NCBI GenBank assembly: GCA_944326565.1
Contig: CALVEL010000003.1
Span: forward strand, 62,001-126,000
DNA from: Candidatus Gastranaerophilales bacterium
Lineage (GTDB): Bacteria > Cyanobacteriota > Vampirovibrionia > Gastranaerophilales > Gastranaerophilaceae
Direction of reading: 5' to 3'
Length of the DNA stretch: 64,000 nucleotides
Part shown: positions 1 through 64,000 of the stretch, in pieces
Position numbering within the stretch: position 1 is the stretch's first letter
Layout: every line of letters starts with the position of its first letter
The notes under the pieces: generated by a model
Databases searched by the model: none
What the model saw: the letters and a program-made list of their open reading frames with translations, nothing else
What the model was told of the DNA's origin: nothing
Made by a program: the position numbers and the translations under genes

Positions 1-596
1 CTTACCTTACTAACAAACTGGTTAGTAAAACTTGTTAAATCAGAAAAGTCAAAATATTCACCTGATACTGCATTTATAACATCTTGTAATGTACCATCCA
101 TAACTGTAATATTTACAAGATCAGCAGAGCCTATACCTGCAGTTTGGTTATAAGTTGTTTTCTTAATATTTTCACCTTGAATTTCACTTATATAACCTGT
201 AGATACAAGTGAATCAATAAATTTATTACGAATATCAGAAGATGGCAACCCGTCAAGACCTTCTTGTGGAATTCCAGCAGCTCTTGCAGCTGAAGCCATT
301 CTGTCATCCAATACAACTCTTCCTGATGAATCAGTTACAGGGGAAGGAGTGTAATTATTCAAAGCAGAAGGTGTCATCAACAATCCATAATTAAGTGGCG
401 TAACCTCACTATCTTTTCCATAATAATCCCAAACGAGTTTAGTTTGAGCTAATGCATTATCATATTCTGCCGAAATTTTTTCCATATCACGAGACAATGC
501 GATTTTTTCATGAGAAAGACGCATACTTTCATATTCACAGTCAGACTTTCTGGCTGTTATAGTTAATAATCTAGCTTGTGATGCTGATAATCCCAT
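1..596 (-). CDS. SASQARLL-family protein, 3' end outside window
   Basis: This is an open frame on the minus strand from an ATG at 596 that runs off the left edge, leaving 198 codons. The N-terminus reads MGLSASQARLLTITAR, nearly the same as the next gene upstream (808-1929), so the two are tandem paralogues. The first 60 or so residues look helical and rich in E, K, S and R; the remainder is a soluble S/T/N-rich region with no membrane span or cleavable signal. A weak ribosome site (AAAGGA) lies about 15 nt before the ATG. I do not recognise a named domain. The helical, Q/S/A-rich N-terminus recalls the ends of flagellin-like proteins, but that is only an impression. The function is unknown. 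Confidence 0.8.
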   Translation of the reverse strand, partial: MGLSASQARLLTITARKSDCEYESMRLSHEKIALSRDMEKISAEYDNALAQTKLVWDYYGKDSEVTPLNYGLLMTPSALNNYTPSPVTDSSGRVVLDDRMASAARAAGIPQEGLDGLPSSDIRNKFIDSLVSTGYISEIQGENIKKTTYNQTAGIGSADLVNITVMDGTLQDVINAVSGEYFDFSDLTSFTNQFVSKV

Positions 597-722
597 TGTC
601 TTAAATGAAATCCTTTCGAGTTAGTAACAATCCTATTTATTCATGTGGTATGACGGCTTTTTCAGACTAAAACTTTAAAAAATAATCCTTAGTTTGTAAC
701 AATTATTTACATAAAAATTACC

Positions 723-749
723 AAAATAAAAACCGCTTGAAAAAAGCGG
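723..749 (-). terminator. Rho-independent terminator
   Basis: On the minus strand a CCGCTT/AAGCGG stem (733-738 with 744-749, 5-nt loop) is followed by a T-rich tail (TTTTTATTTT). It lies about 60 nt past the stop of the 808-1929 gene and probably separates that transcript from its downstream paralogue. Confidence 0.7.
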
Positions 750-807
750 CAGGGAAATAGTTACGAAATTAGGGGAAATAATTTTAAAATCGCATTAAAT
801 ATTTTTA

Positions 808-1929
808 TTATGAAAATATATTAAATGTTTTTTCAATATTTTTATCAATAACATCTTTCACAGAATCATATTCTGTTTGTAATGCATTATGTTCAGTATC
901 TAGTTTTTTCAATTCAAGGTCGAATTTATTATCTTTCTGTTCTGCATCAGCCATATCCATTTCATATTGCTGCTCTACAATAGCAATTTGTCTTTCATCT
1001 TCTACTTCTTGAATTGCACTATCACTATCAATTGAAGTAGATATAAACTTTTTATCGGCTGATGAATAATATTCTAATTGTAATTCACCTTTGCGTAATT
1101 GTTCTTCAAACCAAGCATTATCTTTTATTGTGGTAGAAGGATCATCCTCTGTATAATATCCACTTTGTTGTATTCGATTAAAGATATTCTTTAAGTATTG
1201 GATATAAGGTTGATTTTCAGAATCAGCAGCCGTCTTCAAAGCAGAGGTATCTGAATCTCCATAATAGGTCTCAGTCAAAGCGACAGCATAATCATATAAT
1301 TCACGCTGTTCTTGAGTAGTTCCTTCATAATTTAAAGGCACAGTTTTACCATCAAGTGTATATGTTGGATATCCGTTAAAATATCCAGCACCAAGAGTTG
1401 TATAACCAAATTCAAGACCATGTTCTTCATCTTCAAAATGTAATCCGACTGAAGTCAAATATTGGTCCCAAGCTTCATGAACTTTTTGTTTTGTAAGCAA
1501 TTTATCCGCATCTGTATCCTCATCACCTGATGTATTTTTGGTAATATCAATATTTGCTTGAGAATATCCTAGAGCTGCTAAAAATTTATTTATATCTCCA
1601 TTTCCTGACTCATAAGCTTTTGCTATTTCATCAGTTACTAAGACTTTCCCATCAGTATTGGTAACTACATATTGTTTTCCTGCTGCAACAGTATTGTAGC
1701 CTGTCAGCAGACTGTATGAAATATCGGTATAAACTTCTTCTGAATTATTAAACCCTGTGAGAACCGTTAATTTTGTTGCTTTAAGAGCTTCCAAATAATC
1801 CTCATTAATCTGATCCATTTTATCAGCTAATTGTATTTTAGAATATGAAATGTTTTGACCTGAATTTTCATTATCGGTCAATCGAGCTGTAATGCTTAGC
1901 AATCTAGCTTGTGATGCTGACATTCCCAT
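808..1929 (-). CDS. SASQARLL-family protein, coiled-coil C-terminus
   Basis: A 373-residue protein beginning MGMSASQARLLSITARLT, paralogous to the truncated gene at 1-596. The N-terminal 50 residues and the last 65 residues (roughly 305-373, rich in E, D, K and Q) are predicted helical or coiled coil, flanking a middle region rich in T, Y, G and D. There is no signal peptide, membrane span or cysteine cluster. The ATG at 1929 has AAAGGA about 10 nt upstream. Long terminal helices around a variable centre are the architecture of flagellin- and hook-type secreted subunits, and flagellar export genes are present at 50102-53760, but there is no direct evidence of export. I recognise no characterised family. 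Confidence 0.8.
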   Translation of the reverse strand: MGMSASQARLLSITARLTDNENSGQNISYSKIQLADKMDQINEDYLEALKATKLTVLTGFNNSEEVYTDISYSLLTGYNTVAAGKQYVVTNTDGKVLVTDEIAKAYESGNGDINKFLAALGYSQANIDITKNTSGDEDTDADKLLTKQKVHEAWDQYLTSVGLHFEDEEHGLEFGYTTLGAGYFNGYPTYTLDGKTVPLNYEGTTQEQRELYDYAVALTETYYGDSDTSALKTAADSENQPYIQYLKNIFNRIQQSGYYTEDDPSTTIKDNAWFEEQLRKGELQLEYYSSADKKFISTSIDSDSAIQEVEDERQIAIVEQQYEMDMADAEQKDNKFDLELKKLDTEHNALQTEYDSVKDVIDKNIEKTFNIFS

Positions 1930-2035
1930 ATTCTAAAGGTCCTTTCTATTATCGTAACTTTACAATTCCTTTTACGACAAAACCTTTATAGAACTTTAGT
2001 TTTAAATATCAGTTTTTTACATTTTGTAACAAATG

Positions 2036-2755
2036 TTATCCTAATTCATCTGGCTCTAATATTGTAATAGCCTCTATACCGACTAATTTTTCAAATTCTC
2101 TGTACATAGCTTGAACAGGACGTTTTTTCAAAACATCGGCAGTAAAAGATATATTTGTACAATTATCAAATTTATTGCTTTGTTTTTTATTTATTTCAAC
2201 AATTTGAGTAAAATTATCAATTATATATTTATAAATTTCATCAACATTTTCACTCACACAAGAAAGTTTTATTCGAACACGTTTTTTATTTTTAGTACTG
2301 TGAGTAAGTACATCTTTTTCAAAAATTCTAACAGATACTAGTACAACTATGGTAAAAATAGTAGATACTAAAGCAAGTCCATACATACCAGTTCCACAAG
2401 CCATCCCAATAGATGCAGATACCCATAGTGTTGCTGCTGTTGTAAGCCCAAACACATTAGCTCCATGTCTTAAAACAGTTCCACCGCCTATAAAACCGAT
2501 ACCGGTCACGACTTGGGCCGCAACACGAGCTGTATCACGAGTTCCTAATTCATCTCCGGTGACAGACACCTCAGGAAATCCATAAATTGAAATTATTGTA
2601 AAAATACAAGCCCCGACACATACAAGAATGTTTGTACGCAAACCTGCATATTTATTAGTCATTTCACGTTCCAATCCAACAGCAAATCCAAGCAATACCG
2701 CTGACAGAACTCTTTCTATAATATTAAAATCAAATAATTGAGCTAATACTTCCAC
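2036..2755 (-). CDS. mgtC: MgtC/SapB family membrane protein
   Basis: A 239-residue protein with the MgtC/SapB N-terminal membrane domain. It has several hydrophobic helices in residues 1-145, the segment LGFAVGLERE after the first helix, the LRTNILVCVGA segment and the GIGFIGGGTVL motif. It has a hydrophilic C-terminal domain of about 90 residues. Family members affect magnesium homeostasis, membrane potential and intracellular survival; the exact activity is not settled. The start is GTG at 2755, overlapping the TAG stop of the upstream permease by one base, so translation is probably coupled to the peptide-transport operon. That placement is unusual for mgtC. Family call is sure; role here is not. 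Confidence 0.9.
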   Translation of the reverse strand: MEVLAQLFDFNIIERVLSAVLLGFAVGLEREMTNKYAGLRTNILVCVGACIFTIISIYGFPEVSVTGDELGTRDTARVAAQVVTGIGFIGGGTVLRHGANVFGLTTAATLWVSASIGMACGTGMYGLALVSTIFTIVVLVSVRIFEKDVLTHSTKNKKRVRIKLSCVSENVDEIYKYIIDNFTQIVEINKKQSNKFDNCTNISFTADVLKKRPVQAMYREFEKLVGIEAITILEPDELG

Positions 2756-3822
2756 TATCTCACCTTATTTTTCGGGTCTAAAACATCTCTTATTGTATCA
2801 CCTATGAGATTAAATGCCAAGACCGCAACAAAAATTAAAAAACCAGGAGTTAAAAGCCATGGGCGTGAGATTATATTTGTAAATTCTTGCGCTTCTTTAA
2901 GCATATTCCCCCAGCTTGCATCAGGCTGTTGAATACCCAATCCTAAAAAACTTAAACCGGATTCAGACAAAATATAAGATGGCACAGACAAAGTCATAGC
3001 AACAATAACAAAACTTGTTGTCTGAGGAAGAATATGTTTTACTATAATTCCTAGCCTTGATTGTCCGATTGAACGTGCAGCTTGTACAAACTCACGATTT
3101 TTAACAGAAAGCACCATACCTCTGACAACTCTTGCAAAACCTGCCCAGCCGACTAGCGCCAAGATAATTACAATCAGCATAAATCTTTGAATACTTGTCA
3201 TGCCTGAAGGCAAGACAGATGCTAAAATTATCAAAAGATAAAAGCTTGGAATTGACATAACAGCTTCTGCAAACCTCATCATAATCGCATCAACTTTTCC
3301 TCCAAAATATCCTGAAATTCCTCCATACAGGAGTCCTATAGGAAACAGCACAAATAATGCCAAAAATCCAATTGTCATCGAAATTCTTCCGCCAAATAGA
3401 AGCCTTGAAAACACATCACGACCATTTATATCAGCTCCTAACAAAAACAACCTGCCTGAACTATCTGTTGTCACAAGGTGTCTTCTCATAGGAATTAACC
3501 CTAAAAATTTATAAGGCTCGCCCTGTGCAAAAAATTTTATATAATGTTTTTGACTTCTATCAAGTGAATAGACTATTTTCAGATTTTCACCGTCAAAATC
3601 TCTGCGATAATTATATATATAAGGCTTTGACAATTTACCATTCTCATCTATCATAAAAATCTTTGAAGGCGGCACGTAAGCCATTGTCCTATCAGAAAAA
3701 TCCTTTGTATAAGGTGCTATAAAATCTGCAAAAAACAAAGCAAGATAAATTATGCCTAACAAAATTAAAGCAATACGAGCGAATTTATCTTTCCAGAGTT
3801 GTTTCAAAACCTCTTTTATCAT
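2755..3822 (-). CDS. Peptide-type ABC transporter permease (OppC/DppC family)
   Basis: A 355-residue inner-membrane permease of a DppC/OppC-type importer. An N-terminal span at about 15-35 is followed by a periplasmic insert of about 100 residues, then the core helices. The EAA loop that docks on the ATPase is visible at about 243-262 (ARSIGQSRLGIIVKHILP). The C-terminus has the LSESGLSFLGLGIQQP segment typical of the family. The ATG at 3822 overlaps the upstream permease stop as ATGA, and a strong GGAGG lies 7 nt upstream. It pairs with the OppB-type permease at 3819-4799 and the binding protein at 4799-6643. No ATP-binding subunit is encoded nearby. Substrate is presumed oligopeptide and is not established. 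Confidence 0.93.
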   Translation of the reverse strand: MIKEVLKQLWKDKFARIALILLGIIYLALFFADFIAPYTKDFSDRTMAYVPPSKIFMIDENGKLSKPYIYNYRRDFDGENLKIVYSLDRSQKHYIKFFAQGEPYKFLGLIPMRRHLVTTDSSGRLFLLGADINGRDVFSRLLFGGRISMTIGFLALFVLFPIGLLYGGISGYFGGKVDAIMMRFAEAVMSIPSFYLLIILASVLPSGMTSIQRFMLIVIILALVGWAGFARVVRGMVLSVKNREFVQAARSIGQSRLGIIVKHILPQTTSFVIVAMTLSVPSYILSESGLSFLGLGIQQPDASWGNMLKEAQEFTNIISRPWLLTPGFLIFVAVLAFNLIGDTIRDVLDPKNKVR

Positions 3823-4799
3823 GAAACACCTCCTTTAACCCTTATTCTTGGATCAGTAATGATAAGCAGAATATCCGCTATCAAGTTGCCTAAAATCAAC
3901 ATAACAGCACCCATCATCAATGATGCCATAACAAGGTTTATATCAGATCGCAAAACCGCTTCCAGAATCAAACGTCCTAACCCAGGGTATTGAAATACGT
4001 ATTCTGTTAAAGCTGCCCCGCTTAACAACCCCGCAAATTCAAACCCTAATAAGGTAATCATCGGATTTATCGCATTTCTTAAAGCGTGCTTATATACAAC
4101 CTTAAATTCTGATAGCCCCTTAGCTTTTGCAAATTTCACATAATCGCTGTCAAGGACATCGAGCAAATTTGCCCTCATCTGTCTTTGCAACCCTGCAAGA
4201 GAAATCGTAAACAAAACAGTTACAGGCAAAACAAGATGATGCACTAAATCTAAAAACTTACCCCCAAATGACATCTCCGAGAAATTCGAAGAAGTCAGCC
4301 CTCCAACAGGAAACAAACCTGTTTTTACTGCAAATAAAAGAAGTAATACCGCAAAGAAAAATGATGGAATTGCCATTCCGATACTTGTCAAAACCGTCAA
4401 AATTCTATCCGTTTTAGACTTCCATCTCAAAGCCGCCAATACCCCTAAAGGCACCCCGACTATCCATGTCATAAATATTACAACAACAGCAAGAAGAAGT
4501 GTATTTGGAATTCGTTCTTTTAACTTTGTACTTACCTGCTCACCGTTTGAGGTTATCCCTAAATCCCCTTTTACAAAAGATTTTGCCCATTTGCCGTACT
4601 GCACAATAATCGGCTTGTCCAACCCCAAACGTTCTGTTTCTTTCTGAAGAGTTTCTTTTGACACAGACGGATTTAACCTTAACTCAGCCAATGGATCTAC
4701 TGGTGATAATCTTATTATAAAAAAGCTTATCAATGAAACTATTATCAACAAAGGAATTGACTGCAAAATTCGTTTTAGAATATAAATAAATACCTGCAT
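3819..4799 (-). CDS. Peptide-type ABC transporter permease (OppB/DppB family)
   Basis: A 326-residue OppB/DppB-type permease. The N-terminal span (about 8-29) is followed by the family segment FFIIRLSPVDPL, and GLDKPIIVQYGKW lies at about 58-70. The EAA docking loop is at about 218-241 (YVKFAKAKGLSEFKVVYKHA). The C-terminus ends with LADILLIITDPRIRV, typical for the family. Its ATG overlaps the stop of the binding-protein gene as TAATG, with GGAGGAG a few bases upstream inside that gene. It would form the translocation pore as a heterodimer with the OppC-type subunit encoded next. Confidence 0.94.
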   Translation of the reverse strand: MQVFIYILKRILQSIPLLIIVSLISFFIIRLSPVDPLAELRLNPSVSKETLQKETERLGLDKPIIVQYGKWAKSFVKGDLGITSNGEQVSTKLKERIPNTLLLAVVVIFMTWIVGVPLGVLAALRWKSKTDRILTVLTSIGMAIPSFFFAVLLLLFAVKTGLFPVGGLTSSNFSEMSFGGKFLDLVHHLVLPVTVLFTISLAGLQRQMRANLLDVLDSDYVKFAKAKGLSEFKVVYKHALRNAINPMITLLGFEFAGLLSGAALTEYVFQYPGLGRLILEAVLRSDINLVMASLMMGAVMLILGNLIADILLIITDPRIRVKGGVS

Positions 4800-6643
4800 T
4801 ATTTTTCTCCTCCGTCAATATAAATTTCTTCAATATTATAAGTAATTCCAGTCAACCCGGACGGAAATATATTTTTAAACTTTGTCCGTATTGCCGTTAT
4901 AATAATCGGAGAATATATGTAAATAAAAGGTTTTTGTTCGTAAGCAATCCGTTGATACTCATCATAATACTTTTTACGTTCTTCAAAAGAAGTTGCAAGT
5001 GCACCTTTTACATAAACCTCATCAATTTCTTTTTCCCAATCAAAGCGGGTACTGTTTTCATCTCCTTCTAGTCTTTGATTAAACATATGCAAAGTTCCGT
5101 CAGACATCCATACATTTTTACCGCCATTAGGCTCCAAAGGAGATCCTGTCAAACCCATTATAACCATATCCCAATCAAGAGTATTCACAAGTTTGTTGAC
5201 AAGGGTGTTGAATTCAATGGGTTTAAAATTAACTTTCATCCCCAAATCTTCCAAATCCTGCTTTACCATAACACCGATTGCTTCACGTTCTGTATTGCCT
5301 GCATTTGTAAAAAGGTCAAATTCAACATGGTTGCCCTCTTTATCTCTCAAATGACCCTTCTTATCCCAATAAAATCCTGATTTTTTCAAGTATTCCTTTG
5401 ATTTTTCAAGACTTCTCGGATATGGCTGAAGTTTTTTATTCAAGAATATCGAGTTCAAGCTTTCTGCAGTATAAAGCGGTTCCCCAAGCCCGTTTGCAAT
5501 ATTTAACACCATATTTTTTCTGTCAATTGCATAATCGCAGGCAAGCCTAAAATTCACATCCCTGAACCATTTCTGTTTAACTGGGTCAACATAATATTTT
5601 CCGTCTTTATTTTTGCGGTCATTGAGGTTCATCGTGACAAACATAGTACCTGTGCTTGGACCAAGATTGTATATTTTATAGTCAGAATGAGCTTCTCTTT
5701 CCTTAAATCTTGCAACATTCGCCCCCTGAAGATTTATCACATCAAGCTCGCCACCTTCAAATTTTAAAACTTCGTTATTCAAATCCCCGACTATGTAATA
5801 AACGAGCCTGTCAAGATACGGAAGCTTCTCATTGTTTGTATTTATTATGTAATAATTTGGATTACGTTCAAATACAACTCTTTGTGCAGGAACATATTCT
5901 TTTAGTCTGAATGCACCTGAAGTGACAAAAGTTTTAGGATCGGTATTTGTCGATAAAAATGTATAAAAATAATCCTTACCTTTTTTAACCGCAGGCTCAA
6001 AAATATGTTTCGGAGCAATCGGAGTAGACAGCATTCTGATAAACGGCGCAAATGGTTTTATTGTGGAAAACTTTACCGTATATTTATCAATTTTTTCAAC
6101 AGTTGGCAATTGCCCGTCAATTACTAGAGAATCCCTTGTTGAAGTATTTCCAAACCCGTCAAAAATAATATTCTGCCATGTAAATACAACATCATCCGCT
6201 GTAATTTCTTTGCCATCAGACCATTTCACTCCTTTTCTAAGATGGATTATATAATCATTTCCTACTACTTCAAAAGATTTTGCAAGTCTTGGAATAGGTT
6301 CTCCTGTCTGTGCATCAGTCGACAAAAGCCCGTCATACATAACCTCAGACATAAGGGAAGAAATATTATCTTTTGAATTAAAAGGGTTAAAAGTCTTAGG
6401 GCCTTCTCCAATCGTAGATGAATGGATTTCTCCGCCGAATTTTCCAATCTGAGCCTGAGATTGCAAATAATCAATCCCCCCAATCGTCACTGTTTTTTGT
6501 GCAGGCGGGAAATGAACATACTGAACATCGTTTTGAACAGTATTTTTCGGCTGATCTATCTCTAGGGAATCCCTATGGACACAAGCTTTTAAAAACAATA
6601 CACAAAATACCAAAACTAAGACTACATAAACCCATTTATTCAT
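4799..6643 (-). CDS. Extracellular solute-binding protein, family 5 (peptide-binding lipoprotein)
   Basis: A 614-residue SBP_bac_5 protein, the substrate receptor of the operon. The N-terminus is one hydrophobic segment ending in LFLKAC, a plausible lipobox that would anchor Cys21 to the membrane. Family hallmarks include FNPFNSKDN, the segment LRKGVKWSDGKEITADDVVF at about 135-155, and the SGAFRLKEYVPAQRVVFERN segment with NPNYY. At 614 residues it is larger than typical DppA (about 535). It is the first gene of the importer operon; the two permeases follow with overlaps of 1 to 4 bases. The ligand cannot be told from sequence; oligopeptides are the default for the family. Confidence 0.93.
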   Translation of the reverse strand: MNKWVYVVLVLVFCVLFLKACVHRDSLEIDQPKNTVQNDVQYVHFPPAQKTVTIGGIDYLQSQAQIGKFGGEIHSSTIGEGPKTFNPFNSKDNISSLMSEVMYDGLLSTDAQTGEPIPRLAKSFEVVGNDYIIHLRKGVKWSDGKEITADDVVFTWQNIIFDGFGNTSTRDSLVIDGQLPTVEKIDKYTVKFSTIKPFAPFIRMLSTPIAPKHIFEPAVKKGKDYFYTFLSTNTDPKTFVTSGAFRLKEYVPAQRVVFERNPNYYIINTNNEKLPYLDRLVYYIVGDLNNEVLKFEGGELDVINLQGANVARFKEREAHSDYKIYNLGPSTGTMFVTMNLNDRKNKDGKYYVDPVKQKWFRDVNFRLACDYAIDRKNMVLNIANGLGEPLYTAESLNSIFLNKKLQPYPRSLEKSKEYLKKSGFYWDKKGHLRDKEGNHVEFDLFTNAGNTEREAIGVMVKQDLEDLGMKVNFKPIEFNTLVNKLVNTLDWDMVIMGLTGSPLEPNGGKNVWMSDGTLHMFNQRLEGDENSTRFDWEKEIDEVYVKGALATSFEERKKYYDEYQRIAYEQKPFIYIYSPIIITAIRTKFKNIFPSGLTGITYNIEEIYIDGGEK

Positions 6644-6697
6644 AAGTAAAGAATATCATAAAAATAAAGTTTGTTTATAGCCTTATCGGAGAAATTA

Positions 6698-7426
6698 TTA
6701 CCAAGGATAATCTTCTTTTATTTCCCAACCATCTATTTCAATTACAGCTCCACAATATTGACCAAGATTGTTTTTATTACAATCGCTTCTTAAAAGTTCA
6801 TCTCGACTTTTATTATAATAATTTGACATCTGTAATATGTAATGTTTTTCTTTTGATATATTATAACCATAAGTTGTCCAAAAAATATCTCTGCCAACTA
6901 CATTGGGTAATTTTTCTCCGTTTACATCTATTGCTACAGAATAAGCAGTTCTTGATCCATCACCAAGAGTATAAGAGCTTACCATATAAACATATCCTTG
7001 ATTTGTTTTTATTGTATATACCCAACGAGTCATAGTTGTCTCACCATTGAGCCCTTTGGGATAATTTTTATATCCTGCAGAAACCAATGCTCTGAATGTT
7101 TTTGTATTTGGATCTTTAAAATAAGGAACAATGTATGTTTCTGCAAACTCTTCTGCGGTGCACATATTTGGTAAAAAACATACCCAATCTTTCATTTCAC
7201 CGTAATCATTCTCAGCTAACAATACTGTTTGATGCAAAAAATTATAAGCTTGTTGAAGTTTTTTAACAGTCGTCTTTTTTTGATAACCGTTAATTATTCC
7301 AGGCAATGTCATAGCGATAACAATTCCAAGTAATCCAAGAGTTATCAATACTTCTGCTAATGTAAATCCTATTTTTTTACCTTTGAGGAGCTTATTTTCG
7401 GGTGCCCCCCCCCCCCCTAATTTCAA
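6698..7426 (-). CDS. Type IV pilin-like protein with a poly-G tract at its start (possible phase variation)
   Basis: A prepilin-like protein with the class III signal KKIG^FTLAEVLITLGLLGIV: basic leader, Gly before the cleavage point, Phe at +1, Glu at +5, then a hydrophobic helix. The mature domain of about 210 residues has paired cysteines (WVCFLPNMC and SDCNKNNLGQYC). The only start in frame with the pilin in this sequence is TTG at 7426, which lacks a good ribosome site. The ATG at 7439 has an ideal AAAGGAG 6 nt upstream and a strong promoter behind it, but is out of frame because the intervening tract is 13 G. With 12 or 15 G the ATG would read straight into the pilin. The gene is therefore switched off here, mis-assembled by one base, or read from the weak start. 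Confidence 0.85.
   Translation of the reverse strand: MKLGGGGAPENKLLKGKKIGFTLAEVLITLGLLGIVIAMTLPGIINGYQKKTTVKKLQQAYNFLHQTVLLAENDYGEMKDWVCFLPNMCTAEEFAETYIVPYFKDPNTKTFRALVSAGYKNYPKGLNGETTMTRWVYTIKTNQGYVYMVSSYTLGDGSRTAYSVAIDVNGEKLPNVVGRDIFWTTYGYNISKEKHYILQMSNYYNKSRDELLRSDCNKNNLGQYCGAVIEIDGWEIKEDYPW
7405..7417 (-). repeat. Homopolymer tract G13 (C13 on plus strand)
   Basis: Thirteen consecutive C on the plus strand, in a sequence that is about two-thirds A+T, located between the best start codon (ATG 7437-7439) and the prepilin signal of the pilin-like gene. Tracts of this length slip during replication in many bacteria and are also prone to sequencing length errors. Confidence 0.95.
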
Positions 7427-7436
7427 TCATAGCCTG

Positions 7437-7452
7437 CATTTTCAGCTCCTTT
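7437..7452 (-). promoter_or_regulatory. Ribosome binding site and likely true start of the pilin-like gene
   Basis: On the minus strand AAAGGAG (7446-7452) precedes ATG (7437-7439) by 6 nt. The reading frame from this ATG is MQAMIEIRGG and ends after the G tract at a TAA, because the tract has one base too many to enter the pilin frame. Confidence 0.7.
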
Positions 7453-7467
7453 CGCTTTTACCATTTT

Positions 7468-7496
7468 ATTCTAGCAGAATTTCTTATAATTTGCAA
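7468..7496 (-). promoter_or_regulatory. Sigma-70-type promoter of the pilin-like gene
   Basis: On the minus strand there is a -35 TTGCAA (7491-7496), a 17-nt spacer and a -10 TAGAAT (7468-7473), with TGC directly before the -10 (extended -10). The predicted transcript starts near 7461, some 20 nt before the AAAGGAG-ATG pair, supporting ATG 7439 as the intended start. Confidence 0.65.
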
Positions 7497-7593
7497 TCCT
7501 TGCAAAAATAACTCTCAAATATTTAATAAATAATTAAAAAAACCTTAAGGATTTTAAAAATTATTAAATTCCGTTATATAAATATATTGTAGA

Positions 7594-7652
7594 TGTCATC
7601 CTGAATTAATTTCAGGATCTTAAAAAGATTTTGAAATAAGTTCAGAATGACA
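7594..7652. repeat. Imperfect inverted repeat upstream of groES
   Basis: A 59-base element starting TGTCATCCTGAA and ending TTCAGAATGACA. Its two 28-base arms pair along their whole length with five non-Watson-Crick positions, three of them G-U type in RNA. Similar TGTCATCCTGAA...TTCAGGATCT palindromes occur as dispersed repeats in many bacterial genomes. It ends 9 bases before the run carrying the groES ribosome site, so it would form a hairpin in the groESL leader. Only one copy is in the window. Confidence 0.7.
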
Positions 7653-7678
7653 GGTTAGTGAAAAAAGGAGAGAATATT

Positions 7679-7963
7679 ATGATTAAACCTTTAGCAGACA
7701 GAATTGTTATTAAAGTTATTGAAGATACCGAACAAACATCAGGCGGAATTTTTATCCCTGACAGCGCTAAAGAAAAACCTCAAAAAGGTGAAGTTGTTGC
7801 TGTAGGTTTGGGCAAAACTAATGAAAAAGGTGAAAGAGAACCTATGGATGTTAAAGTAGGTGATGTTGTTCTTTATGCTAAATATGCAGGAACTGACGTT
7901 AAAATGGATGGAGTAGAATACAAAATTCTGTCTATTAAAGATGCTTTAGCAATTATTGAATAA
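7679..7963 (+). CDS. groES: Co-chaperonin GroES
   Basis: A 94-residue heptameric lid of the GroEL chaperonin. Visible family features are [11 protein letters not shown] at the start, the mobile loop ([20 protein letters not shown], residues about 15-34), GEVVAVG and [11 protein letters not shown] near the C-terminus. I take the ATG at 7679, 8 nt after AAAGGAG; an upstream GTG at 7658 is in frame but its codons would span the ribosome site. It is followed by groEL after 45 nt, the usual chaperonin operon. No CIRCE element (TTAGCACTC-N9-GAGTGCTAA) was found upstream, so HrcA control is not supported here. Confidence 0.97.
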
Positions 7964-7978
7964 TAGTTGTAAATGTGA

Positions 7979-9652
<1,674 letters not shown>

Positions 9653-9724
9653 TGGACGAAGTCCACTCTTACACATCGACCAGATGTTCGTGAGAACCGC
9701 TTTATTAGATAAAAGAAAAACATA

Positions 9725-9766
9725 AAAAAGACATGTATTGGCGCTTTTGTCAATACATGTCTTTTT
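9725..9766. terminator. Bidirectional terminator between groEL and cysK
   Basis: A perfect 16-bp stem (9725-9740 with 9751-9766) around a 10-nt loop, flanked by A-run and T-run so it works in both directions. It lies between the convergent groEL and cysK genes. Confidence 0.85.
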
Positions 9767-9796
9767 AGAATAAATACAAATAATTTTTGCGCAAAA

Positions 9797-10711
9797 TTAT
9801 TCAAACAATTCGCTTGAAAGGTATCTTTCGCCACTATCTGGTAAGATTACTACAATCAATTTATCTTTGTTTTCAGGGCGTTTTGAAAGTTCATTGGCAG
9901 CCCAAAGTACTGCACCTGAAGATATCCCAGATAAAATCCCCTCTTTTTTTGCCATAAGACGAGCTGTGAGAATAGAATCTTCGCTTTTTACTGGGATTAT
10001 TTCATCTATTATACTTTTGTCAAAATTCTCAGGAACAAAATTTGCTCCTATTCCTTGAATTTTGTGAGAACCTGCTGTTTTGCCTTCCAAGACCTGACTT
10101 TCATAAGGTTCTACGGCAACTGCTTTTATATTAGGATTTTTTTCTTTTAAGAATTTTGAAATTCCGCAAATTGTCCCGCCTGTGCCTACTCCTGCAACAA
10201 TAATATCAACTTTGCCGTCTGTATCTGACCAGATTTCTTCGGCTGTTGAAGAATGAGAATCGGGGTTTGCAGGGTTGGCAAACTGCTGTGGAATAAAGGA
10301 ATTTTTGATTTCCTGATGAAGTTCTTCTGCTTTTTCTACGGCCCCTTGCATTCCTTTTGTGCCATCAGTAAGTATAAGTTCAGCCCCGTATGCGGATAGA
10401 AGTTTACGTCTTTCCAAGCTCATCGTCTCAGGCATTGTTAAAATCATTCTATATCCTCGAATTGCGCACACAAGAGCTAAACCTATCCCAGTATTTCCAC
10501 TTGTGGGTTCTATTATTACAGTGTCTTTGTTTATTAACCCCTCTTTTTCAGCTTTTTCAATCATATTAAGGGCAGGACGGTCTTTGACTGAGCCTGCTGG
10601 ATTTTGTTTTTCAAGTTTTACGACAATTTCAGCACCACCTTCATTCATTCTGTTAATTTTTACAAGCGGTGTATTACCTATTATTTCTAAAATATTTTCA
10701 GCAATTTTCAT
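9797..10711 (-). CDS. cysK: Cysteine synthase (O-acetylserine sulfhydrylase)
   Basis: A 304-residue PLP-dependent enzyme that makes cysteine from O-acetylserine and sulfide in the cytoplasm. The PLP lysine is K43 in [11 protein letters not shown]; the substrate loop [11 protein letters not shown] is at about 68-78; the phosphate-binding [11 protein letters not shown] lies near 175; and the C-terminal [13 protein letters not shown] is typical for CysK. The start ATG at 10711 follows AAGGAA. It lies just downstream of hydE on the same strand (19 nt between hydE stop and cysK start), so they may share a transcript. CysM cannot be excluded from sequence alone, but CysK is more likely. Confidence 0.95.
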
Positions 10712-10730
10712 TAAAAAATTCCTTTCTTTT

Positions 10731-11744
10731 TTATTTTAAAAAGTCTTTTCTGTAACCTTTTTGGTTAGAAATTTTTCGTCCGATAGTTTCAAGATCTGTT
10801 TGTAATTTTGAATAATCCACCGAAACTTTGTTCGGATAGATTTCGTAATTCTTTTTGCATTTTTCAAACGTGATATTTGGCATAATAACATTTGCCCCGG
10901 CTTTAAGTGCAATAATTCTGCCTTGAGGATGTAATGTTTCCATGGCTGTTGTTGCAGGAATATTTATATCAGGCAAAAGCAAGCGGGTTAAAGCCAGAAC
11001 TTTTATTGCAAGAATTAAATCTCCGTTCTTTTCATTTTTTAGCGGGGTTTCAGGGTGGACAATCAAAGGCCCTATGCCTATCATATCAGCATCCAATTCT
11101 TTGTAGAATAAAATATCATCAGCAAGACTTTCTAAAGTTTGCCCAGGAAGCCCTATAAGTGAGCCTGTACCTGTTTCATACCCGAGTTTTTTTAAATCAA
11201 AAAGGCATCTTTTTCTATTTGCAAAATTCATATTCGGGTGCATTTTTTTGTATAAATTTTCATCAGTCGTTTCAATTCGAAGTAAAAATCTATCAGCTCC
11301 CGCTTCTTTCAGTATTTTGTATTCTTCGAATGTTCTTTCACCTATGCTCAATGTTATTGCGACATCAGATTTTTTAATTTCTTTTATTATTTCTGCAAGG
11401 TAATCCGTATCAAAAAATAGATCTTCTCCACTTTGAAGAACTATTGTTTTGTAACCTGATTGGACTGCAAAATTTGCAAGTTTTATTATTTCATCTTTTT
11501 CAAGTCTATAGCGCTCAATATTTTTATTATCTCGTCTTATGCCACAGTAAAAGCAATTGCATCTGCAAATATTTGAAAATTCAATTAAGGCTCTTAAATA
11601 TACCTCGTCACCTTTATTTTTTTTTCTTACTTCATCAGCTGTTTTAAAAAGATAATCATTTATTGAACTATCTTCCAAAATTTTTACTATCTCAGACTTT
11701 AAAAGCTTTTTTTCAACCTTTGTTTTTTCAATAATTTTTTTCAT
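10731..11744 (-). CDS. hydE: [FeFe] hydrogenase H-cluster radical SAM maturase HydE
   Basis: A radical SAM enzyme needed with HydF and HydG to build the 2Fe subcluster of [FeFe] hydrogenase. From the ATG at 11744 it has 337 residues; the [4Fe-4S] motif C-X3-C-X2-C is C60, C64, C67 ([17 protein letters not shown]), followed by [17 protein letters not shown] and the [14 protein letters not shown] segment. An in-frame ATG at 11789 is open but lies inside the ileS terminator hairpin, so I prefer 11744. A TATAAT box lies exactly 6 nt before that ATG with no ribosome site between, suggesting a leaderless mRNA. HydF, HydG and the hydrogenase are not in the window. PylB/BioB relatives are less likely given the HydE-like motifs. 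Confidence 0.88.
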
Positions 11745-11750
11745 AAATAA

Positions 11751-11756
11751 ATTATA
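11751..11756 (-). promoter_or_regulatory. -10 box of hydE, predicted leaderless start
   Basis: TATAAT on the minus strand ends 6 nt before the hydE ATG (11742-11744), placing the expected transcription start at the A of the start codon. No convincing -35 box is visible. Confidence 0.45.
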
Positions 11757-11786
11757 CACAAAAAGGAAGTCATAAGACTTCCTTTT
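11757..11786 (-). terminator. Terminator of ileS
   Basis: A perfect 11-bp stem (11761-11771 with 11776-11786, loop of 4) of the form AAAAGGAAGTC/GACTTCCTTTT directly after the ileS stop codon. It separates ileS from hydE. Confidence 0.7.
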
Positions 11787-11814
11787 CATATTTAAATTTC
11801 ACAGTTTTATTTTT

Positions 11815-14625
11815 TTACTTGATTGCTTCGTGGCATTCTTCACAAATACCTTCAGAATCAAGTTTTCTGAACTTCCAGCAGCGTGCACATTTTTCACCTT
11901 CTGCTTTTACAACCCAGACTGTGCAATCCTCTTCTTTATATTCATTTAGTACATTAGCTGGCTTTTCATTATTAACGTAAGCTTGAGATGTAATAAATAT
12001 ATTGCACAGTTCATCTTCATTAGCTTTTAGAACTGCATTATCTTTTACACTTACATATACTGCAACTTCTAATGAACTTCCGACTTTTTTATCAGCTCTC
12101 AACGGTTCAATTGCTCGACTTACAACTTCACGAGCTTTAAGAATTTTTGAAAAATCTTCCTCTAGTTTTTCATTGTTCCATTCAGCTTTAGTTGCAGGCC
12201 ATTCAGATAGTAATATGCTTACTAATCCGCCCTTTTGAGATTCAGGAACACTCATCCAAATATCTTCAGCCTGATGAGGCATAACAGGTACAAGCATTCT
12301 TACCAAAGCTTGCAGAATTTCATACATTACTGTCTGACAAGCCCTGCGTGAGAGGGATTTTTTACCGGCTGTATACAATCTGTCTTTTACAATATCAAGA
12401 TAAAATGAACTTAAATCGACAGCTGCAAAGTTTTGAAGATGTTGGAAATATTTGTAAAATTCATAATTTTCAAACGCTTCTGTCACTTCTGCTATCAGAT
12501 GATTTAATTTATGTAATGCAAATTTATCCAACTCTTTCAAATCTTTATATTCCACATAGTCCACAGCAGGATCAAAATCAAATAAATTACCGACCAAGAA
12601 TCTTGCAGTATTTCTAGTTTTTTTGAAGATTTCAACCAATTGTTTCACTATGTTATCACCGATTTTTGTATCGTTTCTATAGTCAACTGATGCAGCCCAA
12701 AGTCTTAAAATATCTGCTCCGTAAGTTTTTATAATATCATCAGGTCTTATATAATTTCCAAGAGATTTTGACATTTTTCTGCCATCTTCACCGAATACAA
12801 AACCGTGAGTAAGAACTGTTTTATATGGAGCTTTCCCCTGAGTTGCAATTGATGTCAGAAGTGATGATTGGAACCAGCCTCTGTGTTGGTCAGAACCTTC
12901 CAGATACATTTCAACTGGTGTATGTCCTAATTCATCAGAACGTTTTTCAACCACAGCTCTCCAACTGATACCTGAATCAAACCAAACATCCATAATATCA
13001 TTTTCTTTGCGGAAATGTGTTTTTCCACATTTTGGACATTTGAAACCTTGAGGCAATAATTCTTGAGCTGAATATTTAACCCAAGCATCAGAACTTTCTT
13101 TTTCAAATATTTTTGCCACATTTTCAATTGTTTCATCATTTACGATAACTTCTCCGCAGTCTTCGCAGTAGAATACAGGAATCGGTACCCCCCAAGCTCT
13201 TTGACGGGATATGCACCAGTCAGTTCTGCCTGCTACCATATTTGAAATTCTTGCTTCTCCGCTTGCGGGAATCCATTTTACATCTTTTATCGCGTTTAGA
13301 GTTTGTTCTCTAAATTTATCGACTTTTACAAACCATTGAGGAGTTGCTCTGTAAATTACAGGATTTTTACATCTCCAACAATGCGGATAACTATGGTTTA
13401 TATCCTGTTGCGCAAGTAATGCCCCGCAATTTTGAAGTTTTTCAATTACAATTTTGTTTCCTTTATAGTATGGAACCCCTTCTAAATCTTTATCTTGTAC
13501 TGCATCTGTCCATACTCCTTTTCCGTCTAATGGTGAAAATACTTCTATTCCGTAACGACATCCGACCTCATAGTCTTCTAGACCATGTCCCGGAGCTGTG
13601 TGTACAGATCCTGTACCTGCATCTAAAGTTACATGTTCACCTAAAATTATCGGAGATTTTCTATTAACTAGAGGGTGTTTTGTATTTAACAATTCTAAAT
13701 CTTGACCTATACAAGAGCCTAGTACTTTAATATCTTCTTCAGCCCAATTCACATCTGATAAAAATGCTCCCAATAATTCTTGAGCTGCGACATATACATC
13801 ACCTTTATATTCAAAAAATGTATATTCAAATTTTGGATGCATACTGATTGCCATATTTGATGGAATTGTCCAAGGAGTTGTTGTCCAAATAACTGCATAT
13901 AAATCTTTTTCGCTTTCAACTCGAGCTACTTTGTATGCTTTTTTCTTGTCTTCTTCTTCAAATTTGAATCTTACATAAATTGAAGTTGATGTATGATCTG
14001 CGTATTCTACTTCAGCTTCAGCAAGGGCTGTCTCGCAAGATGCACACCAATATACAGGTTTCATACCTTTTTCAATGTAACCTTTTTTATACATCTCTCC
14101 GAATACTCTTACCTGTTCAGCTTCATATTCAGGATTAATGGTCAAATATGGATGCTCCCAATCACCCCATACACCAAGACGTTTAAACTCACTTTCTTGA
14201 CCTTTCAAGTTCTTATGAGCAAATTCACGACATTTTTGTCTCAATTCATAAGGAGTAAGAGCACTTCTTCCACCTTTAATTTCTTTTACTACCTTATTTT
14301 CAATAGGCAATCCATGCCCGTCATAGCCTGGAATATAAGGTGAATAGTAACCTCTTTGAGATTTATACTTAATTAAGATGTCTTTAAGAATTTTATTCAA
14401 AGCTGTACCTACGTGAATTTTTTCACTGCTCAAATAAGGCGGTCCGTCATGCAAAATGAATTTATTCGTCTTATCTTTGTTTTCAATTGATTTTTCATAA
14501 ATTTTGTTTTCTTCCCAAAATTTTTGGATTTCAATTTCACGAACAGCAGCGTTAGCTCTCATTGCCAAAGTTGTTTGAGGCAAATTTAACGTATCTTTCA
14601 ATTCAACTTTTGTACTTTCTGTCAT
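11815..14625 (-). CDS. ileS: Isoleucyl-tRNA synthetase
   Basis: A 936-residue class I synthetase of the bacterial zinc-containing type. The first signature is HVGT (71-74) instead of the usual HIGH, in the context GPPYLSSEKIHVGTALNKIL. The second is KMSKS at about 613-617 (GRKMSKSLGN). The editing (CP1) domain carries WTTTPWTIPSN. The C-terminal zinc ribbon CARCWKFRKLDSEGICEEC matches the tail that most bacterial IleRS carry. The ATG at 14625 follows GAAGGA. No T-box leader is seen. The HVGT departure changes the last residue of the ATP-binding motif but everything else looks functional. Confidence 0.96.
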   Translation of the reverse strand: MTESTKVELKDTLNLPQTTLAMRANAAVREIEIQKFWEENKIYEKSIENKDKTNKFILHDGPPYLSSEKIHVGTALNKILKDILIKYKSQRGYYSPYIPGYDGHGLPIENKVVKEIKGGRSALTPYELRQKCREFAHKNLKGQESEFKRLGVWGDWEHPYLTINPEYEAEQVRVFGEMYKKGYIEKGMKPVYWCASCETALAEAEVEYADHTSTSIYVRFKFEEEDKKKAYKVARVESEKDLYAVIWTTTPWTIPSNMAISMHPKFEYTFFEYKGDVYVAAQELLGAFLSDVNWAEEDIKVLGSCIGQDLELLNTKHPLVNRKSPIILGEHVTLDAGTGSVHTAPGHGLEDYEVGCRYGIEVFSPLDGKGVWTDAVQDKDLEGVPYYKGNKIVIEKLQNCGALLAQQDINHSYPHCWRCKNPVIYRATPQWFVKVDKFREQTLNAIKDVKWIPASGEARISNMVAGRTDWCISRQRAWGVPIPVFYCEDCGEVIVNDETIENVAKIFEKESSDAWVKYSAQELLPQGFKCPKCGKTHFRKENDIMDVWFDSGISWRAVVEKRSDELGHTPVEMYLEGSDQHRGWFQSSLLTSIATQGKAPYKTVLTHGFVFGEDGRKMSKSLGNYIRPDDIIKTYGADILRLWAASVDYRNDTKIGDNIVKQLVEIFKKTRNTARFLVGNLFDFDPAVDYVEYKDLKELDKFALHKLNHLIAEVTEAFENYEFYKYFQHLQNFAAVDLSSFYLDIVKDRLYTAGKKSLSRRACQTVMYEILQALVRMLVPVMPHQAEDIWMSVPESQKGGLVSILLSEWPATKAEWNNEKLEEDFSKILKAREVVSRAIEPLRADKKVGSSLEVAVYVSVKDNAVLKANEDELCNIFITSQAYVNNEKPANVLNEYKEEDCTVWVVKAEGEKCARCWKFRKLDSEGICEECHEAIK

Positions 14626-14661
14626 CTTCTTTTATCCTTCTCTTATCTTAATTTTGTATTA

Positions 14662-15966
14662 TTAGTTTCTTTCATGTTCTTTTCTGAATCTTTCAATATC
14701 AGCTCCTATACTTTGAGCTTTTGAAAGCTTTACGAACTCTTTCATTTTATCATAATCAAAAACTTTTTCCCAACGGGCTATTACAACTGTTGCTACGCAG
14801 TTTCCTACCAAATTTACAGTTGTTCTTCCCATGTCAAGAATTTGATCAATTCCTAGCAAAATTGCAACACCCAAAATCGGAATATTAAAACTTGCAAGAG
14901 TACCGGCTAAGACAATCAAAGAAACTCTTGGCACACCTGCAATTCCTTTGCTTGTAAGCATTAGAGCTAACATTATGATCAACTGTTGATTTAAATCAAG
15001 ATTTATTCCTACTATTTGAGAAGAAAACAATACCGCCATTGCAAGGTATAGGGTACTTCCGTCCAAATTAAACGTATATCCTGTAGGCATTACAAATCCT
15101 ACAATATTTTTGGGAACCCCAAAGCTTTCCATAATTTCCATAGCTTTTGGAAAAGCGGCCTCTGAACTTGCTGTTGTAAATGCAAGTAGTGCCGGCTCTT
15201 GCAATGCCCTCAAAAGATTTCTGAATGATATTTTTACAATTTTACAAACAATAAACAAAACTAATATTACAAACACAGCAAGTGCAGAGTATAAAGCCCC
15301 AATTATTTTGAAATAATTTTTCAAAACAGCCAGCCCATTAGCCCCCACAGTTGCAGCTATCGCACCAAATATACCTAACGGCGCAAAATACATCACATAT
15401 TCTGTAAACTTAAACATGATCTGCGATACTGAATTCAAAATATCCAACACAGGCTGAGCTTTTTTACCAACAGCACAGATTGCTAGTGCAAAGAAAATCG
15501 AAAATACAACTATTTGTAAAAGATTACCCTTTGCCATTGCATCTATGACACTAGTTGGAAAAATATCAGTAACCATCGTACCAATTGAAGTATGAGCATG
15601 TGTTGCAGCCATCAAACCTGCTTCCTGCATTTGTATAGCATGGAATGATGTACCTGATACAAATCCTACACCAGGCTTGAATATATTGCCCATTGTAAGA
15701 CCTATTATAAGTGCAAGTGTTGTTACAACTTCAAAATAAATTATTGTTTTCAGACCTATTTTACCTAAACGCTTTGCATCACCATGTCCTGCTATACCAA
15801 CTACTAGCGTTGAAAATAGCAATGGTGCTATTATCATTTTAACCATTCGCAAAAATATATCCGCGAAAGGCTTCATTTTAACTGCAAAATTTGGTGCAAA
15901 ATGTCCAACTAATACACCTAAAAATAATGCTATAAATATCAGGGCTGTAAGTTTAGAGTGTTTCAA
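14662..15966 (-). CDS. Dicarboxylate/amino acid:cation symporter (DAACS family)
   Basis: A 434-residue integral membrane carrier of the GltP/DctA family, which takes up glutamate, aspartate or C4-dicarboxylates with protons or sodium. Family features are MVKMIIAPLLFSTLVVGI near 40-60, the serine-rich hairpin ALLAFTTASSEAAFPKAM (about 260-277), and MPTGYTFNLDGSTLYLAMA with the cation/substrate-binding NLDG. The start is TTG at 15966, 8 nt after GAGGTG; an in-frame stop lies three codons upstream and the next Met is residue 31, inside the protein. Substrate specificity cannot be settled by eye. Confidence 0.93.
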   Translation of the reverse strand: MKHSKLTALIFIALFLGVLVGHFAPNFAVKMKPFADIFLRMVKMIIAPLLFSTLVVGIAGHGDAKRLGKIGLKTIIYFEVVTTLALIIGLTMGNIFKPGVGFVSGTSFHAIQMQEAGLMAATHAHTSIGTMVTDIFPTSVIDAMAKGNLLQIVVFSIFFALAICAVGKKAQPVLDILNSVSQIMFKFTEYVMYFAPLGIFGAIAATVGANGLAVLKNYFKIIGALYSALAVFVILVLFIVCKIVKISFRNLLRALQEPALLAFTTASSEAAFPKAMEIMESFGVPKNIVGFVMPTGYTFNLDGSTLYLAMAVLFSSQIVGINLDLNQQLIIMLALMLTSKGIAGVPRVSLIVLAGTLASFNIPILGVAILLGIDQILDMGRTTVNLVGNCVATVVIARWEKVFDYDKMKEFVKLSKAQSIGADIERFRKEHERN

Positions 15967-16065
15967 AAATTTTCACCTCAGACAGTATTATATTATAAAC
16001 ATGCAGATCCCTAAATATAGCTAAAATATTTTGTTACAAAACTGAAAATTATTTAAATAACCATG

Positions 16066-16094
16066 TTGCATGCCTTTCTTAATTGATGTATTAT
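16066..16094 (+). promoter_or_regulatory. Sigma-70-type promoter of nrdJ
   Basis: TTGCAT (16066-16071), 17-nt spacer, TATTAT (16089-16094). It predicts a 5' leader of about 100 nt before the nrdJ start. The leader contains no recognisable cobalamin riboswitch or clear NrdR box pair. Confidence 0.5.
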
Positions 16095-16200
16095 AAGAGA
16101 ATAAACCATGCTTTAAATAATTTTTTTATTTATGGGGATGATTAGGATTTTTTAATTAATAAGAAGACTTGGATTATTTATTACATAAATGGAGGTTAGT

Positions 16201-18237
16201 GTGAACTTAGTGGAAGAAAAATTGAATTTATCCGAAAACGCAATTAAAGTTCTGGAAAGAAGATATCTTAAAAGGGATAAAGATGGCAATTGTATTGAAA
16301 AACCATCAGATATGTTCAGACGTGTAGCTTTATCAATAGCATCTGGAGATTTGAAATTTGGTAAGACGCAAGCTGATGTAGAAAAATTGGCTGAAAGATT
16401 TTATAAAGAAATAACAAACTGTTACTTTATGCCAAACTCTCCGACATTGATGAACGCAGGCAGAGAATTAGGACAATTAGCAGCTTGTTTTGTATTACCA
16501 GTAGAAGACAGCCTTGAAGGTATCTTCGAAACTGTTAAAAATACTGCATTGATTCATAAATCAGGTGGTGGTACTGGTTTTTCTTTTTCAAGACTAAGAC
16601 CAAAAAACAGTGTCGTTAGATCAACAATGGGCGTATCATCAGGCCCGGTTTCCTTTATGGAAGTATTCAATGCTGCAACTGAAGCTGTTAAACAAGGTGG
16701 TACAAGACGTGGTGCTAATATGGGCATTTTAAGAGTTGATCACCCTGACATTTTGGATTTTATCAACTGTAAATCAGATAATAATAAACTAAATAACTTC
16801 AATATTTCAGTTGCTATTACCGACAAATTTATGGAAGCATTAAAAAATAACACTGATTATGATTTAGTTAATCCTCAAAATAATGAAGTAGTTGCAAGAT
16901 TGAATGCTAAAAAAGTATTTGATTTAATTGTTGACGGAGCTTGGAGAAACGGAGAACCTGGAATTATATTTATTGATAAAATGAACTCAGATAACCCGAC
17001 TCCTTTGGTAGGTCAAATTGAATCTACAAATCCTTGCGGAGAAGTACCACTCTTAGCTTACGAAGCTTGCAATCTTGGTTCTATAAATCTTGGTAAGATG
17101 GTAATTGATAGTGCTAACGGTCCAATTGTAGATTGGGATAAACTTGCTGAAACAACTAGAACAGCTATTAGATTTTTGGATAACGTAATTGCAGTAAACA
17201 ATTATCCACTTCCGCAAATCTCTGAAATGGTTCAAAACAACCGCAAAATTGGACTTGGTGTAATGGGCTGGGCTGATATGCTTATGAAAATGGGTATTTC
17301 TTACAGCTCTGAAGAAGGCACAAAACTTGCTTCTCAAGTTATGGAATTTATCGATTACGAATCAAAATGCGAATCTATTGAACTTTCTAAAGAAAGAGGC
17401 AGATTTAATAATTTCAAAGGAAGTATTTATGATGGTAAAAACTTCCTATATAACAAATACAAAGGAAAATCAGCAGGTAAAATCTCTGATGAACAATGGA
17501 AAGATTTGGATTCTCAAATCGAAAAATACGGTATTAGAAATGCTACAACAACTTGCATTGCACCGACAGGTACAATTTCAATGATAGCAGGTGCATCAGG
17601 CGGGGTTGAACCTTTATTTGGTCTTGTATTCTCAAGATTAATTATGGATGGTACTGAAATGCTTGAAATTAATCCTATATTTAAAGAATATGCTATTAAA
17701 TACGGATTTTATTCAGAAAGCTTAATGAAAGAAATTGCAAAAACAGGTTCTGTTGCTCATATTGACGGTGTTCCTGAAAATGCTAAAAAGATTTTCGTAA
17801 CAGCTCATGACGTATCACCATACTGGCACGTAAAAATGCAGGCAGCATTCCAGCTTCACACAGATAATGCCGTTTCAAAGACTGTAAACTTTGAAGAACA
17901 TGCAACTCGTGAAGATATTGAACAAGCTTACATTTTGGCTTATGAAAATAATCTTAAAGGAATTACTGTATACAGAAACAACAGCCGCCAATTCCAGCCA
18001 ATGAATTTAGATGCTAAAAAATCAGATGCTCAAATTGAAGCTGAAAAATCAATGAAAACAATTTCAGAATCTGAGAAAAAAACTGAAATGACAAACCCGA
18101 TTAAAGCAGAATCAACAGAAGATTATAACCCGACAGGAGAAATCAAAACCGTTAAGTGTCCAGAATGCGGAAATGAAATTCAAATGGCTGAGGGATGTTT
18201 CATCTGCTTGAAATGTGGATATTCAGGTTGTTCATAA
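16201..18237 (+). CDS. nrdJ: Adenosylcobalamin-dependent ribonucleotide reductase (class II)
   Basis: Reduces ribonucleotides to deoxyribonucleotides using coenzyme B12 as radical generator, independent of oxygen. I take the GTG at 16201 because GGAGG (16191-16195) sits 5 nt before it; the ATG at 16189 would put that site inside the gene. The product is then 678 residues. It shows the active-site segment [11 protein letters not shown] (about 275), [10 protein letters not shown], the [11 protein letters not shown] loop, and [17 protein letters not shown] near 445. The C-terminus carries a four-cysteine ribbon ([20 protein letters not shown]) and ends CGYSGCS, which supplies the swinging thiols in this family. 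It makes the cell dependent on cobalamin, as does the corrinoid protein at 47951-49969. Confidence 0.96.
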
Positions 18238-18267
18238 TTTTAGGAATTTTCAACTGAATAGTTAACG

Positions 18268-18309
18268 ACAAAAAACAAGTGCTAAAATTATTTAGCACTT
18301 GTTTTTTGT
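18268..18309 (+). terminator. Terminator of nrdJ
   Basis: A perfect 19-bp stem (18268-18286 with 18291-18309) with a 4-nt loop and a T-rich right arm, 30 nt after the nrdJ stop. Confidence 0.85.
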
Positions 18310-18401
18310 AAATTTTCGTAAAATTAATCATAAAAAAATATCAAAAAAATTTGTTTTTAGGTTTTGCTATATACAAGTGTATTTAATAGAAGGATTTCGC
18401 T

Positions 18402-18917
18402 ATGAAAACGGAAATGGTAAATGTAACAAATTCAGCTATTATTGGCGGGAATTTAGTACAGCTTGACAATAAAAACAGATATCATATTACTGATAAAAAC
18501 GGTAAAAAGAAGATTCTTTCTCAAGATCAATTTAAAAGGAATCTTGATGCAAATTATGAAAAACAATTAAAAGGTGAAGACTTCAAATTTAAAAAGACAA
18601 TGTCACCTTTAAGCAAAACTGTTCTTACAATTGCAGGACTTGCAGCTGCTGTAACCGGATTCATATACCGTAAAGATATTAAGAATTTCTTTAAAACTTC
18701 TAAAATAAAACAAACCCTAGACAATATGAAAAACAGCGAAAGCGGGCAAAAAATTAATGAAACAGTTAATGCAGCAAAAGAAAAAGTTAATGATATAATC
18801 AAAAACCCTAAAAAATATGCAACAAAAGCTGATGAAGTTGTAGCAAAAGGAACAGAAAAAGCTATCAATGGTTTAGCAAAAATTGTAGACTTTTTTACTA
18901 ATTTTAGAAAAAAATAA
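18402..18917 (+). CDS. Hypothetical single-span membrane protein
   Basis: A 171-residue lysine-rich protein of unknown function. Residues 1-60 are polar, with a short ITDKNGKKKILS segment. One hydrophobic helix at about 70-87 (TVLTIAGLAAAVTGFIY) is followed by RKDIKNFF. The tail of about 80 residues is helical with an amphipathic repeat (INETVNAAKEKVNDIIKN, KADEVVAKGTEKAINGL). The ATG follows GAAGGA. It stands alone between terminators at 18268-18309 and 18947-18978. It resembles in style the other single-span proteins of unknown function in this window (31842-33533, 45096-45902, 54920-55363), but shares no clear motif. Confidence 0.75.
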   Translation: MKTEMVNVTNSAIIGGNLVQLDNKNRYHITDKNGKKKILSQDQFKRNLDANYEKQLKGEDFKFKKTMSPLSKTVLTIAGLAAAVTGFIYRKDIKNFFKTSKIKQTLDNMKNSESGQKINETVNAAKEKVNDIIKNPKKYATKADEVVAKGTEKAINGLAKIVDFFTNFRKK

Positions 18918-18946
18918 CTAAAAATTTATATATATATCAGGATAAT

Positions 18947-18978
18947 AAAGCCGATACTTTGAATAAAGTATCGGCTTT
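18947..18978 (+). terminator. Probable terminator
   Basis: A perfect 14-bp stem (18947-18960 with 18965-18978) with a 4-nt loop, downstream of the 18402-18917 gene and 47 nt before uppS. The T tract after the stem is interrupted, so efficiency is uncertain. Confidence 0.65.
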
Positions 18979-19025
18979 ACATCTATAAATATTTTTTATA
19001 TAATTAGCTGGCAGAGGATTTTTGA

Positions 19026-19766
19026 ATGCAGACTCAAATAGCCGATAAAGAAATACAAAAAATAGTAAAAGATTCAGAACTAAAACATATAGCAATCATT
19101 ATGGATGGTAATCGCCGTTGGGCAAAATTAAAAAACCTGCCATCAGCTTTCGGACATAAAAAAGGAGTTGATGCACTTAAAACAACAATGAGAGCCTGCG
19201 ATGATTTTGGGATAAAATATTTAACCGTATATGCATTCTCTACCGAAAATTGGAACAGAAAACCCGAAGAAGTTAATTTTTTAATGGATTTACTAGGTAC
19301 CACATTGCAAAACGAACTTAAAGAGATGCATGAAAATAATGTTGTTATTTCTTTTATCGGAGATACTACAAAATTAAGTGAAAAACTACAAAAAATTCTA
19401 AAAAATGCTGTTGAAACAACAAAAAATAACACAGGTGTAAATCTTCAAATTGCATTTAACTACGGTGCAAGAGACGAGATTGTTTATGCTGTCAAAAATA
19501 TTTATAATAAAATACAATCCGGTGAAATATCAGCTGATGAAATAACTGAGAAAACAATTTCTCAAAATCTTTATACCAAGAATATACCTGACCCTGATTT
19601 GTTAATCAGAACGGGCGGAGAAATGAGGATATCAAACTATCTTTTATGGCAAATTGCCTATTCTGAGCTTATAGTCACTAAAAGATACTGGCCAGAATTT
19701 GACAAAAATGCACTATCAGAAGCTATTTTGGAGTTTGAGACCCGACAAAGACGTTATGGGAAATAA
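19026..19766 (+). CDS. uppS: Undecaprenyl diphosphate synthase (cis-prenyltransferase)
   Basis: A 246-residue enzyme that extends farnesyl diphosphate to C55 undecaprenyl diphosphate, the lipid carrier for peptidoglycan and O-antigen. The catalytic Asp is D27 in IIMDGNRRWAK; FGHKKGVDALK follows; TVYAFSTENWNR is at about 70-82; and the C-terminal PDPDLLIRTGGEMRISNYLL and WPEFDKNAL segments bind the homoallylic substrate. AGAGGA precedes the ATG, and a TATAAT-like box lies about 25 nt upstream. rdgB follows after 17 nt and is probably co-transcribed. Confidence 0.96.
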   Translation: MQTQIADKEIQKIVKDSELKHIAIIMDGNRRWAKLKNLPSAFGHKKGVDALKTTMRACDDFGIKYLTVYAFSTENWNRKPEEVNFLMDLLGTTLQNELKEMHENNVVISFIGDTTKLSEKLQKILKNAVETTKNNTGVNLQIAFNYGARDEIVYAVKNIYNKIQSGEISADEITEKTISQNLYTKNIPDPDLLIRTGGEMRISNYLLWQIAYSELIVTKRYWPEFDKNALSEAILEFETRQRRYGK

Positions 19767-19783
19767 TTAGAGAAACAAGTTTT

Positions 19784-20380
19784 ATGAAAATAATAATTGC
19801 AACCCAAAACCCGCATAAAGTCGAAGAGATAAAAGAAATCGCAAAACTTTTCAATATCGAAGGGATAGAATTTTTACCAATTGATAAAGGTCTATCCTTC
19901 AACCCTATTGAAAATGGGAAAACCTTTGAAGAAAATTCTATTATAAAAGCACTAGAAGCAAATAAGCTAATAAAAGAATATACATTAGCAGATGATTCAG
20001 GTCTTTGTGTAGAGGCCCTGAATGGAGCCCCAGGAATTCACTCAGCAAGATATGCGGATACTCCGCAAAAAAGAATTGATAAACTATTGACTAATCTACA
20101 AAATACCAAAAACAGAAAAGCAAAATTTATCTGTGCAATGACATTAATAAATCCAAATGGTGAAATTATCTTCAAAACAATCGGAGAATGCAGAGGAGAA
20201 ATTGCCTACACCCAATCAGGCACCCATGGGTTTGGCTATGACCCAGTATTTATAGTGGACAAAACTAGCAAAACAATGGCCGATATGACAGAAGATGAAA
20301 AAAACAAAATTTCACATCGCAGTTTAGCTCTGCAAAAAGTATTTGAATATATCAAAGAACAACTTGATTTACCCATGTAA
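19784..20380 (+). CDS. rdgB: XTP/dITP pyrophosphatase (non-canonical purine NTPase)
   Basis: A 198-residue Ham1/RdgB-family enzyme that hydrolyses dITP, XTP and similar damaged purine nucleotides to monophosphates, cleaning the nucleotide pool. Family landmarks: IIATQNPHKVEEIKEI at the start (nucleotide-binding), GKTFEENSIIKALEA, the catalytic LADDSGLCVEALNGAPGIHS (about 67-86), and GTHGFGYDPVF plus KNKISHRSLAL near the C-terminus. It follows uppS closely. Confidence 0.95.
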   Translation: MKIIIATQNPHKVEEIKEIAKLFNIEGIEFLPIDKGLSFNPIENGKTFEENSIIKALEANKLIKEYTLADDSGLCVEALNGAPGIHSARYADTPQKRIDKLLTNLQNTKNRKAKFICAMTLINPNGEIIFKTIGECRGEIAYTQSGTHGFGYDPVFIVDKTSKTMADMTEDEKNKISHRSLALQKVFEYIKEQLDLPM

Positions 20381-20384
20381 TATA

Positions 20385-20413
20385 TTGCTTTTAAAAAAAT
20401 ATTTAGGTATAAT
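20385..20413 (+). promoter_or_regulatory. Sigma-70-type promoter of the RND efflux operon
   Basis: TTGCTT (20385-20390), 17-nt spacer, TATAAT (20408-20413). The leader of about 60 nt contains a small GTTG/CAAC hairpin and ends in a strong AGGGGAG site before the ATG at 20479. No obvious operator or regulator gene is adjacent. Confidence 0.65.
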
Positions 20414-20478
20414 TAAAATGTTGCAAAAACAACATAATAAGATAAAATCACCGAATAAATACGATTAGGGGAGCACAA

Positions 20479-21666
20479 ATGAAGAAAAATATAATAATAA
20501 TATTGTCGCTAATTATTGGCGCAATAATTTTAAGATATGGAGTTACTGTATTCAATAATATCAAATCAGGAAAAGCAATGCGTAGCAAACCCGCCCCTCA
20601 AGTCGTTATAGATACAGTACAAGAAAAAAGTATTATTAGAACTTATGAAGCTCCTGCAAGAGTAGTCGCAAAATATAGAGTAGATGTTCTTGCTCGTATA
20701 TCAGGATACCTGACTAAAAGTTATTTTAAAGAAGGTGACTACGTAAAAAAAGGACAAACTCTTTTCCAAATAGAACCGACAGAGTTTTCAAATGCAGCTA
20801 AAATGGCAAAAGCAAATGTCGCAAATCTAAAGGCTCAATTAGCATATGCTGAAAAACAACTTGCAAGAGCTGAAGAACTTGTTAAAAAAGACTATATAGC
20901 AAAATCACAGTATGACCAGATGCTTTCTCAAAGAGATTCATTAAAAGCACAAGTAGCATCAGCCGAAGCAAATTACAATGACAGCCAACGTATAATGGGA
21001 TATACAATGGTAAAATCCCCTGTAGACGGTAAAGTCGGGATAATAAATGTAACAGTCGGCAACTATGTAACTCCATCATCAGGAGCTTTAACAACAATAA
21101 ACAGCACAAACCCTATTTATGTAACATTTCCGCTAGATTCAAATGATTATGCAATTTTAGCAAATTCAGACGGAGATGCTAATACTAATAGAAAAGTTGA
21201 ATTATATCTATCAAACGGCGAAAAATATAAATTTGATGGTATACAAGATTTTCAAGATAACAAAGTTGATCAATCAACAGGTACAATAACAATGAGAGCA
21301 ACTTTCGAAAATCCAAACAATGCTTTAATTCAAGGTGAATTTTTAACAGCCAAATTATATGCAAACAAACCTTCAAATGTACCTGTTGTACCTGTGACTG
21401 CGGTTCAAGAAAATCAAGCAGGCAAATATGTATATAAACTTGATGAAAAAGATTTACCGCAATTAACATATATAAAAACAAAAGGACAATCAGGGGATGC
21501 TTGGATTATAGAAGAAGGAGTTAAAAAAGGAGATAGAATAGTCATAGACGGTATCCAAAAATTAACACCGGGAAGACCCGTCACAATTGTCTCACAAGAA
21601 GAAATGCAAAAAATCGAAGCAAAAGAAAAATCAACTGAACAACCGATTAAAGATAGTAAAAAATAA
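20479..21666 (+). CDS. RND efflux periplasmic adaptor (membrane fusion protein)
   Basis: A 395-residue AcrA/MexA-type adaptor. An N-terminal hydrophobic segment (about 4-24) anchors or exports it. The lipoyl half-motif RVDVLARISGYLTKSYFKEG is at about 66-85, followed by a helical hairpin of about 70 residues (KANVANLKAQLAYAEKQLA and so on), the second lipoyl half (VKSPVDGKVGIINVTVGNYV) and beta-barrel and proximal domains. It bridges the pump at 21716-24853 and the outer-membrane channel at 24858-26303. No lipobox is evident. Substrates are unknown. Confidence 0.94.
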   Translation: MKKNIIIILSLIIGAIILRYGVTVFNNIKSGKAMRSKPAPQVVIDTVQEKSIIRTYEAPARVVAKYRVDVLARISGYLTKSYFKEGDYVKKGQTLFQIEPTEFSNAAKMAKANVANLKAQLAYAEKQLARAEELVKKDYIAKSQYDQMLSQRDSLKAQVASAEANYNDSQRIMGYTMVKSPVDGKVGIINVTVGNYVTPSSGALTTINSTNPIYVTFPLDSNDYAILANSDGDANTNRKVELYLSNGEKYKFDGIQDFQDNKVDQSTGTITMRATFENPNNALIQGEFLTAKLYANKPSNVPVVPVTAVQENQAGKYVYKLDEKDLPQLTYIKTKGQSGDAWIIEEGVKKGDRIVIDGIQKLTPGRPVTIVSQEEMQKIEAKEKSTEQPIKDSKK

Positions 21667-21684
21667 ATAAAAGAGAAAGGATAT

Positions 21685-21701
21685 GTTTGCAATAAGCAAA
21701 C
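21685..21701 (+). promoter_or_regulatory. Hairpin between ribosome site and start of the RND pump gene
   Basis: GAAAGG (21675-21680) is the only clear ribosome site in the gap, but it is about 35 nt from the pump ATG at 21716. Between them lies GTTTGC/GCAAAC (21685-21690 with 21696-21701), a 6-bp hairpin that would bring the two closer, and a 9-codon open frame from ATG 21683 ending at 21712. A translational-control role is only a suggestion. Confidence 0.35.
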
Positions 21702-21715
21702 TATGTTTATAAAAA

Positions 21716-24700
21716 ATGAAAGAAAATAACGGGAATTTATTTATAAAACGTCCAAAACTTGCAATAGTAATATCACTTGCAATAATTTTGGCAGGTATGC
21801 TAATGATAAATCTTCTGCCTTTGGAAGAATACCCCTCAATTACCCCACCTCAAGTTGTAGTTACTGCAACATATGCAGGAGCCAGCTCTGACGTTGTTGA
21901 ATCGACAGTAGCAGCCCCTATTGAGGCACAGTTGAACGGTGTAGAAGATATGATTTATATGTCATCTACCTCACAAAACGGTCAATATCAACTTACATTA
22001 TATTTTGAAATCGGCTCAGACCCCGATATGGCTGTTGTAAACGTTCAAAACCAATTGCAACTGGTAACCCCGCGACTTCCTGAAGATGTCAAAAGATATG
22101 GTCTATCCGTCAAAAAATCAACAGGCGGACCGGGGTTAATGATGATTTCAGTAAATTCACCAACTCACACTTATGATTCTTTATACATTGCAAATTACGC
22201 ATCCATATACATTAAAGATGAACTTGCTCGTATAAAAGGCGTAGGTAAAGTAACAGTATTCGGAACCAAAGATTATTCAATGAGAATATGGCTTGATGCA
22301 ACTAAAATGGCAAATTTAGGTGTATCGATATCTGAAGTAAACAAGGCGATACAATATCAAAATACTCAAAGTCCCGCAGGAGATTTAGGAGTTGAGCCTA
22401 TGAAAAATGCTCAACTTATTAAACTTACAATGAGAACTAAAGGCAGACTAAAAGATGTAAAAGAATTTGAAGATATAATAGTAAGATCGAAACCTGACGG
22501 CTCTCAAGTAAAATTAAAAGATATCGCAAGAGTAGAACTCGGTGCAGAAAGTTATTCATATTTTTCAAGAATAGGAGGCCGAGACTCTGCTATTATTTCA
22601 ATAAGCCAATTACCCGAAGCTAATGCTATTGATTTATCAAATAAAATAAGCAAAAAAATGAAAGAACTTTCAAAAAGTTTTCCACAAGGTATTGAATATA
22701 AAATTCAACGTGATGAAACGACATTCGTAAGAGAATCAATCAAAGAAGTTATAAATGCAATAGGTTTAGCTGTAATTCTTGTAGGAATAGTTACATATTT
22801 ATTTTTAGGCAGTGCAAGAGCATCACTAATACCATTTTGTGCAATACCCGTATCACTGATAGGGGTATTTATTTTTATGAATTTATTGGGTTTTTCAATA
22901 AATTTATTAATTTTGTTTGGACTTGTATTAGCAGTCGGACTTGTAGTTGACGATGCTATAGTTGTACTAGAAAATACACAAAGACATATTCAAGAAGGAA
23001 AAAATCCGACAGATGCAACTGAAATCACAATGAAAGAAGTATTTGGAGCTGTACTTGCAACATCATTGGTTTTGATGGCAGTATTTGTACCTGTATCTTT
23101 TATGGCAGGAATTACCGGTCAAATGTTCAGACAATTTGCACTATGTATAGCATCATCAATCGGACTTTCGACTCTTGTAGCTCTTACATTAGCCCCTGCA
23201 CTTTGTTCAATGATTTTAAAAACTAATGAAGAGCACAGTCATTTTGTAGTTATACAAAAATTTGATCAATGGTTCAATAAAGTAAGAGATAAATATTTAA
23301 TCGGTGCAAAATTCTTCATTGATTCTTCCAAAGCAACAATCATAACATTTTTTATAATAGTTGCCTTTATTGGTTTTATGGGACATATAATCCCCCAAGG
23401 ATTCTTACCTACAGAAGATAAAGGAGCAATTTTTTCACAAATTCAATTACCTGACGGTTCTTCAGCATCAAGAACAAATATGGTAGCAAATGAAATTGAA
23501 GAAAAAATATTAAATATCCCCGGAGTTGAAAACACTATTACATTAGTCGGATACTCAGGTGAAAATACAGCTTTAATAGTTGCTGAATTGGAAGATTGGT
23601 CAAAACGCAAAAGTAAAGAACTCTCAATGCAGAGTATTATGAGCAAAATGCAAAAAGAATTCAGCAATTATCCTTCTGCAAAAATTGCAGTATTTTCACC
23701 ACCATCAATTTCAGGCTTAGGTATGTTCGGAGGATTTGAATACGAACTATTGGATAAAGGTAACAGGACACCTCAAGAACTTTATGAAGAAGCAGAAAAA
23801 CTTATAGCTGCAGCGAATAAAAATCCCGCATTCCAATTAGTATATACCTCATTTACAGCAAACCTCCCTCAATTATTGATTAACGTCAATGCTGACAAAG
23901 CAATGGCACAAGGTGTTGAAATTTCCGAAATATACAGTGCTCTAGCTGGATATTTTGGAAAATCCTATGTAAATGACTTCAATAAATACGGTCGTGTATA
24001 TCGTGTATATCTCCAAGCTGACTCAGAATTCAGAGAAAAACCCGCAGATATTAATAAAATCTTTGTAAAAAATATTTATGGTACAATGGTTCCTTTAACC
24101 TCAGTTGTAGAAGTCAAAGAAATAGTCGGACCATACAGTCTTACAAGATTTAACATGTATCCTGCTATTACAATCAACGGTATGACAAGACCTGGTGTAA
24201 GCTCTGGAGAAGCTATGAGTATTATGGAACAGATATCTGATGAAGTACTACCTGAAGATATGGGATATGCTTGGTCAGGAAGCTCACTGCAAGAGCATGA
24301 ATCTTCAGGACAAATTCTTCCAATTATAGCTATGTCTTTAGTATTTGTATATCTTTTCTTGGTTGGATTATACGAAAGCTGGATGCTTCCTATTGCTGTA
24401 CTGTTAATTTCCCCTGTTGCATTAGTCGGAGCATTATTTTTCCAATATGTATGCGGATATTCACTTGATATTTATGCGCAAATCGGTCTTGTTATGTTAA
24501 TAGGGCTTTCAACAAAACAGGCAATTTTGATTATTGAATTTGCAAAAGACGCACATCAAGAAGGTCTTAGTATAAAAGACGCCGCAATGCAGGCAGCAAA
24601 ATTAAGATTTAGAGCAGTTATGATGACAAACATTGCATTTATATTAGGATTGTTGCCACTCGTATTTGCAACAGGTGCAGGCGCAGCCAGCCGTAATTCA

Positions 24701-24853
24701 GTCGGTATGACAGTATTTGGCGGTATGATGGCTGTTGCATTTATAGGAACTTTTTTAGTTCCGGCATATTATGTATTAATTGAAGATTTTAAACAAAATA
24801 TATACAAATTAGTAAAAAGACATAAAGAAAATAAAAATAAGGATAATAAATAA
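21716..24853 (+). CDS. RND multidrug efflux pump (AcrB/HAE1 family)
   Basis: A 1045-residue proton-driven inner-membrane pump, close to the AcrB length. It has the N-terminal span (IFV-like FIKRPKLAIVISLAI), the porter segment EEYPSITPPQVVVTATYAG, and the charged proton-relay pair DD at about 412 in GLVVDDAIVVLEN. The second half begins after about 540, with GFLPTEDKGAIF, and the C-terminal block SRNSVGMTVFGGMMAVAF is typical. The gene lies between its adaptor (49 nt upstream) and channel (4 nt downstream), giving a complete tripartite system. The ATG lacks a nearby ribosome site. Confidence 0.96.
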   Translation: MKENNGNLFIKRPKLAIVISLAIILAGMLMINLLPLEEYPSITPPQVVVTATYAGASSDVVESTVAAPIEAQLNGVEDMIYMSSTSQNGQYQLTLYFEIGSDPDMAVVNVQNQLQLVTPRLPEDVKRYGLSVKKSTGGPGLMMISVNSPTHTYDSLYIANYASIYIKDELARIKGVGKVTVFGTKDYSMRIWLDATKMANLGVSISEVNKAIQYQNTQSPAGDLGVEPMKNAQLIKLTMRTKGRLKDVKEFEDIIVRSKPDGSQVKLKDIARVELGAESYSYFSRIGGRDSAIISISQLPEANAIDLSNKISKKMKELSKSFPQGIEYKIQRDETTFVRESIKEVINAIGLAVILVGIVTYLFLGSARASLIPFCAIPVSLIGVFIFMNLLGFSINLLILFGLVLAVGLVVDDAIVVLENTQRHIQEGKNPTDATEITMKEVFGAVLATSLVLMAVFVPVSFMAGITGQMFRQFALCIASSIGLSTLVALTLAPALCSMILKTNEEHSHFVVIQKFDQWFNKVRDKYLIGAKFFIDSSKATIITFFIIVAFIGFMGHIIPQGFLPTEDKGAIFSQIQLPDGSSASRTNMVANEIEEKILNIPGVENTITLVGYSGENTALIVAELEDWSKRKSKELSMQSIMSKMQKEFSNYPSAKIAVFSPPSISGLGMFGGFEYELLDKGNRTPQELYEEAEKLIAAANKNPAFQLVYTSFTANLPQLLINVNADKAMAQGVEISEIYSALAGYFGKSYVNDFNKYGRVYRVYLQADSEFREKPADINKIFVKNIYGTMVPLTSVVEVKEIVGPYSLTRFNMYPAITINGMTRPGVSSGEAMSIMEQISDEVLPEDMGYAWSGSSLQEHESSGQILPIIAMSLVFVYLFLVGLYESWMLPIAVLLISPVALVGALFFQYVCGYSLDIYAQIGLVMLIGLSTKQAILIIEFAKDAHQEGLSIKDAAMQAAKLRFRAVMMTNIAFILGLLPLVFATGAGAASRNSVGMTVFGGMMAVAFIGTFLVPAYYVLIEDFKQNIYKLVKRHKENKNKDNK

Positions 24854-24857
24854 AATT

Positions 24858-26303
24858 ATGCTAAAAAAAATAGTAATAATGACATTTATAATAAATCTGG
24901 GACTATCTGCAATCGGAGCTCCAGAATCTGTGAATGTTGGAAATACAATAAATCCGAAAGAATTTCCACAAGCTGAAGAAGTGTTACCTAAAAAAATTAA
25001 TGACAAAGTTGTAATCGAAGGCTCAGTCGAAAAAAATATAGATCTTACATTAGAAAGATGTCTTGAAATTGCACTCGGCAATAATCCCCAAATCAATGCT
25101 GCATTTCATGACGTACTTGCATCTGATGCAAAAATTAAACAAGTTTGGTCAAATTATTTTCCGCAATTTAGTTGGCAGACCGGCTATACAAGAATCCGAC
25201 AATTACAATTATCTGATGCATTAGGACAAAACTTAACTTTTAACTATTTTATTCTCGGTCAAATTACATTACAACAAATGCTGTATGATTTTGGGGTAAC
25301 TCAAAACCAAGCAACTATAAGACGTTTAGAATATGAAGGACAGAAGTCAACATTATCAGAGACCATAAACAATGTAATCTATCAAACAAAAGAAGCTTAT
25401 TTTAATCTTTTGTATTCCTATGAAAAAAAACGTGTAGCCGAGACAACAGTCTCTCAATATACAATGTTTTATGACCAAGCAAAAGCATTTTATGAAATAG
25501 GGCTTAATCCCAAAGTAGATGTAACTATTGCCGAATCTAATTTAAGTAATGCAAAACTTGAATTGATACAAGCAAGTAATGCTGTTAATTTGGCTATTGC
25601 AAAATTAAATAACGTAATGGGAGTACCTTTTATTGATGCCTATACAGTCCAAGAACGTCTAAGGTATGAGCCTGTAAGCATTACTCTTGATGGTGCTGTT
25701 GATATAGCAAGAGATGCTCGACCTGATTTAAAACTTGCAGAAACAAAAGTCGAGACAGCAAAACAAACTCTCAAATTAGTTAAAAAATCTTACTTCCCAA
25801 CACTTTCAATCGAAGGTCAATACCAATTAGGTGGTAAAAGCTGGACATCAAATTACGGTTATAACTTAGGCGGTTACTTAAACTTTCCGACTGTCAACGG
25901 AATGCTTATAAGAAATGAAATAAAAGAAGCTAGATATCTCTATGATAAAGAATTAGCAAATGCACAATATACACAAAACCAAATTTATCTCGAAATTCAA
26001 AATGCTTATCTTACTCTTGTAGAAAAGAAAAACCAAATACCTGTCGCTATTTTACAGGTAAAACAAGCTAAAGAAAATTATGAATTATCTTATGGCAGAT
26101 ATAGAGTAGGAGAAGCCGATCCAATCGAGCTTAAAGAAGCACAAACTACCTATCAGACAGCTCAACTTAATTATTATGGCGCACTTTATCAATATAATTC
26201 AGCTAAAGCAGCTCTTGAAAAAGCTATAGGAAAAAATTTAGCAAGCAAAGCTGATGAAGATATTGAGCTGGAACTCGATGAAGATGTAAAGGCTGAAAAA
26301 TAA
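24858..26303 (+). CDS. TolC-family outer-membrane efflux channel
   Basis: A 481-residue outer-membrane factor that would form the trimeric exit duct for the RND pump encoded just before it. A signal peptide at 1-20 (IVIMTFIINLGLSAIGA) is followed by two OEP repeats: the first from about 55 with LERCLEIALGNNPQINAA, the second from about 265 (LDGAVDIARDARPDLKLAE), each with long helical arms such as KKRVAETTVSQYTMFYDQAK. No lipobox cysteine is present. Its stop codon is only three bases from the stop of the convergent XRE gene, with no terminator hairpin between. Confidence 0.93.
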   Translation: MLKKIVIMTFIINLGLSAIGAPESVNVGNTINPKEFPQAEEVLPKKINDKVVIEGSVEKNIDLTLERCLEIALGNNPQINAAFHDVLASDAKIKQVWSNYFPQFSWQTGYTRIRQLQLSDALGQNLTFNYFILGQITLQQMLYDFGVTQNQATIRRLEYEGQKSTLSETINNVIYQTKEAYFNLLYSYEKKRVAETTVSQYTMFYDQAKAFYEIGLNPKVDVTIAESNLSNAKLELIQASNAVNLAIAKLNNVMGVPFIDAYTVQERLRYEPVSITLDGAVDIARDARPDLKLAETKVETAKQTLKLVKKSYFPTLSIEGQYQLGGKSWTSNYGYNLGGYLNFPTVNGMLIRNEIKEARYLYDKELANAQYTQNQIYLEIQNAYLTLVEKKNQIPVAILQVKQAKENYELSYGRYRVGEADPIELKEAQTTYQTAQLNYYGALYQYNSAKAALEKAIGKNLASKADEDIELELDEDVKAEK

Positions 26304-26306
26304 TTA

Positions 26307-26627
26307 TTAAAGTAAGTTTTCCAAAAAAGCATTTACAGACATTAATTTGCTTTTGTCATTTTTTATTAAATTAAGGCGGCAGGATATTTCTTCTAAGTAG
26401 TCTTCATTAGTATACTCATCTTTAAAATTGAACAAATCAGGCAGTGAAACCTTAAGAGCTTTTGCGATATTAACGATGTTATCTGGAGAAGGGAAATATT
26501 TACCTGTTTCTACGGAACTTATGCTGTTAATCTCAACGCCGACAAGTTCAGCGAGTTTTTCCTGAGTTATTTTGTTAATTTTTCGGTATTTTTGAATGTT
26601 TTTCCCTAGAGCTTTTTTTAGTTGCAT
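26307..26627 (-). CDS. XRE-family helix-turn-helix regulator
   Basis: A 106-residue protein with an N-terminal HTH_3 domain (about residues 7-64: LGKNIQKYRKINKITQEKLA, ISSVETGKYFPSPDNIVNIA), followed by a short C-terminal tail with no ligand domain. The ATG at 26627 has GAGGT 6 nt upstream. It is divergent from the pilin-like gene at 26762, and a 9-bp-arm palindrome (26700-26722) overlaps that gene's promoter, so control of the pilin is a reasonable guess. A TATAAT at 26656-26661 on the minus strand could be its own -10 box. Confidence 0.92.
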   Translation of the reverse strand: MQLKKALGKNIQKYRKINKITQEKLAELVGVEINSISSVETGKYFPSPDNIVNIAKALKVSLPDLFNFKDEYTNEDYLEEISCRLNLIKNDKSKLMSVNAFLENLL

Positions 26628-26694
26628 AAGTACCTCATACTTAATTTAAGAGATGATTATAAAAATTAAAACAATGCAATAATTGTATTTTTTA

Positions 26695-26723
26695 TTGATT
26701 TATACAAGTTATGCTTGTATAAT
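26695..26723 (+). promoter_or_regulatory. Sigma-70-type promoter of the second pilin-like gene
   Basis: TTGATT (26695-26700), 17-nt spacer, TATAAT (26718-26723). The spacer and -10 are covered by an inverted repeat, so a bound protein would block RNA polymerase. Confidence 0.65.
26700..26722. promoter_or_regulatory. Candidate operator palindrome
   Basis: TTATACAAG and its exact reverse complement CTTGTATAA separated by five bases. It sits over the promoter of the pilin-like gene and 73 bases from the start of the divergent XRE regulator, the usual place for such a regulator's binding site. Confidence 0.55.
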
Positions 26724-26761
26724 TTAAAAGTGTTACATATAAAAAATACAGGAGAATACCA

Positions 26762-27406
26762 GTGAAACATGTAAAATATGGATTTACTATGGCAGAAACT
26801 CTTATAATAATAGGAATTATAGGTATAGTTGCAGCTATGACATTACCTTCAATTATTGCCAAAATTGAAAAGATTGTGCTTAAAAATCAAATAAAAAAGA
26901 ATTATTCTGCTTTGTCACAAGTAGTACAAAAAGTATTATTTGAATTTGGAGATGGACAAGGTGTATATGTAAATAGCGGATTTGGTTTTCGAGCATTTAA
27001 CAATGCTGTATTAAATGAGTTAAAAATTTTGCAGGTGTGTAATAAAAATGCTTTGGCGAAAGGTTGTATAAAGGAATATAAGGGTCTTAATGTTACTCTT
27101 TGTCCTGCTTTTAATGAAGCAAACATTTATAATAATGCGACCGTTTATATCTTATATGACGGTTCCTTTATAATTCCATACAATGGAGATTGGCGAAGTT
27201 TATGGTTGGTAGATGTTAATGGTAAAAAAGGTCCGAATAAAGCAGGATATGATTTGTTTGAAGTCATAATGGACGAAAAATTAATGAATCCCGGAAACAG
27301 TAAAATGACTAATTTGCGATATCGTGGTAACGGCTGTTTAAATCAAGGGAATCCACCTCCTGTAAAAGGTGCGCTCGATGACTTTAAAAATATAGATAAA
27401 TGGTAA
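26762..27406 (+). CDS. Type IV pilin-like protein
   Basis: A 214-residue prepilin-like protein with a short leader: KYG^FTMAETLIIIGIIGIV, Phe at +1 and Glu at +5 after the predicted cleavage. The mature part contains VVQKVLFEFGDGQG, a VNGKKGPNKAGYDLFEV segment shared in style with the pilin-like gene at 6698 (DVNGEKLPNVVGRDIF), and three cysteines. It uses GTG at 26762 preceded by AGGAG. Proteins of this type are numerous in gut Gastranaerophilales and may be pseudopilins or surface fibres; function unknown. No assembly ATPase or prepilin peptidase is in the window. Confidence 0.88.
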   Translation: MKHVKYGFTMAETLIIIGIIGIVAAMTLPSIIAKIEKIVLKNQIKKNYSALSQVVQKVLFEFGDGQGVYVNSGFGFRAFNNAVLNELKILQVCNKNALAKGCIKEYKGLNVTLCPAFNEANIYNNATVYILYDGSFIIPYNGDWRSLWLVDVNGKKGPNKAGYDLFEVIMDEKLMNPGNSKMTNLRYRGNGCLNQGNPPPVKGALDDFKNIDKW

Positions 27407-27516
27407 GTTTACATTTCTTAATAAAACACAAACAAAAAAGGCAATTTTTTTATTCTTATATACTTTATATATACGTAAGAGATAAATAAAGAGAAGTTAA
27501 GAAAGAGAGCAAACAA

Positions 27517-27801
27517 ATGTTACCTACAACATCAGGTTCAAAAAACGATACAAACGGAAATGGACAGTTTGGAACTTTGGTTAGAAAAAGAACCAGACGC
27601 AGAAGTAATAAAGGTTTTTCTTATGAAGATTACACATATTTGGATAAGAAAGACAAAAGGATGAGATTTAACAATTCACGTGACCCGATCTACTATGTAT
27701 TTGATTGTCTTGAAAACAGACCGGTAAGCACGTTAGCAAAAGAGTTTGTAAAAGATACATTTTTCGAGATTACAAATTTTGTATCAAGAGTCGTTGCATA
27801 A
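27517..27801 (+). CDS. Small basic protein of unknown function
   Basis: A 94-residue protein with a cluster of basic residues at about 24-32 (RKRTRRRSNKG), a central YLDKKDKRMRFNNSRDPIYY segment and a hydrophobic C-terminal stretch (FFEITNFVSRVVA). A good ribosome site (GAAAGAG) lies before the ATG, and a clear terminator follows at 27827-27854, so it is probably a real single-gene unit. The basic patch could bind nucleic acid; nothing else points to a role and no family is recognised. Confidence 0.7.
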   Translation: MLPTTSGSKNDTNGNGQFGTLVRKRTRRRSNKGFSYEDYTYLDKKDKRMRFNNSRDPIYYVFDCLENRPVSTLAKEFVKDTFFEITNFVSRVVA

Positions 27802-27826
27802 TTAATAGGAAAAGAAGGAAGATCAT

Positions 27827-27854
27827 AAAAAGATGGATTAAAGTCCATCTTTTT
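27827..27854 (+). terminator. Rho-independent terminator
   Basis: An 11-bp stem (27827-27837 with 27844-27854; GATGGA/TCCATC core) with a 6-nt loop and a T-run, 25 nt after the stop of the small basic protein gene. Confidence 0.85.
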
Positions 27855-27953
27855 TTATTGTAAATAAATAAAAAAAATATCCAGGCAAACTAATATTAAA
27901 AACTTTTCTTATTTTTTTTGCTATAATAGAAAAGTTAGAAAGGACGTGCAGAT

Positions 27954-28958
27954 ATGGAAAACAAAAGAATAGTATCAGGAATGAGACCAACAGGTAAATT
28001 ACATCTGGGGCATTATTTAGGTGTAATTCAAAATTGGGTTGAACTTCAAAAAAAATATGAGAGTTTTTTCTTTGTTGCAGATTGGCACGCCCTCACTACA
28101 AAATATGACAAAACCGAAAATTTGAAAAATGATGTATTAGATGTTGTAATTGATTGGCTAAGTTGTGGGATTGATCCTGAAATTTCAACAATATACGTAC
28201 AATCACTTGTACCTGAAATTGCAGAATTAAATATTTATCTAGGAATGGTAACCCCTCAAAATTGGGTAGAAAGAGATCCGACCTTAAAAGATATGGCAAA
28301 AATTTTAAGAACAAAAGAAGGAACCAATTCCCAAATAAGTTATGGCTTAATGGGCTATCCAGTGTTAATGAGTGCAGATATTATGATGTTTAATTCTTCA
28401 TACGTACCTGTCGGAATTGACCAGGTTGCACACATTGAAATTACACGTGATATAGCAAGAAGATTTAACAATATTTATAAATGTGACTTTTTCAATGAAC
28501 CTGAACCTATTTTAAATCACTGTTCTTTAATCTGTGGACTTGACGGCAACAAAATGGGTAAATCGTTCCAAAATGACATAAAAATCTCAGACACTGCGGA
28601 AGTAACATCTAAAAAAGTGATGTCTGCAATTACAGACAGAAGCAGAATGAGAAAAGATGATCCGGGGCATCCAGATGAATGCGAAGTCGCCTTCAAATAT
28701 TGGGAAATTTTCGCAGATAAAGACCAAATAGAAAAAGTAAGATATGAATGCGAAAAAGGATTAAGAGGCTGTGCTGATTGTAAAAGACAATTGGGAGCTT
28801 TAATTAATGAAAAACTAGCTCCGATTAGAGAAAAAAGAGCTTACTATGAAGCACATCCTGAAATCGTACATAAAATCATAAAGGAAGGCTCTGAAAAGGC
28901 AAGAGCAGAAGCTCAAAAAGTATTAAAAGAAGTTAGAAATCTTGTAAATATGTACTAA
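27954..28958 (+). CDS. trpS: Tryptophanyl-tRNA synthetase
   Basis: A 334-residue class I synthetase. HLGH (17-20) is in GMRPTGKLHLGHYLGVIQNW, and the second signature is KMGKS in DGNKMGKSFQND (about 198-207). The specificity region YPVLMSADIMMF lies near 125-136 and VPVGIDQVAHIE follows. AAAGGA precedes the ATG, and a TATAAT box is about 35 nt upstream. Length and order are normal for bacterial TrpRS. Confidence 0.96.
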   Translation: MENKRIVSGMRPTGKLHLGHYLGVIQNWVELQKKYESFFFVADWHALTTKYDKTENLKNDVLDVVIDWLSCGIDPEISTIYVQSLVPEIAELNIYLGMVTPQNWVERDPTLKDMAKILRTKEGTNSQISYGLMGYPVLMSADIMMFNSSYVPVGIDQVAHIEITRDIARRFNNIYKCDFFNEPEPILNHCSLICGLDGNKMGKSFQNDIKISDTAEVTSKKVMSAITDRSRMRKDDPGHPDECEVAFKYWEIFADKDQIEKVRYECEKGLRGCADCKRQLGALINEKLAPIREKRAYYEAHPEIVHKIIKEGSEKARAEAQKVLKEVRNLVNMY

Positions 28959-28976
28959 TCAAAAATGCAAAATAAT

Positions 28977-28992
28977 AGCCGCTATCGCGGCT
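28977..28992 (+). terminator. Weak terminator-like hairpin after trpS
   Basis: AGCCGC/GCGGCT with a 4-nt loop, 18 nt after the trpS stop, followed by TTTA rather than a full T-run. Confidence 0.4.
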
Positions 28993-29098
28993 TTATCTCA
29001 TTGTAAAAGGTTAGTGTGTAGGAGAAAATAAAGAAAAAGAAAATGGTTTTATAATCATGGTATACCCGATTAAATTATTCCTTTAACATATATTTGAT

Positions 29099-29124
29099 AT
29101 ATCTTTAACATATCTTAAAGATAT
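29099..29124. repeat. AT-rich inverted repeat upstream of lptB
   Basis: ATATCTTTAA and TTAAAGATAT separated by six bases, a perfect 10-bp inverted repeat in the 264-base gap before lptB. Neighbouring sequence repeats TTTAACATAT twice and has a further AATCATT/AATGATT pair. It could be a regulator site or only AT-rich noise. Confidence 0.35.
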
Positions 29125-29222
29125 CTTATATAGCTAATCATTTCAATGATTGATAAAAAATTGCAATAGCAAATTATTTACAGTAAAATACTAAATATAT
29201 TAAGGTAGCGGGGAAAGAGCTC

Positions 29223-29948
29223 ATGGAGATAACTGCAAAAAATCTTGTAAAAATATATGGTGACAGAAGTGTTGTAAATGATATTTCATTTAACATGAAA
29301 AAAGGTGAAGTTGTTTGTCTTTTGGGACCGAACGGGGCTGGGAAAACAACAACATTTTACATGGTAGTAGGTCTCGTAAAACCCAATAAAGGTCAGATTT
29401 TACTTGACGGGCAGGATATTACAAGCTGGCCTATGAATATCAGAGCTAAAGCAGGTATCGGCTATCTTCCTCAAGAAGCTTCCATTTTTAGAAAATTATC
29501 AGTTGAAGACAATATAAAATTAGTTCTTGAAATGAATGATAAACTAACTGAAGATGAGAAAAAAAGAAAACTTGAAGAATTACTGACAGAATTTGGTGTA
29601 TTAAAACTTCGCAATTATTCTGCAGTATCGCTTTCAGGCGGAGAAAGAAGACGTGTAGAAATTGCAAGAGCGCTCGCTGCAAGTCCTGATTTTATGCTTT
29701 TAGATGAACCTTTTGCAGGGATTGACCCTATTGCAATAGGAGAAATTAAAGATAACATAAGAAAAATTTCACAAGATAAAGGTCTTGGAGTCTTAATTAC
29801 AGACCACAACCCTAAAGCAACTCTTTCAATTACAGACAGAGCTTACGTAATTTTTGACGGGAAAATAAAAATACAAGGAAAAAGTGAAGATGTAGCTGTC
29901 GATCCTGTAGCTAAAGAATTTTATCTTGGAAAGGATTTTGCATTATAA
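29223..29948 (+). CDS. lptB: Lipopolysaccharide export ATPase LptB
   Basis: A 241-residue ABC ATPase that powers LPS extraction from the inner membrane. Walker A is GPNGAGKT (35-42), the signature is LSGGERRRVEIARALA (about 138-153), Walker B is FMLLDEPFAGIDP, and the switch histidine is in VLITDHNPKATL. IGYLPQEASIFRKLSVEDN is characteristic of LptB. The last base of its TAA is the A of the next gene's ATG (TAATG), coupling it to the LptF/G permease. It implies a lipopolysaccharide-bearing outer membrane. Confidence 0.95.
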   Translation: MEITAKNLVKIYGDRSVVNDISFNMKKGEVVCLLGPNGAGKTTTFYMVVGLVKPNKGQILLDGQDITSWPMNIRAKAGIGYLPQEASIFRKLSVEDNIKLVLEMNDKLTEDEKKRKLEELLTEFGVLKLRNYSAVSLSGGERRRVEIARALAASPDFMLLDEPFAGIDPIAIGEIKDNIRKISQDKGLGVLITDHNPKATLSITDRAYVIFDGKIKIQGKSEDVAVDPVAKEFYLGKDFAL

Positions 29949-31060
29949 TGAAGCTTTTTAGACTGACCGTTTATGATAAATATATTTTCACGCAAGTATT
30001 TTTTGCTGCATTTGTGTCTATTTTGCTTTTTACTGTTGTATGGATTGCACCTGAAATGCTTTTGAATACAATTAAAAGAACTCTTGCAGGGGAATACGGC
30101 ATAAAGACAGCCATACTTATTTTGACATATGAACTGCCTAAAATTTTAGGAAAAGCTTTTCCAGTAGGTCTACTTTTAGGAACGCTTTTTACATTTGATA
30201 AACTAAGCAAAGACAGCGAATTAACAATATTTAGAGCTGTAGGTATGTCTTTTGCCAGAATACTTGCACCAATACTTGTATTAAGCTTTATTGTAACAGG
30301 CTTGTGTTTTGTGACATATGATAAATTAATACCTCTTTCCTGCCAAAAATTGCAAGCTATTAACGGGGTAAGGCCAACCACACAGTACATATATACCCAA
30401 AAAGATGATACTGGACACCCGACAAAAGCTGTTGTTATCTCCAAATTTTCACTTGGTGATATGCAAAATATAATTGTATTGGATTTTTCTAAAAAATTAT
30501 ATAGCGATGTACACCAGCTATCAGAAATTTATGTTGCAAAAACAGGAAAATGTCTAAAAGATAAATGGATTTTAAATGATATAACAAAATATGTTGTATC
30601 TTCTGACGGTATTTTTACAGATATTTTAAAGCTTGACAATATGAGTATTTTAGAAGGCAAGCCTTCTCAAAATGCCTATACACTCATGATGTACAGTACA
30701 AAACGTGATAGAGATATTACAAATAAAGATCTAAAAAATTACATATCACTATTGAAAGAAGAAAATATGACTGAAGAATATCGTTTCATGTTAAATAAAT
30801 ATTTCCAAAGATTTTTCCATCCGTTTGTATGCGTACTATTGGCTATTATGGGAACCCTTCTGGGATTCAGTAAACCAAGAGAGCAAAGATTAGTTGGGTT
30901 TACGATTGCTATCGGCTGTATATTTGTATATTATATAACTCTTCCGTTTTTTGACCTGCTTGCAGAAAAAGGAATATTACCACCACTTATTACAGCAATA
31001 TTTCCTCCGCTTGCATTTTTAGCATGTATAGTAGCTTTCTACAAATCTAAGGATTTATAA
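29948..31060 (+). CDS. LptF/LptG-family permease
   Basis: A 370-residue YjgP/YjgQ-family protein, membrane partner of LptB. It has three N-terminal helices (about 12-120, including LPKILGKAFPVGLLLGTLFTF, here seen in part), a periplasmic beta-rich domain (about 130-270) and three C-terminal helices beginning near FFHPFVCVLLAIMGTLLGFS. Only one such gene is next to lptB; the second subunit that the E. coli LptF-LptG heterodimer needs must lie elsewhere, or this one may act as a homodimer. Confidence 0.9.
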   Translation: MKLFRLTVYDKYIFTQVFFAAFVSILLFTVVWIAPEMLLNTIKRTLAGEYGIKTAILILTYELPKILGKAFPVGLLLGTLFTFDKLSKDSELTIFRAVGMSFARILAPILVLSFIVTGLCFVTYDKLIPLSCQKLQAINGVRPTTQYIYTQKDDTGHPTKAVVISKFSLGDMQNIIVLDFSKKLYSDVHQLSEIYVAKTGKCLKDKWILNDITKYVVSSDGIFTDILKLDNMSILEGKPSQNAYTLMMYSTKRDRDITNKDLKNYISLLKEENMTEEYRFMLNKYFQRFFHPFVCVLLAIMGTLLGFSKPREQRLVGFTIAIGCIFVYYITLPFFDLLAEKGILPPLITAIFPPLAFLACIVAFYKSKDL

Positions 31061-31063
31061 TTT

Positions 31064-31870
31064 ATGAAAAAAATTGTACTCATATTATTATTAACTATAT
31101 TAGGAAACTTATGTTATGCAGCAGATCCTATTGAAATAAATTTTAATGACGGGATTTACCATATAATTTTGCATGGTGAAAAAATTAAAAGGAAAATCAG
31201 ATTTGTCTCAAGTGAGACGTTAATCACAAATAAAGAAATACATGATAATACCCAAGCTGTTTTAACTGTAAATGCCGGATTTTTTGATCCACAAAACCAA
31301 AAAACAATTTCATACATTACAAATGATTACGTAACTCTTGAAGACCCAAGATTTAATGAGAATTTACTAAACAATTCACTTTTACGCAAAAATCTTGATA
31401 AAATTCTAAACCGCACTGAATTTAGAATTCTTGAATGCAATGACGGCGGTGAAAAATATCGTTATGAAATAGCTCCGCACAATAATTCAACAAGTTTTGG
31501 TTGTATAATAAGGACAGCAGCTCAAGGCGGGCCATCAATTTTACCTGAATTAAGACTTGAAGAAGAATTTTTTATCCTAAAAAAAGACGGTCAAATAATA
31601 AGAGAATCTTGTTCTGTTTTACAAAAAACTGCAAGGACAATTATAGGATTAAAAGACGGAGAAGCTCATATTTTAATAATTACTGATGAGCATCCTATGG
31701 ATTTATACGAAGTACAGGAATACTGCAAAAAATTAGGGCTTGAACGAGCAATGGCATTTGACGGAGGAAGTTCCACTTCAATGAATTATAAAGATAAAAT
31801 AGAAATAATATCAACTAAAGGCGATGGAGCAGGAAGAAGTCTTAAATCATTTCTTCAGGTTCTGAAATAA
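31064..31870 (+). CDS. Phosphodiester glycosidase (NAGPA-domain) family protein
   Basis: A 268-residue exported protein with a signal peptide (1-20, IVLILLLTILGNLCYAA) and the NAGPA/DUF2233 domain. The domain shows AVLTVNAGFFDPQNQKT near 65-80, AAQGGPSILPEL, TARTIIGLKDGEAHILIIT and the C-terminal AMAFDGGSSTSMNYK. In family members this domain removes GlcNAc-type groups from phosphodiesters or acts on surface polysaccharide; the substrate here is unknown. It starts 3 nt after the LptF/G-type gene, so it may act in envelope glycan processing. Its last 29 bases overlap the convergent gene at 31842-33533. Confidence 0.85.
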   Translation: MKKIVLILLLTILGNLCYAADPIEINFNDGIYHIILHGEKIKRKIRFVSSETLITNKEIHDNTQAVLTVNAGFFDPQNQKTISYITNDYVTLEDPRFNENLLNNSLLRKNLDKILNRTEFRILECNDGGEKYRYEIAPHNNSTSFGCIIRTAAQGGPSILPELRLEEEFFILKKDGQIIRESCSVLQKTARTIIGLKDGEAHILIITDEHPMDLYEVQEYCKKLGLERAMAFDGGSSTSMNYKDKIEIISTKGDGAGRSLKSFLQVLK

Positions 31871-33533
31871 TTGCTTTTTGGATTTTATTAATCATTTCTT
31901 CAAGTTTCATGCCGTATTTTTCTTCAGTATCGGTCTTATCTTTTATAGATGTAAGTTGTTTATATATATATTCAGACTTCTCTCTTGGTATGCCGTAATT
32001 CTTCAACTCTTCAAATACAGCATCCGTTTTTTTTCTTATATTTTCGGCATTGCTTGAAAGTTTGCCTATCACATTATCATAGTCTTCTCTAGGAATTTGT
32101 GTAAAATTAACATTCTCAACCTGTTTTTTTAATTGGGAATCACAATCAATTAGTATATTAAAAAGCTCTTTTGCTTTATCTTCTGGTATATTTGTATCTT
32201 TTAATTCTGCAAAAACTTCTTCTGGTGATTTTTTTGCAACAGATATATCAGCTGATAATTTTTTTATTAAAATATCCGCATCTTTCTCAGTTATACCGTT
32301 CATCAAGTCATATTCAAATGCAGCTTTCCGTAATTCGGGAAGTCTTGAACTATATTGAAAACCAAGCATATAATTATTTGATGTCGGCATACCCATTTCA
32401 ATCCAATCATGACGATTTTTCATTTGAGTATTTTTATTACATTTTAATCCTGAATCAATTAAAAGATTTCTTATTTTTATAATATTATCGATGTTCATAT
32501 CATAACGTTGAGCAAGATGATCTGCTCTATAAAAATTTGCATAAGCTAAATCACGAGCAAAATCCTCATCAGGCTCATAAGATATTAAATTACTCAAAAT
32601 CTTATCCTGCATATCAGGATTATCTTTTGCAAACTGTACAGATCGTTTTGCTATTTCATAGTTATCACTATATCTGCCTATTCTAAATAAAACTTGCCCT
32701 TCCGTATCTTTTGGATCAAGTGTTTTCAAAAAATTTAAATAATTACTAAACTCCTCAATTTGAATATCCCTAGGCATTTTTCGAATTTTATTTTCAGTAT
32801 TTGTAAAAAAACCAGCTTTTTGTCCATCTGTAATACAAGATGAATATTTTGAATAATCAACAAAATAATTATTTGCTTTTGCTATAAAATCTTTCAAATG
32901 TGTATTATATTCCGGTTTTTGATTTGAAAATTCCATAAGTTTTCTGGATATTCTAAATTTGTTATCTCTTTTATAATTATCTATATTAAAGTTTATTTTA
33001 ACTTTAATATCAGAAGGTTTCTGCCTTTTCAAGAAATCCAAAAAATACCCGAACTCTTCATACTGATTTTCATAAGATAATTTTTCTAATGAAGAATATA
33101 TATTTTCAAAAAATTGAGTCTGCTCAGATTGTGTCTTATATTTTGCAAATTTAGAGTAATCAATTACCGATTTAATTTTATCAAGATTAACAGCTCCTGT
33201 CTTTATTCTATCCTGCTGTTCTCCGAACATGGGTATAACTCGTTTTTCTACAGGTTTTGAATCAAACCTCAATAAGTCATCTTTAATTCTATCAGTGAGT
33301 CCTGATACATCATCAATAATATTTTTGCTTTTAGAAAATAATCCTGCTCGAGCAGCTAATGCGGCAACTAAAATTCCTGCTGAAACAGCACCTGCACCAT
33401 ATAAAAATTTTGTAGCTATGTTTTTTTTATCTTTTGGCTTCTCTTGCTGTTCAGACAAAGCAGGAGTATCCCCCTTGAAAAGAGATACTCCCGAATTATT
33501 TACATTTAAAATACTAATTTTAGATACATTCAT
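31842..33533 (-). CDS. Hypothetical single-span membrane protein with helical repeats
   Basis: A 563-residue protein of unknown function. Near the start is VSLFKGDTPALS, related in style to VNFRGDKDLNAL of the protein at 54920-55363. A hydrophobic helix lies at about 45-66 (GAGAVSAGILVAALAARAGL). The remainder is a charged helical region with two similar blocks (SVIDYSKFAKYKTQSEQTQF around 125 and NYFVDYSKYSSCITDGQKAG around 225, each followed by an EEF..FLDFLK/EFSNYLNFLK stretch), indicating an internal duplication. AAAGG precedes the ATG. Its 3' end overlaps the convergent glycosidase-like gene by 29 bases. No family is recognised. Confidence 0.78.
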   Translation of the reverse strand: MNVSKISILNVNNSGVSLFKGDTPALSEQQEKPKDKKNIATKFLYGAGAVSAGILVAALAARAGLFSKSKNIIDDVSGLTDRIKDDLLRFDSKPVEKRVIPMFGEQQDRIKTGAVNLDKIKSVIDYSKFAKYKTQSEQTQFFENIYSSLEKLSYENQYEEFGYFLDFLKRQKPSDIKVKINFNIDNYKRDNKFRISRKLMEFSNQKPEYNTHLKDFIAKANNYFVDYSKYSSCITDGQKAGFFTNTENKIRKMPRDIQIEEFSNYLNFLKTLDPKDTEGQVLFRIGRYSDNYEIAKRSVQFAKDNPDMQDKILSNLISYEPDEDFARDLAYANFYRADHLAQRYDMNIDNIIKIRNLLIDSGLKCNKNTQMKNRHDWIEMGMPTSNNYMLGFQYSSRLPELRKAAFEYDLMNGITEKDADILIKKLSADISVAKKSPEEVFAELKDTNIPEDKAKELFNILIDCDSQLKKQVENVNFTQIPREDYDNVIGKLSSNAENIRKKTDAVFEELKNYGIPREKSEYIYKQLTSIKDKTDTEEKYGMKLEEMINKIQKAIISEPEEMI

Positions 33534-33614
33534 GGTTAACCTTTTTAGCCATCTATTTCAAAATCTGTAAAGATTTTTTTTTGCTAAAAAGTTTATTTTT
33601 TTTACATTATTTAA

Positions 33615-34367
33615 CTATTTAACAAAAAAGCTTGCATTTACATTTGCATATATTTTAACAACACCCACCTCAATCGGAGTAGAAGGCATACTAGCTCCTT
33701 GAGCCGATTCACTATCAGCCATTAAACTTTTGTTCATTTGGTTATACATAACTCTTGTAACAGCATTAGGACTGCAGCTGCCATTTAGTGATTTTACACC
33801 CTCAATTGTTGACCCTGCTGCTTTTACTAAAATATCTGCTTGATTTCTTGCCTTTTTAGTAGCTGAAGTCAACAACTCTTCGCATTCATGCTCGTACTTT
33901 GAAACTGAAAAATTCAAATTTTCAACATCGGTTGCCCCAAGAGAAATTGCTTTATCTATAAGGCTTCCTACTTTATCAATTGATTTGGTATTAATTACAA
34001 TTGTATTGGAGACTTCGTATCTGTCAAAATTTCTTTTTCCGTTTGAATAATTATACAAAGGATTGGCACGGAAATTAGTTGTTTTTACAAAATCACCGTT
34101 TTCAGAATTTATTAACTCTTTCATTGCAGAATAAATCTTGTCAGAAATTTCTTTATTTTCTGTTGTTGCATTTTGCATAGATTTTTTATCTGTCGTAACT
34201 ACAGAAATAGATATTTCAGCAGTATCCGGAACTAGCTTTTTATTAGATGATGCACTTACTGAGACATAACCTCGTTCTGTTTCTGTACCAGTTGCTGCAT
34301 TTACTGAGTTTACAGCCATGCCAGCAATCAAGGCCATAGATGCTGCTGCGATTAAAAATCTTTTCAT
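33615..34367 (-). CDS. SIMPL domain-containing secreted protein (DUF541)
   Basis: A 250-residue protein with a signal peptide (1-24, ending NSVNA) and a SIMPL/DUF541 domain over the rest: VSVSASSNKKLVPDTAEISI near 35-54, KTTNFRANPLYNYSNGKRNF and the C-terminal half with ARNQADILVKAAGSTIEGVK. Relatives are periplasmic or outer-membrane proteins such as YggE, linked to oxidative stress without a defined activity. It starts inside the stop of the upstream small membrane protein gene (ATGA overlap), so the two form an operon. Confidence 0.9.
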   Translation of the reverse strand: MKRFLIAAASMALIAGMAVNSVNAATGTETERGYVSVSASSNKKLVPDTAEISISVVTTDKKSMQNATTENKEISDKIYSAMKELINSENGDFVKTTNFRANPLYNYSNGKRNFDRYEVSNTIVINTKSIDKVGSLIDKAISLGATDVENLNFSVSKYEHECEELLTSATKKARNQADILVKAAGSTIEGVKSLNGSCSPNAVTRVMYNQMNKSLMADSESAQGASMPSTPIEVGVVKIYANVNASFFVK

Positions 34368-34795
34368 AATTTCTCCTTATCCTTCTTACATTCTGAGTCA
34401 TCAAACTCTTTAACATCAATATGGTTAATCTTTTTTAACTCATCTGATTTTAATATCATTGTATTAATTCTGTGAACTTGGTTTTGAGTTTTAATCTTTT
34501 CCATTAAATCTTTTATTTCATCATCACTAAGTTGTGATGGACGCTTTAAAGCAACAAAATTTTGCCTTCCGCCTATCATATATATAGTAAGTGCCACAAT
34601 TATCCATAAAAGTACCCCTTGAAAAATATTTATTTGTGGAATAACTTCAAAAGAACTGCTTGCCATATTCCAAAGACACATAGCAACAAGTCCAGGGAAT
34701 CCAACAAAACCCATTATCAGACATGTAACAACAAATATTACAAACACCAAACCTTTTATTCCTGATATTTGTATTATCCTTGCATTTTTTCTCAT
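34364..34795 (-). CDS. Hypothetical two-span membrane protein
   Basis: A 143-residue protein with two hydrophobic helices (about 14-40 and 56-74) and a charged C-terminal cytoplasmic-type tail (about 75-143) rich in K, D and E. GGAAG precedes the ATG. It overlaps the SIMPL-domain gene by 4 bases and follows ligA by 14, so all three may be one transcript. No family is recognised. Confidence 0.75.
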   Translation of the reverse strand: MRKNARIIQISGIKGLVFVIFVVTCLIMGFVGFPGLVAMCLWNMASSSFEVIPQINIFQGVLLWIIVALTIYMIGGRQNFVALKRPSQLSDDEIKDLMEKIKTQNQVHRINTMILKSDELKKINHIDVKEFDDSECKKDKEKL

Positions 34796-34809
34796 ATATA
34801 CACTTCCTT

Positions 34810-36816
<2,007 letters not shown>

Positions 36817-36849
36817 CTAAAAATATAAATTTAATAAAATTAAAATTAA

Positions 36850-37686
36850 TTACAATATCATTAATAATTCACGAATAACTTTTGTTGCAACCGCCGTAGA
36901 TACACCTGATGTGTCGTAATCTGGTGCAAGCTCTACTACGTCAGCTCCTATTACCTCAAAATCTTTTAAATACTTAAACCAATCAATAAGTTCTTTGAAA
37001 CTCAAACCGCCTGCTTCAGGAGTTCCTGTGCCTGACATTACAGATGGATCCAATACATCCAAATCAACCGTCACGAAAATTTTCTTATTTTTCAAAATAT
37101 CCAAATCTTCAAATTTTTCAGCTAGTGTATTATGAATTTTCATAAATTCAAATTCTTCTTTCATGCCTGATCTGATACCGACTTGTTTAAGATTTTGAGG
37201 TCCAATAATATTTGTACAGTGACGAATTACAGCAGAATGTGACATTTCTTCGCCAAGATATTCTTCTCTCAAATCCGTATGAGCATCAAAATGTATAATA
37301 GCCAAATTATCATAAAACTTTGAAATTGCCTTAATTTCTGGAAGTGTCACTAAATGCTCCCCACCGATTCCAAAAACTTTTTTACCATCACAATAGATAT
37401 CTTCGACATTTCTTTCTATTACATCAAGCGTTTTGTAAGTATTACCGAGCGGAAATTCTAAATCCCCTGCATCATGAAAATTCACATCTTCTAAATGTTT
37501 ATCAAAATAAGGAGAATATTCTTCCAATCCCCAACTTGCAAGTCTTATCTGTTCCGGAGCAAATCTTGAGCCGGGTCGATACGATACGGTACCATCAAAC
37601 GGTAGTCCTAACATCACAATTTTTGATGTTTCATAGTCAGGATTCTGTCCCATCCAATTTCTATCCAAAAAAGGTCCTGTCAACAT
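36850..37686 (-). CDS. speB: Agmatinase/arginase-family ureohydrolase
   Basis: A 278-residue manganese enzyme of the ureohydrolase fold, probably agmatinase (agmatine to putrescine and urea). Metal ligands are visible in GIGGEHLVTLPE, IHFDAHTDLREEY and VTVDLDVLDPSVMSGTGTPE. LGLPFDGTVSYRPGSRFAPE near the N-terminus and the C-terminal VELAPDYDTSGVSTAVATK are typical of bacterial SpeB. AGGAGG precedes the ATG at 37686. Arginase or a related guanidino hydrolase cannot be excluded; no arginine decarboxylase gene is nearby. Confidence 0.9.
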   Translation of the reverse strand: MLTGPFLDRNWMGQNPDYETSKIVMLGLPFDGTVSYRPGSRFAPEQIRLASWGLEEYSPYFDKHLEDVNFHDAGDLEFPLGNTYKTLDVIERNVEDIYCDGKKVFGIGGEHLVTLPEIKAISKFYDNLAIIHFDAHTDLREEYLGEEMSHSAVIRHCTNIIGPQNLKQVGIRSGMKEEFEFMKIHNTLAEKFEDLDILKNKKIFVTVDLDVLDPSVMSGTGTPEAGGLSFKELIDWFKYLKDFEVIGADVVELAPDYDTSGVSTAVATKVIRELLMIL

Positions 37687-37758
37687 ATCTCATCCTCCTT
37701 TGCTCTAAAACTATTCTACAACAAAAACATATAATTTTCTTATAATCTATACAAATGA

Positions 37759-37786
37759 TTGATTTTTAAAGAAAAAAAGTTAAAAT
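37759..37786 (+). promoter_or_regulatory. Promoter of the 37793 gene, predicted leaderless start
   Basis: TTGATT (37759-37764), 16-nt spacer, TAAAAT (37781-37786), exactly 6 nt before the ATG at 37793. No ribosome site is present between, consistent with an mRNA starting at the start codon. Confidence 0.4.
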
Positions 37787-37792
37787 AACTTT

Positions 37793-38359
37793 ATGAAGAA
37801 AATATTAATTCTGATAACTGCAATATTTTTGTCTACAATTAATTCTTTGGCTGCGAATGTTGATTATGAGCAGGTATATCGAGATTTAGAAGTTCCGACA
37901 CACAGATATATTCATGATGTTGACCCAGGTGAATACTATGACACGCAGACCTCTACCTGGTCTCCATACCCCCTTTTCAGACTTTCTAGTCCAATATATT
38001 TTAAAACTATTACAATAGAACCGGGATATTATGTACTTACACCAAGAGAGTATAAAGAAAAATGGTACATACTATTCAAAGAAAGCGGAAAAATAAAATA
38101 TATTATTCCTGCATATAATCGTGAAGTAGTACCGGTAAATTTTTATGAAGATCACATCCCACAGCCGAAACTAACGATTACGCAAAGTCTGCATATAAAA
38201 GCACTGGACACTATCGGAAAATACTTTCCAAGTGCAAGAAGAAAACCTACCCCGCAAACTTATCTTGAATCTACTGATCTTGAGCATAATTATCTTTCTC
38301 TAGTCATATACTGGGGAAACTACAGATATTATACAATTTTTAGAACAATTCAGCTGTAG
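37793..38359 (+). CDS. Hypothetical secreted protein
   Basis: A 188-residue protein with a clear signal peptide (1-20, KKILILITAIFLSTINSLAA) and a mature part rich in Y, P and T with segments DVDPGEYYDTQTSTWSPYPL-like (residues 42-60, imprecise) and YYVLTPREYKEKWYILFKES. No cysteine, lipobox or membrane span follows. The function is unknown. It has its own promoter and shares a bidirectional terminator with the convergent HU gene. Confidence 0.75.
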   Translation: MKKILILITAIFLSTINSLAANVDYEQVYRDLEVPTHRYIHDVDPGEYYDTQTSTWSPYPLFRLSSPIYFKTITIEPGYYVLTPREYKEKWYILFKESGKIKYIIPAYNREVVPVNFYEDHIPQPKLTITQSLHIKALDTIGKYFPSARRKPTPQTYLESTDLEHNYLSLVIYWGNYRYYTIFRTIQL

Positions 38360-38438
38360 CTTTACCAAGGGTAAACATTGCACATAACTCAGCCGGCATT
38401 TATTACCTTTGTTGCACAATTTAAAATATTCTCATAAA

Positions 38439-38469
38439 AAAGAGGACATCAGCTTATGATGTCCTCTTT
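38439..38469. terminator. Bidirectional terminator between the 37793 gene and HU
   Basis: A perfect 13-bp stem (38439-38451 with 38457-38469), 5-nt loop, GC-containing core AGAGGACATCA and a T-run on the minus strand. It lies between convergent genes. Confidence 0.85.
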
Positions 38470-38489
38470 GAAAATATTACTTTGTTAAA

Positions 38490-38762
38490 TTATTTAACAA
38501 GTTCTTTGAATTTTTTACCAGCTGTAAATGCAGGAACTGTTTTTGCAGCGATTTTCAAAGCAGCACCAGTTTGTGGGTTTCTACCAGTTCTAGCTGCTCT
38601 TTTTCTTGGTTCAAATGTACCAAAGCCTACTAATGTAACTTTTTTACCTTTAGAAACTGCTTTTTCAATTGTTTCCAATGTAGCTGCAATTACATCACCT
38701 GTTGCTTTTTGAGAAACTTTTGCTTTTTTAGAAACTTCTTTTACCAATTCTTCTTTGTTCAT
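38490..38762 (-). CDS. hup: HU-family DNA-binding protein
   Basis: A 90-residue nucleoid protein that bends DNA as a dimer. It begins MNKEELVKEVSKKAKVSQK, contains GKKVTLVGFGTFEPRKRAAR and the DNA-intercalating arm RTGRNPQTGAALKIAA with the expected proline at about 65, and ends FTAGKKFKELVK. Preceded by AAGGAGG and by a strong promoter at 38847-38874. Confidence 0.97.
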   Translation of the reverse strand: MNKEELVKEVSKKAKVSQKATGDVIAATLETIEKAVSKGKKVTLVGFGTFEPRKRAARTGRNPQTGAALKIAAKTVPAFTAGKKFKELVK

Positions 38763-38846
38763 TACGAACCTCCTTCTTACCTTTTTCGCCTACGGTATAA
38801 CAGAAACCATTCTCTCTTCCGCATGCATTTCTATTCGACAAAAATC

Positions 38847-38874
38847 ATTATAGCACTTTATTCTTTTTTGACAA
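38847..38874 (-). promoter_or_regulatory. Sigma-70-type promoter of the HU gene
   Basis: On the minus strand TTGTCA (38869-38874), 16-nt spacer, TATAAT (38847-38852). It gives a leader of about 75 nt before the HU ATG. Confidence 0.7.
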
Positions 38875-38964
38875 GGGGTTTGGGGAAATTTTTTCGGATA
38901 TCTCTTAATATATATATATTTTAAGGGATAGAACCACTGTAAAACGCAGTGATACCAACAAAAT

Positions 38965-39852
38965 CTAATTATTTACTGAATCTTCGGTAACTTTTGCAAA
39001 TTTCACATTTTGAAAGAAATAAGTTAAGATTTGATAAGCATTATACCCTTCTTTTGCAAGATTATTAGCGCCATGCTGAGACATTCCAACTCCATGCCCG
39101 TTCTTTTTAACATTGTCATCATAAGATGGAACCGAACGGATAAAAGGTAAATCATTTCCCCAAGCTGCAGAAGCATTAATTGTCTGTCCTCCTGCTGATG
39201 CAGAATAATATGCAGGAATAACTTTCATATTATAAGTTAGTACCTGTCCGCCTGTACTTTCTACAGCAAGGTTAGTTTTTGAAGTTTCCGCAGATGCACC
39301 GCCATAAGCTTGATCTTCAGGAGTATCCTTTAAGTCATACCCCAATGAAGCGCGTTTACCTAAATTGGCTAAAGCATAACTTCTTGCTGCAATAGCTTGA
39401 GCTTTTAAAGCTTCCAACTCCCAGCTTGAGGGCATTTCTGATGGCACAACACCTTTAAGATAATCCTCTAGATCAACTTCATTAATTACAGTTAATTTTT
39501 TGTTTTTATTTTGTACAATTAAAATTCCTCTGTACCACTTGCCTTTAGCACTGACAAAACCGCCAGCAGGTGCTTTTAGGACAACATAATCCGAATAAAT
39601 TTGATAAAATTTGCCATTCAGAGCTATTGCCATAGTATTTTTATAAGGTATAAGCTCATACCCTTTCATAGCTTCAAATTTCGTAACTGTTTTATTTGTA
39701 TTGGCATCAATTAAAGAAGTCTCTAATGATGAGCCGATACCAATATGGTCAACTTCTGTCTGAAGCCCTATTTTTATTGCATAACAAGGATTCGCAAAAG
39801 TTGACAGCATTAAAAATAAACCAGCTGAAACTATAAAAAATCTCTTCTTCAT
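38965..39852 (-). CDS. SpoIID/LytB domain-containing protein
   Basis: A 295-residue exported protein (signal peptide 1-25, FFIVSAGLFLMLSTFANPCYA) with a SpoIID domain. The core YLKGVVPSEMPSSWELEALK is at about 130-149, AQAIAARSYALANLG follows, then TGGQVLTYN, YYSASAGGQT, and the C-terminal HGVGMSQHGANNLAKEGY. SpoIID proteins are lytic transglycosylases that act on denuded peptidoglycan; in non-sporulating bacteria related proteins act in cell-wall remodelling. The catalytic acidic residue is retained (SEMPSSWE). A TATAAT lies exactly 6 nt before the ATG without a ribosome site. Confidence 0.92.
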   Translation of the reverse strand: MKKRFFIVSAGLFLMLSTFANPCYAIKIGLQTEVDHIGIGSSLETSLIDANTNKTVTKFEAMKGYELIPYKNTMAIALNGKFYQIYSDYVVLKAPAGGFVSAKGKWYRGILIVQNKNKKLTVINEVDLEDYLKGVVPSEMPSSWELEALKAQAIAARSYALANLGKRASLGYDLKDTPEDQAYGGASAETSKTNLAVESTGGQVLTYNMKVIPAYYSASAGGQTINASAAWGNDLPFIRSVPSYDDNVKKNGHGVGMSQHGANNLAKEGYNAYQILTYFFQNVKFAKVTEDSVNN

Positions 39853-39858
39853 AAGTTA

Positions 39859-39864
39859 ATTATA
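39859..39864 (-). promoter_or_regulatory. Extended -10 box of the spoIID-like gene, predicted leaderless start
   Basis: TGTTATAAT on the minus strand, with TATAAT ending 6 nt before the ATG at 39852. The TGn extension compensates for the absence of a clear -35. Confidence 0.5.
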
Positions 39865-39886
39865 ACATATTATATGATAAAAGGTA

Positions 39887-40555
39887 TTAGTTCTTTTGAT
39901 TGATTTTTTCTGTATCAGAATTATTATCAAGCTCTTTTTTAGGAGTTTTTTTCTCTATTCCGAGTTTTTTCATAATATCTTCAGCATAAAAATTACCGAC
40001 TTTTTCAGCCATAGCATAGGAGACGATTGAGCCGCATACAAATAAAACACCCTTTAAAAATGAAGCTGTTCGACTTGAAAATTTTGAATTCTTAAACGAA
40101 TCTGCCAAACCTTTTAAAATATTATTATCAGAAGCCTTTTGTGCAACTTTTTTTACATTTTTCTCATTAAAAATATTATCAAAAGTCTGTTTCATGACAG
40201 CTTCTCCTAAGAACATCCCTGATAAAGCCATTGTCTCAGTTATTCCTGAATGAACTTTATCATCAGACATCGCAACTTTTAATGCACCAGAAGCACAAAT
40301 TAAAGGGTTTACATTATCAGCGGCAAATTTAAGCGCCTTACCCGCATAACTCAAAGCTTTACTTTCTTTTGCCATATTTTCATAAGCTTTTAATGCACTT
40401 CTAGCTGATAAAGCAAATATATTATCATATTTTGCAATTTCTTGAGCTACCCCTGCACATTGTCCAACCGTCACAACACTGCGACCAATATCGCCATCTT
40501 TAGTCTTCTCGGCATTTCTATATGCAAATATCGTTGAGGCTATGGGACTAAACAC
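39887..40555 (-). CDS. Hypothetical membrane-associated protein
   Basis: A 222-residue protein of unknown function, rich in alanine and lysine. It contains alpha-helical stretches (FALSARSALKAYENMAKES, ALSYAGKALKFAADN), a GMFLGEAVMKQTFDNIF segment and one plausible membrane helix at about 170-187 (FLKGVLFVCGSIVSYAMAE). The C-terminal 25 residues are charged (KKTPKKELDNNSD). The start is GTG at 40555 with AAAGG about 11 nt upstream. No family is recognised. Confidence 0.7.
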   Translation of the reverse strand: MFSPIASTIFAYRNAEKTKDGDIGRSVVTVGQCAGVAQEIAKYDNIFALSARSALKAYENMAKESKALSYAGKALKFAADNVNPLICASGALKVAMSDDKVHSGITETMALSGMFLGEAVMKQTFDNIFNEKNVKKVAQKASDNNILKGLADSFKNSKFSSRTASFLKGVLFVCGSIVSYAMAEKVGNFYAEDIMKKLGIEKKTPKKELDNNSDTEKINQKN

Positions 40556-40669
40556 AATTTACAAACCTTTCCACACTACTATACATCTATATAAAGTATT
40601 TTTTCTAAATAAAATTGCTCATATATAAAATATTTTTACATTCGTAATAATTAAGTATAAAAATTTTTC

Positions 40670-40697
40670 TTGCTTTTAAGCTAAAAACTGTTATAAT
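40670..40697 (+). promoter_or_regulatory. Promoter of the 40704 gene, predicted leaderless start
   Basis: TTGCTT (40670-40675), 16-nt spacer ending in TGT, TATAAT (40692-40697). The -10 ends 6 nt before the ATG at 40704. This is the clearest of the leaderless candidates, having both hexamers and an extended -10. Confidence 0.6.
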
Positions 40698-40703
40698 AAG
40701 CAT

Positions 40704-41300
40704 ATGAAGAGAGTGTTATGTTCAATTTTAATGTTTCTGAGTTTATATGGAATGCAAGCAATTTCAGCAGAACCAATAAATAATATTCAACTTGAAGTGA
40801 GAGATTATGACCCTGTTGAATTACCGGCAGGTACATTTATTCCTGTTATGAATGCGCAGGAAATCTCTACTCAATATATGACAGAAGGACAGAAATTGAA
40901 ATTTTTGTCAACAAACGATTTATTCATATATGAAACAAAAATAATTCCTGAAAACACAATGTTTGAAGGGTATATTGAAAAAATGAACGAACCCGTAATC
41001 GGGACCAATGCATCCATGATAATAAGGATTTCAAAAATAACACTTCCTGACGGTTATACTACACCAATGAAAGGATATATTTATACATCAAACAACAACC
41101 TGATAGGTGGAGGGGTTTCCGAACCTGAAGAATGGATAAAAATGCCCCATTACCAAAGCAGACTTAAAGGAACCGCATCTTTGCAAATCAAACCGGGCGA
41201 AAAGAAAAAAATGGGTGAACACACAACTCTCCAATCAGGGCTTGATTTAATGATTATTTTGACAGATCCTTTGGAAATTACACATATATTAACAAATTGA
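40704..41300 (+). CDS. Hypothetical secreted beta-rich protein
   Basis: A 198-residue protein with a signal peptide (1-22, ending QAISA). The mature part has the pattern ELPAGTFIPVMNAQEIS, then IIPENTMFEGYIEKMNEP and MIIRISKITLPDGYTTPM, matching in order the protein encoded next (TVPAGQNIPVVTTMAL, LIAPAGSSITGQVLEV, RFTQIITPYGTQIPI). The two are therefore likely diverged paralogues with a fold resembling the C-terminal beta-barrel of TrbI/VirB10-type proteins; that resemblance is by pattern only. Both precede the tonB-exbB-exbD cluster and may act in the same envelope process. Confidence 0.75.
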   Translation: MKRVLCSILMFLSLYGMQAISAEPINNIQLEVRDYDPVELPAGTFIPVMNAQEISTQYMTEGQKLKFLSTNDLFIYETKIIPENTMFEGYIEKMNEPVIGTNASMIIRISKITLPDGYTTPMKGYIYTSNNNLIGGGVSEPEEWIKMPHYQSRLKGTASLQIKPGEKKKMGEHTTLQSGLDLMIILTDPLEITHILTN

Positions 41301-41366
41301 CAATGAATTTAAAGTAAAATAGAATATTATAAAAAAGTATACTTAGTCAGAAGAAAGGGAGATTTT

Positions 41367-42146
41367 ATGAACAGAAATATAAATTTGGTTTTAGCAGCCA
41401 TATTGCTTAGTGCTAATTTATCTTTTGCTGCAAGTAATTTTGACTATACCCCGCCTGCAACTCCGACTTACCAACAACAACAATTCGGAATGCAAAATCA
41501 ACAATATCAAAGACAATATTACAACCAAACACAAACTGTAAATACAAACCAAACTCTAAAAGGTCATATCGTTACAGTACCAGCAGGGCAAAATATCCCG
41601 GTAGTAACAACTATGGCTCTAAGTAGTGAAAACTTAACTTTGGGACAAAATGTATCAGTAGCTTTAGGCTCAGATTTTTACTACAATGGCAATTTGATAG
41701 CTCCTGCAGGTAGTTCAATTACAGGTCAAGTGCTTGAAGTCTCTAAAGCAAAACGCGGGAGTATGAATGGAAAATTAATGGTAAGGTTTACTCAAATCAT
41801 TACACCTTATGGAACACAAATTCCAATATCTGCAGTAATTAAAACTGACGATAATACAGGAGTACTTGTAGGCGGTACTAAAATGGATGTAGCAAAAGAT
41901 TACGGCAAAGATTTGGCTGTAGGATCCGCAGCAGGAGCAACAGCCGGACTTGTAATGAGCGCTATATCAGGTGGAAATATAGGTAAAGGAACAGCTCTGG
42001 GTACAGCAGTGGGCGCAGGAGGCGGACTTGTAAAGTCAATTTGGGATAAAGGAGACAATGTAGAAATTCCTGCTAATGCCGGTATTCAAATAACTCTTAC
42101 CCAAGCAATTACCGTAAATCCTGCTGCTTATAATACAAATTATTAG
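41367..42146 (+). CDS. Secreted protein with glycine-zipper segment (TrbI/VirB10-like pattern)
   Basis: A 259-residue exported protein (signal peptide 1-21, ending SFA). Residues 25-60 are rich in Q and Y. The next 90 residues contain VPAGQNIPVVTTMALSSENL, LIAPAGSSITGQVLEVSKA and MVRFTQIITPYGTQIPISA, a beta-rich pattern shared with the preceding gene and reminiscent of TrbI-like domains. A glycine-zipper stretch follows (about 185-230, AVGSAAGATAGLVMSAISGG and GTALGTAVGAGGGLV), typical of membrane-inserting or oligomerising surface proteins. AAAGGGAG precedes the ATG. Function unknown; it is next to TonB genes. Confidence 0.78.
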   Translation: MNRNINLVLAAILLSANLSFAASNFDYTPPATPTYQQQQFGMQNQQYQRQYYNQTQTVNTNQTLKGHIVTVPAGQNIPVVTTMALSSENLTLGQNVSVALGSDFYYNGNLIAPAGSSITGQVLEVSKAKRGSMNGKLMVRFTQIITPYGTQIPISAVIKTDDNTGVLVGGTKMDVAKDYGKDLAVGSAAGATAGLVMSAISGGNIGKGTALGTAVGAGGGLVKSIWDKGDNVEIPANAGIQITLTQAITVNPAAYNTNY

Positions 42147-42203
42147 TAACTCAGGCAATAATTTTATTCTTAATTTAAAATAAAATTACAACAAATAGAA
42201 ACT

Positions 42204-43472
42204 ATGACCGTTTTCAAAGAAACAGTCATAAACACAAAGACAATGAAAGGTTTGTCGAGGGATATGTCAATTTTAGGAAAATATACCGATAATATAGAAG
42301 AAGATAACTTTAATGACACTCAAGGCTACACTATTCCTGTAGTAGTAAAAAATGAAAAAGGACAGAGCCTAAAAAAAGATATAACTATATCTGCAATACT
42401 TCACCCCGTTGTATTAGGAATGATATATCTTATATCGTTAATTTTACTGTTCTTCGGAATAACTTTTAACGTCTTTGAAAGACCGAAACCTAAAATGAAA
42501 GATATAGAATTTGTACTTGTTGATAAAGAGGATACTCCAATTAACAAGAATACTCCATATCGTTCAGATATAAATTCTCGTGCTGGCGGACATCATGATC
42601 CGACAAAGAAAGTATCAATGCCTTCACCTACACCATCGGCATCAAAGAAAACATCACCTGCTCCGCAACAACCGACAAAAGCACAAACTCCAAAGCCACA
42701 GCCGGCTAAAAAGCCTTCAATAACAGAACAAATACAAAAAGCGGTCCAGCAGCCAACACCTGCTCCTAAACAAGAGCCGACTCCGCCTGCGCCAAAAGCA
42801 CCACAGGCCGCAAAACCGGCTCCACCTACCGCAAGACCTTCAATAAAACCTCCAATGACACCTAAAACTGTAGCAAAACCAAGTTCAGCTTTTCAAGTGC
42901 CTGTTCCTTCAGGAGGCACAAAATCAGGCAGTTATGCAACAGGTCCAATAAGTGGTTCAGGTACTGCTAACAAAGGCGGAGGCTCTGGTGGTCCTACATC
43001 AGGAAGCGGAAACAGCGGAGGCTCTTATACTCCAGCACCGTCACTCGCTCCGACAGGAGGCGGCAGTTCTTCTGGACAAAAACTTGCAAAAGGCGGTGGA
43101 GGCGGCACAGGAGGCTTGGGTAATCCAGGTCCTGGCAATCCTAACGGACGTCCAGGTATTGATACCATAAGAGAACCTGACTTCGGACCATATATGAGAG
43201 AATTACAAAGAAGAATTAAAATGAATTGGGATCCGCCTAAAGGAAACGAAAGCAAACGTGTTATTTTACTTTTCAAAATAGCAAAAGACGGAAGACTTTT
43301 ATCTTGCAGTGTATATAAATCTTCAGGGTTGAAAAGCGCTGATGATGCCGCACTTAATGCAGTAAAACTAACAGCACCTTTTAAACCTTTGCCTGCTGAA
43401 TATAAAGGTCAAAGTATTGATATCCAATTTACTTTTGATTACAACGTGTTTGGAGCTGCGGGTTATCAATAG
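42204..43472 (+). CDS. TonB-like energy transducer
   Basis: A 422-residue protein with a cytoplasmic N-terminus of about 62 residues (longer than usual for TonB), one membrane span (about 64-88), a proline/lysine/alanine-rich periplasmic stretch (about 120-260), a glycine/serine-rich stretch (about 260-325), and a C-terminal TonB domain (about 335-422: YMRELQRRIKMNWDPPKG, FKIAKDGRLLSCSVYKSSG, DIQFTFDY). It would couple the proton gradient, through the ExbB/ExbD genes that follow, to outer-membrane receptors; TolA-like action is an alternative. No TonB-dependent receptor is in the window. Confidence 0.9.
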   Translation: MTVFKETVINTKTMKGLSRDMSILGKYTDNIEEDNFNDTQGYTIPVVVKNEKGQSLKKDITISAILHPVVLGMIYLISLILLFFGITFNVFERPKPKMKDIEFVLVDKEDTPINKNTPYRSDINSRAGGHHDPTKKVSMPSPTPSASKKTSPAPQQPTKAQTPKPQPAKKPSITEQIQKAVQQPTPAPKQEPTPPAPKAPQAAKPAPPTARPSIKPPMTPKTVAKPSSAFQVPVPSGGTKSGSYATGPISGSGTANKGGGSGGPTSGSGNSGGSYTPAPSLAPTGGGSSSGQKLAKGGGGGTGGLGNPGPGNPNGRPGIDTIREPDFGPYMRELQRRIKMNWDPPKGNESKRVILLFKIAKDGRLLSCSVYKSSGLKSADDAALNAVKLTAPFKPLPAEYKGQSIDIQFTFDYNVFGAAGYQ

Positions 43473-43526
43473 AAAATACAAGCAATCTTTAGAAATAAAT
43501 TACATAAAAAGAGAGGATAAAAAATT

Positions 43527-44171
43527 ATGGAACTACTATTACACTCAATTCAATTGGACTGGCCGGTATTATTACCCATCCTTGTTTGTTCAATTTTGGT
43601 TGTTGCTGTTGTTATTAACAGATTTCAATTTTACAAAAAAAACAAGCGTGATGTTGTCTTATTTATACCGAAACTTCAAAGAGAACTTGCAAAAAATGAC
43701 CTTAAAGGCGCACAAAGTGTAGCTGAAAATTGCGGAGGCGCAATAGGAGAAGTAACAGAAGAGGCTGTAAGAATATTTTCAGAACAAAGAAACGGTTTCT
43801 CTCGTTCATTTGACATTGCTGTTGCTTTAGAGACAAGAAAATTGGAAAGCCACCTTACAATCTTAGGTACAATAGGAGGTGTGGCACCATTTCTAGGTTT
43901 GTTCGGTACCGTTGTACGTATTCTTTACACTTTCCAAGATTTAGCTACTCAAGGCAATCAATCTGCAGCTGTTGCAATGGGTATAGGTTCAGCCTTGATT
44001 GCCACAGCCTTTGGTCTTGGTGTTGCAATTGTCGCAGTTATTTTTTACAACTCTTTCCAATCAATTGTAAAAAGATACGAAGACGATTTCCAATTAATTA
44101 AACTTCTATTCTTGAGCTTTGTTGATTCTGAAGATGAATCAAATAAAACAGCATCAAATGTTTCATTATAA
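43527..44171 (+). CDS. exbB: ExbB/TolQ-family proton channel protein
   Basis: A 214-residue MotA/TolQ/ExbB-family protein with three membrane spans (about 15-33, 105-130 and 150-175). The family core LTILGTIGGVAPFLGLFGTV is at about 110-129 and VAMGIGSALIATAFGLGVAI follows at about 149-168, with the conserved threonine and proline of the ion path. With the two ExbD proteins encoded next it forms the motor that energises the TonB-like protein encoded just upstream. Confidence 0.93.
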   Translation: MELLLHSIQLDWPVLLPILVCSILVVAVVINRFQFYKKNKRDVVLFIPKLQRELAKNDLKGAQSVAENCGGAIGEVTEEAVRIFSEQRNGFSRSFDIAVALETRKLESHLTILGTIGGVAPFLGLFGTVVRILYTFQDLATQGNQSAAVAMGIGSALIATAFGLGVAIVAVIFYNSFQSIVKRYEDDFQLIKLLFLSFVDSEDESNKTASNVSL

Positions 44172-44190
44172 AACCAAAGGAAAATAAAAT

Positions 44191-44640
44191 ATGGCTATAA
44201 GTACAAACAAAAAAGAAAAATTGTTTACTGAAATAAATATTACACCATTAACGGATATTTTTCTTGTATTACTAATTATCATGATGGTTGTAGCACCGAC
44301 ATTTCAATCAATGGATAACGCTATAACTGTTCCTGAAATTAACAGCGGAGTTGCCATTGAGCAGAAAAATGCCACTATATCAATTACCAAAGAAGGATTG
44401 ATGTATGTAAATGGCAAACAAATAAGTGAAGAACAGCTTACTGATGAACTTATAGCTTTAAAAAGTACAATTGAAAAACCTGAAGTTGTAGTAAAAGCCG
44501 ATGAAAAAGTAAAAAGCTCTGAAATCATGAAGGTGATGAATGCAGCTCAAGATGCTGAATATAAAAAACTTATTGTAGCAGGAGAACCTCTAACTAAAAA
44601 AGAACAAAAAGAGCTTAAAGAAAATAACCAAGGAGTCTAA
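44191..44640 (+). CDS. exbD: ExbD/TolR-family protein (first copy)
   Basis: A 149-residue protein with one N-terminal span and the family motif EINITPLTDIFLVLLIIMMV (about 15-34), in which the Asp (TD) is the proton-carrying residue. The periplasmic domain of about 100 residues ends with a charged tail (KKEQKELKENNQGV). It is followed after 2 bases by a second exbD, so the motor may contain two kinds of ExbD. Confidence 0.93.
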   Translation: MAISTNKKEKLFTEINITPLTDIFLVLLIIMMVVAPTFQSMDNAITVPEINSGVAIEQKNATISITKEGLMYVNGKQISEEQLTDELIALKSTIEKPEVVVKADEKVKSSEIMKVMNAAQDAEYKKLIVAGEPLTKKEQKELKENNQGV

Positions 44641-44642
44641 AA

Positions 44643-45035
44643 ATGAGTAGCCGTAACCGCGGAGAATTTAATGAAATAAATATAACACCGCTAACAGATA
44701 TTTTTCTTGTATTGTTAATTATCATGATGGTAATTGCACCTTTGCTGGATCAACAAGGACTAAACTTAACAGTACCTGAAAATGTTGCTCAAGAACAAGT
44801 AAAGCAAGATTCAAAAATTTTGACAGTCAATGTAAGCTCAGATGATAAATACTACATTGACGGTCAAGAAATTCCTGTCAATGAACTTGAAAATTATATA
44901 AAACAACAGGCTCAAAATTTTCCTGACGGTATGATGATTGAAACAGATGGTGAAGCAACTCACGGTGCTGTTGTAAAATTAATGGACAGCGCAAGAAACT
45001 CAGGTATTACAAGCATCTCTGTTTCTCAAGTATAA
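44643..45035 (+). CDS. exbD: ExbD/TolR-family protein (second copy)
   Basis: A 130-residue ExbD homologue with EINITPLTDIFLVLLIIMMV at about 10-29, almost the same membrane motif as the preceding gene but a different periplasmic domain (NLTVPENVAQEQVKQDSK, VVKLMDSARNSGITSISV). Tandem, non-identical exbD genes occur in several bacteria and may form heterodimers. It ends the operon, with a strong terminator 34 bases on. Confidence 0.93.
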   Translation: MSSRNRGEFNEINITPLTDIFLVLLIIMMVIAPLLDQQGLNLTVPENVAQEQVKQDSKILTVNVSSDDKYYIDGQEIPVNELENYIKQQAQNFPDGMMIETDGEATHGAVVKLMDSARNSGITSISVSQV

Positions 45036-45068
45036 TATTAGTAGTTCGTTATAATTTTTTTAATTAAA

Positions 45069-45100
45069 AGTAAAAACGGGAAATATTTCCCGTTTTTACT
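45069..45100. terminator. Bidirectional terminator (32-base palindrome)
   Basis: A perfect 16-bp palindrome (45069-45084 with 45085-45100) containing AAAAACGGGAAAT. It terminates the exbD operon and includes the stop codon (45096-45098) of the convergent gene. Confidence 0.85.
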
Positions 45101-45902
45101 TTTTAGAAACATTTTTGTTTTTGGGAGCTAGTTTTGTGATAAGATATGTAATACTTCCTGCAATTACAGCACCTGATATACCATATATTGCAGCTCTTGT
45201 ATATTTCATTTTATCAGCAGTATCTTTTACTAATTTGTACATTTTTTGAGAAATTTTATTCTTATTAAATATAAATTTATCTTTTTGCAAATCATAAGCC
45301 TGATAAATTACTCGACTTGCAGCATCATCAAAATTATCAATATCAAGACCGCTGTTCAATGCTTTAGTGTATAATGCCTCTTTTTTCATTCGTTTTATTT
45401 CATAAATTGAATAGTTTTGGTACAAAGCTTTATCTTTTTCAACTAAAGCATAAGTCAACTCATTAAAATTTTCAGCATGATTAATATCAGAAAATATATC
45501 CAATCCCAAATCTTGATTTTTTTCAACTAATTTTTTGAAACTTTCACTATGAGTTAATTTTTCTTTTATATCTTTTTTCAATTCAGAAAGTGCCATATTC
45601 GGATTAAGTTTCAGATTAAATTTCATCTCTGCTTCACATAACCCTCTTATATCTGAAGCTCTATTAATATCATTCCCATACTGTTCAAAAACAGCAATTT
45701 TTTCAACAGTTTTCTTATCGGTAATCCCGATTAGTTTTCTTTTAACCTCACTTGTAAAAGTATCAGAAGGAACCCCCTGTGGTAAATAATTTATAGACTT
45801 TGCGCCAACATATCCCGTCAAAATTCCAGCCCCAACAGCTGTACCCGCTGCGAATACTGCATCTTGATTATTGAATTTTCCTACATTATTACTTACAGTC
45901 AT
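45096..45902 (-). CDS. Hypothetical two-span membrane protein
   Basis: A 268-residue protein of unknown function. A glycine-rich hydrophobic segment at about 14-35 (AVFAAGTAVGAGILTGYVGA) and a second near the C-terminus at about 236-256 (AAIYGISGAVIAGSITYLIT) bracket a charged helical region of about 190 residues with no cysteine clusters or P-loop. The C-terminus is basic (KLAPKNKNVSKK). Its ATG at 45902 has a weak AGG upstream. The architecture resembles the other membrane proteins of unknown function here, in particular the 31842-33533 product. Confidence 0.75.
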   Translation of the reverse strand: MTVSNNVGKFNNQDAVFAAGTAVGAGILTGYVGAKSINYLPQGVPSDTFTSEVKRKLIGITDKKTVEKIAVFEQYGNDINRASDIRGLCEAEMKFNLKLNPNMALSELKKDIKEKLTHSESFKKLVEKNQDLGLDIFSDINHAENFNELTYALVEKDKALYQNYSIYEIKRMKKEALYTKALNSGLDIDNFDDAASRVIYQAYDLQKDKFIFNKNKISQKMYKLVKDTADKMKYTRAAIYGISGAVIAGSITYLITKLAPKNKNVSKK

Positions 45903-46074
45903 ATAACCTACACACTAATACAAATAAAATAAAAAAGCTTTCATTATTGCTACAAAACTACAATCCTGCAACAACTCTTAACAATTTTTACCTTAATCTG
46001 TTATATGATAGCCATATCTTATTTTTGAGTTATAATGGATTTGTGAAATGTGTAGAATTTAGAGGGAGAATTTA

Positions 46075-47970
46075 ATGAACAAAAGCCAATCTGCAGGTTA
46101 TATAATATTAGCAATTGTTGTTATTATATTTACGGCATCAGTATTTATCGGAGGGCCTGTAACTGAGACAAGTGAGTTGTCTTACTCAAACTTTTTAGAA
46201 AAATTGAGTAATAACGAATTCAGCAAAATAGAAAAAGCCGATGATTTTCTAATTGCGATTCCCAAAGAACAGCCAAAGCAAGAGCAGGCAAAAAAAGAAA
46301 CAACCGCTCTTACGCCGAATCCGTTTATGCCTATTGAAAAACAGCCGCCTGTAAAACAGTACAAAGTATTAACTCCTTCTGATCCTGATTTAATGAAAAA
46401 GTTAGCAGCATCTGATGCTGAAATAGCAGTTAAAAAACCTAGCGAATCATCACAAATTATGAGTATAATCGGCTCATTGCTATTACCGCTTTTGTTCATA
46501 ATTCTACTTGTTGTAACAGCCAAAAGCATTCAAGCTGGCGGTTCTCAGGCTATGTCTTTCGGTAAGAGCAAAGCAAAATTAATGCTTGACAGCAAAGTAA
46601 AAACGACATTCAAAGACGTAGCAGGCATTGATGAAGAGAAAAAAGAGCTTGAAGAAATAGTCGACTTTTTGAAAAACGGTGACAAATACATAAAACTCGG
46701 AGCAAAAATCCCAAAAGGTGTACTATTAATAGGTGCTCCAGGTACAGGTAAAACATTAATGGCGAAAGCAGTTGCAGGCGAAGCCGGAGTCCCATTCTTC
46801 TCAATCAGCGGATCTGATTTTGTAGAGATGTTTGTCGGAGTCGGTGCTAGTCGTGTAAGAGATCTTTTTGATCAAGCTAAAAAACATCAGCCATGCATTA
46901 TATTCATTGATGAAATTGATGCTGTCGGACGTCAAAGAGGTGCCGGTATGGGCGGAGGACATGATGAAAGAGAACAGACTCTAAACCAGCTTCTTGTTGA
47001 AATGGACGGGTTTGATGAAAATACAAATATTATTGTAATCGCAGCTACTAATAGACCTGATATTTTAGATAACGCTCTATTGCGTCCTGGTCGTTTTGAT
47101 AGACAAATCGTCATTAACAAACCGGATATTTTAGGACGTGAACAAATTTTAGAAGTACACGCAAAAAATAAACCGCTTGATAAAGACGTAGAATTAAAAA
47201 CTCTTGCAAAAAGGACACCAGGATTTTCGGGTGCTGATTTGCAAAACTTATTAAATGAAGCAGCACTGCTTGCAGCAAGGCATGACCAAAAACTTATTAC
47301 AATGGACAATTTAGAAGAAGCTATTGATAAAGTTATGGCAGGTCCAGAAAAGAAAAGTAGAATTATTACAGATGAAGAAAAAGAAAATACAGCATACCAT
47401 GAAGTAGGTCATGCCCTTTTAGCAAAACTGCTTAAAAATTGTGACCCGTTACATAAAGTATCAATTATTCCAAGGGGTATGGCTCTTGGAATTACGATGG
47501 TATTACCTGAAAAAGACCACCTCACAATGAAAAAATCACAAATTTTAGACACTATTACAATGACTCTTGGCGGTCGCGTTGCAGAAGAAATTGTATATGG
47601 AAAAGACTCAATTACAACAGGAGCAAGCAATGACCTTGAAAAAGTTTCCAGCATGGCTCGTAATATGGTAACAGCTTATGGTATGAGCGAAAAAATGGGT
47701 AATATGGCCTATGGTAAAAATGAGCAAAATATTTTCCTAGGTCGTGACTTTGGAATGAAAAGAGATTTTTCTGAAGAAATTGCAGCTGAAATCGATAAGG
47801 AAGTTAAAAAAATTGTCGATGAAAGATATGAAATTGCAAAAAAACTTTTAACTGAAAATAGGGATATGCTTGAATATATTTCTAAAAACTTACTTGAACG
47901 TGAAACATTAGATGAAAAAGAATTTAACGAATTAATGGAAAAAGTTAGAAGTGACAGACAAACTTGTTAA
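46075..47970 (+). CDS. ftsH: ATP-dependent zinc metalloprotease FtsH
   Basis: A 631-residue membrane AAA+ protease that degrades misfolded membrane proteins and short-lived regulators. Two membrane spans (about 6-24 and 128-146) flank a periplasmic domain with a proline-rich stretch. Walker A is GAPGTGKT (about 220), Walker B is [15 protein letters not shown], and the zinc site is HEVGH (about 442-446). The last 20 bases overlap the start of the next gene in another frame, so ftsH may be cotranscribed with the corrinoid protein genes. Confidence 0.97.
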
Positions 47971-48808
47971 TAATGAAAATTTGGAAAACCTTCTAAAAAA
48001 AACTCAAGAAGGTTTTCCAAAAAAATCTTTATACATTCTGGAAATTCCGATTTTCAACTTTGAAAACGGATTTCCTTTTATGCAAGAATTTTTAAAAGAA
48101 GAAATAATAAAAAAAACAAACATCCAAGAATTACAAGAAAAGCTTATTTTAAAAGCACAAGAATTTTTTCCTGATATTTTAGGATTAAAATTTAACATCA
48201 GCACCAAAAATGATATTCCAAAAGCTGCAGAAATTTTAAAAAATATTTTACCGCAAATATCAATTCCCCTTATGATAAGAGGGACAAATGATGATAACAT
48301 TGATGTATCTCTGTTACCTGAATTAATTAAATATCTTGACAGAGAATGCATAGTTGCATCAGCAAATGAAAAAACTTATAAAAAAATAGTACCTCTCACA
48401 AAAAATAATCACTACATTGTACTTCGCTCTCCTATTGATATAAACTTAGCAAAAGAAATAAACATCCTTTCATTTGATTTAGGACAGCCGTTAGAAAAAA
48501 TAATAATTGATACTGATATAGGAAGTCTCGGATATGGGTTTGAATATGGCTACAGCATTATTGAAAAAATTAAACTTGAAAGCAAAAATGATATTTATTT
48601 ATCAGCACCAATAATATCTTTTGCCTGTGAAGAAGCATTAAAAACAAAAGAAACAAAATCAAAAGATTTCTCTGATTCTTGGGGAAGTCTGAATGATAGG
48701 ATTAAATTTTTTGAAATAGCTGCAGCCAGTGCAATCAGAGCAGCAGGTGCAGATTTAATAGTTGTTAACAACCCAAATACCTTGAAAATTATGAAAGGAC
48801 TTGATTGA
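47951..48808 (+). CDS. acsD: Corrinoid iron-sulfur protein, small subunit (AcsD/CdhD family)
   Basis: A 285-residue TIM-barrel protein related to the delta subunit of acetyl-CoA decarbonylase/synthase. Diagnostic segments include [20 protein letters not shown] (about 182-201), [18 protein letters not shown], and [20 protein letters not shown] followed by [11 protein letters not shown] near the C-terminus. In the Wood-Ljungdahl pathway this subunit, with AcsC/CdhE, carries a methyl group from methyltetrahydrofolate to the nickel site of acetyl-CoA synthase. The start is GTG at 47951, inside the end of ftsH. The gene for the large subunit follows with no gap. No CODH/ACS catalytic subunit or methyltransferase gene is in the window. 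Confidence 0.85.
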
Positions 48809-49969
48809 ATGGAACTTTCAGGATTACAAATTTTCAAATATCTTCCAGCTGCTAAAAAAGCAAAATATTCAAATTGCAAAGAATGCGGATGTCCTACTTG
48901 TATGGCATTTGCTTTTAAGCTGGCCAAAGAAGCTATTGATATTGAAAAATGTAAATATATTTCAGAAGAGCTAAAAAAACTAATAGAAATATCACAGAAA
49001 AAAACTCAAAAAACAATAGAAATAAATAATTTAAAAATTGGAGGAGAAAATGTATTATACAGACATGAAAAAACATTTTTAAATCCGACTGCTCTTTGCA
49101 TAATGCTTGATTGCAAGAATCCTGATTTTAAAAAACAACTTGAAAAAGTTAAAAATTTTGAAATAACTATTTTAAATAAAACAAAACAAATAGACCTGAT
49201 AATTTTGAAAAATTCAAAAGAATTTGATTTACAAACAGAAAAAGATGAAAGAATTATTGAATATGAATATTTAAAAGAATTACCTATAAAAATTATTGAG
49301 GATAAAGATTTTACAAAAACTGCGGGGCAATTAAAATTTATAAGAGAAAAAGCCATTTTAGAAAAAGATGAAGATTATTCAAATCCTGTATGTATACATT
49401 TTTCAAAAATCAATATTCAGGAAAAAAAATCTTTAGATTTACTTTGTGCAAAATCAGCATTTTACATCTGCAAATATGCAAACATGCTATTATTTGAAAA
49501 TTTTAACGAAGCAATGATATCGACACTAATGATGTTGAGAGAAAATATTTTCACAGACCCGCAAAAACCGCTAAAAGTAGAATCAAAAATTTATGAATTC
49601 AAAAATGTGGATGAGAATTCACTAATATTCCTCACAACAAATTTTGCACTGACATTTTTTGCGGTTGCAAATGAATTAGAAAAACTTAATCAACCGTCTT
49701 ATTTAATAGTTACACCCGCAGATGGGATGAGCGTTTTGACAGCATGGTCAGCAGAAAAATTCACCGCTCAAATGGTTGTTAATATGCTCAAAAAATATGA
49801 TTTTACCTCAAAAGTTAAAAACAAAAAAATTATAATTCCAGGTCTTTTAGCTCATATGCAAAAAGAACTTCAATCAGAAATAAATAATGCTGGTCTGGAT
49901 TTTGAAATAGTAATCGGTACAATTGATGCTTGTGATATTTCCGAATTTGTAAAAAATTTCAAAATTTAA
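48809..49969 (+). CDS. acsC: Corrinoid iron-sulfur protein, large subunit (AcsC/CdhE family)
   Basis: A 386-residue protein. The N-terminal [4Fe-4S] domain has cysteines C23, C26, C31 and C48 (NCKECGCPTCMAFAFKLA), the C-X2-C-X4-C-X16-C spacing of the family, which reduces the corrinoid. A shortened central barrel follows. The C-terminal corrinoid-binding domain is clear: LTTNFALTFFAVANELEK, PADGMSVLTAWSAEKFTAQM and IIIPGLLAHMQKELQSEI. It is about 60 residues shorter than characterised AcsC, mostly in the middle. The ATG directly follows the acsD stop. It needs cobalamin, as nrdJ does. Confidence 0.87.
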   Translation: MELSGLQIFKYLPAAKKAKYSNCKECGCPTCMAFAFKLAKEAIDIEKCKYISEELKKLIEISQKKTQKTIEINNLKIGGENVLYRHEKTFLNPTALCIMLDCKNPDFKKQLEKVKNFEITILNKTKQIDLIILKNSKEFDLQTEKDERIIEYEYLKELPIKIIEDKDFTKTAGQLKFIREKAILEKDEDYSNPVCIHFSKINIQEKKSLDLLCAKSAFYICKYANMLLFENFNEAMISTLMMLRENIFTDPQKPLKVESKIYEFKNVDENSLIFLTTNFALTFFAVANELEKLNQPSYLIVTPADGMSVLTAWSAEKFTAQMVVNMLKKYDFTSKVKNKKIIIPGLLAHMQKELQSEINNAGLDFEIVIGTIDACDISEFVKNFKI

Positions 49970-50027
49970 CTAAAATATTTAAAATTTTTTGATATTTTTA
50001 TAAATTTCATTAAAATACATTACAAAG

Positions 50028-50057
50028 TTGAAATGTAGTGAAAAAAGATATTATACT
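50028..50057 (+). promoter_or_regulatory. Candidate promoter of the flagellar cluster
   Basis: TTGAAA (50028-50033), 18-nt spacer, TATACT (50052-50057), about 45 nt before the first flagellar gene. It resembles a housekeeping sigma-70 promoter, not the sigma-28 type used for late flagellar genes. Confidence 0.45.
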
Positions 50058-50101
50058 GTATTAGAGGGAAATTATACGTATAAAAAGGGATAGCCACAAT
50101 A

Positions 50102-51301
50102 ATGGAAAATATCTTACAGGCACTTGAGCATACCAAAATTTCCGTAACAGATAATTTGTACGAGGAATATGATTGGTTCAAAAAAGTTTTTCCAATCGCT
50201 GCGCAAAAATCAAGCGATGGATTTTTCCTGCCTGGGTTTAGGTTTGAATTAATTGGAATAAGTAAAAATATAAATTTATTAATGAATAAAGAATCTTATT
50301 TTGTAACAAAAATAAGAATTGATAAATTATATGATATGTTTTTCAGAATTTCTGACAAAACTGTTGCTATGCTGCTCGAAAAAGCTTTAGGCAGAGCAAA
50401 TAGAAGTTTTAATATTAATCGTCTAACCGATTTGGAAGGTGAAATTTTAACCGCTTTTAACGATTATATGTTTAGAATTATGTCAAAATTTTTGACACCA
50501 ACACCTGTTGTAAATATTAAACGAACAAATTTTGATATGATTCATTTAACTTTCATAGTCAAGAATAAAGAAACCGGAGAAGTCGGGAAATTTATCATAT
50601 CTCTCCCTTCCGTCAGACTAGAAGCAAATAAAGTCATTGTAAAAGAAGATAAATTTGAATTTTCTGATTTTTACAAATGCACAATCCCTGCAAAAATTCA
50701 AATAGGTTCTACCAGATTTACAGTAAGAGAAATGAAAGGTCTTGAACCTGAAGATATTATATTACTTGAAAACAGTCAACTTGATACACTTAAATTTATA
50801 ATGAAAAACTACGAAAAAGATTTTAAAATTAATCCCAACATGGGACTTGAATACCCATGGGATGGGGACGGAGGAAATAAAATGAGTGAAGAAACAGGAA
50901 ATAACAACTTATGGGATAGTATAGAAGTCGATATGTATGCAGAATTCGACCCTGTAAAAATGACTCTGGGAAATCTGAAAAAAATAGAGAACGGACTTGT
51001 AATTGATATAGCTGCACTTTATGACAATAAAGTTACATTGCGCGTAGAAAACAAAGTTATCGGTCATGGTGAGCTTGTAATAATTAATGACAGGTATGGG
51101 GTAAAAATTTCAGATATAGTAAAAGGCGGCACAGAAGCTGTAGAGGATATGCAATCAATACCGCAGGCTGCATCTCCTATGCAGGAACAATCTATGCCGG
51201 CAGAAAACCCAAATGAACCTATGCCAACACAAGAGCCACAGGCTAATGAAGAAGAAGAATTTGATTACAGTGACTTTGAACTGGAAGATGAGGATCTTTA
51301 A
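50102..51301 (+). CDS. Flagellar C-ring protein with FliM-like and FliN-like (SpoA) domains
   Basis: A 399-residue protein that appears to combine parts of FliM and FliN. Residues about 60-190 resemble the FliM middle/CheC-like region (LTDLEGEILTAFNDYMFRIM). A first SpoA domain lies at about 197-250 (CTIPAKIQIGSTRFTVREMK). A second, clearly FliN-like, lies at about 277-345 (DSIEVDMYAEFDPVKMTLGN, VENKVIGHGELVIINDRYGV). The tail is acidic (EEEFDYSDFELEDEDL). The CheY-binding EIDALL motif at the FliM N-terminus is absent. SctQ of type III secretion also has two SpoA domains, but the neighbouring fliO points to a flagellum. It is first in the operon. Confidence 0.75.
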   Translation: MENILQALEHTKISVTDNLYEEYDWFKKVFPIAAQKSSDGFFLPGFRFELIGISKNINLLMNKESYFVTKIRIDKLYDMFFRISDKTVAMLLEKALGRANRSFNINRLTDLEGEILTAFNDYMFRIMSKFLTPTPVVNIKRTNFDMIHLTFIVKNKETGEVGKFIISLPSVRLEANKVIVKEDKFEFSDFYKCTIPAKIQIGSTRFTVREMKGLEPEDIILLENSQLDTLKFIMKNYEKDFKINPNMGLEYPWDGDGGNKMSEETGNNNLWDSIEVDMYAEFDPVKMTLGNLKKIENGLVIDIAALYDNKVTLRVENKVIGHGELVIINDRYGVKISDIVKGGTEAVEDMQSIPQAASPMQEQSMPAENPNEPMPTQEPQANEEEEFDYSDFELEDEDL

Positions 51302-51326
51302 TTTTATTTAATATAGAGGATAAATT

Positions 51327-51812
51327 ATGGGAAGTTATATTTTGAATTTTACGGTGTATACAATGGCAATGTGCGGATTAATATTTTTCGCATTGTTCGT
51401 ATACAAAAAATTTGCAAATGGCGGAATATATTCCAAAAAATCGAATTTTCTGAATATAGAAGATACTCTGTCAATCGGTCCCAGAAAAACTCTATATGTA
51501 GTTAAAGCAGGAAATGAAAAATTTCTTATAGCTAGTGATACTGACAAAACTTCTCTTATTTCAAAATTAGAAACAGCTACAGTATCTGAATTTGAAATAC
51601 AAATGCAGAATGCTCAGTTAAAAAAACAAAATTTTTCTAATTCAATTTCATCACCGGAACAAAAGCCCCCTGTCCCTATTGAAAATTACAAAGTATCTCC
51701 GGATTTCAAAGGCATAGACGAACTTCCACAAATAGTTGAAATTACAAAAAAGAAAAATGCTAGAAAATCTGAAAATGTAATCAAAAGCATGATTTCGAAA
51801 GTAAAGGAATAA
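51327..51812 (+). CDS. fliO: FliO-like flagellar biosynthesis protein
   Basis: A 161-residue protein with one N-terminal membrane span (about 8-27) and a cytoplasmic domain beginning LNIEDTLSIGPRKTLYVVKA, the FliO-type pattern for a beta-rich domain. FliO assists assembly of the FliP-FliR export gate and is specific to flagella, not injectisomes. Position directly before fliP, with 4 bases between, supports the call despite low sequence conservation in this family. Confidence 0.8.
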   Translation: MGSYILNFTVYTMAMCGLIFFALFVYKKFANGGIYSKKSNFLNIEDTLSIGPRKTLYVVKAGNEKFLIASDTDKTSLISKLETATVSEFEIQMQNAQLKKQNFSNSISSPEQKPPVPIENYKVSPDFKGIDELPQIVEITKKKNARKSENVIKSMISKVKE

Positions 51813-51816
51813 ATTT

Positions 51817-52455
51817 ATGGATGCCATAAAAGATTTGAACCCTATAATTCAAATGCTTATAGTAATGACGGTATTTTCTCTATTGCCGTTTGTTTTTTGC
51901 TGTATGACAAGTTTTTTAAGGTTTGTAATCGTCTTTTCAATGCTAAAGACCGCAATGGGAACCCAACAGGTCCCACCTTCTATCGTAATTATAGGTCTTT
52001 CAATGATACTTACTTTTTTTACTATGGGGCCTACATTCCAAAGAATGTACGATATGGGAAGTGTTCCTTATAAACAAAACCAAAATATAGTGGAAGCTAT
52101 TAGCGAAGGCTCAAAACCTTTAAAAGAATTCATGATGAAGCAGACGAGAGAATCTGATTTGGCATTTTTTGTCGAGCTTTCACAAAAAACACCGCCAAAG
52201 TCCCCTGAAGAAATCACTGTCTGGCAGGTAGCACCAGCATTTATTATAAGTGAATTAAAAACAGCTTTCGAAATAGGATTTATTATATTCGTACCATTTA
52301 TCGTTCTTGATTTAGTAGTTGCAAATATCTTACTCGCATTAGGTATGTTTATGCTATCTCCGACAATTATCTCACTTCCGTTTAAACTACTTATATTCAT
52401 CGCAGTTGACGGATGGGCGCTTATCGTACAGGGACTTGTTACAAGTTACAATTAA
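51817..52455 (+). CDS. fliP: Flagellar export gate protein FliP
   Basis: A 212-residue membrane protein of the export gate. Family landmarks are MTSFLRFVIVFSMLKTAMGT, QQVPPSIVIIGLSMILTFFT, EFMMKQTRESDLAFF and AFIISELKTAFEIGFIIFVP, with the C-terminal ISLPFKLLIFIAVDGWALIV. It starts close to the first span, without the cleavable signal that E. coli FliP carries. Forms a helical FliP5-FliQ4-FliR1 complex in other bacteria. Confidence 0.93.
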   Translation: MDAIKDLNPIIQMLIVMTVFSLLPFVFCCMTSFLRFVIVFSMLKTAMGTQQVPPSIVIIGLSMILTFFTMGPTFQRMYDMGSVPYKQNQNIVEAISEGSKPLKEFMMKQTRESDLAFFVELSQKTPPKSPEEITVWQVAPAFIISELKTAFEIGFIIFVPFIVLDLVVANILLALGMFMLSPTIISLPFKLLIFIAVDGWALIVQGLVTSYN

Positions 52456-52477
52456 TGATTAAAAGGAAAAACAAACT

Positions 52478-52969
52478 ATGATGGAAGTCTTAGCAGAATA
52501 TTTATCAAAAGGTTTTATCGTAATGCTTACGATATCAATGCCTTGTGTACTTGTCGCCGCGGGAATAGGACTTGTGGTAGGTATTTTGCAGGCTGTGACA
52601 CAGGTACAAGAACAAACAATAGCAGCTGCACCTAAAATACTCGGGGTTTTCCTTGTAATTATAATAGGAGGATTTGGTTTTATCAGAATGCTTACCAATC
52701 TTTTTTATGAAGGTATGGCTCTTGCTTTCAACGGAATAAGTAAAAACGACAGCTATGTATTATCAGGTGATTATTATAAGTATACAACACCATTTCAAGG
52801 TGAATTAAAGAACAGATTTAACCACACAGGCGAAATTGATTACATAATGCGCCATCCTGGACAAATCCCTTTCATAAACAATCAGGAAAGACTAAAAGAT
52901 TCTCGCACAAACAGAATGCCTAATCCTCAACCTGACTTGACTGAGACAACTACAATTCTTGGGAGATAA
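52478..52969 (+). CDS. fliQ: Flagellar export gate protein FliQ with C-terminal extension
   Basis: A 163-residue FliQ. The first 88 or so residues are the normal two-helix hairpin (VMLTISMPCVLVAAGIGLVV, GILQAVTQVQEQTIAAAPKI, FLVIIIGGFGFIRMLTNLF). Beyond it lies an unusual hydrophilic tail of about 75 residues, containing YYKYTTPFQGELKNRFNHTG, YIMRHPGQIPFINNQERLKD and RMPNPQPDLTETTTILGR. Ordinary FliQ stops near 89 residues. The tail reads through with no frameshift and ends 8 bases before fliR. Confidence 0.9.
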   Translation: MMEVLAEYLSKGFIVMLTISMPCVLVAAGIGLVVGILQAVTQVQEQTIAAAPKILGVFLVIIIGGFGFIRMLTNLFYEGMALAFNGISKNDSYVLSGDYYKYTTPFQGELKNRFNHTGEIDYIMRHPGQIPFINNQERLKDSRTNRMPNPQPDLTETTTILGR

Positions 52970-52977
52970 AATCTCAA

Positions 52978-53760
52978 ATGGATACAATTTACGTTGAACT
53001 AATGAAAATGTTTCCAATATTGAATACCGCTCTTGCATCAGGCATATATGTATTTGCAAGAATTATGGGATTTTTCAGGTTTGCACCTGTTTTTAACAAA
53101 AAAGAAATTCCTGGAATGATTAAAATTTGTCTGGCACTTTTATTTACCATCATAATGACACCGTTTCTAAGACCTGAGACCATGGCAGGAACTGATGACT
53201 CTTTTGTATTGTCAATACTTTTGAATTTTGCTGTGGGAGCAATGATTGGATATCTTGCACAACTTATTCTTCTCGCTGTAGAAGCTGGCGCTGATATGAT
53301 AAATATGCAAATGGGATTATCTTCTGCAATGGTACTTGATCCTACCACATCAAGTCAGGTATCGATTTTAACAAGAATTATGGCACTTTTAGGCGTATTA
53401 ATTTTTATGCACATTGGTGGAGTATACTGGCTAATCAGAGCTCTATTGAGAAGTTTTGAAATATTTCCTCTTTTTGCTACATCTATCCCACTAAAAGAAA
53501 TAGTTAATATGGATTATTTAATAAAAATGAGTTCAAATGTCCTATTCATGGGACTTCAAATAGCCTCACCCGTTCTGCTTGCGACCTTGGGACAAGATAT
53601 TATTCTAGGTGTAATTTCAAAGACTGCACCTCAAGTAAACGTTTTCCAATTAAGTTTTCTTTTTAAACCCGTATTCGGAGCTGCGATTATGGTATGGATT
53701 TTGCCAATGTTGTTAAATGTAATATCAGATTACTTTACGACATATGCAAATATTTTTTAA
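52978..53760 (+). CDS. fliR: Flagellar export gate protein FliR
   Basis: A 260-residue membrane protein with about six spans. Family features: FARIMGFFRFAPVFNKKEIP (about 26-45), GAMIGYLAQLILLAVEAGAD and MINMQMGLSSAMVLDPTTSS (about 105-124), and ILGVISKTAPQVNVFQLSFL near 215. It completes the FliP-FliQ-FliR export gate. FlhA and FlhB, also needed for export, are outside the window. Confidence 0.93.
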   Translation: MDTIYVELMKMFPILNTALASGIYVFARIMGFFRFAPVFNKKEIPGMIKICLALLFTIIMTPFLRPETMAGTDDSFVLSILLNFAVGAMIGYLAQLILLAVEAGADMINMQMGLSSAMVLDPTTSSQVSILTRIMALLGVLIFMHIGGVYWLIRALLRSFEIFPLFATSIPLKEIVNMDYLIKMSSNVLFMGLQIASPVLLATLGQDIILGVISKTAPQVNVFQLSFLFKPVFGAAIMVWILPMLLNVISDYFTTYANIF

Positions 53761-53768
53761 ATCAGCCA

Positions 53769-53777
53769 TGATATAAT
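53769..53777 (+). promoter_or_regulatory. Extended -10 box of hemW, predicted leaderless start
   Basis: TGATATAAT, with TATAAT (53772-53777) ending 6 nt before the hemW ATG at 53784. It lies just after the fliR stop; no ribosome site is present between box and ATG. Confidence 0.5.
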
Positions 53778-53783
53778 TTTTTT

Positions 53784-54866
53784 ATGACAGAAAGTGCTTA
53801 TATTCATATCCCTTTTTGCAGACAAAAATGCTATTACTGCTCTTTTGTATCGTTTGCAATGCCGGAATTGATTGAGAATTACCTTGACGCTTTAAATAAT
53901 GAAATACAATATTTTTACAAAACAGAAAAATTAAAAACTTTGTACTTAGGTGGTGGAACTCCCTCAATTTTATCTGCAAATCAAATCGAAAAAATTATCT
54001 CAAATTTTAATATTTCAAAAAATACTGAAATTACAATGGAACTGAATCCTGAGTATATTAATAAAAAATATCTTACGGAATTAAAAAAAATCGGTATAAA
54101 CAGGTTAAGCATAGGCTGTCAGAGTTTTGATAATGAGATTTTAAAACTAATAGGGCGAAAACATACCTCAAAAGATGTTGAATTCGCAGTTAAAACAGCA
54201 CAAGATTTTGGATTTGATAACATTAGCCTTGATTTTATTTACGGGTTGCCGACTCAAAATATAGACAATTTTTTAAAAGATTTAGATATTGCCATAAAAT
54301 TAAATATCCAACACATTTCTTTATACGGATTAAAAATAGAAAAAGGCTGCTATTTTTATAAAAATCCACCCCAAAATATTGCAGATGAAGATATTCAGGC
54401 TGATATGTACCTTGGCGCTATTTCTAAATTATCAGATTTTGAGCATTATGAAATCAGTAACTTTGCTAAAAAAGATTTTTATTCCCGACACAACCTAAAC
54501 TATTGGAATAATGAAAACTATTACGGATTTGGACTATCAGCCCATGGATATGTTGAGAATGTACGCTATGCAAATAACGCCGATATTAAAAAATATATTA
54601 AAAATCCTTTAACAGAAAAAACAAAACATATTCTTTCCAATCAAGAGAGATTGGAAGAAGAAATTTTCTTAGGATTTCGCAGAATGACAGGAATAAATAT
54701 ACAAAATATAAATAAAAAATTCAACATTGAATTTGATAAAAAATATTCAGACATTTTATCAAAATATCTGAAAAGCGGTCACATAAAAAAAACAAATGAA
54801 GGATATTGTCTGACAAATAACGGTATTTTAGTAAGCAACATCATTTTATCGGAATTTTTAGAATAA
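53784..54866 (+). CDS. hemW: Radical SAM heme chaperone HemW
   Basis: A 360-residue radical SAM protein. The cluster motif C-X3-C-X2-C is C12, C16, C19 in IPFCRQKCYYCSF; the next position is Phe, as in HemW, where the coproporphyrinogen dehydrogenase HemN has a fourth cysteine. YLGGGTPSILS is at about 56-66, INRLSIGCQSFDNEILK at about 107-123, and DNISLDFIYGLPTQ follows. HemW binds heme and delivers it to target proteins. Older annotation would call it oxygen-independent coproporphyrinogen oxidase. Confidence 0.92.
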   Translation: MTESAYIHIPFCRQKCYYCSFVSFAMPELIENYLDALNNEIQYFYKTEKLKTLYLGGGTPSILSANQIEKIISNFNISKNTEITMELNPEYINKKYLTELKKIGINRLSIGCQSFDNEILKLIGRKHTSKDVEFAVKTAQDFGFDNISLDFIYGLPTQNIDNFLKDLDIAIKLNIQHISLYGLKIEKGCYFYKNPPQNIADEDIQADMYLGAISKLSDFEHYEISNFAKKDFYSRHNLNYWNNENYYGFGLSAHGYVENVRYANNADIKKYIKNPLTEKTKHILSNQERLEEEIFLGFRRMTGINIQNINKKFNIEFDKKYSDILSKYLKSGHIKKTNEGYCLTNNGILVSNIILSEFLE

Positions 54867-54867
54867 A

Positions 54868-54896
54868 AAATCCGCTTTTAAGTATAAAGCGGATTT
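54868..54896. terminator. Bidirectional terminator after hemW
   Basis: A perfect 11-bp stem (54868-54878 with 54886-54896; AAATCCGCTTT) with a 7-nt loop, between the convergent hemW and 54920-55363 genes. Confidence 0.8.
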
Positions 54897-54919
54897 CTTA
54901 TTTATGTAAACTTTACAAA

Positions 54920-55363
54920 TTAAGCAGATGCATTTGCAGCGTCATCGACTATTTTACTACCTTCCTCTGTAGCCTCAGCGGCTTTTTTACCAAACCATTT
55001 GCCAAGAGTAGCATCGTAAGATTTTTTAGCTGATTCACCAAACTTATAAACATAATCTTTTAATTTAGCTCCCCAGCCTTCAGCGCCTTCTGCTAATTTC
55101 CAAGACTCCATTTTACCTTTACCAACAGCTAATCCTAGTCCTGCCCAAAGTAGGAACAAACCTGCAACTATACCACCAATAATAGCACCGGTATGTTTTT
55201 TCTCTTTAGCTTCACCTTTTGTAGATAAATCAACTTTGTCTTCAGCCGGAGCTGTTTGCGGTTGTGCCGCACTTGCAGTATTTGAAAATTTTCCGGGTTC
55301 GTTAATTAAAGCATTCAGATCTTTATCTCCGCGGAAATTTACACTTGAAACAGAACTTATCAT
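54920..55363 (-). CDS. Hypothetical single-span membrane protein with FRGD N-terminal motif
   Basis: A 147-residue protein of unknown function. It begins MISSVSSVNFRGDKDLNAL; a low-complexity A/P/Q/T stretch follows (30-60), then one membrane helix at about 60-82 (AIIGGIVAGLFLLWAGLGLA). The C-terminal domain is helical and charged (LKDYVYKFGESAKKSYDATL). GGAGG lies about 5 nt before the ATG. The FRGD segment recalls FKGD near the start of the 31842-33533 product. No family is recognised. Confidence 0.78.
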   Translation of the reverse strand: MISSVSSVNFRGDKDLNALINEPGKFSNTASAAQPQTAPAEDKVDLSTKGEAKEKKHTGAIIGGIVAGLFLLWAGLGLAVGKGKMESWKLAEGAEGWGAKLKDYVYKFGESAKKSYDATLGKWFGKKAAEATEEGSKIVDDAANASA

Positions 55364-55539
55364 GAGAAAACCTCCTTATAATATATTACACACTTATTAA
55401 CACTAAAATAAAAACCTAGACATATATAATTTTGTCTCAAACAGAGATTTTTTACAATATTTGTTACAAAAGTTTACATAAAAATTGGAATATTTTTTAA
55501 TCTCGTGTCATCTTATAGGATGTAGGGAGGAAATTAAGA

Positions 55540-58527
55540 ATGGCAGGACAAGAAACTTTAATTTATATTGATGAAAATGATGAAAAAAATGCAGGCATAA
55601 GTGCGAAAAAATTTACAAAAGAAGATTTAAAAAATCGTGCTTATTATAATATATTGGGAGCAAATCTAGTTAAAAAATTTTTAGCTGATAAAAACATTGA
55701 TGTATCCGATATATACAACATTCATAATATTAATAAAGTTCTTGAAGAATTAGATATTTCTGATATTATGCTCAAAAATATTCATATTGATGTCAGAGTA
55801 ATATTTAACGAAAACTACATTTTCATTCCTAAAAGTCATTTTGAATATGATATTCTTCCCGATATTTATGTAGTACTTCAAATGTCTACAGACAAAAAAT
55901 ATACTAAATTCTTAGGATTTTTTGAGCCAAAACTTATTAATAAAAATAATGAAAATGAAGAGTATTATTTTATAGAAAAAGAAAAATTGACTTCACCTGA
56001 AAATTTAAAAGAATTTGTTCAGAATTTTAAAGGTAATACTTCTGAAAAACTTTCCGACTCTGAAACTGACGAATCTGACATGTTAATATTATCTTTAATA
56101 GATCAGGACATAAGTGAAAAAGATAAAAAACTATTATTAAAAAATCTGACCAAATCTGCTGAACTGAGAGACAGATTTATAGAATTTGAAAATTTTGAAA
56201 TGTTATCCTATAGAGCAGAACATCCTACTGAATTTATTGACAATTACAATTCAAGCACCAATGAGAATATGCCTTTATCACTTGATAAAGCTGCAGAAGC
56301 AACCGCTGAGATACTAAAAGAATATACAACAGCACATACCGTTGAACAAACCAAAAAAGAAGAAGAAATAATAAACGGCTTTAGTAATCTTGAAAGAAAT
56401 CTTCCAGATTTTACCCCTGACAATGCAGACAAAACCCTTGATGAATATGAAAAAGATTTCATGAATATAAATATTGATGAGCTTCCGTTTGAAAATAATG
56501 AAACTATAATTGACACTACTGAGCAAAATCAAGTTGAAATATCAGAAGTTCCAACTTCAATTGATAGTAATCAAACACCAGAAGTGACTGAAGAAATTAT
56601 TGATTTTGAATCATTTGAAAATACAACCGAATTCAATAAAATTGAAACAACTAACGAAAATGAAGAAAACACCATGATGGATTTAGAAGAAATTCCAATT
56701 ATGGAAACATCTAATAACATTTCTACAACAGAAATTCCGCAAGATATTGTAAATTTAGATGAAATAGCTCCTGTACAAGAAGAAAAGAAAGATTTTATCG
56801 ATAACACTCAGGATACAGTTGATATTGATAACATAGAAACTATTCCTCAAGAATCCTCTCATCAAAATATCGCAACAGAGCCTGAAACGCTTAATTTTGA
56901 AGACATTGCACCAAACATTGAAGATAATTCTCTCAAGACAAATATTGACGAAACCGAGCCTGAACTTGAATCTTTTGATGAAATTAGCATCAATAATGAA
57001 GGAATACAAGAAAAAGCTAATTCAAACATAGACGATATTGAAATCGAAAATCTCGAAAATATTAATGAAGAAAATGAACTTACATTAGATGGCGACATTT
57101 CTTCAGAATTATCCTTTGATGAAAACTTAACAATTGATGAAGATATAAATAGTGACCTTGAATTAAGTTCTAATAGAGAAACTTTAGATAATACAACATC
57201 TGAATATAAAAAAGAAACAGACTTAGTTGAAAATGTAACTTTGAATAATGAAGAAAATACTTTAATGGATTTTGATTCAATTGACCAATCCGAAATAAAT
57301 TCGGAAGATAAAGCTGATCTTGACCAAAATATAGAATTAAAAACAAACGAAGAAAATCAAGAAAACATTTCAATTGAAACAGAGCAAGATACAATAGAAG
57401 CAGATAAAGAACTGGATCAAATGTTAGCTCTTGAAAATTTATCAGAAGAAAGTCTTATTGATGAGTCTGAAGAAAAATCTATTGAAGAATCAGAAGAATA
57501 TCAAACAAATGCAAATAGCAGTGAAAGTCCTGAAGATATCAATATAGATGATTTGAAAGAACTTGGACTTAATGTAGAAGAACTGCCTGAAGGTAATAAT
57601 GAAAACGAAGATGTAAATACCGGAGATTTAATTGCTGAAATTGATGATTTATTAAACAGTGAAGAAAATCCTGACAACATTCCAAAACAAGTTGAATCTA
57701 ATGATGAAGACAGCACAAAAAATAAACTTGAGATGTTGTTTAATTCAAGTGATCAAAATGATGAAGATGAATCATTGCTAGATGAAGAAAATGACAATTC
57801 AATAAGTCAGGAAAAAGTATCAGCCCCCGAAAAAGGTAAAAAGGCAATTATTATTGCAGCAGCTCTTGTTGCAGTATTAGCAGCAGCTGCAGGTACAGGC
57901 CTATTTTTGAAAAATAAAAACAACAATAATTCTGATATATTGGCTCAAAATCCTATTGAAAATGACACAGCCAATATTCCTACAGAAAATACAATCCCAA
58001 ATAATGCCGAAGCCAATACCAATTTAATTGCGAATACTCCTGAATCCGGATTACCACAACCAGCTCCGGCAGGGAATAATAATACAACAAAACAAGAAAA
58101 ACCAAAAGCACCCGTACAAGCAGAAAAAACAGCACCACAAACGCAGCAGGCAACAAAACCCAATATCACAGGTACACCTACTCCTTATGTATCAATAAAA
58201 AGTTTAACTTGGGAAGTACCAGATTATCTTTCTTATAGTGATAAAGTCAAAAAATATTTGCAAACAGCAGGCAAAAGTATAAGATTAACACTTTCAAGCG
58301 ATCTTTTACTAGCTACAGAATATGCCTATTCAAATCAAGTTAAAGTCGCTATAAAATTAAAAAATGACGGAACTATACAAGATATACAAATATCAAAATC
58401 AAGCGGGTCAAACCAAATTAATGACATTGTGTTACGAACTGTTAAAGACACTTTGAATGTGGTAAAACCCGCGCCTGGAGAGATTCCTGGCAATGAATTT
58501 AACCTGGGACTTATCATAAATTTTTAA
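55540..58527 (+). CDS. Giant acidic single-span protein with C-terminal TonB-like domain
   Basis: A 995-residue protein. Residues 1-200 appear folded (LILSLIDQDISEKDKKLLLK near 180). Residues about 240-765 are a long, low-complexity acidic region rich in E, N, I, D and T. One membrane helix lies at about 769-791 (AIIIAAALVAVLAAAAGTGL). A linker of about 90 residues rich in N, P, Q and T leads to a TonB-type C-terminal domain (about 885-995: VKVAIKLKNDGTIQDIQISK, NDIVLRTVKDTLNVVKP). Positive residues before the helix suggest the acidic part is cytoplasmic and the TonB domain periplasmic. GGGAGG precedes the ATG. It is the first gene of an apparent operon with a sigma factor and an ATPase. Confidence 0.8.
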   Translation: MAGQETLIYIDENDEKNAGISAKKFTKEDLKNRAYYNILGANLVKKFLADKNIDVSDIYNIHNINKVLEELDISDIMLKNIHIDVRVIFNENYIFIPKSHFEYDILPDIYVVLQMSTDKKYTKFLGFFEPKLINKNNENEEYYFIEKEKLTSPENLKEFVQNFKGNTSEKLSDSETDESDMLILSLIDQDISEKDKKLLLKNLTKSAELRDRFIEFENFEMLSYRAEHPTEFIDNYNSSTNENMPLSLDKAAEATAEILKEYTTAHTVEQTKKEEEIINGFSNLERNLPDFTPDNADKTLDEYEKDFMNINIDELPFENNETIIDTTEQNQVEISEVPTSIDSNQTPEVTEEIIDFESFENTTEFNKIETTNENEENTMMDLEEIPIMETSNNISTTEIPQDIVNLDEIAPVQEEKKDFIDNTQDTVDIDNIETIPQESSHQNIATEPETLNFEDIAPNIEDNSLKTNIDETEPELESFDEISINNEGIQEKANSNIDDIEIENLENINEENELTLDGDISSELSFDENLTIDEDINSDLELSSNRETLDNTTSEYKKETDLVENVTLNNEENTLMDFDSIDQSEINSEDKADLDQNIELKTNEENQENISIETEQDTIEADKELDQMLALENLSEESLIDESEEKSIEESEEYQTNANSSESPEDINIDDLKELGLNVEELPEGNNENEDVNTGDLIAEIDDLLNSEENPDNIPKQVESNDEDSTKNKLEMLFNSSDQNDEDESLLDEENDNSISQEKVSAPEKGKKAIIIAAALVAVLAAAAGTGLFLKNKNNNNSDILAQNPIENDTANIPTENTIPNNAEANTNLIANTPESGLPQPAPAGNNNTTKQEKPKAPVQAEKTAPQTQQATKPNITGTPTPYVSIKSLTWEVPDYLSYSDKVKKYLQTAGKSIRLTLSSDLLLATEYAYSNQVKVAIKLKNDGTIQDIQISKSSGSNQINDIVLRTVKDTLNVVKPAPGEIPGNEFNLGLIINF

Positions 58528-58566
58528 TTATGATATAATACTAATAGTGTAAAGGATTATTGTATA

Positions 58567-59148
58567 GTGGAATTTACTCAGGACAAAATAGATTTAATAG
58601 AGAGAATTATAAAAAACGACAGAAAATTTGCAAATAATGAAGATTTGTATGATGATTTCTTCAATGAAACTTGCAAGCGTTCTTTGAATATTGTCAAAAC
58701 CATTACATCAGATGCAACTTTAGAAGCTTATTTAAAGAAAATAGCAAACACCTCTATACTAAATGTATTGAAAGATTCTGGGAGATTACGCCGTACAAAA
58801 GAGGGCTTTACCCCAACAAAAGAAGTTTCCATAGATCAATTGCAAAATGAGCACAATTCTAATACAGGCAATATATACGCAAATACTAAAATAATGTATG
58901 AGCCTGTAAATATAAAAGAAACACCTGAGGATATTCTTCTGAAAAAAGAGATTTTGCAACACGTTCTAACTTCACTAGAAAAAATAAACAATGACAATCC
59001 TGATAAAAAGTATTTACAAATCTTTAAATTGCGTTATGATAATGGTATGACACAAAAAGAGATTGCGGCAGAAATGGATTTGTCACAATCAGAAGTCTCC
59101 AAACGATTGTTCAAGCTTATGGAAAAGATTAAACAAACGTTTAATTAA
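58567..59148 (+). CDS. Sigma-70 family RNA polymerase sigma factor (short form)
   Basis: A 193-residue sigma-like protein. The N-terminal half resembles region 2 (YDDFFNETCKRSLNIVKTIT, LEAYLKKIANTSILNVLKDS). A linker of about 50 residues follows, and the C-terminal region 4 helix-turn-helix is clear (IFKLRYDNGMTQKEIAAEMD, LSQSEVSKRLFKLMEKIKQT). Size and layout are those of ECF-type factors. The start is GTG at 58567, with AAAGGA about 10 nt upstream. It lies 39 bases after the TonB-like gene and 14 before the ATPase gene. No separate anti-sigma gene is adjacent; the TonB-like protein may fill that role. Confidence 0.85.
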   Translation: MEFTQDKIDLIERIIKNDRKFANNEDLYDDFFNETCKRSLNIVKTITSDATLEAYLKKIANTSILNVLKDSGRLRRTKEGFTPTKEVSIDQLQNEHNSNTGNIYANTKIMYEPVNIKETPEDILLKKEILQHVLTSLEKINNDNPDKKYLQIFKLRYDNGMTQKEIAAEMDLSQSEVSKRLFKLMEKIKQTFN

Positions 59149-59162
59149 TCAGGATTTAAATT

Positions 59163-62132
59163 ATGAAATGTCCCATTTGCAAAAAAACAATTCCGGACAA
59201 TGCATTAAAATGTCCTTATTGCAAAACAAGAACCGGATTAGTTTGTAAAAATTGCAACACTATAAACTCAATTTTCGATTTAGTATGCAAAAACTGCGGT
59301 CAAGAAATTTTAAAGATTTGCCCGCAGTGTAAAAGTGTAAACTTTCCAAATGCACTAAATTGCCGAAAATGTAAATATCCATTCCCCCAAAAAGAGGAAA
59401 CAAAGAATAAACAACCTAATCTTTTTGAGTTTTCATCACAAAACCTCGTTGCACAACAAAGTGCAAAAAATATTCTTGTAAAAAGCATACTTTCTGACTC
59501 AAAAAAAATAATATCAATCAGCGGTCCAAAAGGTACCGGTAAAACTCTTGTAATATCACATGTTATACAAGAATTACAAGATAAACATTTTATATGGTTC
59601 TACGGCAACTGTACCCCAATATCACAGCTTACCCCCGGAGGTCTAATTCAGGATATCATATTGAACCTTTTTAATCTTCCGAATTTCTGTATAAATAACA
59701 ATAAATTCAGAAAAGATGCTTCAAAATATTTTCAAAATGAATTTCCATATTTGAATGTCGAAGAAGTAAATGACCTTTTGAATTTTCTATATCCTTCTAA
59801 AAACGGTACTTTTGAAACAATTTTCACAAATAAGACAAAATATTTTGAACTTTTAAATAAGATTTTTGACAAAATAATCCAATACAGCAAATTTGTTATT
59901 ATCGTAAACAATTTTGAAAATATTGATGGATATTCATATGAATTCTTAAATAACTTTATCAAAAAAGATTACATTTTTAGTGATTTAAAAATTATTATTG
60001 CATATGACGAACATAAACCTGTAAAAGGATTTTTCTATCTTCCCGAAGATAAATCAGAAAACATATATACAGATGTATATTTAGCACCATTAGATGCAAA
60101 ACAGATGTATATATTTACCGATACAAAAGAAAATGAAGAAAATTTCCCCAAAATTGATGATTCAACAAAACGTAAACTATTCCTGCAAAGTAATGGGAAC
60201 CCTGCATATCTTGAACAAGTTCTTGAACTATATCAGGAAAGTGCAGCGAATAGTAATAAGAATTTTATAATTCCCCAAACATATACAGACATAATTAATC
60301 AGAGGCTTGCAATTTTAAAAAACACCAATTCAAAAGCTTACTATACAATTATGGGCTGCGCATTGTTAGGAGAAAAAATAAACCTCAATCTTATAAAACA
60401 AATATTCGAATATAGAGATGAAGACTTTAGCGATATAATAGCCTACTTACAACAGAAAAAATACATAGAGCCGCTAAATGATATCTATTACCGTTTTAAA
60501 AGTCTTTACCTGTGGGAAACTATTGTAAAATCAGTCAAAACTGATGATCGATTTGAAGAAATAAATAAGAAAATATTCTCATCACTTATCGGATTTACAA
60601 TGAATTCAACCGCAATTTTAGGAATAATAGCACAAAACCTTAAACATCCTAAACTTGCACTTGACATCTGGACAAAAAATACCAGATTAGCTTCGTTTAT
60701 AGGAGATACAAATCTATATGCAATTTCACAAAAACAATGTCTTGCTTTAATAAATGAACTAGATGATACAGAAACACTAAAAATAAGATATAATATTTGC
60801 GAAAGATTAGGAAAACTTTTAGCAGATTTTAACCCCCAAGAAGCGATGGATTATCTGCCTGATGCAATATCAAATGCAAAAAGTATCGGAGATACACCAA
60901 GAGAAATAGAGCTTCTCGGATATATGGCAAGCTGTTGCAGAAAAACAGGGAATTATTATGGAGAAGTTGAATGCGTTGATGCAGTATTAGAAAAAATGCA
61001 GCCTGAACAAAAATTTGAAATGGCTCTTGTAAAATCAACAGAATTAAATGCCCTTTTAAATATAGGCAACTGCGGTCAAATTATCAATATGATAGATAAT
61101 GAAATAATGCCTGCATTTGATGCCTTTTTAAGTAAAAATGAACCGCATCCAACAATTCCTATGGATTTGGTATTTGAAACTTGGATAAAGACCTACCTTG
61201 TACTTGCAAACGCTCTTGTAATGCAAGGCAACAACCGTTCTTTTGAAATTCTTACAATCCTATTTGATATAATAGAACGCAATCACATTCAAGATGACAG
61301 TTTAATTTGCAAAGTAAGAATATCACTTGCCCTTGCAAATACAATTAAAGGTGATATACCCGAATCTGAAAAAATCTTGGAAGAAATACATAAATCATCC
61401 CAAACAAAGAATCTTGACAACGAATGTGTAATTAAATGGAATTTTGTAAATATATTGAATAATATATTCCGTAAAAGATATAACGGACTTCAAGAAGACC
61501 TATTCCAAATTGTAACTTATGCAAATAACAATGGTGATAATTTTACTAAAAACATTTTAAAATCCTTGCTTGGTATAATTTTCAGACACAATGACCAAAC
61601 CAATCAAGCTATGGATATATACAATGACCAGATAGCTTATTTTTCAAAAGAAAAAATGGCTCTTGGTGCATTACTGACATGGTATTTAATAGCTGATGCA
61701 ACAATAATAACAGAAGGTCCGCAACAAGCTCATGACATTGCATCACAAGCTCTGCAAGTAGCGCAAAACCCCAAAATTAATAACCACATTTTTGCAATAC
61801 TTTTGCAAATGGTTCTTGCAAAAGCATGCATAGGATTATCAGATTTTGAAAGCGCCAAAATTAATATTGAAAATGCCATAATAACAGCACGACAATATGG
61901 TCTTAATGATTTATTATCGAGACTTTATCTTCAATATGGACAATACTTCCAAGAACTTGGACTTATAAAATCTCAAAGACAAAAAGATTACCTCAATGGG
62001 GCAGCTAAAATGTATGAAAAAGCTTCTGAAATAGTTAAAACTATTACCAAAAATAACTGTATTCATCTTGAAATACAAAAAGCAAAAGCTGTATTAAAAA
62101 CATTCTGCCAACTTAATAAAATTTCAATATAG
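59163..62132 (+). CDS. Zinc-ribbon, P-loop NTPase and helical-repeat protein
   Basis: A 989-residue predicted cytoplasmic protein. The first 75 residues hold a series of CxxC pairs (C3/C6, C17/C20, then CKNCNT, CKNCGQ, CPQCKS, CRKCKY), forming about three zinc ribbons. Walker A is GPKGTGKT at about 121-128; the Walker B-like strand FVIIVNNFENIDG near 242 has Asn where Asp is usual. A helical region of about 500 residues follows, with tetratricopeptide-like repeats (YLPDAISNAKSIGDTPREIE, IASQALQVAQNPKINNHIFA). The layout resembles STAND-type signal-transduction ATPases. It follows the sigma factor after 14 bases. Its target is unknown. Confidence 0.8.
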   Translation: MKCPICKKTIPDNALKCPYCKTRTGLVCKNCNTINSIFDLVCKNCGQEILKICPQCKSVNFPNALNCRKCKYPFPQKEETKNKQPNLFEFSSQNLVAQQSAKNILVKSILSDSKKIISISGPKGTGKTLVISHVIQELQDKHFIWFYGNCTPISQLTPGGLIQDIILNLFNLPNFCINNNKFRKDASKYFQNEFPYLNVEEVNDLLNFLYPSKNGTFETIFTNKTKYFELLNKIFDKIIQYSKFVIIVNNFENIDGYSYEFLNNFIKKDYIFSDLKIIIAYDEHKPVKGFFYLPEDKSENIYTDVYLAPLDAKQMYIFTDTKENEENFPKIDDSTKRKLFLQSNGNPAYLEQVLELYQESAANSNKNFIIPQTYTDIINQRLAILKNTNSKAYYTIMGCALLGEKINLNLIKQIFEYRDEDFSDIIAYLQQKKYIEPLNDIYYRFKSLYLWETIVKSVKTDDRFEEINKKIFSSLIGFTMNSTAILGIIAQNLKHPKLALDIWTKNTRLASFIGDTNLYAISQKQCLALINELDDTETLKIRYNICERLGKLLADFNPQEAMDYLPDAISNAKSIGDTPREIELLGYMASCCRKTGNYYGEVECVDAVLEKMQPEQKFEMALVKSTELNALLNIGNCGQIINMIDNEIMPAFDAFLSKNEPHPTIPMDLVFETWIKTYLVLANALVMQGNNRSFEILTILFDIIERNHIQDDSLICKVRISLALANTIKGDIPESEKILEEIHKSSQTKNLDNECVIKWNFVNILNNIFRKRYNGLQEDLFQIVTYANNNGDNFTKNILKSLLGIIFRHNDQTNQAMDIYNDQIAYFSKEKMALGALLTWYLIADATIITEGPQQAHDIASQALQVAQNPKINNHIFAILLQMVLAKACIGLSDFESAKINIENAIITARQYGLNDLLSRLYLQYGQYFQELGLIKSQRQKDYLNGAAKMYEKASEIVKTITKNNCIHLEIQKAKAVLKTFCQLNKISI

Positions 62133-62236
62133 AGAATAGTAACAGTATTTATTATATAACTTTAAAATGTAAAGTATTACTTGCTAAAGAACTGTTTTTG
62201 TCATACCATAAATTCATAAGAATTTAAGGAGAAATT

Positions 62237-63700
62237 ATGAACGAGGTTTTAAAGAAATCAGCAGCCGAGCAAAGCAGAGCTTTGAAAAATAAAGAAATTT
62301 CCGCTGTAGAATTAACCAATGCAGCATTTGAGAGAATAAATGAACTTGATGAAAAATTAGGTGCTTTCAATTCTCTAACAAAAGAAATTGCACTTAATAC
62401 AGCTAAAAAAGTAGATGAAAAAATTGCAAAAGGCGAAGAATTACCACTTTTAGCAGGTGTTCCTCTTGCATTGAAAGATAACATGAATTTAAAAGGATCA
62501 AAAACAACAGCTTCAAGTAAAATTTTGGAGAATTTTGTATCTCCTTTCAATGCTACTGTCACAGAAAAACTTTTGAATAATTTGGTTCCTATAGTCGGAA
62601 AAGCAAATTTAGACGAATTTGCGATGGGATCATCCAATGAAAATTCGGCTTTCAAAAAAGTACATAACCCATGGGATTTAAAGAAAGTTCCAGGAGGCTC
62701 ATCAGGAGGTTCAGCAGCGAGTGTATCCTCTTGCGAAGCTACTCTTGCACTAGGTTCTGACACAGGCGGCTCAATTCGTCTTCCAGCATCATTTTGTGGG
62801 ATTGTAGGTATGAAACCGACTTATGGAAGAGTATCAAGATACGGATTAATTGCATTTGCTTCATCTTTAGATCAAATAGGACCTTTCGCCAGAACAGTAG
62901 AAGATGCTGCAAATCTTTTAGAAGTAATCTCAGGTCATGACCCAAAAGACAGTACCTCTTTAAATCTTCCGATTGAGCATTACGCCGAAGATTTAAATAA
63001 AGATATAAAAGGCATGAAAATCGGTGTAATAAAAGAGCTTATGACAGAAGGACTTTCTGAAGATGTTGCAAAAGCAATGGAAAGAGCAATTGAAGATTAT
63101 AAAAAATTAGGTGCTGAAATAATTGAAATTTCTCTACCAAATTTAAAACATTCAATTGGAATTTATTATATTCTTGCAACAGCTGAATGCTCATCAAATC
63201 TGGCACGTTTTGACGGTGTAAAATACGGATATAGAACTCCAGATGCCAAAAATCTTATGGAAATGTATACAAAAACTCGTGCAGAAGGATTCGGACCCGA
63301 AGTTAAACGCCGTATAATGCTCGGTACATATGCTCTATCTTCTGGATATTATGATGCATATTATAAAAAAGCTCAGCAAATGAGAGCCCTTGTGACTCAA
63401 GATTTTATAGAAGCATTCAAAAAAGCTGATGTCTTAATCTCACCGACATGTCCGAATACAGCATTTGAACTTGGGGCAAAATCAAGTGATCCGCTTGCAA
63501 TGTATTTAACAGACATCGCAACAATTTCTGCTAACCTTGCAGGAATTCCAGGTATGAGTGTACCTGCCGGATTTGATAAAGATGGTATGCCTATAGGCTT
63601 GCAAATTTTAGCTCCTCAACTTCAAGAAAAACGATTATTTAACGCAGCTCACAAATTTGAACGAGCTAATGATTATTACTTGCAGTTAGCAAAAATATAA
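62237..63700 (+). CDS. gatA: Asp-tRNA(Asn)/Glu-tRNA(Gln) amidotransferase subunit A
   Basis: A 487-residue amidase subunit that releases ammonia from glutamine for the amidation of mischarged tRNA. The Ser-cisSer-Lys triad is visible: Lys at about 80 in ALKDNMNLKG, and the serines in PGGSSGGSAASVSS (about 151-164) and GSDTGGSIRLPASFCG (about 174-189). MKPTYGRVSRYGLIAFASSL follows. Preceded by AAGGAG. GatB and GatC are not in the window. Length is normal. Confidence 0.96.
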   Translation: MNEVLKKSAAEQSRALKNKEISAVELTNAAFERINELDEKLGAFNSLTKEIALNTAKKVDEKIAKGEELPLLAGVPLALKDNMNLKGSKTTASSKILENFVSPFNATVTEKLLNNLVPIVGKANLDEFAMGSSNENSAFKKVHNPWDLKKVPGGSSGGSAASVSSCEATLALGSDTGGSIRLPASFCGIVGMKPTYGRVSRYGLIAFASSLDQIGPFARTVEDAANLLEVISGHDPKDSTSLNLPIEHYAEDLNKDIKGMKIGVIKELMTEGLSEDVAKAMERAIEDYKKLGAEIIEISLPNLKHSIGIYYILATAECSSNLARFDGVKYGYRTPDAKNLMEMYTKTRAEGFGPEVKRRIMLGTYALSSGYYDAYYKKAQQMRALVTQDFIEAFKKADVLISPTCPNTAFELGAKSSDPLAMYLTDIATISANLAGIPGMSVPAGFDKDGMPIGLQILAPQLQEKRLFNAAHKFERANDYYLQLAKI

Positions 63701-63713
63701 TTCAATAATAATA

Positions 63714-63745
63714 AAAAAAGGCGGTTTTTAAAAACCGCCTTTTTT
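63714..63745. terminator. Bidirectional terminator after gatA
   Basis: A perfect palindrome (63714-63729 with 63730-63745) of the form AAAAAAGGCGGTTTTT, between gatA and the convergent gene ending at 63744. Confidence 0.85.
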
Positions 63746-64000
63746 ATGCAAAAACATTTCTAAAAAACAAAACTAACAACAAAACAAAACCGCCAAGACC
63801 AAAAACCAATATAATTAAATACCATATATAATTTGGTATACCCTCATCTAAAAGATCCTCATTTTGTATACGGCATGGGAGTCCGAGTTTTCTTATTATT
63901 GATATTATTTTTTTCACATCTTTTTTATATTGAACATGTATTACAGTATTTGCATTCGTATCAAGTCGAAACAGCAACTCACCATTCACAAGCTCTTTGT
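63744..64000 (-). CDS. C-terminal end of a membrane protein, 5' end outside window
   Basis: An open minus-strand frame enters from the right edge and ends at 63744, giving at least 85 codons. A GTG at 63989 could start an 81-residue protein, but the frame is open to the window edge and no ribosome site is visible, so this is probably the end of a longer gene. It reads a short soluble part (DVKKIISIIRKLGLPCRIQN) and one C-terminal membrane helix (about 22 residues, YLIILVFGLGGFVLLLVLFF), a tail-anchored arrangement. No family is recognised. Confidence 0.6.
   Translation of the reverse strand, partial: KELVNGELLFRLDTNANTVIHVQYKKDVKKIISIIRKLGLPCRIQNEDLLDEGIPNYIWYLIILVFGLGGFVLLLVLFFRNVFA

What the first reader, a model, noticed from the sequence alone, without database searches (positions are those of the whole stretch)
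6698..7496. Possible phase-variable pilin: G13 tract between a perfect start and the prepilin signal
A consensus promoter (TTGCAA-17-TAGAAT with TGn), an AAAGGAG site and ATG at 7439 lead into 13 G, after which the reading frame stops within a few codons. A single G fewer (12), or two more (15), would join that ATG to the prepilin signal FTLAEVLITLG. Homopolymer slippage near a start codon is a known on/off switch for surface proteins in several pathogens, but I know of none described for this lineage. An assembly length error is the simple alternative.
Basis: partly seen in the sequence, partly recalled or inferred. Interest (0 to 1): 0.8.

Follow-up and report, generated by a model that had tools for sequence, protein, structure and literature searches.

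The report
Poly-G switched pilin gene family
An uncultured gut bacterium related to cyanobacteria carries about thirty pilus-protein genes, each with a slip-prone run of 10 to 14 G bases between its start codon and its secretion signal, usually one G away from being readable, so the run probably acts as a genetic on/off switch for the cell surface.

Summary
In detail: an SD-ATG at 7439, 13 G at 7405-7417 (minus strand), and a prepilin signal readable from that ATG only if the run were one G shorter. It is not a one-off. The genome has 33 G-runs of 10 or more (about 0.1 expected); 32 sit in this position before a prepilin motif. The same anatomy recurs across the genus and, with different leaders, in two other genera; G-runs of 10 or more are common (up to 176 per genome) only in this family.

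Among 145 mapped loci in the three genera, 29 are in frame; most are off by one specific step. Off-frame pilins are intact and stop-free up to the run (5 stops in the pilin frame, against 314 and 372 in the other frames). The window gene is under purifying selection (dN/dS about 0.09). Near-identical copies differ by exactly one G, switching off-frame to in-frame, and the closest homologue (72% identity) is in frame.

Best explanation: slipped-strand phase variation of a type IV pilin repertoire, poised off. The main rival is RNA-level slippage, because the off-by-one state, not the length, is conserved. No reads were available, so switching itself is not shown. Closest known case: Bifidobacterium breve sortase pili.

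The parts
7468..7496 (-). sigma-70-like promoter TTGCAA-17-TGC-TAGAAT
   Evidence: sequence read directly; consensus match only, function inferred
7446..7452 (-). Shine-Dalgarno sequence AAAGGAG, 6 nt before ATG
   Evidence: the same AAGGAG-ATG arrangement is found at most of the 32 cassettes
7392..7439 (-). short ORF read from the good start in the present (13 G) state: MQAMIEIRGGGGTRK*
7405..7417 (-). G13 run, the switch; out of frame by one G relative to the pilin
7424..7426 (-). possible weak alternative start TTG in the pilin frame
   Evidence: absent or replaced in many relatives
7386..7404 (-). conserved cassette block CACCCGAAAATAAGCTCCT, 19 exact copies genome-wide of the 20-nt form with the last G of the run
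7367..7404 (-). pilin-frame leader peptide APENKLLKGKKIG, expected to be removed by prepilin peptidase
   Evidence: sequence; stop-free in the pilin frame at nearly all loci; a prepilin peptidase is present
6698..7366 (-). mature type IV pilin-like protein: N-methylation motif FTLAEVLITLG, long N-terminal helix, beta-rich C-terminal domain
   Evidence: PF07963 above cut-off; AlphaFold2 model pLDDT 85, helix 23-75 then strands

Best explanation
The G-run is a slipped-strand (replication slippage) phase switch in the cleaved leader of a type IV pilin gene. About 30 solitary pilin genes in this genome share it. Gain or loss of one G during replication connects or disconnects the strong SD-ATG with the prepilin frame. 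Because the run lies in the part removed by prepilin peptidase, its length should not change the mature pilin. Most loci in a given genome are off but one step from on, so a population would hold a shifting minority of cells expressing different pilins from a large repertoire. Shown: anatomy, frame states, length differences between near-identical copies, purifying selection. Inferred: replication as the level of slippage, switching within a population, pilus assembly, and benefit in the gut.
For: 33 G-runs against about 0.1 expected, 32 of them at this position. Three pairs with 94-98% identical flanks and identical leader length differ by exactly one G, each flipping off to on: G000 L017 G12 against G006 L052 G13; G001 L115 G12 against L120 G11; G022 L194 G13 against G12. 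In 10 close same-leader pairs the runs (120 nt) hold 3 indels while 2338 flank nt hold 2. The 72% homologue is in frame with G11. Off-frame pilins are intact (81 of 82 state-1 and 27 of 28 state-2 full length). 4014 codons between run and motif hold 5 stops in the pilin frame against 314 and 372 in the other frames. dN 0.20, dS 2.11. The machinery is present: prepilin peptidase, PilB-type ATPases, and a pilB-pilC pair with a run-bearing pilin two genes further on. In related genomes other G-runs lie in glycosyl-, acyl- and glycerophosphotransferase genes, the usual targets of poly-G phase variation. G-runs above 7 are classed as hypermutable (PMC4235727), and a G-run length switch is experimentally supported for pili of another gut commensal (PMC9187656).
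Against: No reads or same-species strains, so no mixed lengths seen. The states are not random: 62 of 90 loci in the genus and 23 of 29 in G022 are one G above the in-frame length, and the typical run length moves with the leader's frame class, which free-running slippage alone does not predict. MutS and MutL are intact, so slippage may be slower than in Campylobacter.
Confidence: 0.7

Rival explanations
1. RNA-level recoding: the conserved off-by-one state is decoded by RNA polymerase slippage or ribosomal frameshifting on the G-run, giving dampened constitutive pilin expression; DNA length changes are merely tolerated.
For: The frame offset, not the length, is conserved: the modal run is 13, 11 or 12 as the in-frame class demands; permutation P at the resolution limit, 5e-5 for the genus and for G022, 1.5e-4 for G000. 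Off-frame genes are under selection.
Against: The preferred offset has the opposite sign in genus g22 (20 of 25 loci need one more G). No significant conserved stimulatory RNA structure (z from -0.9 to +1.6). About 20% of loci are plainly in frame.
Confidence: 0.2
2. Internal initiation: the pilin is made from a start in its own frame such as TTG 7426, and the SD-ATG makes only a leader peptide.
For: The window and many genus loci have TTG at -9 or -10, right after a stop in that frame.
Against: 49 loci, 46 of them off-frame, have no ATG/GTG/TTG in the pilin frame before the motif. In the window TTG lies 19 nt beyond the Shine-Dalgarno sequence. The position is CTG, GTG or absent in other leaders.
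Confidence: 0.06
3. Systematic sequencing or assembly length error; the true runs are in frame.
For: Many relatives are metagenome assemblies, and contigs end near G-runs. Illumina data are error-prone at such runs (PMC4235727, PMC9187656).
Against: An error would have to be +1 at runs of 11, 12 and 13 alike, in many genomes, and -1 in G034, while non-pilin runs in G022, G026, G034, G076 and G079 are mostly in frame (12 of 18).
Confidence: 0.04

Closest known systems
Bifidobacterium breve UCC2003 sortase-dependent pilus clusters bbr_0113 and bbr_1889 (PMC9187656)
   Same: Gut commensal; G10-G12 run near the start of a pilin gene; strong upstream start with a short ORF; downstream ORF without its own start; fusion needs -1+3n, the same offset as here; mixed lengths shown by maximum depth sequencing.
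   Different: Sec/LPXTG sortase pili of an actinobacterium, one or two operons per genome; here type IV pilin-like genes in a cyanobacterial-lineage organism, about 30 single loci sharing a leader cassette.
Campylobacter jejuni poly-G contingency loci (PMC8224891, PMC4235727)
   Same: AT-rich genome with a few dozen G-runs controlling surface genes by frame; single-base changes, with deletions favoured at G10 and above.
   Different: No mismatch repair there and mostly glycan or modification genes; here MutS and MutL are present and, in this genome, nearly all runs are in pilin leaders.
Neisseria phase variation and pilin antigenic variation
   Same: Poly-G frame switching of surface genes; many variant pilins.
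   Different: Neisseria varies one pilE by gene conversion from silent copies (PMC4235727); here each copy is a complete gene with its own promoter and G-run.
Shigella mxiE-type programmed transcriptional slippage (cited in PMC3711429)
   Same: Gene kept out of frame at a homopolymer.
   Different: RNA-level productive slippage there; here DNA length itself differs between near-identical copies.

Membership tests
SSR-mediated (slipped-strand) phase variation | Simple repeat in the hypermutable length range (more than 7 G) | tested here: met
   G13 here, G10-14 at 33 loci; length class from PMC4235727
SSR-mediated (slipped-strand) phase variation | Unit change toggles reading frame between start and gene | tested here: met
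SSR-mediated (slipped-strand) phase variation | Run length differs between close relatives or copies | tested here: met
   three pure one-G differences among 15 close pairs; 3 indels in 120 run nt against 2 in 2338 flank nt
SSR-mediated (slipped-strand) phase variation | Mixed lengths and reversible switching inside one population | not testable with these tools
   no reads and no second strain of the species available
SSR-mediated (slipped-strand) phase variation | Off-state genes kept intact | tested here: met
Type IV pilin-like proteins | Prepilin cleavage/N-methylation motif | tested here: met
   PF07963 22.6 bits, cut-off 21.2
Type IV pilin-like proteins | Long N-terminal helix followed by beta-rich globular domain | tested here: met
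   predicted model, pLDDT 85; but no significant PDB fold match
Type IV pilin-like proteins | Prepilin peptidase and assembly machinery in the genome | tested here: met
Type IV pilin-like proteins | Incorporated into a surface filament | not testable with these tools
   needs microscopy or proteomics
Programmed transcriptional slippage | Conserved out-of-frame state at a homopolymer | tested here: met
Programmed transcriptional slippage | Same shift direction conserved across lineages | tested here: not met
   offset sign reversed in G034
Programmed transcriptional slippage | Transcripts with altered G number | not testable with these tools
   no RNA data
Sortase-dependent pilus (B. breve type) | LPXTG sorting motif and dedicated sortase | tested here: not met
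   no LPXTG in the window protein; only prepilin-type motif models matched; a sortase gene was not searched for

The most novel reading that the evidence does not exclude
The off-by-one state is itself the functional state: a large, diversified pilin family is held one nucleotide out of frame by selection and expressed through recoding on a poly-G run at the RNA level, with DNA slippage as a second, heritable layer of control.
Probability: 0.2. Interest if true: 0.88.

Novelty: new variant of a known kind. Interest (0 to 1): 0.73.

Why it matters
If true, an abundant but uncultured gut lineage of non-photosynthetic cyanobacterial relatives has one of the larger poly-G switched surface repertoires seen in these genomes, built from dozens of type IV pilin genes rather than from glycan enzymes. 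My paper searches found no description of phase variation in this lineage. It also gives a natural data set, hundreds of independent runs, for asking why genes settle one step off-frame: mutation bias, selection for being poised, or RNA-level expression. In practice, annotation pipelines will mis-start or miss these pilins, and assembled lengths at these runs should not be trusted without reads.

Tried and rejected
A search of viral contigs for the cassette gave only unrelated G-rich sequence. The idea that the inverted repeat AAGGAGCT...AGCTCCT hides the ribosome site was tested by folding six leaders: weak, not better than shuffles. Loss of mismatch repair as the cause was rejected: MutS and MutL are intact. 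Internal TTG start and systematic length error were considered and rejected as general explanations. Synteny of the 72% homologue with groES/opp was looked for and not found in the DNA held. PDB fold search gave no significant match, so the C-terminal domain remains unassigned. No phage homologue. Literature searches for phase variation with Gastranaerophilales or Melainabacteria found nothing relevant.

Full report
Observation. On the minus strand, a promoter-like TTGCAA-17-TGC-TAGAAT (7496-7468), AAAGGAG (7452-7446) and ATG (7439) lead into thirteen G (7417-7405). The ATG frame ends after MQAMIEIRGGGGTRK*. The pilin frame, one nucleotide off, runs APENKLLKGKKIG-FTLAEVLITLG and on to 6698. 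It is a 242-codon ORF if counted from TTG 7426.

Scale. The window lies in a 1.87-Mb, nearly complete genome in which runs of 10 or more G occur at 33 places; about 0.1 would be expected from the window's composition. Thirty-two of the 33 have the same anatomy: Shine-Dalgarno, start, 22-33 nt leader, G10-14, then the conserved block CACCCGAAAATAAGCTCCT or a variant, then a prepilin motif. The genome has 67 matches to the N-methylation motif family, so about half of its pilin-like genes carry the run. Within G000 the leader cassette is much more alike (median 75% nucleotide identity) than the upstream DNA (45%) or the mature proteins (22% amino acid identity).

Distribution. The exact cassette (G9 or more followed by CACCCG) occurs in 13 of 14 genomes of the genus and in none of the genomes sampled outside it. 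Runs of 10 or more G reach up to 176 per genome in this family and 0-3 in the other families of the order. Two other genera, sampled in part (G022, G034), have different leaders with the same arrangement before prepilin motifs. Named relatives in GTDB are Candidatus Gastranaerophilales and Scatousia metagenome assemblies.

Frame states. in frame with the SD start, 1 one G too many, and 2 one G too few (or two too many). The counts are: genus of the window 19/63/9 for states 0/1/2; G022 6/23/0; G034 4/1/20. In the genus the modal run is 13, 11 or 12 depending on the leader's frame class, so the offset is conserved and not the length. Shuffling lengths among loci never reproduces this in 20,000 trials for the genus or for G022, and P is 1.5e-4 for G000 alone. 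Loci are paralogues and share history, so these are not strict probabilities. Some equal totals arise by a T-to-G change at the edge of the run rather than by slippage.

The off-frame genes are alive. Between run and motif, 4014 codons contain 5 stops in the pilin frame against 314 and 372 in the other two frames, even where repeat-like elements have inserted there. Of complete off-frame genes, 81 of 82 (state 1) and 27 of 28 (state 2) are full length. Against its closest homologue (G008, 72% identity) the window gene has dN 0.20 and dS 2.11; that homologue has G11 and is in frame.

Length changes. Three of 15 close pairs differ by one G with the leader length unchanged and flanks 94-98% alike downstream: G000 L017 against G006 L052, G001 L115 against L120, and two copies in G022 L194. 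In each, one copy is in frame and the other one G longer. In ten close same-leader pairs the runs hold 3 indels in 120 nt while the flanks hold 2 in 2338 nt. The runs therefore change length far faster than their surroundings and toggle between the same two states.

Mechanism. The simplest account is replication slippage switching a repertoire of type IV pilins, with the run in the leader that prepilin peptidase should remove, so that the mature protein is unaffected. Prepilin peptidase, PilB-type ATPases and a pilB-pilC pair with a run-bearing pilin two genes downstream are present. The window protein is predicted as a long N-terminal helix plus a beta domain, without a significant PDB fold match. 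In related genomes other G-runs lie inside glycosyltransferase, acyltransferase, AlgX-like and glycerophosphotransferase ORFs. Twelve of 18 such runs are in frame, which argues against a general length bias in the assemblies. Mismatch repair genes are intact.

Why off by one? In Campylobacter, deletions outnumber insertions from G10 upward (PMC8224891), so a gene one G too long is the one most easily switched on; selection for being poised could give the pattern seen in the window's genus and in G022. G034, at G10 and one G short, does not follow that rule. RNA-level slippage is the alternative: it would also favour a fixed offset, but the sign reversal in G034 and the lack of a conserved RNA structure weigh against it. 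I cannot separate the two with sequence alone.

Known relatives. Bifidobacterium breve uses G10-12 runs in pilin genes in the same way and with the same offset (-1+3n), with mixed lengths shown by maximum depth sequencing and enrichment of the joined form in mice (PMC9187656). The present case differs in lineage, pilus type and number of loci. My literature searches found no report for this lineage; the library holds open-licence papers only.

Limits. There are no reads, no second strain of the species, and relatives are mostly metagenome consensus sequences. Start codons were assigned by a simple rule. Loci in relatives were fetched by runs of at least 9 or 10 G, so shorter runs are missed, and the permutation test does not correct for shared ancestry.

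Noticed in passing
L195 (G022), L197-L199 (G026), L109 (G034), L139 (G076): Poly-G runs inside glycosyltransferase, acyltransferase and glycerophosphotransferase-like ORFs, several clustered on one contig of G026: a wider set of candidate phase-variable surface genes in the family.
   Followed up: partly
L052, L063, L191, L213 between run and prepilin motif: Dispersed repeat-like elements (reading as ...ILRFAQNDKK or ...NKFGMT) have inserted in the leader region and are kept open in the pilin frame, giving predicted leaders of 50 to 110 residues.
   Followed up: partly
G026, G029, G087 contig ends: Many contigs begin or end within about 100 nt of a poly-G run, suggesting assemblies break there and the number of such loci is underestimated.
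   Followed up: no
window 7386-7404 and 7444-7451: AAGGAGCT (Shine-Dalgarno) and AGCTCCT downstream of the run form a 7-8 nt inverted repeat in many cassettes; folding is weak and not better than shuffles, but the pairing could still matter.
   Followed up: partly
off-frame pilin loci, leader region: 81 of 88 off-by-one loci have a stop in the pilin frame between the SD start and the run, often from ATGA; it would make the off state tight. Not tested against chance.
   Followed up: partly
L032 position 3501: The one G10 run of the 33 in this genome that is not before a pilin; it lies near no clear start and was not identified.
   Followed up: no

Follow-up and report, generated by a model that had tools for sequence, protein, structure and literature searches.

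How is a sigma factor governed when the gene before it encodes a long, acidic membrane protein ending in a TonB-like domain and the gene after it encodes a zinc-ribbon protein with a P-loop? The question is raised by a locus in a stretch of 64,000 nucleotides of Candidatus Gastranaerophilales bacterium (assembly GCA_944326565.1, contig CALVEL010000003.1, positions 62,001 to 126,000), which we call the window. The source genome has 1.87 Mb and is 99.9% complete. A check of the open reading frames returned the three closely spaced genes on one strand as they had first been described, with gaps of 39 nt between the TonB-like and sigma genes and of 14 nt between the sigma and STAND-like genes (Table 1). 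We consider it probable that the locus encodes a membrane-anchored anti-sigma factor of class-I type together with its ECF sigma factor, and that the STAND-like P-loop protein is co-expressed with them.

Table 1. Positions of the features of the locus in the window, with the evidence for each.
Feature	Position	Strand	Basis
Conserved upstream element TTTGTTACAAAAGTTTACA	55460..55478	+	Invariant or almost so in 12 genus sequences; also in the consensus from 74 upstream regions of the family
ECF-like promoter element TGGAATATTTT-N9-TGTCATCT (GGAAT-N14-TGTNATC)	55486..55513	+	71/76 family upstream regions
Gene of the TonB-like protein, read as a membrane-anchored anti-sigma factor	55540..58527	+	995 aa, ATG start
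DUF1822 domain, residues 9-158	55564..56013	+	PF08852 33.7 bits, cut-off 25; VIA-align Z up to 7.8
Degenerate class-I anti-sigma domain (most likely), residues ~173-228, zinc ligands lost	56056..56223	+	MucA/RsiW fold match; zf-HC2 in basal relatives
Acidic linker, residues 231-766, net charge -137, no cysteine	56230..57837	+	Same composition in 72 family proteins
Motif KLEMLFN ([LI]xxL[FY]), residues 729-735, near the membrane	57724..57744	+	69/72 family proteins
Single membrane span, residues 770-788	57847..57903	+	Hydropathy
Periplasmic TonB-like domain, residues 929-978	58324..58473	+	TonB_2 PF13103 32.3 bits, cut-off 22
Gene of the ECF-type sigma factor	58567..59148	+	193 aa, GTG start; TIGR02937 and Foldseek to sigmaE
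STAND-like gene: triple zinc ribbon, P-loop GPKGTGKT, TPR	59163..62132	+	989 aa

Gene order and upstream sequences

The sigma factor was found in 55 of 59 relatives, the STAND-like protein (the ATPase) in 57 and the TonB-like protein in 55, so the observation is not a matter of chance. In a class sample of 146 genomes, sigma matches at E up to 1e-8 come from 52 genomes, all of the window's family; of the 94 genomes without such a match, those listed come from other families. We analysed the best 80 of 272 loci by sigma similarity, many of them on contigs labelled Candidatus Gastranaerophilales. The order TonB-like protein, sigma factor, ATPase on one strand, on whose conservation the original prediction had been staked, is kept in every one of them, which supports the proposal of a trans-envelope signalling locus with the TonB-like protein in the place of an anti-sigma factor. 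Because they were selected by sigma similarity, these 80 loci stand for close kin.

The first gene is intact in 71 of the 80 loci, cut by a contig end in 5 and split in 3, and in the remaining one (L199) two overlapping reading frames take its place, possibly through a frameshift. In the split cases (L197, L204 and L209), one frame encodes the DUF1822/anti-sigma part and the other the acidic part, the span and the TonB domain, and a plausible ribosome site separates the two; the DUF1822/anti-sigma part is thus detached from the membrane span. An order-wide survey of one locus per genome (54 genomes, families f1 to f7) gave the full order in 32 genomes (30 of 34 in f1, the only one in f5, one of two in f7) and the first two genes only in 15. 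The anti-sigma and sigma genes were not adjacent by the rule of the survey in the other seven: all four of f6, two of the 34 of f1 and one of the nine of f3, the last counted so only because its C-terminal domain went unrecognised. The ATPase gene is unlinked in f2, f3, f4 and f6 and is therefore the separable member of the set.

The region upstream of the first gene is also conserved. All 12 genus sequences have TGGAATATTTT there, followed by CGTGTCATCT in 11. Across 76 upstream regions (those of 75 of the 80 loci and of the window), GGAAT-N14-TG[TC]N[AC]TC occurs in 71, or in 74 if the spacing is loosened, and mononucleotide shuffles produced the strict form 0 times per 76. The element (GGAAT-N14-TGTCATC) stands upstream of the putative anti-sigma gene, at a distance of 46-60 nt from the start codon in every case except one (-35). 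Its exact 28-base form lies at G000:C3:117486-117513, the sole exact one among the matches listed. A pattern with 11 fixed bases, searched in 14 genomes, recovered the operon site in all nine of the genus genomes and 12 further sites in these nine, against 3 for the reversed control. Three pairs of such sites recur between genomes. When 3 mismatches were allowed, G000 had 42 sites against 22 control sites. It had been suggested to look for a sigma-specific promoter motif shared by genes across the genome: there is one strongly conserved element, before this operon, but the pattern search of the 14 genomes found no shared regulon.

Families in which the genes have come apart indicate which of them the element accompanies. 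The three genes are separate in f6, and there the core GGAATAWTTT is found upstream of the TonB-like gene at both of two loci and not upstream of the sigma (4) or ATPase (3) genes. It is absent upstream of unlinked sigma genes (6 loci) and precedes unlinked ATPase genes at 2 of 20 loci, at -130 and -153, which we take as chance occurrences. Where the sigma gene is elsewhere, the element thus goes with the anti-sigma gene, as negative feedback would predict. All nine loci of f3 lack the element, and the genes of this family must be driven otherwise.

DUF1822, the helical module and the acidic linker

The product of the first gene had been described as carrying an acidic part of 770 residues and no known anti-sigma domain. 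The acidic stretch is there, but it begins only at residue 231, and the first ~230 residues are folded and include a DUF1822 domain. A whole-protein Pfam scan missed this domain, which is why the protein looks domain-less; it passed the gathering cut-off when residues 1-237 were scanned alone. The match spans positions 2-158 of the 370 of the profile, whose C-terminal half is unmatched. A profile built from 75 sequences of the family aligned over residues 8-163 with 30 DUF1822 proteins from Cyanobacteria (91.6%, E 8.2e-7). In a phylum sample of 146 genomes, 100 have a PF08852 match above the cut-off, many of them relatives of the window. The AlphaFold model of residues 1-246, built with 50 sequences, has a mean pLDDT of 90.2 and a pTM of 0.85. 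VIA-align matched its residues ~3-165 with Hjc (2wiw_B, Z 7.8), DpnI (Z 6.9) and NhoI (Z 6.9), whose common fold we take to be PD-(D/E)XK nuclease-like. The modelled DUF1822 domain resembles such nucleases in fold; we do not claim an active nuclease, as the Z-scores are below 8 and a complete set of catalytic residues is not apparent.

Behind DUF1822, the model has a three-helix bundle (helices 173-187, 193-205 and 207-227). VIA-align matched residues 175-239 with the anti-sigma factor RsiW (5wuq_C; Z 7.6, rmsd 5.2, 63 of 70). MucA aligned with residues 173-227 (8z6g_E; Z 7.5, rmsd 2.2, 54 of 71), a second MucA structure following closely (6in7_A; Z 7.2, rmsd 2.6, 55 of 79). For residues 173-239, the rows that come next have Z-scores of 4.9 and 4.6. 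Since Z-scores below 8 (below about 13 for helical bundles), as those of RsiW and MucA are, may reflect a mere common arrangement, and the Foldseek E-values for the N-terminal model are poor, we sought proof in the sequences. Searches with the helical segment of the window protein found no anti-sigma family, and a profile comparison of the segment with the single E. coli RseA sequence gave 2.1%; from sequence alone the attempt failed for the window's family, and the domain is visible only through its fold and its basal relatives.

Among 10 basal relatives, zf-HC2 (Pfam, cut-off 22.2 bits) is over the cut-off in four (L083 27.0, L088 23.6, L064 27.6, L076 26.3), below it in five and absent in one, and where present it directly follows the DUF1822 region. 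Of 49 relatives, 20 have the zinc motif HX3CX2C at the corresponding position (2/2 in f2, 9/9 in f3, 2/2 in f4, 7/31 in f1, 0/5 in f5-f7). Elsewhere in these 49 proteins (43,266 residues) it occurs a single further time, at residue 200 of the contig-end fragment L105, apparently the same site. The window protein lacks HX3CX2C and has no cysteine at all. Compared with zf-HC2 domains from the phylum, the segment profile reached 97.3% (E 2.5e-11); once the CxxC rows were removed, it gave 92.0% (E 6.6e-7); the best of 100 column shuffles reached 3.0% and the reversed profile 0.8%. When restricted to rows of the window's family, the signal fell to 27.1% (E 6.7e-4), against 15.1% in the best of 100 shuffles, so the call for the window's lineage rests on homology to its relatives. 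Judged by these sequences, the zinc motif is lost within that lineage. Its absence is not decisive because HX3CX2C, according to excerpts of PMC7406223, is missing in about 44% of the class I anti-sigma family, and the same excerpts describe functional zinc-free domains in RseA and RskA. Homology through the relatives and modelling together indicate that residues ~173-228 are most likely a worn-down class-I anti-sigma domain that has lost its zinc ligands, which overturns the earlier statement that no known anti-sigma domain is to be seen.

The linker between this module and the membrane has 536 residues, of which 162 are D or E and 25 are K or R. In the 72 family proteins it spans 376-1004 residues, 23-36% of them acidic and 1-5% basic, and its sequence is poorly conserved apart from a juxtamembrane motif. 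This motif, [LI]xxL[FY], lies 25-63 residues before the span in the family proteins that have it. It was picked after the sequences had been inspected; it occurs in 12 of 515 other 70-residue linker windows, in 1.7 of 72 proteins after shuffling and in 12 of 34 more distant relatives. The window's copy is a candidate for a fourth helix that would bind sigma region 2.

These results also bear on the possibility that the protein descends from an anti-sigma factor whose zinc-less domain no longer binds sigma here, and now serves as an envelope tether or scaffold while the sigma factor is governed by expression or by the STAND-like protein. The missing zinc ligands and the weak family-only profile signal fit this account, as do the genes split in three species and the net charge of 0 of the window's sigma factor, which leaves the acidic linker without an obvious charge partner. 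However, the zinc-free class-I domains cited above do work, the domain is still conserved and folded in this family, and both gene order and promoter have been retained. We find such a loss of function unlikely.

The envelope side and the partner proteins

Hydropathy gives one span in 70 of the 72 full-length family proteins and two in the other 2, with 178-237 residues on its C-terminal side. The window protein, with its span and a TonB_2 match over the cut-off, is the one-span protein with a TonB domain that had been predicted, and a C-terminal TonB domain behind one span is the layout of TonB itself. As the protein lacks a signal peptide and ends in a TonB-like domain, we infer that the N-terminus is inside and the C-terminus outside.

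A FecR/FecA-like transducer, in which the TonB-like domain would contact a TonB-dependent receptor and the cytoplasmic part would activate the sigma factor, shares with the locus the single span, the adjoining ECF partner and the TonB-like periplasmic domain. This wiring, which the original prediction had taken as its model, is very unlikely and was rejected: Pfam gave no FecR match at E up to 1, and a search of 21 genomes for the Plug domain of TonB-dependent receptors (PF07715) gave matches in three, over the cut-off in two, and in none of the 13 that belong to the genus. We know of no FecR protein that has a TonB-like terminal domain. The source genome does encode two ExbD-family proteins, both in the window, and separate TonB_2 proteins, one of them adjoining ExbD genes. 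As the genus has no recognisable TonB-dependent receptors, yet ExbD and other TonB_2 proteins are present, the TonB-like domain of our protein probably contacts something else. It is hardly credible that the protein is a TonB/TolA-like energy transducer merely sharing an operon with the sigma factor, as its TonB_2 match and the ExbD-family proteins might suggest, because the genome has those separate TonB_2 proteins and because this view would explain neither the anti-sigma-type domain nor why the protein is paired with sigma in six families of the order.

The presumed partner of the anti-sigma factor is over the cut-off of NCBIfam TIGR02937 (70.8 bits vs 42.9) and of Pfam Sigma70_r4 (37.7 vs 24.1) and below that of Sigma70_r2 (12.7 vs 24). 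It is short and has regions 2 and 4 without region 3, as is characteristic of ECF sigma factors. Its structure model is of moderate confidence (pLDDT 77.5, pTM 0.37) and matches E. coli sigmaE along its length; Foldseek ranked sigma factors at the top of its results (sigmaE 1or7_A and AlgU 8z6g_D, probability 1.00). The third protein has a DZR match (32.4 bits vs 27.3), AAA_16 below its cut-off (29.5 vs 32.6) and TPR matches under theirs. Three zinc ribbons are present in 80 of 80 relatives and the P-loop pattern in 79; the likely Walker B aspartate is often part of DNF in the family and is replaced in the window and in some of its close kin, which have NNF. A P-loop NTPase followed by repeats is the layout of STAND NTPases, and our guess is that the protein is a STAND-like sensor or effector.

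A possible mechanism and the relation to known systems

An envelope-anchored anti-sigma/ECF pair of new architecture is our best reading of the locus; homology and conservation support it well, and its function would be the following. When no signal is present, the helical module behind DUF1822 would bind the sigma factor and hold it at the inner membrane, and the juxtamembrane motif in the acidic linker may give a second contact. The TonB-like domain, on an Asn/Pro-rich tether, would monitor the periplasm or the outer membrane, and a change there would release the sigma factor; regulated proteolysis or a conformational change is the probable step. Once freed, it would transcribe at least its own operon from the GGAAT-N14-TGTCATC promoter, and the renewed supply of anti-sigma factor would close a negative feedback. 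It is conceivable, if improbable, that the protein works as a two-handed clamp: the module at 173-228 would grip sigma region 4 and KLEMLFN region 2, the polyanionic linker of 500 residues would join the two hands, and tension or binding at the TonB-like domain would open them, with DUF1822 as a phylum-wide sigma-control module of nuclease-like fold.

The association of DUF1822 with sigma factors extends to Cyanobacteria, where sigma-like reading frames adjoin it in 16 of 30 loci (1.5-kb flanks). In eight annotated plasmid loci, an annotated sigma-70 gene directly precedes DUF1822 in three, and in two more the preceding genes encode ~505-residue proteins with sub-threshold region-4 matches; one of the annotated sigma-70 proteins had no Pfam match in the same scan. 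CHASE2 membrane proteins (CHAT-CHASE2) follow in three of the eight. An excerpt of Kaur et al. 2021 (PMC8195603) mentions ECF sigma and DUF1822 beside caspase genes. An anti-sigma module in the cyanobacterial DUF1822 proteins was considered and rejected: their profile alignment with the window's family covers the N-terminal domain only, and none was seen by eye in 11 sequences.

The envelope-anchored anti-sigma/ECF pair would give the gut lineage Gastranaerophilales (gut Melainabacteria) a concrete system for signalling from envelope to genes; a literature search found none in print for this lineage. The position of DUF1822, beside ECF sigma genes in Cyanobacteria and fused to an anti-sigma module here, suggests a role for this domain. 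Since the anti-sigma domain could be recognised here only through relatives that kept the zinc motif, further domains of this kind may be concealed in other long, acidic membrane proteins that adjoin sigma genes and seem to lack domains.

Among known systems, RsiW/SigW, MucA/AlgU and RseA/sigmaE share with the locus a neighbouring ECF sigma factor, a cytoplasmic class-I-like helical module, one span, a periplasmic sensor part and an ECF-like promoter before the operon. The locus differs from them in the DUF1822 domain in front of the module, the length of the acidic linker from module to membrane, the TonB-like periplasmic end, the downstream zinc-ribbon STAND-like gene and the loss of the zinc motif within the lineage. 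The cyanobacterial sets of ECF sigma, DUF1822 and CHAT/caspase/CHASE2 genes resemble it in that a sigma gene adjoins a DUF1822 gene, in some plasmid loci with the CHAT-CHASE2 protein following as membrane sensor. There, however, the DUF1822 gene comes after the sigma gene, and its product, which has no obvious anti-sigma module, shares only the N-terminal ~160 residues with ours. The Dma family has, like the window protein, an N-terminal anti-sigma region, a span, a disordered tether, an ECF partner in the operon and a C-terminal domain suited to reaching across the periplasm. This domain is a beta-barrel in Dma and TonB-like here; the long tether of Dma comes after the span, whereas the long disordered part of the window protein would be cytoplasmic, with DUF1822 as an additional domain.

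The neighbouring divergent gene

The operon shares its intergenic region with a divergent gene for a small protein, whose position beside the operon is kept in many members of the family.

Related proteins outside the operon

The 199-aa protein encoded elsewhere in the same genome has one zf-HC2 match above the cut-off and a second, weaker one. A second DUF1822 protein, which carries the zinc motif, was found in one genus genome as a contig-end fragment; it may come from another species because that genome (G003) has 4% contamination. The paralogue of the zinc-ribbon/TPR protein has an additional region of ~200 residues after the zinc ribbons and no recognisable P-loop pattern.

Other TonB_2 proteins

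A separate energy-transducing cluster lies within the window (42204-45023), where a TonB_2 protein is accompanied by a 214-aa ORF, putatively ExbB/TolQ by its position, and by two ExbD-family genes. Three further, closely spaced TonB_2 proteins are encoded on another contig, and similar groups occur in other genus genomes.

Features beside the operon, elsewhere in the window and in other loci (G000, the window's own genome)
Feature	Location	Strand
Divergent gene, 147 aa, start MISSVSSVNFRG	window 54920-55363	
zf-HC2 protein, 199 aa	G000:C5:16528-16812	
DUF1822 fragment	L105:3537-4157 (G003:C172)	
Zinc-ribbon/TPR paralogue, 1175 aa	L106:4605-8132 (G000:C5)	-
TonB_2 ORF	window 42204-43472	
Putative ExbB/TolQ	window, inside 42204-45023	
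ExbD-family, first	window 44224-44586	
ExbD-family, second	window 44670-45023	
Three TonB_2 proteins, 183-257 aa	G000:C2:227452-228912
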